Part shown: positions 1 to 8,607 of the stretch, one piece after another
How the letters are laid out: each line of letters begins with the position of its first letter
Position numbering within the stretch: position 1 is the first letter of the stretch
NCBI GenBank assembly: GCA_022758935.1
Contig: JAEMQG010000007.1
Location: 1 to 8,607, forward strand
Length of the DNA: 8,607 nt
Source: Candidatus Nitrosopumilus sp.
GTDB taxonomy: Archaea > Thermoproteota > Nitrososphaeria > Nitrososphaerales > Nitrosopumilaceae
Direction of reading: 5' to 3'
Notes under the pieces: generated by a model
What the model saw: only the letters and a program-made list of their open reading frames with translations
What the model was told of the DNA's origin: nothing
Databases searched by the model: none
Position numbers and translations under genes: made by a program

Positions 1-4
1 AAGA

Positions 5-109
5 AATGGTTTATGTTGTTATTTTTTTGTTATATCTTGTGTTGGATGAACTGTTGCTGGTTTTACTGGTTCTGGTGGAACTGGTGGTGGTTGTACTGGA
101 ACTGGTTTG
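5..109 (+). repeat. 15-bp-register Gly/Thr minisatellite at the window start
   Basis: In the frame of the 50-394 gene, five-codon units can be followed: 95-109 (ACT GGA ACT GGT TTG), 80-94 (ACT GGT GGT GGT TGT), 65-79 (ACT GGT TCT GGT GGA), 50-64 (ACT GTT GCT GGT TTT), 35-49 (TCT TGT GTT GGA TGA). More degenerate units at 20-34 and 5-19 follow. It mirrors the repeat at the other window end. Confidence 0.6.
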
Positions 110-394
110 GTTGTACTACCTGGTAATACTGGTGTAGTACCTTTGCCTGCAATAATTCCTTTTAAAATAGGTGACAAAATTTATTCAAATCAAGATAGTC
201 CTATAAAAGCATATTCAGACGTAAATCGTTCAATTTATTTAAAAGAGTTTTATAGAGGGGAATATATTGGTGAAATAGTTTTCATAACTCCTTTTTCAAA
301 ATATTACCAAATTAAAAAAACTAATGGAACATTTTATGCTCCATTACCTGATACTTTTTTTTATGTAGATTCAAATAAAGGGTACAAAAAATGA
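50..394 (+). CDS. SH3-like domain protein, 5' end missing (probable 3' part of the 8422 gene)
   Basis: The frame is open from just after a TGA at 47-49 and contains no ATG, so its true start is probably outside this stretch; a TTG at 107 is the only nominal start. The first ~20 codons are Gly/Thr-rich in a five-codon rhythm (ACT GGT GGT GGT GGA and variants). The rest is beta-rich: IIPFKIGDKIY, KEFYRGEYIGEIVFI, YYQIKKTNG and a closing TFFYV, a pattern typical of bacterial SH3-like barrels that bind cell wall or other proteins. The stop overlaps the next gene (ATGA at 391-394). If the element is circular, the N-terminal anchor is the 8422 gene, giving membrane segment, Gly/Thr linker and SH3-like head; a spike or wall-binding role is inferred. 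The SH3 call rests on pattern only. It could also be a degraded gene. Confidence 0.55.
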   Translation, partial: TVAGFTGSGGTGGGCTGTGLVVLPGNTGVVPLPAIIPFKIGDKIYSNQDSPIKAYSDVNRSIYLKEFYRGEYIGEIVFITPFSKYYQIKKTNGTFYAPLPDTFFYVDSNKGYKK

Positions 395-603
395 TTAAAC
401 GGAAATTCAATCAATTAACAAGTATCGAAAAATTAAGGATTAAACAAATGCTTTTAGAATCTGAAAATATGGAAGATTTTTTGTTAATCCTAAATGATTG
501 CTTTGATATGAAAAATAATGTTGCTGGATCAATTACTAAAAATATGATTTCCAGTCAAATGATAAATGTAGTGTTACCAATGCTGAATCCTTATGAAAAA
601 TGA
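391..603 (+). CDS. Small helical protein, unknown function
   Basis: A 70-residue protein starting at the ATG that overlaps the previous stop (ATGA), which implies translational coupling. Residues 8-35 are strongly helical (LTSIEKLRIKQMLLESENME), followed by a hydrophobic helix around FLLILNDCF and a C-terminal segment NMISSQMINVVLPML. No signal peptide, no clear membrane span and no recognised motif. Its last 11 bases overlap the start of the 593 gene in another frame, so three genes in a row are read as a coupled unit. Position among membrane and cell-wall genes suggests a structural or accessory virion role, but that is guesswork. Confidence 0.6.
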   Translation: MIKRKFNQLTSIEKLRIKQMLLESENMEDFLLILNDCFDMKNNVAGSITKNMISSQMINVVLPMLNPYEK

Positions 604-1033
604 TTTTAATAAATTACCTGTTACATTAAGATATAGTATATATGCTGGTGCTGGATTGATTGTTTTTTTTGTAGGTAGAAAAATAATTAAAGACATAACT
701 ACAAAAGTTAAGTTAAAAAAAGTATTAAAGGATCAGGAAGATTCAGTGGTTAAAGTTACAATCATTGATCAGGGATCAGGAACTGGAGTGACAACTAACT
801 TGAATTTATCTTTGATTGCTGGTACCATTTATGATTCATTTTACAACAATGATTTTTTTGACTGGACTGAAGATGAAACAAGGGCGATCAATGAACTTAA
901 AAAAGTTCCTAAGCAATACATACCACAATTATCACAAATTTATTCAGATACCTATCAAAAAAATCTACAAAATGATTTTATTGAATTTTGTGATTCTGAT
1001 GAAATGGAAAAAATTGATTATTTATTTAACTAA
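593..1033 (+). CDS. Single-span membrane protein with annexin-like C-terminal segment
   Basis: A 146-aa protein. After a short polar N-terminus, residues 15-28 (SIYAGAGLIVFFVG) form one membrane span, followed by a basic stretch (RKIIKDITTKVKLKKVLK). Residues ~68-145 are helical. The order of motifs (LIAGTIYDSF, then DWTEDETRAINELKK, then QIYSDTYQKNLQNDF, then DSDEMEKIDYLF) resembles the annexin-like repeat seen in some Bacteroidetes and phage proteins, where TDExAI is followed by a Y-x(5)-L-x(2)-D helix. The match is by eye and only moderate. The start overlaps the previous gene by 11 bases and the stop shares its last base with the next ATG (TAATG). Probable virion membrane protein. Confidence 0.6.
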   Translation: MKNDFNKLPVTLRYSIYAGAGLIVFFVGRKIIKDITTKVKLKKVLKDQEDSVVKVTIIDQGSGTGVTTNLNLSLIAGTIYDSFYNNDFFDWTEDETRAINELKKVPKQYIPQLSQIYSDTYQKNLQNDFIEFCDSDEMEKIDYLFN

Positions 1034-1788
1034 TGGAACTGGATCAGGACAATTTTGACAATGCTACTTTATTAGTAATTAACAATTTTGAGGGTGGATA
1101 TTATCACCCTTATATGATTGCTGATCTTCGTATTAAGACAAACGAAAAACAAAGAAACTTTTTAAGAAATTCAGGTGAAACTATGTTTGGGCTGGATCGT
1201 TCAGCTGGTCACTCATTGTACTATTCCAGTGCAAAAAAAACTGATGATGTTTTTCAAAATTTACAATATATTCCATACTACAAATTTAAAAATCAGGCAA
1301 GTGCTGATTTTTGGACTATTTTAGACAATAACAATGCTTCAACAAATTGGAAATGGAATTATTATGGTGGAATTAATGAAAATAAACTTAAAAAATTAGC
1401 AAGTAAAATTTTATTTCCACAATTTAAAAAATACGTTGATCAATTCAAATGGTCAGATAAAACAAAGCAAATAGTTTACAATGATCCAAAATTGTTATTC
1501 CATTTTATTTATGCAATTTGGAATGGATCAGGATTCTTTCAAAAATGGTCAAAGAAATTAAATGAAGATGTCGCAAATGGTTTATCAAATAATCAAATTT
1601 TACAAAATCAACTAAATTTAAGATCCATTTCAGCCAATGGAACTGATTTGTCAGCTGGAAAAATGGTCAAATTATTTAATAGTCCTGAATTTGATCAAAA
1701 AATAATTGATAAAAAAAAAATTTTGATTGTCATTCCTTTGCTTATTTTGATCGGTGGGGTTTATCTCTTAATTAAAAATAAAAAATGA
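1033..1788 (+). CDS. Tail-anchored lysozyme-like peptidoglycan hydrolase (GH108-like)
   Basis: A 251-aa protein. The N-terminus has the signature of the GH108/N-acetylmuramidase group: NNFEGGY with the presumed catalytic Glu at residue 20, then NSGETMFGLDR at residues 46-55, matching the GGETxxGI block of that family. A later block around residues 157-173 (FHFIYAIWNGSGFFQKW) fits the conserved helix and N-x-G region. Unlike typical endolysins it ends in a hydrophobic span (about residues 230-247) and a KNKK tail, so it should sit in a membrane with the enzyme exposed. This suits a virion-associated enzyme that opens the wall during entry, although lysis at exit is possible. The insert between the Glu and the GET block is longer than usual. 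The start is the TAATG overlap with the 593 gene. Confidence 0.65.
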   Translation: MELDQDNFDNATLLVINNFEGGYYHPYMIADLRIKTNEKQRNFLRNSGETMFGLDRSAGHSLYYSSAKKTDDVFQNLQYIPYYKFKNQASADFWTILDNNNASTNWKWNYYGGINENKLKKLASKILFPQFKKYVDQFKWSDKTKQIVYNDPKLLFHFIYAIWNGSGFFQKWSKKLNEDVANGLSNNQILQNQLNLRSISANGTDLSAGKMVKLFNSPEFDQKIIDKKKILIVIPLLILIGGVYLLIKNKK

Positions 1789-1860
1789 TTTTATTCCTTT
1801 TGAAATTGCTTAAAAAGAAAAAAAAAGCAAAAAAAAACTAAAAATAAATACTTCAACGAA

Positions 1861-2130
1861 ATGAGAAAAGTAAAAAGAGTAAAAATATCAGCATATAAAC
1901 GCAAAGCAAACAAAGTAAAAGAACATTTTAGAAGATTAGATGAATTTCACCAACTGAATGATGGTGGTCAGGGTGTAATTGATGTGATTAATGCTATTGG
2001 ATCGGCAAAACCTGAAGTTAAAACTACATTAGCGATTGATGAACAAACTGGAACAATCTTAAAGAATATAGGTTATACTCTTGCTGGTGCTATTGTTTTA
2101 GGTGCTGTGATCAGATTAAAAGCAAAATAA
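1861..2130 (+). CDS. Small basic protein with C-terminal membrane span
   Basis: An 89-aa protein with a strongly basic first 26 residues (MRKVKRVKISAYKRKANKVK and following), an acidic/polar middle, and one hydrophobic segment at about residues 69-84 (NIGYTLAGAIVLGAVI) ending RLKAK. The layout, a nucleic-acid-like basic head plus a membrane anchor, is typical of small proteins linking genome and internal membrane in membrane-containing phages; that role is inferred. It follows the lysozyme gene by 72 nt with an A-rich leader and no Shine-Dalgarno. Its last codons lie in a 17-bp direct repeat (2115-2131 and 2191-2207). It is the last gene before the terminator at 2249-2277. Confidence 0.6.
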   Translation: MRKVKRVKISAYKRKANKVKEHFRRLDEFHQLNDGGQGVIDVINAIGSAKPEVKTTLAIDEQTGTILKNIGYTLAGAIVLGAVIRLKAK

Positions 2131-2207
2131 ACAATCAGCACTGGTGTCAGCTGGTGGATCACCTGATCAGCTGTAAAATCTAAAAATCATATTAAAAGCA
2201 AAATAAA
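2115..2207 (+). repeat. 17-bp direct repeat pair
   Basis: ATTAAAAGCAAAATAAA occurs perfectly at 2115-2131 and again at 2191-2207. The first copy encodes the last residues and stop of the 1861 gene; the second is noncoding. Between them lies the hairpin at 2148-2173. This could be a short duplication or the footprint of a recombination event. Confidence 0.7.
2148..2173 (+). repeat. Stem-loop with CAGCTG arms
   Basis: CAGCTG at 2148-2153 can pair with CAGCTG at 2168-2173; an alternative inner hairpin pairs GGTG (2153-2156) with CACC (2160-2163). No T-run follows, so it is not a standard terminator. It lies between the two copies of the 17-bp repeat, shortly after the 1861 gene. It may protect the 3' end of the message or be a DNA-level signal. 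Confidence 0.45.
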
Positions 2208-2248
2208 AAAATCTATTTGGTTTCTGAATTTCCGACATAGGTTAATTT

Positions 2249-2277
2249 AACTATCTCAAAAGGGTAGTTTTTTTTTT
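2249..2277 (+). terminator. Rho-independent terminator after the 1861 gene
   Basis: The arm AACTATCT (2249-2256) pairs with GGGTAGTT (2262-2269), with two G-T wobbles and a five-base loop, followed by an unbroken T-run to 2277. It ends the transcription unit that includes the lysozyme gene. Confidence 0.7.
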
Positions 2278-2308
2278 GCACATACCTTACTAACATACCT
2301 TACATTTG
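2276..2308 (+). promoter_or_regulatory. Bacteroidetes-type promoter for the putative small RNA
   Basis: TACATTTG at 2301-2308 matches the -7 consensus TAnnTTTG; a TTG at 2276-2278 can serve as the -33 element with a 22-bp spacer, at the long end of the usual range. No coding sequence follows for ~450 bases, and a terminator lies at 2459-2487. The -33 TTG overlaps the end of the preceding terminator T-run. Confidence 0.5.
2280..2303 (+). repeat. Tandem 13-bp-period repeat inside the promoter (operator or iteron candidate)
   Basis: ACATACCTTAC occurs perfectly at 2280-2290 and 2293-2303, a 13-bp period. Both copies lie between the -33 and -7 elements, the second overlapping the -7 box. A protein bound here would block the promoter. 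Two copies are too few to call an iteron array with confidence. Confidence 0.6.
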
Positions 2309-2311
2309 TTC

Positions 2312-2331
2312 AAAATCAGTTTAAAATCAGT
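2312..2331 (+). repeat. Short direct repeat AAAATCAGT
   Basis: AAAATCAGT occurs at 2312-2320 and 2323-2331, an 11-bp period (about one helical turn), at the expected 5' end of the putative small RNA. Confidence 0.4.
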
Positions 2332-2342
2332 CAAAAATTGTG

Positions 2343-2397
2343 ATGAATTAGTACTTATTTAGTTCAAATTTGTACTGAATTTACTAATGAATTAGTA
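2343..2397 (+). repeat. Dyad and direct repeats (operator-like)
   Basis: ATGAATTAGTA occurs at 2343-2353 and 2387-2397. The second copy is half of a perfect palindrome, TACTAAT-GA-ATTAGTA (2382-2397). AGTAC (2350-2354) and GTACT (2372-2376) add a small hairpin. TCAGGCA is repeated at 2403-2409 and 2424-2430, 21 bp apart. The cluster could bind a dimeric repressor or form RNA structure within the small RNA. Confidence 0.5.
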
Positions 2398-2458
2398 TAT
2401 ATTCAGGCATAAAAACAACAAAATCAGGCAAAAATCTGGCGATTGGTCACCTGATTTC

Positions 2459-2487
2459 AAGCAAATCTTAACTGGTTTGCTTTTTTT
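2459..2487 (+). terminator. Rho-independent terminator of the small RNA
   Basis: AAGCAAA (2459-2465) pairs perfectly with TTTGCTT (2476-2482), with a ten-base loop and a T-run to 2487. It starts one base after the hairpin at 2421-2457. No gene ends just before it, which supports a noncoding transcript. Confidence 0.7.
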
Positions 2488-2707
2488 ATTAACAAATTAT
2501 TACACTATTTTATTAAAATTATGCTTGTTTGAATATCAATCTTTTATGTTTTTTAGCTTAAATAATCACTTTAATTGAATGTTGATCCAGTATTGAAATT
2601 TGATTGAAAATAAATTTGGAACGTAACTTTTTTTTTTAGAGTATTGTGTAGTCGTAACAAAATTAACTGGATCTAAAAACACATAAAACAAGCACTAATT
2701 TTTTTAA
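2488..2707. other. AT-rich gene-free stretch
   Basis: I see no gene here; the open frames are at most about ten codons. It contains an 11-base T-run at 2627-2637, CGTAAC twice (2621-2626 and 2653-2658), and a spaced inverted repeat GATCCAGT (2584-2591) / ACTGGATC (2666-2673). A TAAATTTG at 2611-2618 resembles a -7 box but lacks a well-spaced TTG. Its position between the small RNA and the orphan operon makes it a candidate origin region, without direct proof. Confidence 0.4.
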
Positions 2708-2715
2708 TAATTTTG
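2708..2715 (+). promoter_or_regulatory. Promoter -7 element for the 2762-3716 operon
   Basis: TAATTTTG matches TAnnTTTG and stands 46 bases before the ATG at 2762, giving a leader of roughly 40 nt. There is no TTG at the expected -33 distance, so the promoter may be weak or need an activator. Confidence 0.45.
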
Positions 2716-2750
2716 TAAACATAATACTCAACTAAAAAAAAACCAAAAAA

Positions 2751-2761
2751 ACCAATCGCCA
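2751..2761 (+). promoter_or_regulatory. Translation start region complementary to the small RNA loop
   Basis: ACCAATCGCCA directly precedes the ATG at 2762 and is the perfect reverse complement of 2437-2447 in the hairpin loop of the putative small RNA. There is no Shine-Dalgarno; the rest of the leader is almost pure A. Pairing would cover the site where the ribosome must land. Confidence 0.5.
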
Positions 2762-3025
2762 ATGAAAAATCAAAAAAAACTAAAAAAAATTTCAGATGCT
2801 TTTTATCTGATTAATTCAATTTGTTGTGATTTTCACGACAATCAAATGGATCGTAGTGATCCAAACATTGAAATTGCATATTGTCAATTACAAACTTGTT
2901 TAACTTTGCTAAAAAATGTACCTTTTTTAATAGGCAAAAATAATAGTAAACAATTTGAAATGGAAAATGGAAATAAACACACTCAATTTGATATGTCAGA
3001 AATAGAAAGGGAGGAATCAATATGA
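2762..3025 (+). CDS. Small orphan protein, first gene of the 2762-3716 operon
   Basis: An 87-aa protein I do not recognise. It begins with a lysine-rich stretch (MKNQKKLKKI), then a helical, cysteine-containing core (LINSICCDFHDNQ at about residues 17-29, CQLQTCLTLLKNV at about 41-53), and ends acidic (MSEIEREESI). No membrane span or signal peptide. The ATG follows the A-rich leader with the 11-base element complementary to the small RNA, so this gene is the likely target of RNA control. The stop overlaps the next ATG (ATGA at 3022-3025). A regulatory or replication-accessory role is inferred from position only. Confidence 0.55.
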   Translation: MKNQKKLKKISDAFYLINSICCDFHDNQMDRSDPNIEIAYCQLQTCLTLLKNVPFLIGKNNSKQFEMENGNKHTQFDMSEIEREESI

Positions 3026-3372
3026 TCCAGCCACAATCACACAAACCTGATCCAGCAAAAGCCAGTTTTAAACTGATCGTATATTTCAAAAATGGTCAAA
3101 GTAGAAAATTTTACAACTATCATTCAGTATGGAATAGTGATCTAAAAAAACCAGTTAAAAACGAACTGGTTGGATTGCGAAAACTGGAACGATTGGTTGA
3201 AACAAAATATCACGATCAGTATGATACTGCACTGATCTATCACATAGCTGGTAAACTGATAAGAAAGTATGTGTATAACAAACAAATCGTTTGTCAACCT
3301 ACCTTTTCAGTATGGGAAAATGATCAGGTTAAATTGAAATTAGGTACTGAACAAAAACCTGAATTATGGTAA
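3022..3372 (+). CDS. Orphan protein, second gene of the 2762-3716 operon
   Basis: A 116-aa basic soluble protein with no recognised family. Residues 15-35 read like two beta strands (ASFKLIVYFKNGQSRKFYNY), followed by a helical middle (LVGLRKLERLVETKYHDQYD, then ALIYHIAGKLIRKYVYN) and a C-terminal strand region. The tyrosine and lysine content would suit nucleic-acid binding. No HUH (His-x-His) or other rolling-circle Rep motif can be seen. It starts in the ATGA overlap with the 2762 gene and its end overlaps the 3366 gene (ATGGTAA), so the three are translationally coupled. It is a candidate for an unrecognised replication protein, at low confidence. Confidence 0.6.
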   Translation: MIQPQSHKPDPAKASFKLIVYFKNGQSRKFYNYHSVWNSDLKKPVKNELVGLRKLERLVETKYHDQYDTALIYHIAGKLIRKYVYNKQIVCQPTFSVWENDQVKLKLGTEQKPELW

Positions 3373-3716
3373 ATTTAAAAGTAGTGATTAGATCAGGTGA
3401 TCTAAAACCTTTGTATCAGTCTATCTTTTTAGCACTATCAGAAAATTTAGATAGTGTATATTGGGTTGATTTTTACAATATCAATTCCTTAATTGATAAG
3501 ATGAAACGTAAAAAAAGTGAAGATTTTTATTTAATAGCAAAGGACAAAAAAATTACTTTAAAATTTGATATTAATGAATCTGAATCATATCGTGTTTTGT
3601 GTTTAAAAAAATCAATTATTTGGGAAGATGTTTTTTTTACTTTAATTAATCGTGATGTGATCCAGCAACTTGATATTCAAACACACGAACTTAAACGAAT
3701 AATTGTTGAAAATTAA
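3366..3716 (+). CDS. Orphan protein, third gene of the 2762-3716 operon
   Basis: A 116-aa soluble protein I do not recognise. It looks alpha/beta: an N-terminal strand (LKVVIRSGDL), a helix (YQSIFLALSENLDSV), a lysine-rich helix (IDKMKRKKSEDFYLI), a strand pair (KITLKFDI, YRVLCLKK) and a C-terminal helical tail (THELKRIIVEN). No membrane span and no catalytic motif. Its start overlaps the end of the 3022 gene by seven bases. It is the last gene before the three stem-loops at 3724-3834. Equal length to its neighbour does not reflect obvious similarity. Confidence 0.6.
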   Translation: MVNLKVVIRSGDLKPLYQSIFLALSENLDSVYWVDFYNINSLIDKMKRKKSEDFYLIAKDKKITLKFDINESESYRVLCLKKSIIWEDVFFTLINRDVIQQLDIQTHELKRIIVEN

Positions 3717-3723
3717 TGCTGGA

Positions 3724-3794
3724 CTGATCACTAAAGAAAGTGAGTGATCAGGGTAATAATTTGAATAAGATCATTTTACACTTTTCTGATCTTA
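3724..3794 (+). repeat. Two GATC-centred stem-loops after the orphan operon
   Basis: CTGATCACT (3724-3732) pairs with AGTGATCAG (3743-3751), a nine-bp perfect stem with a ten-base loop. TAAGATCA (3766-3773) pairs with TGATCTTA (3787-3794), an eight-bp perfect stem with a 13-base loop. Neither is followed by a T-run, so neither is a standard terminator. With the terminator hairpin at 3805-3834 they form three evenly spaced hairpins. RNA protection, a single-strand origin and a packaging signal are all possible. Confidence 0.6.
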
Positions 3795-3804
3795 AAACAA
3801 TTTT

Positions 3805-3842
3805 AAAGGACTGAACGTAAAAATTTAGTCCTTTTTTTTTTT
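3805..3842 (+). terminator. Strong rho-independent terminator of the 2762-3716 operon
   Basis: AAAGGACT (3805-3812) pairs perfectly with AGTCCTTT (3827-3834) around a 14-base loop, followed by a T-run to 3842. It separates the orphan operon from the 3873 unit. Confidence 0.8.
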
Positions 3843-3849
3843 ATCTTTG
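3842..3849 (+). promoter_or_regulatory. Promoter -7 element for the 3873-4450 unit
   Basis: TATCTTTG matches TAnnTTTG, lies directly after the terminator T-run and 23 bases before the ATG at 3873. No well-placed -33 TTG is present, since that position falls in the terminator hairpin. Confidence 0.5.
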
Positions 3850-3872
3850 TTAGTCAACTAATAGAAAATAAA

Positions 3873-3995
3873 ATGGAACACTTAAACGAATGTATTACTT
3901 TTCTTATTACAGCTGGAATTTCAGCGATTGTCAGATACTTTGAAAAAAAAAGAATGTTGAAAGATTTGAAAGAATCGGAACACTTTAAAAAATGA
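3873..3995 (+). CDS. Short membrane peptide (40 aa)
   Basis: A 40-residue frame beginning MEHLNECITFLITAGISAIV. Residues ~8-20 are hydrophobic and probably span or insert in the membrane, followed by a highly charged helix (RYFEKKRMLKDLKESEHFKK). The ATG has an A-rich leader like its neighbours and follows a -7 element by 23 bases. The stop overlaps the 3992 start as ATGA, the coupling used elsewhere in this element, which argues that it is a real gene despite its size. Size and shape would fit a small virion membrane protein or a holin-like peptide; neither is proven. Confidence 0.6.
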   Translation: MEHLNECITFLITAGISAIVRYFEKKRMLKDLKESEHFKK

Positions 3996-4450
3996 TATTA
4001 AAAAAAAAATATATTTCCCTGAATGATTGCTTAAAACATATCAGACTTCAAGTAGAAGAATCAATTAATTTTCAAAAATCTTTTGTACCTGATTGTCCTG
4101 ATCCTGAATCTTTATTTTTGTGGATCAAACCTTTTTTAAAATATCGTAAAGATCCCCCTGATCGTGAACTTTTACAATCAGCTGAAACATTGATATTCCA
4201 TAATTATTATGGAATCACTGGAACAGGCGATTGTGACTGCTATTCAATTTTTTGCTTGTCGGCTTGTATGGTGCAAAAATGGAAAGGAAAAAAAATGTGG
4301 ATCAAATTAGCTGGAAGATCTAAAATTGCACCAGTTCACATTTGGTCAGGTGTTGATATAGCTGGAAAAGAATATCCAATGGATCTTACAAATCCTTTAC
4401 CAATGCAAGAACGTGACTATCAATATATTCAGAAGATTTACTTAAAGTGA
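3992..4450 (+). CDS. Transglutaminase-like cysteine protease/hydrolase domain protein
   Basis: A 152-aa soluble protein. The core matches the transglutaminase-like papain fold: GTGDCDCYSIFCLSACMV with the presumed nucleophile Cys81, followed by a strand (KMWIKLAGRS), then PVHIWSGV with His116, then KEYPMDLT with Asp131. The order and spacing of Cys, His and Asp are those of the family triad, where GDCDD is usual; here the fifth residue is Cys (GDCDC). Such domains act as proteases, amidases or crosslinking enzymes. In a phage, maturation of virion proteins or cell-wall cleavage are the likely options. No signal peptide or membrane span. It is coupled to the 40-aa membrane peptide by an ATGA overlap and stands just upstream of the structural operon. 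Family call from motifs only. Confidence 0.65.
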   Translation: MILKKKYISLNDCLKHIRLQVEESINFQKSFVPDCPDPESLFLWIKPFLKYRKDPPDRELLQSAETLIFHNYYGITGTGDCDCYSIFCLSACMVQKWKGKKMWIKLAGRSKIAPVHIWSGVDIAGKEYPMDLTNPLPMQERDYQYIQKIYLK

Positions 4451-4471
4451 TACTTTATGTATAGTTTTTTT
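4443..4471 (+). terminator. Weak terminator candidate after the 3992 gene
   Basis: TAAAGT (4443-4448) and ACTTTA (4452-4457) form a six-bp, AT-rich stem with a three-base loop across the stop codon. The T-run (4465-4471) begins seven bases later, which is farther than usual, so termination may be weak. Confidence 0.3.
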
Positions 4472-4529
4472 AATAAAATTTTATTTACTTGATTATCAAT
4501 ACAATAACAACTTTTATTTAAAGTAGTGA

Positions 4530-4559
4530 TTGAATATAAAAAAATTTAATTTACTTTTG
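4530..4559 (+). promoter_or_regulatory. Promoter of the structural operon
   Basis: TTG at 4530-4532 and TACTTTTG at 4552-4559 match the Bacteroidetes -33/-7 pair (TTG, TAnnTTTG) with a 19-bp spacer, the best-formed promoter in the window. The ATG of the next gene is only five bases after the -7 box, so the transcript would be leaderless or nearly so. Confidence 0.65.
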
Positions 4560-4563
4560 AATT

Positions 4564-5091
4564 ATGTATTTAGAATTAGCTGAAGGATCAGATCAAGTCA
4601 GTCCATATATTCAAATTCCTACTGAAAATGGATTGATTCAAGTAAGAGAAGATCAATTTGATTCATTACCAACTGATCAATGGTCAGCCCTGATGAATAA
4701 ACTTGCGCCATTTCAAACAAATGCTGGTTTAAATGAATCTTATCAGTTAGGTGACAAAGCCACAAGAGAACGAAGAAAAGAGGCAAGGACAAGCAAAAAA
4801 GAAGCAAAGGCAAAAGAAAAAGAATCTAAAACTGAACGTAAAGAATTAAAGCAACAAAGCAAAGCCGATAAACGAGCAAATCGTAAACCAGTGGATTTCG
4901 CTGGAATAATTGATTCAGCTGGAAAAGTAATTGGTAACATTACTGGAAAAGGTGGTGATACTGGTGGTGTTGAATCAGTTGATACTGGTGGTGGTGGTGA
5001 TACTGGTGGTGGATTGCCTAAATGGGTGATTCCAGCTGGAATCGGTTTGGTTGTTTTAGTAGGTGGTTACTTTTTATTAAAAAAGAAATAA
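4564..5091 (+). CDS. Tail-anchored protein with charged coiled coil and Gly-rich linker
   Basis: A 175-aa protein, probably a virion component. Residues 1-60 are a mixed polar domain. Residues ~65-108 are a very highly charged Lys/Arg/Glu helix (ATRERRKEARTSKKEAKAKE and onward), likely a single helix or coiled coil. Residues ~125-150 are a Gly/Asp/Thr linker with repeated GGDTGG. Residues ~154-172 form a membrane span (WVIPAGIGLVVLVGGYFLL) ending KKK. The head is therefore on one side of the membrane with a flexible neck. The start is the only ATG that gives full length, as a stop lies just upstream in frame; it sits unusually close to the promoter. One base separates its stop from the 5093 start. 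Function not recognised. Confidence 0.65.
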   Translation: MYLELAEGSDQVSPYIQIPTENGLIQVREDQFDSLPTDQWSALMNKLAPFQTNAGLNESYQLGDKATRERRKEARTSKKEAKAKEKESKTERKELKQQSKADKRANRKPVDFAGIIDSAGKVIGNITGKGGDTGGVESVDTGGGGDTGGGLPKWVIPAGIGLVVLVGGYFLLKKK

Positions 5092-5092
5092 G

Positions 5093-5686
5093 ATGAAAAA
5101 AACAAGACGTAAAAAAAGGATTTCAAGTCCAAAGAGATTGTCAGCTGGAAGATCAGTAAAAAGATTTACCAAACGCAAACGCAAAGGTTTGTCTGAATTA
5201 TTTTCACCAAGTACTGCAATCGCTGGAGCTAAAACTATTGGTGCTGGTGCTATTGGTGGATTGATTTCAGGAATAGCAACAAAAATGTTAACTGATCAAA
5301 AACCTTTAACACGTTATGGTTTACAAGTAGGTGCTTCGTTCATTACTTATGCTTTGTTAGGATTTCCGTCAATGGCAAGTGGTATGGCTGGTGGCTTTGT
5401 AGCTTTGGAAACTGCTAAAATGATAGATCAAAGTTCAGCTATGAATGAAGATTCAGACATATATGCTGATCCTGATGCAATCAACCAACTACCAGCTATG
5501 ATGAGTGAAAATGGCGATCCTATCACATTAGCACAATCAGATGAGGGAATGGTTTACTTGAATGAAAATACTGGAGAAGTTACATTAGCTGAAGATGTAT
5601 ATCTTCAGGAAGATGTATATCTTCAGGAAGATGTATATCTTCAGGAAAATGATTCAATTTATCCTGAATACGCAACCGAATACTAA
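5093..5686 (+). CDS. Basic two-span membrane protein with EDVYLQ repeats
   Basis: A 197-aa protein. The first 31 residues are extremely basic (MKKTRRKKRISSPKRLSAGR, then SVKRFTKRKRK) and should contact nucleic acid or lipid head groups. Two Gly/Ala-rich hydrophobic segments follow, at about residues 41-63 and 77-106. The C-terminal ~90 residues are acidic and hydrophilic, including three perfect tandem EDVYLQ units at about residues 167-184. A genome-to-membrane link in an internal-membrane virion is a reasonable inference. It is coupled to the 4564 gene (one-base gap) and followed 37 bases later by the first capsid candidate. No match to a named family is visible. Confidence 0.65.
   Translation: MKKTRRKKRISSPKRLSAGRSVKRFTKRKRKGLSELFSPSTAIAGAKTIGAGAIGGLISGIATKMLTDQKPLTRYGLQVGASFITYALLGFPSMASGMAGGFVALETAKMIDQSSAMNEDSDIYADPDAINQLPAMMSENGDPITLAQSDEGMVYLNENTGEVTLAEDVYLQEDVYLQEDVYLQENDSIYPEYATEY
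5591..5644 (+). repeat. Three perfect 18-bp tandem repeats, each a hairpin
   Basis: GAAGATGTATATCTTCAG occurs three times in a row (5591-5608, 5609-5626, 5627-5644). Each unit contains GAAGAT and ATCTTC, which pair as a six-bp stem with a GTAT loop. The array keeps frame and encodes EDVYLQ three times in the 5093 protein. Confidence 0.9.
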
Positions 5687-5723
5687 AATTTAACCTAAAA
5701 ATAACCAACTAATAAATAACAAA

Positions 5724-6389
5724 ATGGATTTAAGATCAAGAGGTGCAAACCGATTCAATTCTAAAAAAAGTGGAGGTGTAGGATCACCTTTCCAAAATGT
5801 AACAGCGAATAGTAAAATCGCTATGGTTAACAATGCTTTGGGAAACCGATCATTGAAACGAAATCAGGGATCTTCTGTTGAGGTATATGATTATATCACA
5901 CAAACAGCTGGAACAATCGGAACAAGTCAAACATTGACGTTTTTCAGTAATGTAAACACAAAAAATTTTCCATTAACAAACGTGCAACAAAATCAGCTAC
6001 AAGTAGGAGAATCCCTATCAGTAGAATATATTGCTTTCACAAGAATCAGTCAGGTAACTGCAACTGGATCAATCACTGAATGTACTGCACTGGTGACAAC
6101 TATTGGTGGTATGAATTTAGGTCAATTTTCTTTCAACCTTGATAATTCACGAATCATAAAAATCAATTCCTTGATCCGTACTAATTCAGTATTCAATCCA
6201 AAAGGTACTACTGGTGTCAGTAACTTATATTTTCCTGATACTGATCTTGTAATTCCCCCACAAATCAGTTATACACTGGAACTTCGCACTCCAGTAAACA
6301 ATGATACAATTGCAGCTGGTACTACTATAAGTTATGGTTGTCACTTGTTTGGAACTGGATCAATTTTGAATCTTAAAACAAACGTATAA
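5724..6389 (+). CDS. Beta-rich virion protein, major capsid protein candidate
   Basis: A 221-aa protein. An N-terminal arm of ~50 residues is basic and Gly/Asn/Ser-rich (MDLRSRGANRFNSKKSGG and following), then almost entirely beta strands with short loops, for example TLTFFSNV, LSVEYIAFTRIS, CTALVTTIG, DLVIPPQISYTLELRTP and TTISYGCHLFG. No membrane span and little helix. A flexible basic arm plus a compact beta barrel is the build of jelly-roll capsid proteins. Size fits a single jelly roll, or a very small double one. It is first in a row of three beta-rich genes and is directly followed by a strong terminator, as expected for a gene needed in high amount. Leader is A-rich without Shine-Dalgarno. 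Which of the three is the main shell protein cannot be settled from sequence alone. Confidence 0.6.
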   Translation: MDLRSRGANRFNSKKSGGVGSPFQNVTANSKIAMVNNALGNRSLKRNQGSSVEVYDYITQTAGTIGTSQTLTFFSNVNTKNFPLTNVQQNQLQVGESLSVEYIAFTRISQVTATGSITECTALVTTIGGMNLGQFSFNLDNSRIIKINSLIRTNSVFNPKGTTGVSNLYFPDTDLVIPPQISYTLELRTPVNNDTIAAGTTISYGCHLFGTGSILNLKTNV

Positions 6390-6412
6390 ACTAATCAGAT
6401 TTTAGAAAAATT

Positions 6413-6445
6413 AGGAAAGGATATTATTTCCTTTCCTTTTTTTTT
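6413..6445 (+). terminator. Strong terminator between the capsid candidates
   Basis: AGGAAAGGA (6413-6421) pairs perfectly with TCCTTTCCT (6429-6437) around a seven-base loop, then a T-run to 6445. No promoter is visible between it and the 6466 ATG, so it probably acts as a partial stop that lowers expression of the downstream genes. Confidence 0.8.
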
Positions 6446-6465
6446 GGAATCAAAATAAAAAAAAA

Positions 6466-6918
6466 ATGGATAATTATTTAGCTAAAAAATTAGGACAAAT
6501 TAACGTTCGAAATTCAGGATTTGGAAAAACAAATTCAGCTCACCCATTACAAAATATGGGTTACACTTTAGATCAGGTAAAGTCACTGGTTGACAATGCT
6601 GAAAAAGTTATTGGAATCAATTTCACTTCGATTGCTGGTACTACTCAACCAAACATTCAGATTCCAGCTACTGCAAAGTATATGGTTGGGTTTGCTTTTG
6701 CTGGTGCTGGTGCTACAACTGATACCTTTTCTTTGTTAATAAATAATGAAAGGGCGATTGATAATGGATCAGCACAAGCATATCAGATCAACACTGGTCG
6801 ACCTGATACAGCATATTTTCAATTTTTTAGACCGGTTGCCGGTGCTACTGCTATAAATTTAAATTATACTTCTACTGCTGGAGGAACTGCAATCGTATTT
6901 CAACTAATTTACATTTAA
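6466..6918 (+). CDS. Small beta-rich virion protein, related in part to the 6922 product
   Basis: A 150-aa protein. Residues 1-50 include a short amphipathic N-terminus and a helix (YTLDQVKSLVDNAEKVIG); residues ~50-150 are beta-rich with many Gly, Ala and Thr, consistent with a single jelly roll or similar sandwich. Residues 78-98 carry FAGAG, then DT, five residues, NN-x-R-x-I, a motif also found in the 6922 protein. The ATG follows a long A-run, 20 bases after the terminator T-run. Three bases separate its stop from the 6922 start. Minor capsid, vertex or second shell protein is the likely role; this is inferred from composition and context. Confidence 0.6.
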   Translation: MDNYLAKKLGQINVRNSGFGKTNSAHPLQNMGYTLDQVKSLVDNAEKVIGINFTSIAGTTQPNIQIPATAKYMVGFAFAGAGATTDTFSLLINNERAIDNGSAQAYQINTGRPDTAYFQFFRPVAGATAINLNYTSTAGGTAIVFQLIYI

Positions 6919-6921
6919 TTA

Positions 6922-7644
6922 ATGTCACAAATTTTAAGTCCAAAGATTGAACAACTGGCTTTTCAAGGCAAATGTCGGTGGGTAGTTTTTAATACTGGTT
7001 ATACCAGTGCTATGACCTTACCTTGTCCAGCTGGTGGATTTATACTACTTCGACAAATTATATATCACCCTTTTTATCAGGGTGCTAATCGAAATGCTCA
7101 ATTACTTAATGTTGCTCACCAAATTAGTATTTGTGAACAAGGAACAAAGACAGAATTAATATATCAATTTCGTGATCCTATTGGTCAGGTTACTGATCTG
7201 AATGGTGCTGGTATTGTACACAATGTTGCTACTTCAAACGCTTTGATTGTAGAAACTTTTGCGACATACAAACAAAATGTAAACATTGACATTCTTAACA
7301 TTCCTGATGTCAGTGCTGGTGCTTATGGTGGTGCTGTTGCTTTTCAAACCAATGCTCAAGAACGTCCTTTGCCTTTGGGTTATGGTGCAACTGCAACCAT
7401 TCCAACATTTGATATTTCAGGTGCTGGAACTGAAACCTACTTTCCAGCTGGTCAGGAACGTCTATTTGCTGGATTGGTGTTCGCTGGTGCTGGTGTTCGT
7501 GATACTCTTCGATATAATTACAATAATGCAAGACAAATTCAAACTGCAACTGCTGGTGACATTGATCGCCAATATCAATTTCCCCTGATGTCATTTGGTT
7601 GTTGGGTGTTTAATATACCGATCAGTGAATATCTTAATTACTAA
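6922..7644 (+). CDS. Beta-rich virion protein, second capsid or vertex candidate
   Basis: A 240-aa protein with a largely beta composition and no membrane span: WVVFNTGYTSAMTLPCPAG, FILLRQIIYHPFY, HQISICEQG, ELIYQFRDP, NALIVETFATY, LFAGLVFAGAG, FGCWVFNIPISEYL. Length is close to small double-jelly-roll proteins (PM2 P2 is about 270 residues, from general knowledge), but it could also be a single barrel with insertions. Residues 187-206 share FAGAG...DT-x5-NN-x-R-x-I with the 6466 protein, suggesting the two share a fold or a duplicated domain. It is packed close to both neighbours (3 bases upstream, 11 downstream). Major capsid or penton protein are both possible. Confidence 0.6.
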   Translation: MSQILSPKIEQLAFQGKCRWVVFNTGYTSAMTLPCPAGGFILLRQIIYHPFYQGANRNAQLLNVAHQISICEQGTKTELIYQFRDPIGQVTDLNGAGIVHNVATSNALIVETFATYKQNVNIDILNIPDVSAGAYGGAVAFQTNAQERPLPLGYGATATIPTFDISGAGTETYFPAGQERLFAGLVFAGAGVRDTLRYNYNNARQIQTATAGDIDRQYQFPLMSFGCWVFNIPISEYLNY

Positions 7645-7655
7645 AATTCAGAAAA

Positions 7656-8435
7656 ATGGAAATCAAATCAAATCAGATCGCTGGAATCATATCAAAAAAT
7701 GATTTTAAGCATATAAATCTAATGGGAACGGAAAAGACATTTCAACACTTTAACCGATTGCCTAAAGATTTAAAAAAAAAGATAATTTCAATTCAAAAGG
7801 ATATTAAACAAAATCCTGATGAAAAATTTTCTATCAGCTGTAAACGTGTACCTAATGGTGATCTTTGGGTTTATCAAATAGAAAATAAAAATTATCTTTC
7901 TGAATCACCAGTGCAAACACAAAATCCAATGTTTTATCAAAATAGTCAACAACTGGAAAAATTTCAAACACTTGACGCGTACAAAATGCAAATGGAAAAG
8001 ATTGCTGGATTGGAGAAAGAAATTGAATTAATGAAAATGGAAACAATGTATAAAAGTCAGCTGAATGAAAAACCAGCTGATGATCCAATGAAATCATTTT
8101 CTACTAATATAATGCCAATGTTTATTCCTTTGCTGGAAAAATATATAGAAAATCAAACTTTAAAAAATCAAATTAAATTGAACGAATCAGGACAAAAAAC
8201 AACAATACAAAAACAACCAGCTAAAACTGGATTTCGACCTATTCCTGATATTAATTCTGATCGGTGGGAATCTTATCTTGACTATTTAGAAAATCTAAAT
8301 ACACAAGATTTTGAAACTGAAATAAAATACTTATCAAATTACAAACCTGATCACTATAAAATAATTTACGATACTTTTTTAAACGAAGAAGAAGAAACTG
8401 AACAAACTGAACAAACTGAAAATGAAACTGAATAG
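7656..8435 (+). CDS. Coiled-coil protein of the virion operon, possible scaffold or minor structural protein
   Basis: A 259-aa soluble protein. Residues ~1-85 are mixed alpha/beta and basic. Residues ~103-140 are a heptad-like coiled coil (QMEKIAGLEKEIELMKMETM). Residues ~146-172 form another helix (IMPMFIPLLEKYIENQTLKN). A linker (KTTIQKQPAKTGF) leads to a C-terminal helical region starting PDINSDRWESYLDYLENL and a very acidic tail (EEETEQTEQTENE). The tail DNA repeats the unit GAACAAACT. No enzyme motif is visible: no Walker A for a packaging ATPase and no HUH motif. Its position after the capsid genes fits a scaffold or assembly factor, but this is inferred. Its last 14 bases overlap the 8422 gene. 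Confidence 0.65.
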   Translation: MEIKSNQIAGIISKNDFKHINLMGTEKTFQHFNRLPKDLKKKIISIQKDIKQNPDEKFSISCKRVPNGDLWVYQIENKNYLSESPVQTQNPMFYQNSQQLEKFQTLDAYKMQMEKIAGLEKEIELMKMETMYKSQLNEKPADDPMKSFSTNIMPMFIPLLEKYIENQTLKNQIKLNESGQKTTIQKQPAKTGFRPIPDINSDRWESYLDYLENLNTQDFETEIKYLSNYKPDHYKIIYDTFLNEEEETEQTEQTENETE

Positions 8436-8571
8436 AACGCAAAAAATACTTTTAGGAACTGCAATCACTGGTATAGGTGGTTATTTTTTATACAAATATT
8501 TTTTTCCAACTGAAGAAGATGTTGAAACTGGTGGTGGTGGAACTGGTGGTGGTGGAACTGTTTGTGGTTGA
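8422..8571 (+). CDS. N-terminally membrane-anchored Gly/Thr-rich protein (probable 5' part of the 50-394 gene)
   Basis: A 49-codon frame starting inside the 3' end of the 7656 gene. Residues 9-28 are one membrane span (ILLGTAITGIGGYFLYKYFF), followed by an acidic turn (PTEEDVE) and two perfect TGGGG repeats before the frame stops at TGA 8569-8571. The codon after the stop continues the same Thr/Gly/Val rhythm to the window end, and the same rhythm opens the window. The simplest reading is that this is the anchor and linker of a longer protein whose SH3-like head is encoded at 50-394, with the window cut inside the repeat. If the TGA is real, the product is a 49-aa membrane peptide. Confidence 0.55.
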   Translation: MKLNRTQKILLGTAITGIGGYFLYKYFFPTEEDVETGGGGTGGGGTVCG

Positions 8572-8607
8572 ACTGGTATTGGTGTTAATGGTCTTGTTGT
8601 TACTTGT
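8527..8607 (+). repeat. 15-bp minisatellite encoding Thr-Gly-Gly-Gly-Gly, decaying toward the window end
   Basis: ACTGGTGGTGGTGGA is perfect at 8527-8541 and 8542-8556. The next units keep the 15-bp register but drift, mostly by G to T: ACT GTT TGT GGT TGA (8557-8571), ACT GGT ATT GGT GTT (8572-8586), AAT GGT CTT GTT GTT (8587-8601), then ACT TGT at the edge. Confidence 0.75.

Follow-up and report, generated by a model that had tools for sequence, protein, structure and literature searches.

A candidate c4-like translational switch: a predicted small RNA complementary to a neighbouring gene start in a small phage-like contig

The closest described systems are RNAs of phages and other mobile elements that act on nearby genes of the same element, as set out in passages of the sources cited here. 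In phages P1 and P7, translation is blocked by c4 RNA, whose loops pair in the region of the ribosome-binding site (PMC12197685, passages); the pairing partner is the target mRNA, and one loop partly covers that site (passages of PMC5320573). The title of a cited reference names c4, icd and ant as genes of one operon. The c4 RNA is about 77 nt long, is cut from a longer transcript and carries two pairing loops (excerpts of PMC5320573). The CI RNA of P4 is encoded within the region that it controls and pairs with nearby same-strand sites, terminating transcription via two sites, seqA and seqC (extracts of PMC4825925). According to other extracts of that source, IsrK of prophage Gifsy-1 is encoded ahead of its target in the same transcript unit; this small RNA pairs with the orf45 leader, and its binding favours translation of anrP. 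RteR of the Bacteroides element CTnDOT, about 90 nt long, is a Bacteroidetes mobile-element small RNA that acts on that element's operon, affecting expression within the tra operon; the passages on RteR in PMC7366714 do not state start-codon pairing.

The window analyzed here is a complete contig of 8607 nt (C89), in which a predicted RNA at 2315–2487 (+ strand) carries a hairpin complementary to the start region of the operon at 2762–3716. The likeness to c4 is that of a phage RNA predicted to block the translation of phage genes through loop pairing at the ribosome-binding site, drawn in this case from sequence and energy only. Unlike c4, the contig's RNA has one pairing site, and a promoter-like box and terminator of its own are predicted for it. 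Members of the C4 family are cut from a longer transcript by RNase P. No Rfam C4 match was found at E ≤ 1 in the window or at E ≤ 10 in 2240–2830. The contig's RNA shares with P4 CI RNA an origin close to same-strand target sequence but has a single site, located at a start codon, and whereas IsrK binding favours translation, repression is proposed here. Given the c4, P4 CI RNA and IsrK precedents, the arrangement is already known in kind. The preliminary description had presented it as a new kind of circuit, a claim that is not supported, as c4 works likewise and P4 CI RNA and IsrK are adjacent cases in the passages cited. A limited search of the phage small-RNA literature found no comparable case in Bacteroidetes phages among the records listed, and the main text of the review PMC12197685 contains no word beginning with "Bacteroid".

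The contig belongs to a bin of 1.6 Mb that is archaeal: ribosomal protein L24e was found in this bin (85% complete), and a search of it for bacterial L19 gave no match. Misbinning is the simplest explanation for its place there and the most likely one. The contig could instead come from a virus that infects the archaeon, and the promoter argument, which is built on a Bacteroidetes box, would then fall away. Because the contig sits in an archaeal bin, we can only infer its host and promoter type. Its look is bacterial, with 13 terminator-like sites against 2.9 expected. The Bacteroidetes −7 box consensus, TAnnTTTG (passages of PMC7366714), has five intergenic copies on the + strand where 1.1 would be expected, a number equalled in 4 of 1000 shuffles; over the whole + strand the excess is mild (11 versus 7.0, with as many in 20 of 200 shuffles). 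In searches of the bin's relatives with the protein encoded at 6922–7644, the window alone matched (1 of 151 genomes; 1 of 398 in the phylum). Size, gene layout and a weakly jelly-roll-like protein model suggest that the contig is likely a phage, probably of Bacteroidetes. Its 17 ORFs counted as genes all lie on the + strand. G-rich GGT repeats are visible by eye at both contig ends (8422–8607 and 1–394), possibly within one gene encoding a linker rich in Gly and Thr. The contig may therefore represent a circular molecule that was opened within a repeat; no exact terminal repeat of 10–199 nt was found. By eye, GAAGATGTATATCTTCAG is also seen as an 18-nt unit repeated three times in tandem at 5591–5644; every copy holds an inverted repeat, and the array lies towards the end of the 5093–5686 gene, in its reading frame.

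No named viral relative was found, nor any relative in the phage and plasmid records. The 6922 protein has 55 matches, mostly on short contigs and one of them the window's own cluster, and none of the 55 carries a Pfam domain. It is a conserved, unannotated protein whose structure model is weakly jelly-roll-like, and it is probably a capsid protein. Confidence in the model is low (pLDDT 70); its viral matches are weak, and its one PDB match at E ≤ 0.001 is a plant nucleoplasmin-like domain (query TM 0.25). For the protein encoded at 2762, the model (pLDDT 80) returned no structure match at E ≤ 0.001. Pfam and PHROGs, searched with 10 proteins, and NCBIfam, searched with 9, gave no family above its cut-off. 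Two alignments were built, A1 from the 6922 protein (the window plus 36 of the 55 matches) and A2 from the 2762 protein (the window plus 11 of 12 matches, P0067 being left out); neither these nor the 1033 protein found a relative of solved structure by sequence. In IMG/VR, a relative was confirmed for none of the 6922, 3022, 1033 and 7656 proteins, nor for A1 or A2, and neither alignment recovered a relative from GTDB genomes. Besides the window, A2 gave one weak match among 400 genomes of the bin's order (L006, E 7.5e-4), which was rejected; the ORFs around it are CheY-, PRC- and CorA-like by eye. An exact-pattern search of IMG/VR with the leader joined to the first codons returned a single contig (L008), in which the pattern is internal to a long coding sequence instead of preceding a start. 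The corresponding search with the hairpin core returned seven contigs that were taken as chance, one of them (L010) inspected through its ORF list. A tblastn search with the 6922, 3022 and 1033 proteins against a phage set containing FLiP (Finnlakeviridae) gave no match, and in a direct comparison with FLiP five genes (107–1861) had nothing better than E 0.17 among the matches listed.

The predicted RNA lies in the largest gap of the contig (2131–2761, 631 nt), which contains, in order, a terminator-like hairpin, a promoter-like −7 box, a stretch free of usable ORFs, a hairpin and a terminator, with the operon start 274 nt further on. The upstream hairpin with its T-run (2250–2277, + strand; 7 pairs, 2 of them G–T) was recognized by eye and would end the upstream transcript; it is absent from the output of the terminator scan, for which its G+C is too low. 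A −7 box, TACATTTG, follows at 2301–2308 (+ strand), with TTTG at 2275–2278. It agrees with the Bacteroidetes consensus, the host itself being a deduction, and sets the putative start of a 173-nt RNA at 2315. The promoter-like boxes of the preliminary description find support in this Bacteroidetes −7 box; a sigma-70 scan, giving 28 sites against 46 expected, lent the claim no support. The direct repeat ACATACCTTAC, present twice (2280–2290 and 2293–2303, + strand), could be an operator over this promoter; when the gap was shuffled 500 times, an exact repeat as close arose in 3 cases. The stretch 2315–2487, described earlier as gene-free, indeed contains no ORF of at least 40 aa (ATG, GTG or TTG start), the frames across the loop having been read too. 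Its 3′ boundary is an intrinsic terminator found by the terminator scan (2459–2487, + strand), a 9-pair stem at 2459–2482 plus T-run directly beside the hairpin, as first described. The 173-nt unit is thus predicted from a promoter-like box at one end and a terminator at the other. The fold of 2310–2490 has an energy of −36.4 kcal/mol (z −2.9), and 2 of 200 shuffles are equally stable. Near the start of the predicted RNA, AAAATCAG recurs at 2312, 2323 and 2420 and ATGAATTAGTA at 2343 and 2387; these repeats might serve as operators or iterons, or might pair with the hairpin stem in an alternative fold.

The hairpin that would present the pairing core spans 2421–2457 (+ strand). The eight-bp stem claimed for it is present, AAATCAGG at 2421–2428 facing CCTGATTT at 2450–2457 with 21 bases between them, and its pairs are predicted with probabilities of 0.63–0.84 in the 173-nt RNA. 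Between the arms lies the core TGGCGATTGGT (2437–2447, + strand), the exact reverse complement of ACCAATCGCCA (2751–2761, + strand), the final 11 bases ahead of the ATG at 2762; a check of the letters bore out this complementarity. The leader is predicted to be open, at an opening cost of 0.26 kcal/mol. The loop had been described as exposed, but inner pairs probably leave its 21 bases half closed: the predicted hairpin with inner pairs has an energy of −9.9 kcal/mol, against −6.1 for the form with an open loop, and within the 173-nt RNA the core is divided between two inner forms of about 0.4 each. Ten of the 11 core bases have unpaired probabilities of 0.42–0.50 and the remaining one 0.94 in this RNA.

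The target site abuts the start codon of the first of three overlapping genes of the 2762–3716 operon, all on the + strand and of unknown function. The first (2762–3025) encodes 87 aa and has 12 protein matches, on contigs of up to 8498 nt, 11 of which span 75–100% of its length; it has no family above the cut-off. The second (3022–3372, 116 aa) has three matches, one being the window's own cluster, and the third (3366–3716, 116 aa), taken from the ORF list, has no family above the cut-off. A promoter-like −7 box, TAATTTTG, at 2708–2715 (+ strand) is a possible operon promoter and would place the operon start near 2722; no TTG lies within 30 nt upstream of it. The sequence GGGAGG (3009–3014) is Shine-Dalgarno-like, lies 7 nt ahead of the ATG at 3022 and is unusual in the contig; it may be mere coding sequence of the 2762 gene. 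In Flavobacterium johnsoniae, initiation is favoured by A at −3, −6, −12 and −13 (passages of PMC6847099), and 11 of the 17 starts of the contig have A at −3. The 2762 leader retains A at −12 and −13, but position −3 is C and position −6 is T, and the last 11 bases of this leader include six G or C, the joint highest among the 17 starts together with the doubtful TTG start at 107. The bases at −3 and −6 fit start-proximal bases serving another purpose, an argument for a pairing role and not proof of one.

The loop–leader match was originally chosen by eye out of the whole window, and, as the window holds 101 same-strand complementary 11-mer pairs, a match of exactly 11 nt is by its length alone weak evidence. 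These pairs, and the five occurrences of GCGATTG on the + strand, speak for a coincidence, in which a small RNA or a mere terminated transcript from 2315–2487 is real and either has its targets in the host or is a by-product. We scored pairing as duplex energy plus the cost of opening both partners, a weighting preferred because plain duplex energy ignores the folding within each RNA; the energy script used hand-entered stacking values and crude G–U values and left bulges out. On this scale RNA 2315–2487 and the 2762 start reach −13.5 kcal/mol, made up of a duplex energy of −18.2 and opening costs of 4.4 for the RNA and 0.26 for the leader. This ranks first among the 17 gene starts, with the runner-up at −5.1, and the site is the best weighted pairing of the RNA in the contig, the next standing at −7.3. 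No dinucleotide-shuffled RNA among 1600 reached −13.5 at any of the 17 starts (the best scored −13.15), and the reversed RNA gave −4.0. Shuffles lose the repeated words of the genome, and real 173-nt windows were therefore scored as well (844 in all, 826 after leaving out 18 that touch the core): one of them reaches −13.5 and three reach −12, the strong windows lying at two sites and pairing with the first codons of gene 1033. When the core was scrambled, the co-folding gain fell from −11.9 to a mean of −6.0, and none of 300 scrambles was as good. Without accessibility the picture differs: the 2762 start is only ninth among the 17, and 532 of the 821 remaining + strand windows form as good a duplex with the full RNA. 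When the 21-nt loop is taken by itself, one other site, the windows at 6806–6826, is stronger (−22.2) than the leader (−19.8). Two further pairings were set aside, that of 2315–2327 with its operon complement 3065–3077, which scores just −6.0 when weighted, and that of 2468–2478 with 3148–3158, which lies inside the terminator and is not among the best 20 windows listed. Those 20 include no second pairing site near the 2762 start. That one other real window pairs equally well with a start is consistent with coincidence; the shuffles, the rarity of such real windows and a match that stops at the base ahead of the ATG, in a loop–leader setting, argue against it, and we consider it unlikely without being negligible.

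The gap could also be a DNA element, a replication origin or operator array, the complementarity being meaningless or acting in single-stranded DNA. Its size, the close direct repeats (ACATACCTTAC, AAAATCAG and ATGAATTAGTA, in two, three and two copies), a GC skew that is flat over about 2000–3250 and the failure to recognize a replication protein in any of the genes scanned would suit such an element, but a terminator with T-run and a promoter-like box are features of transcription, and we hold this reading to be improbable. Slightly less probable again is a switch in cis, in which read-through RNA from the 2301 promoter folds the hairpin core onto the 2762 leader. Although the minimum-energy fold of 2310–2830 includes the core–leader helix, and IsrK of Gifsy-1 is a case that combines a terminated small RNA with an mRNA made by read-through (extracts of PMC4825925), a terminator and 263 nt separate the RNA from the target site here, and the promoter-like box at 2708 would give the operon a start of its own. 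A same-strand RNA masking the start of the 2762 operon, as first proposed, is the best-supported reading on the strength of the weighted pairing, the shuffles, the −7 box and co-folding. To the specific claim that 2315–2487 is a separate RNA gene pairing with the 2762 leader, and likely blocking ribosomes there, we assign about an even chance, and we judge the system to be a probable c4-like translational switch.

In the masking model, the RNA would be made from its own promoter at 2301, possibly controlled at the overlapping ACATACCTTAC pair, and would act in trans on the operon transcribed from about 2722. First contact would be made between the apical GATTG (2441–2445) and CAATC (2753–2757). 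The full 11-base pairing would then mask the 2762 start and repress initiation, keeping ribosomes off the 2762–3716 operon, the host ribosomes being taken to rely on open A-rich leaders. In this way the phage would control how much of the 2762–3716 products is made. The RNA would also act on the same leader in a closely related phage entering the cell, as an immunity element of the c4 type. It is a speculative and rather unlikely extension of this model that a c4-like immunity switch evolved independently in small Bacteroidetes phages, with a stand-alone RNA masking an A-rich, Shine-Dalgarno-free start and with the 11-nt core and leader forming a changeable code that sets which related phages shut one another out. 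If the masking model is true, same-strand antisense switches of the c4 kind would extend to little-studied small phages, and antisense control would be seen to act where ribosomes locate the start independently of Shine-Dalgarno pairing.
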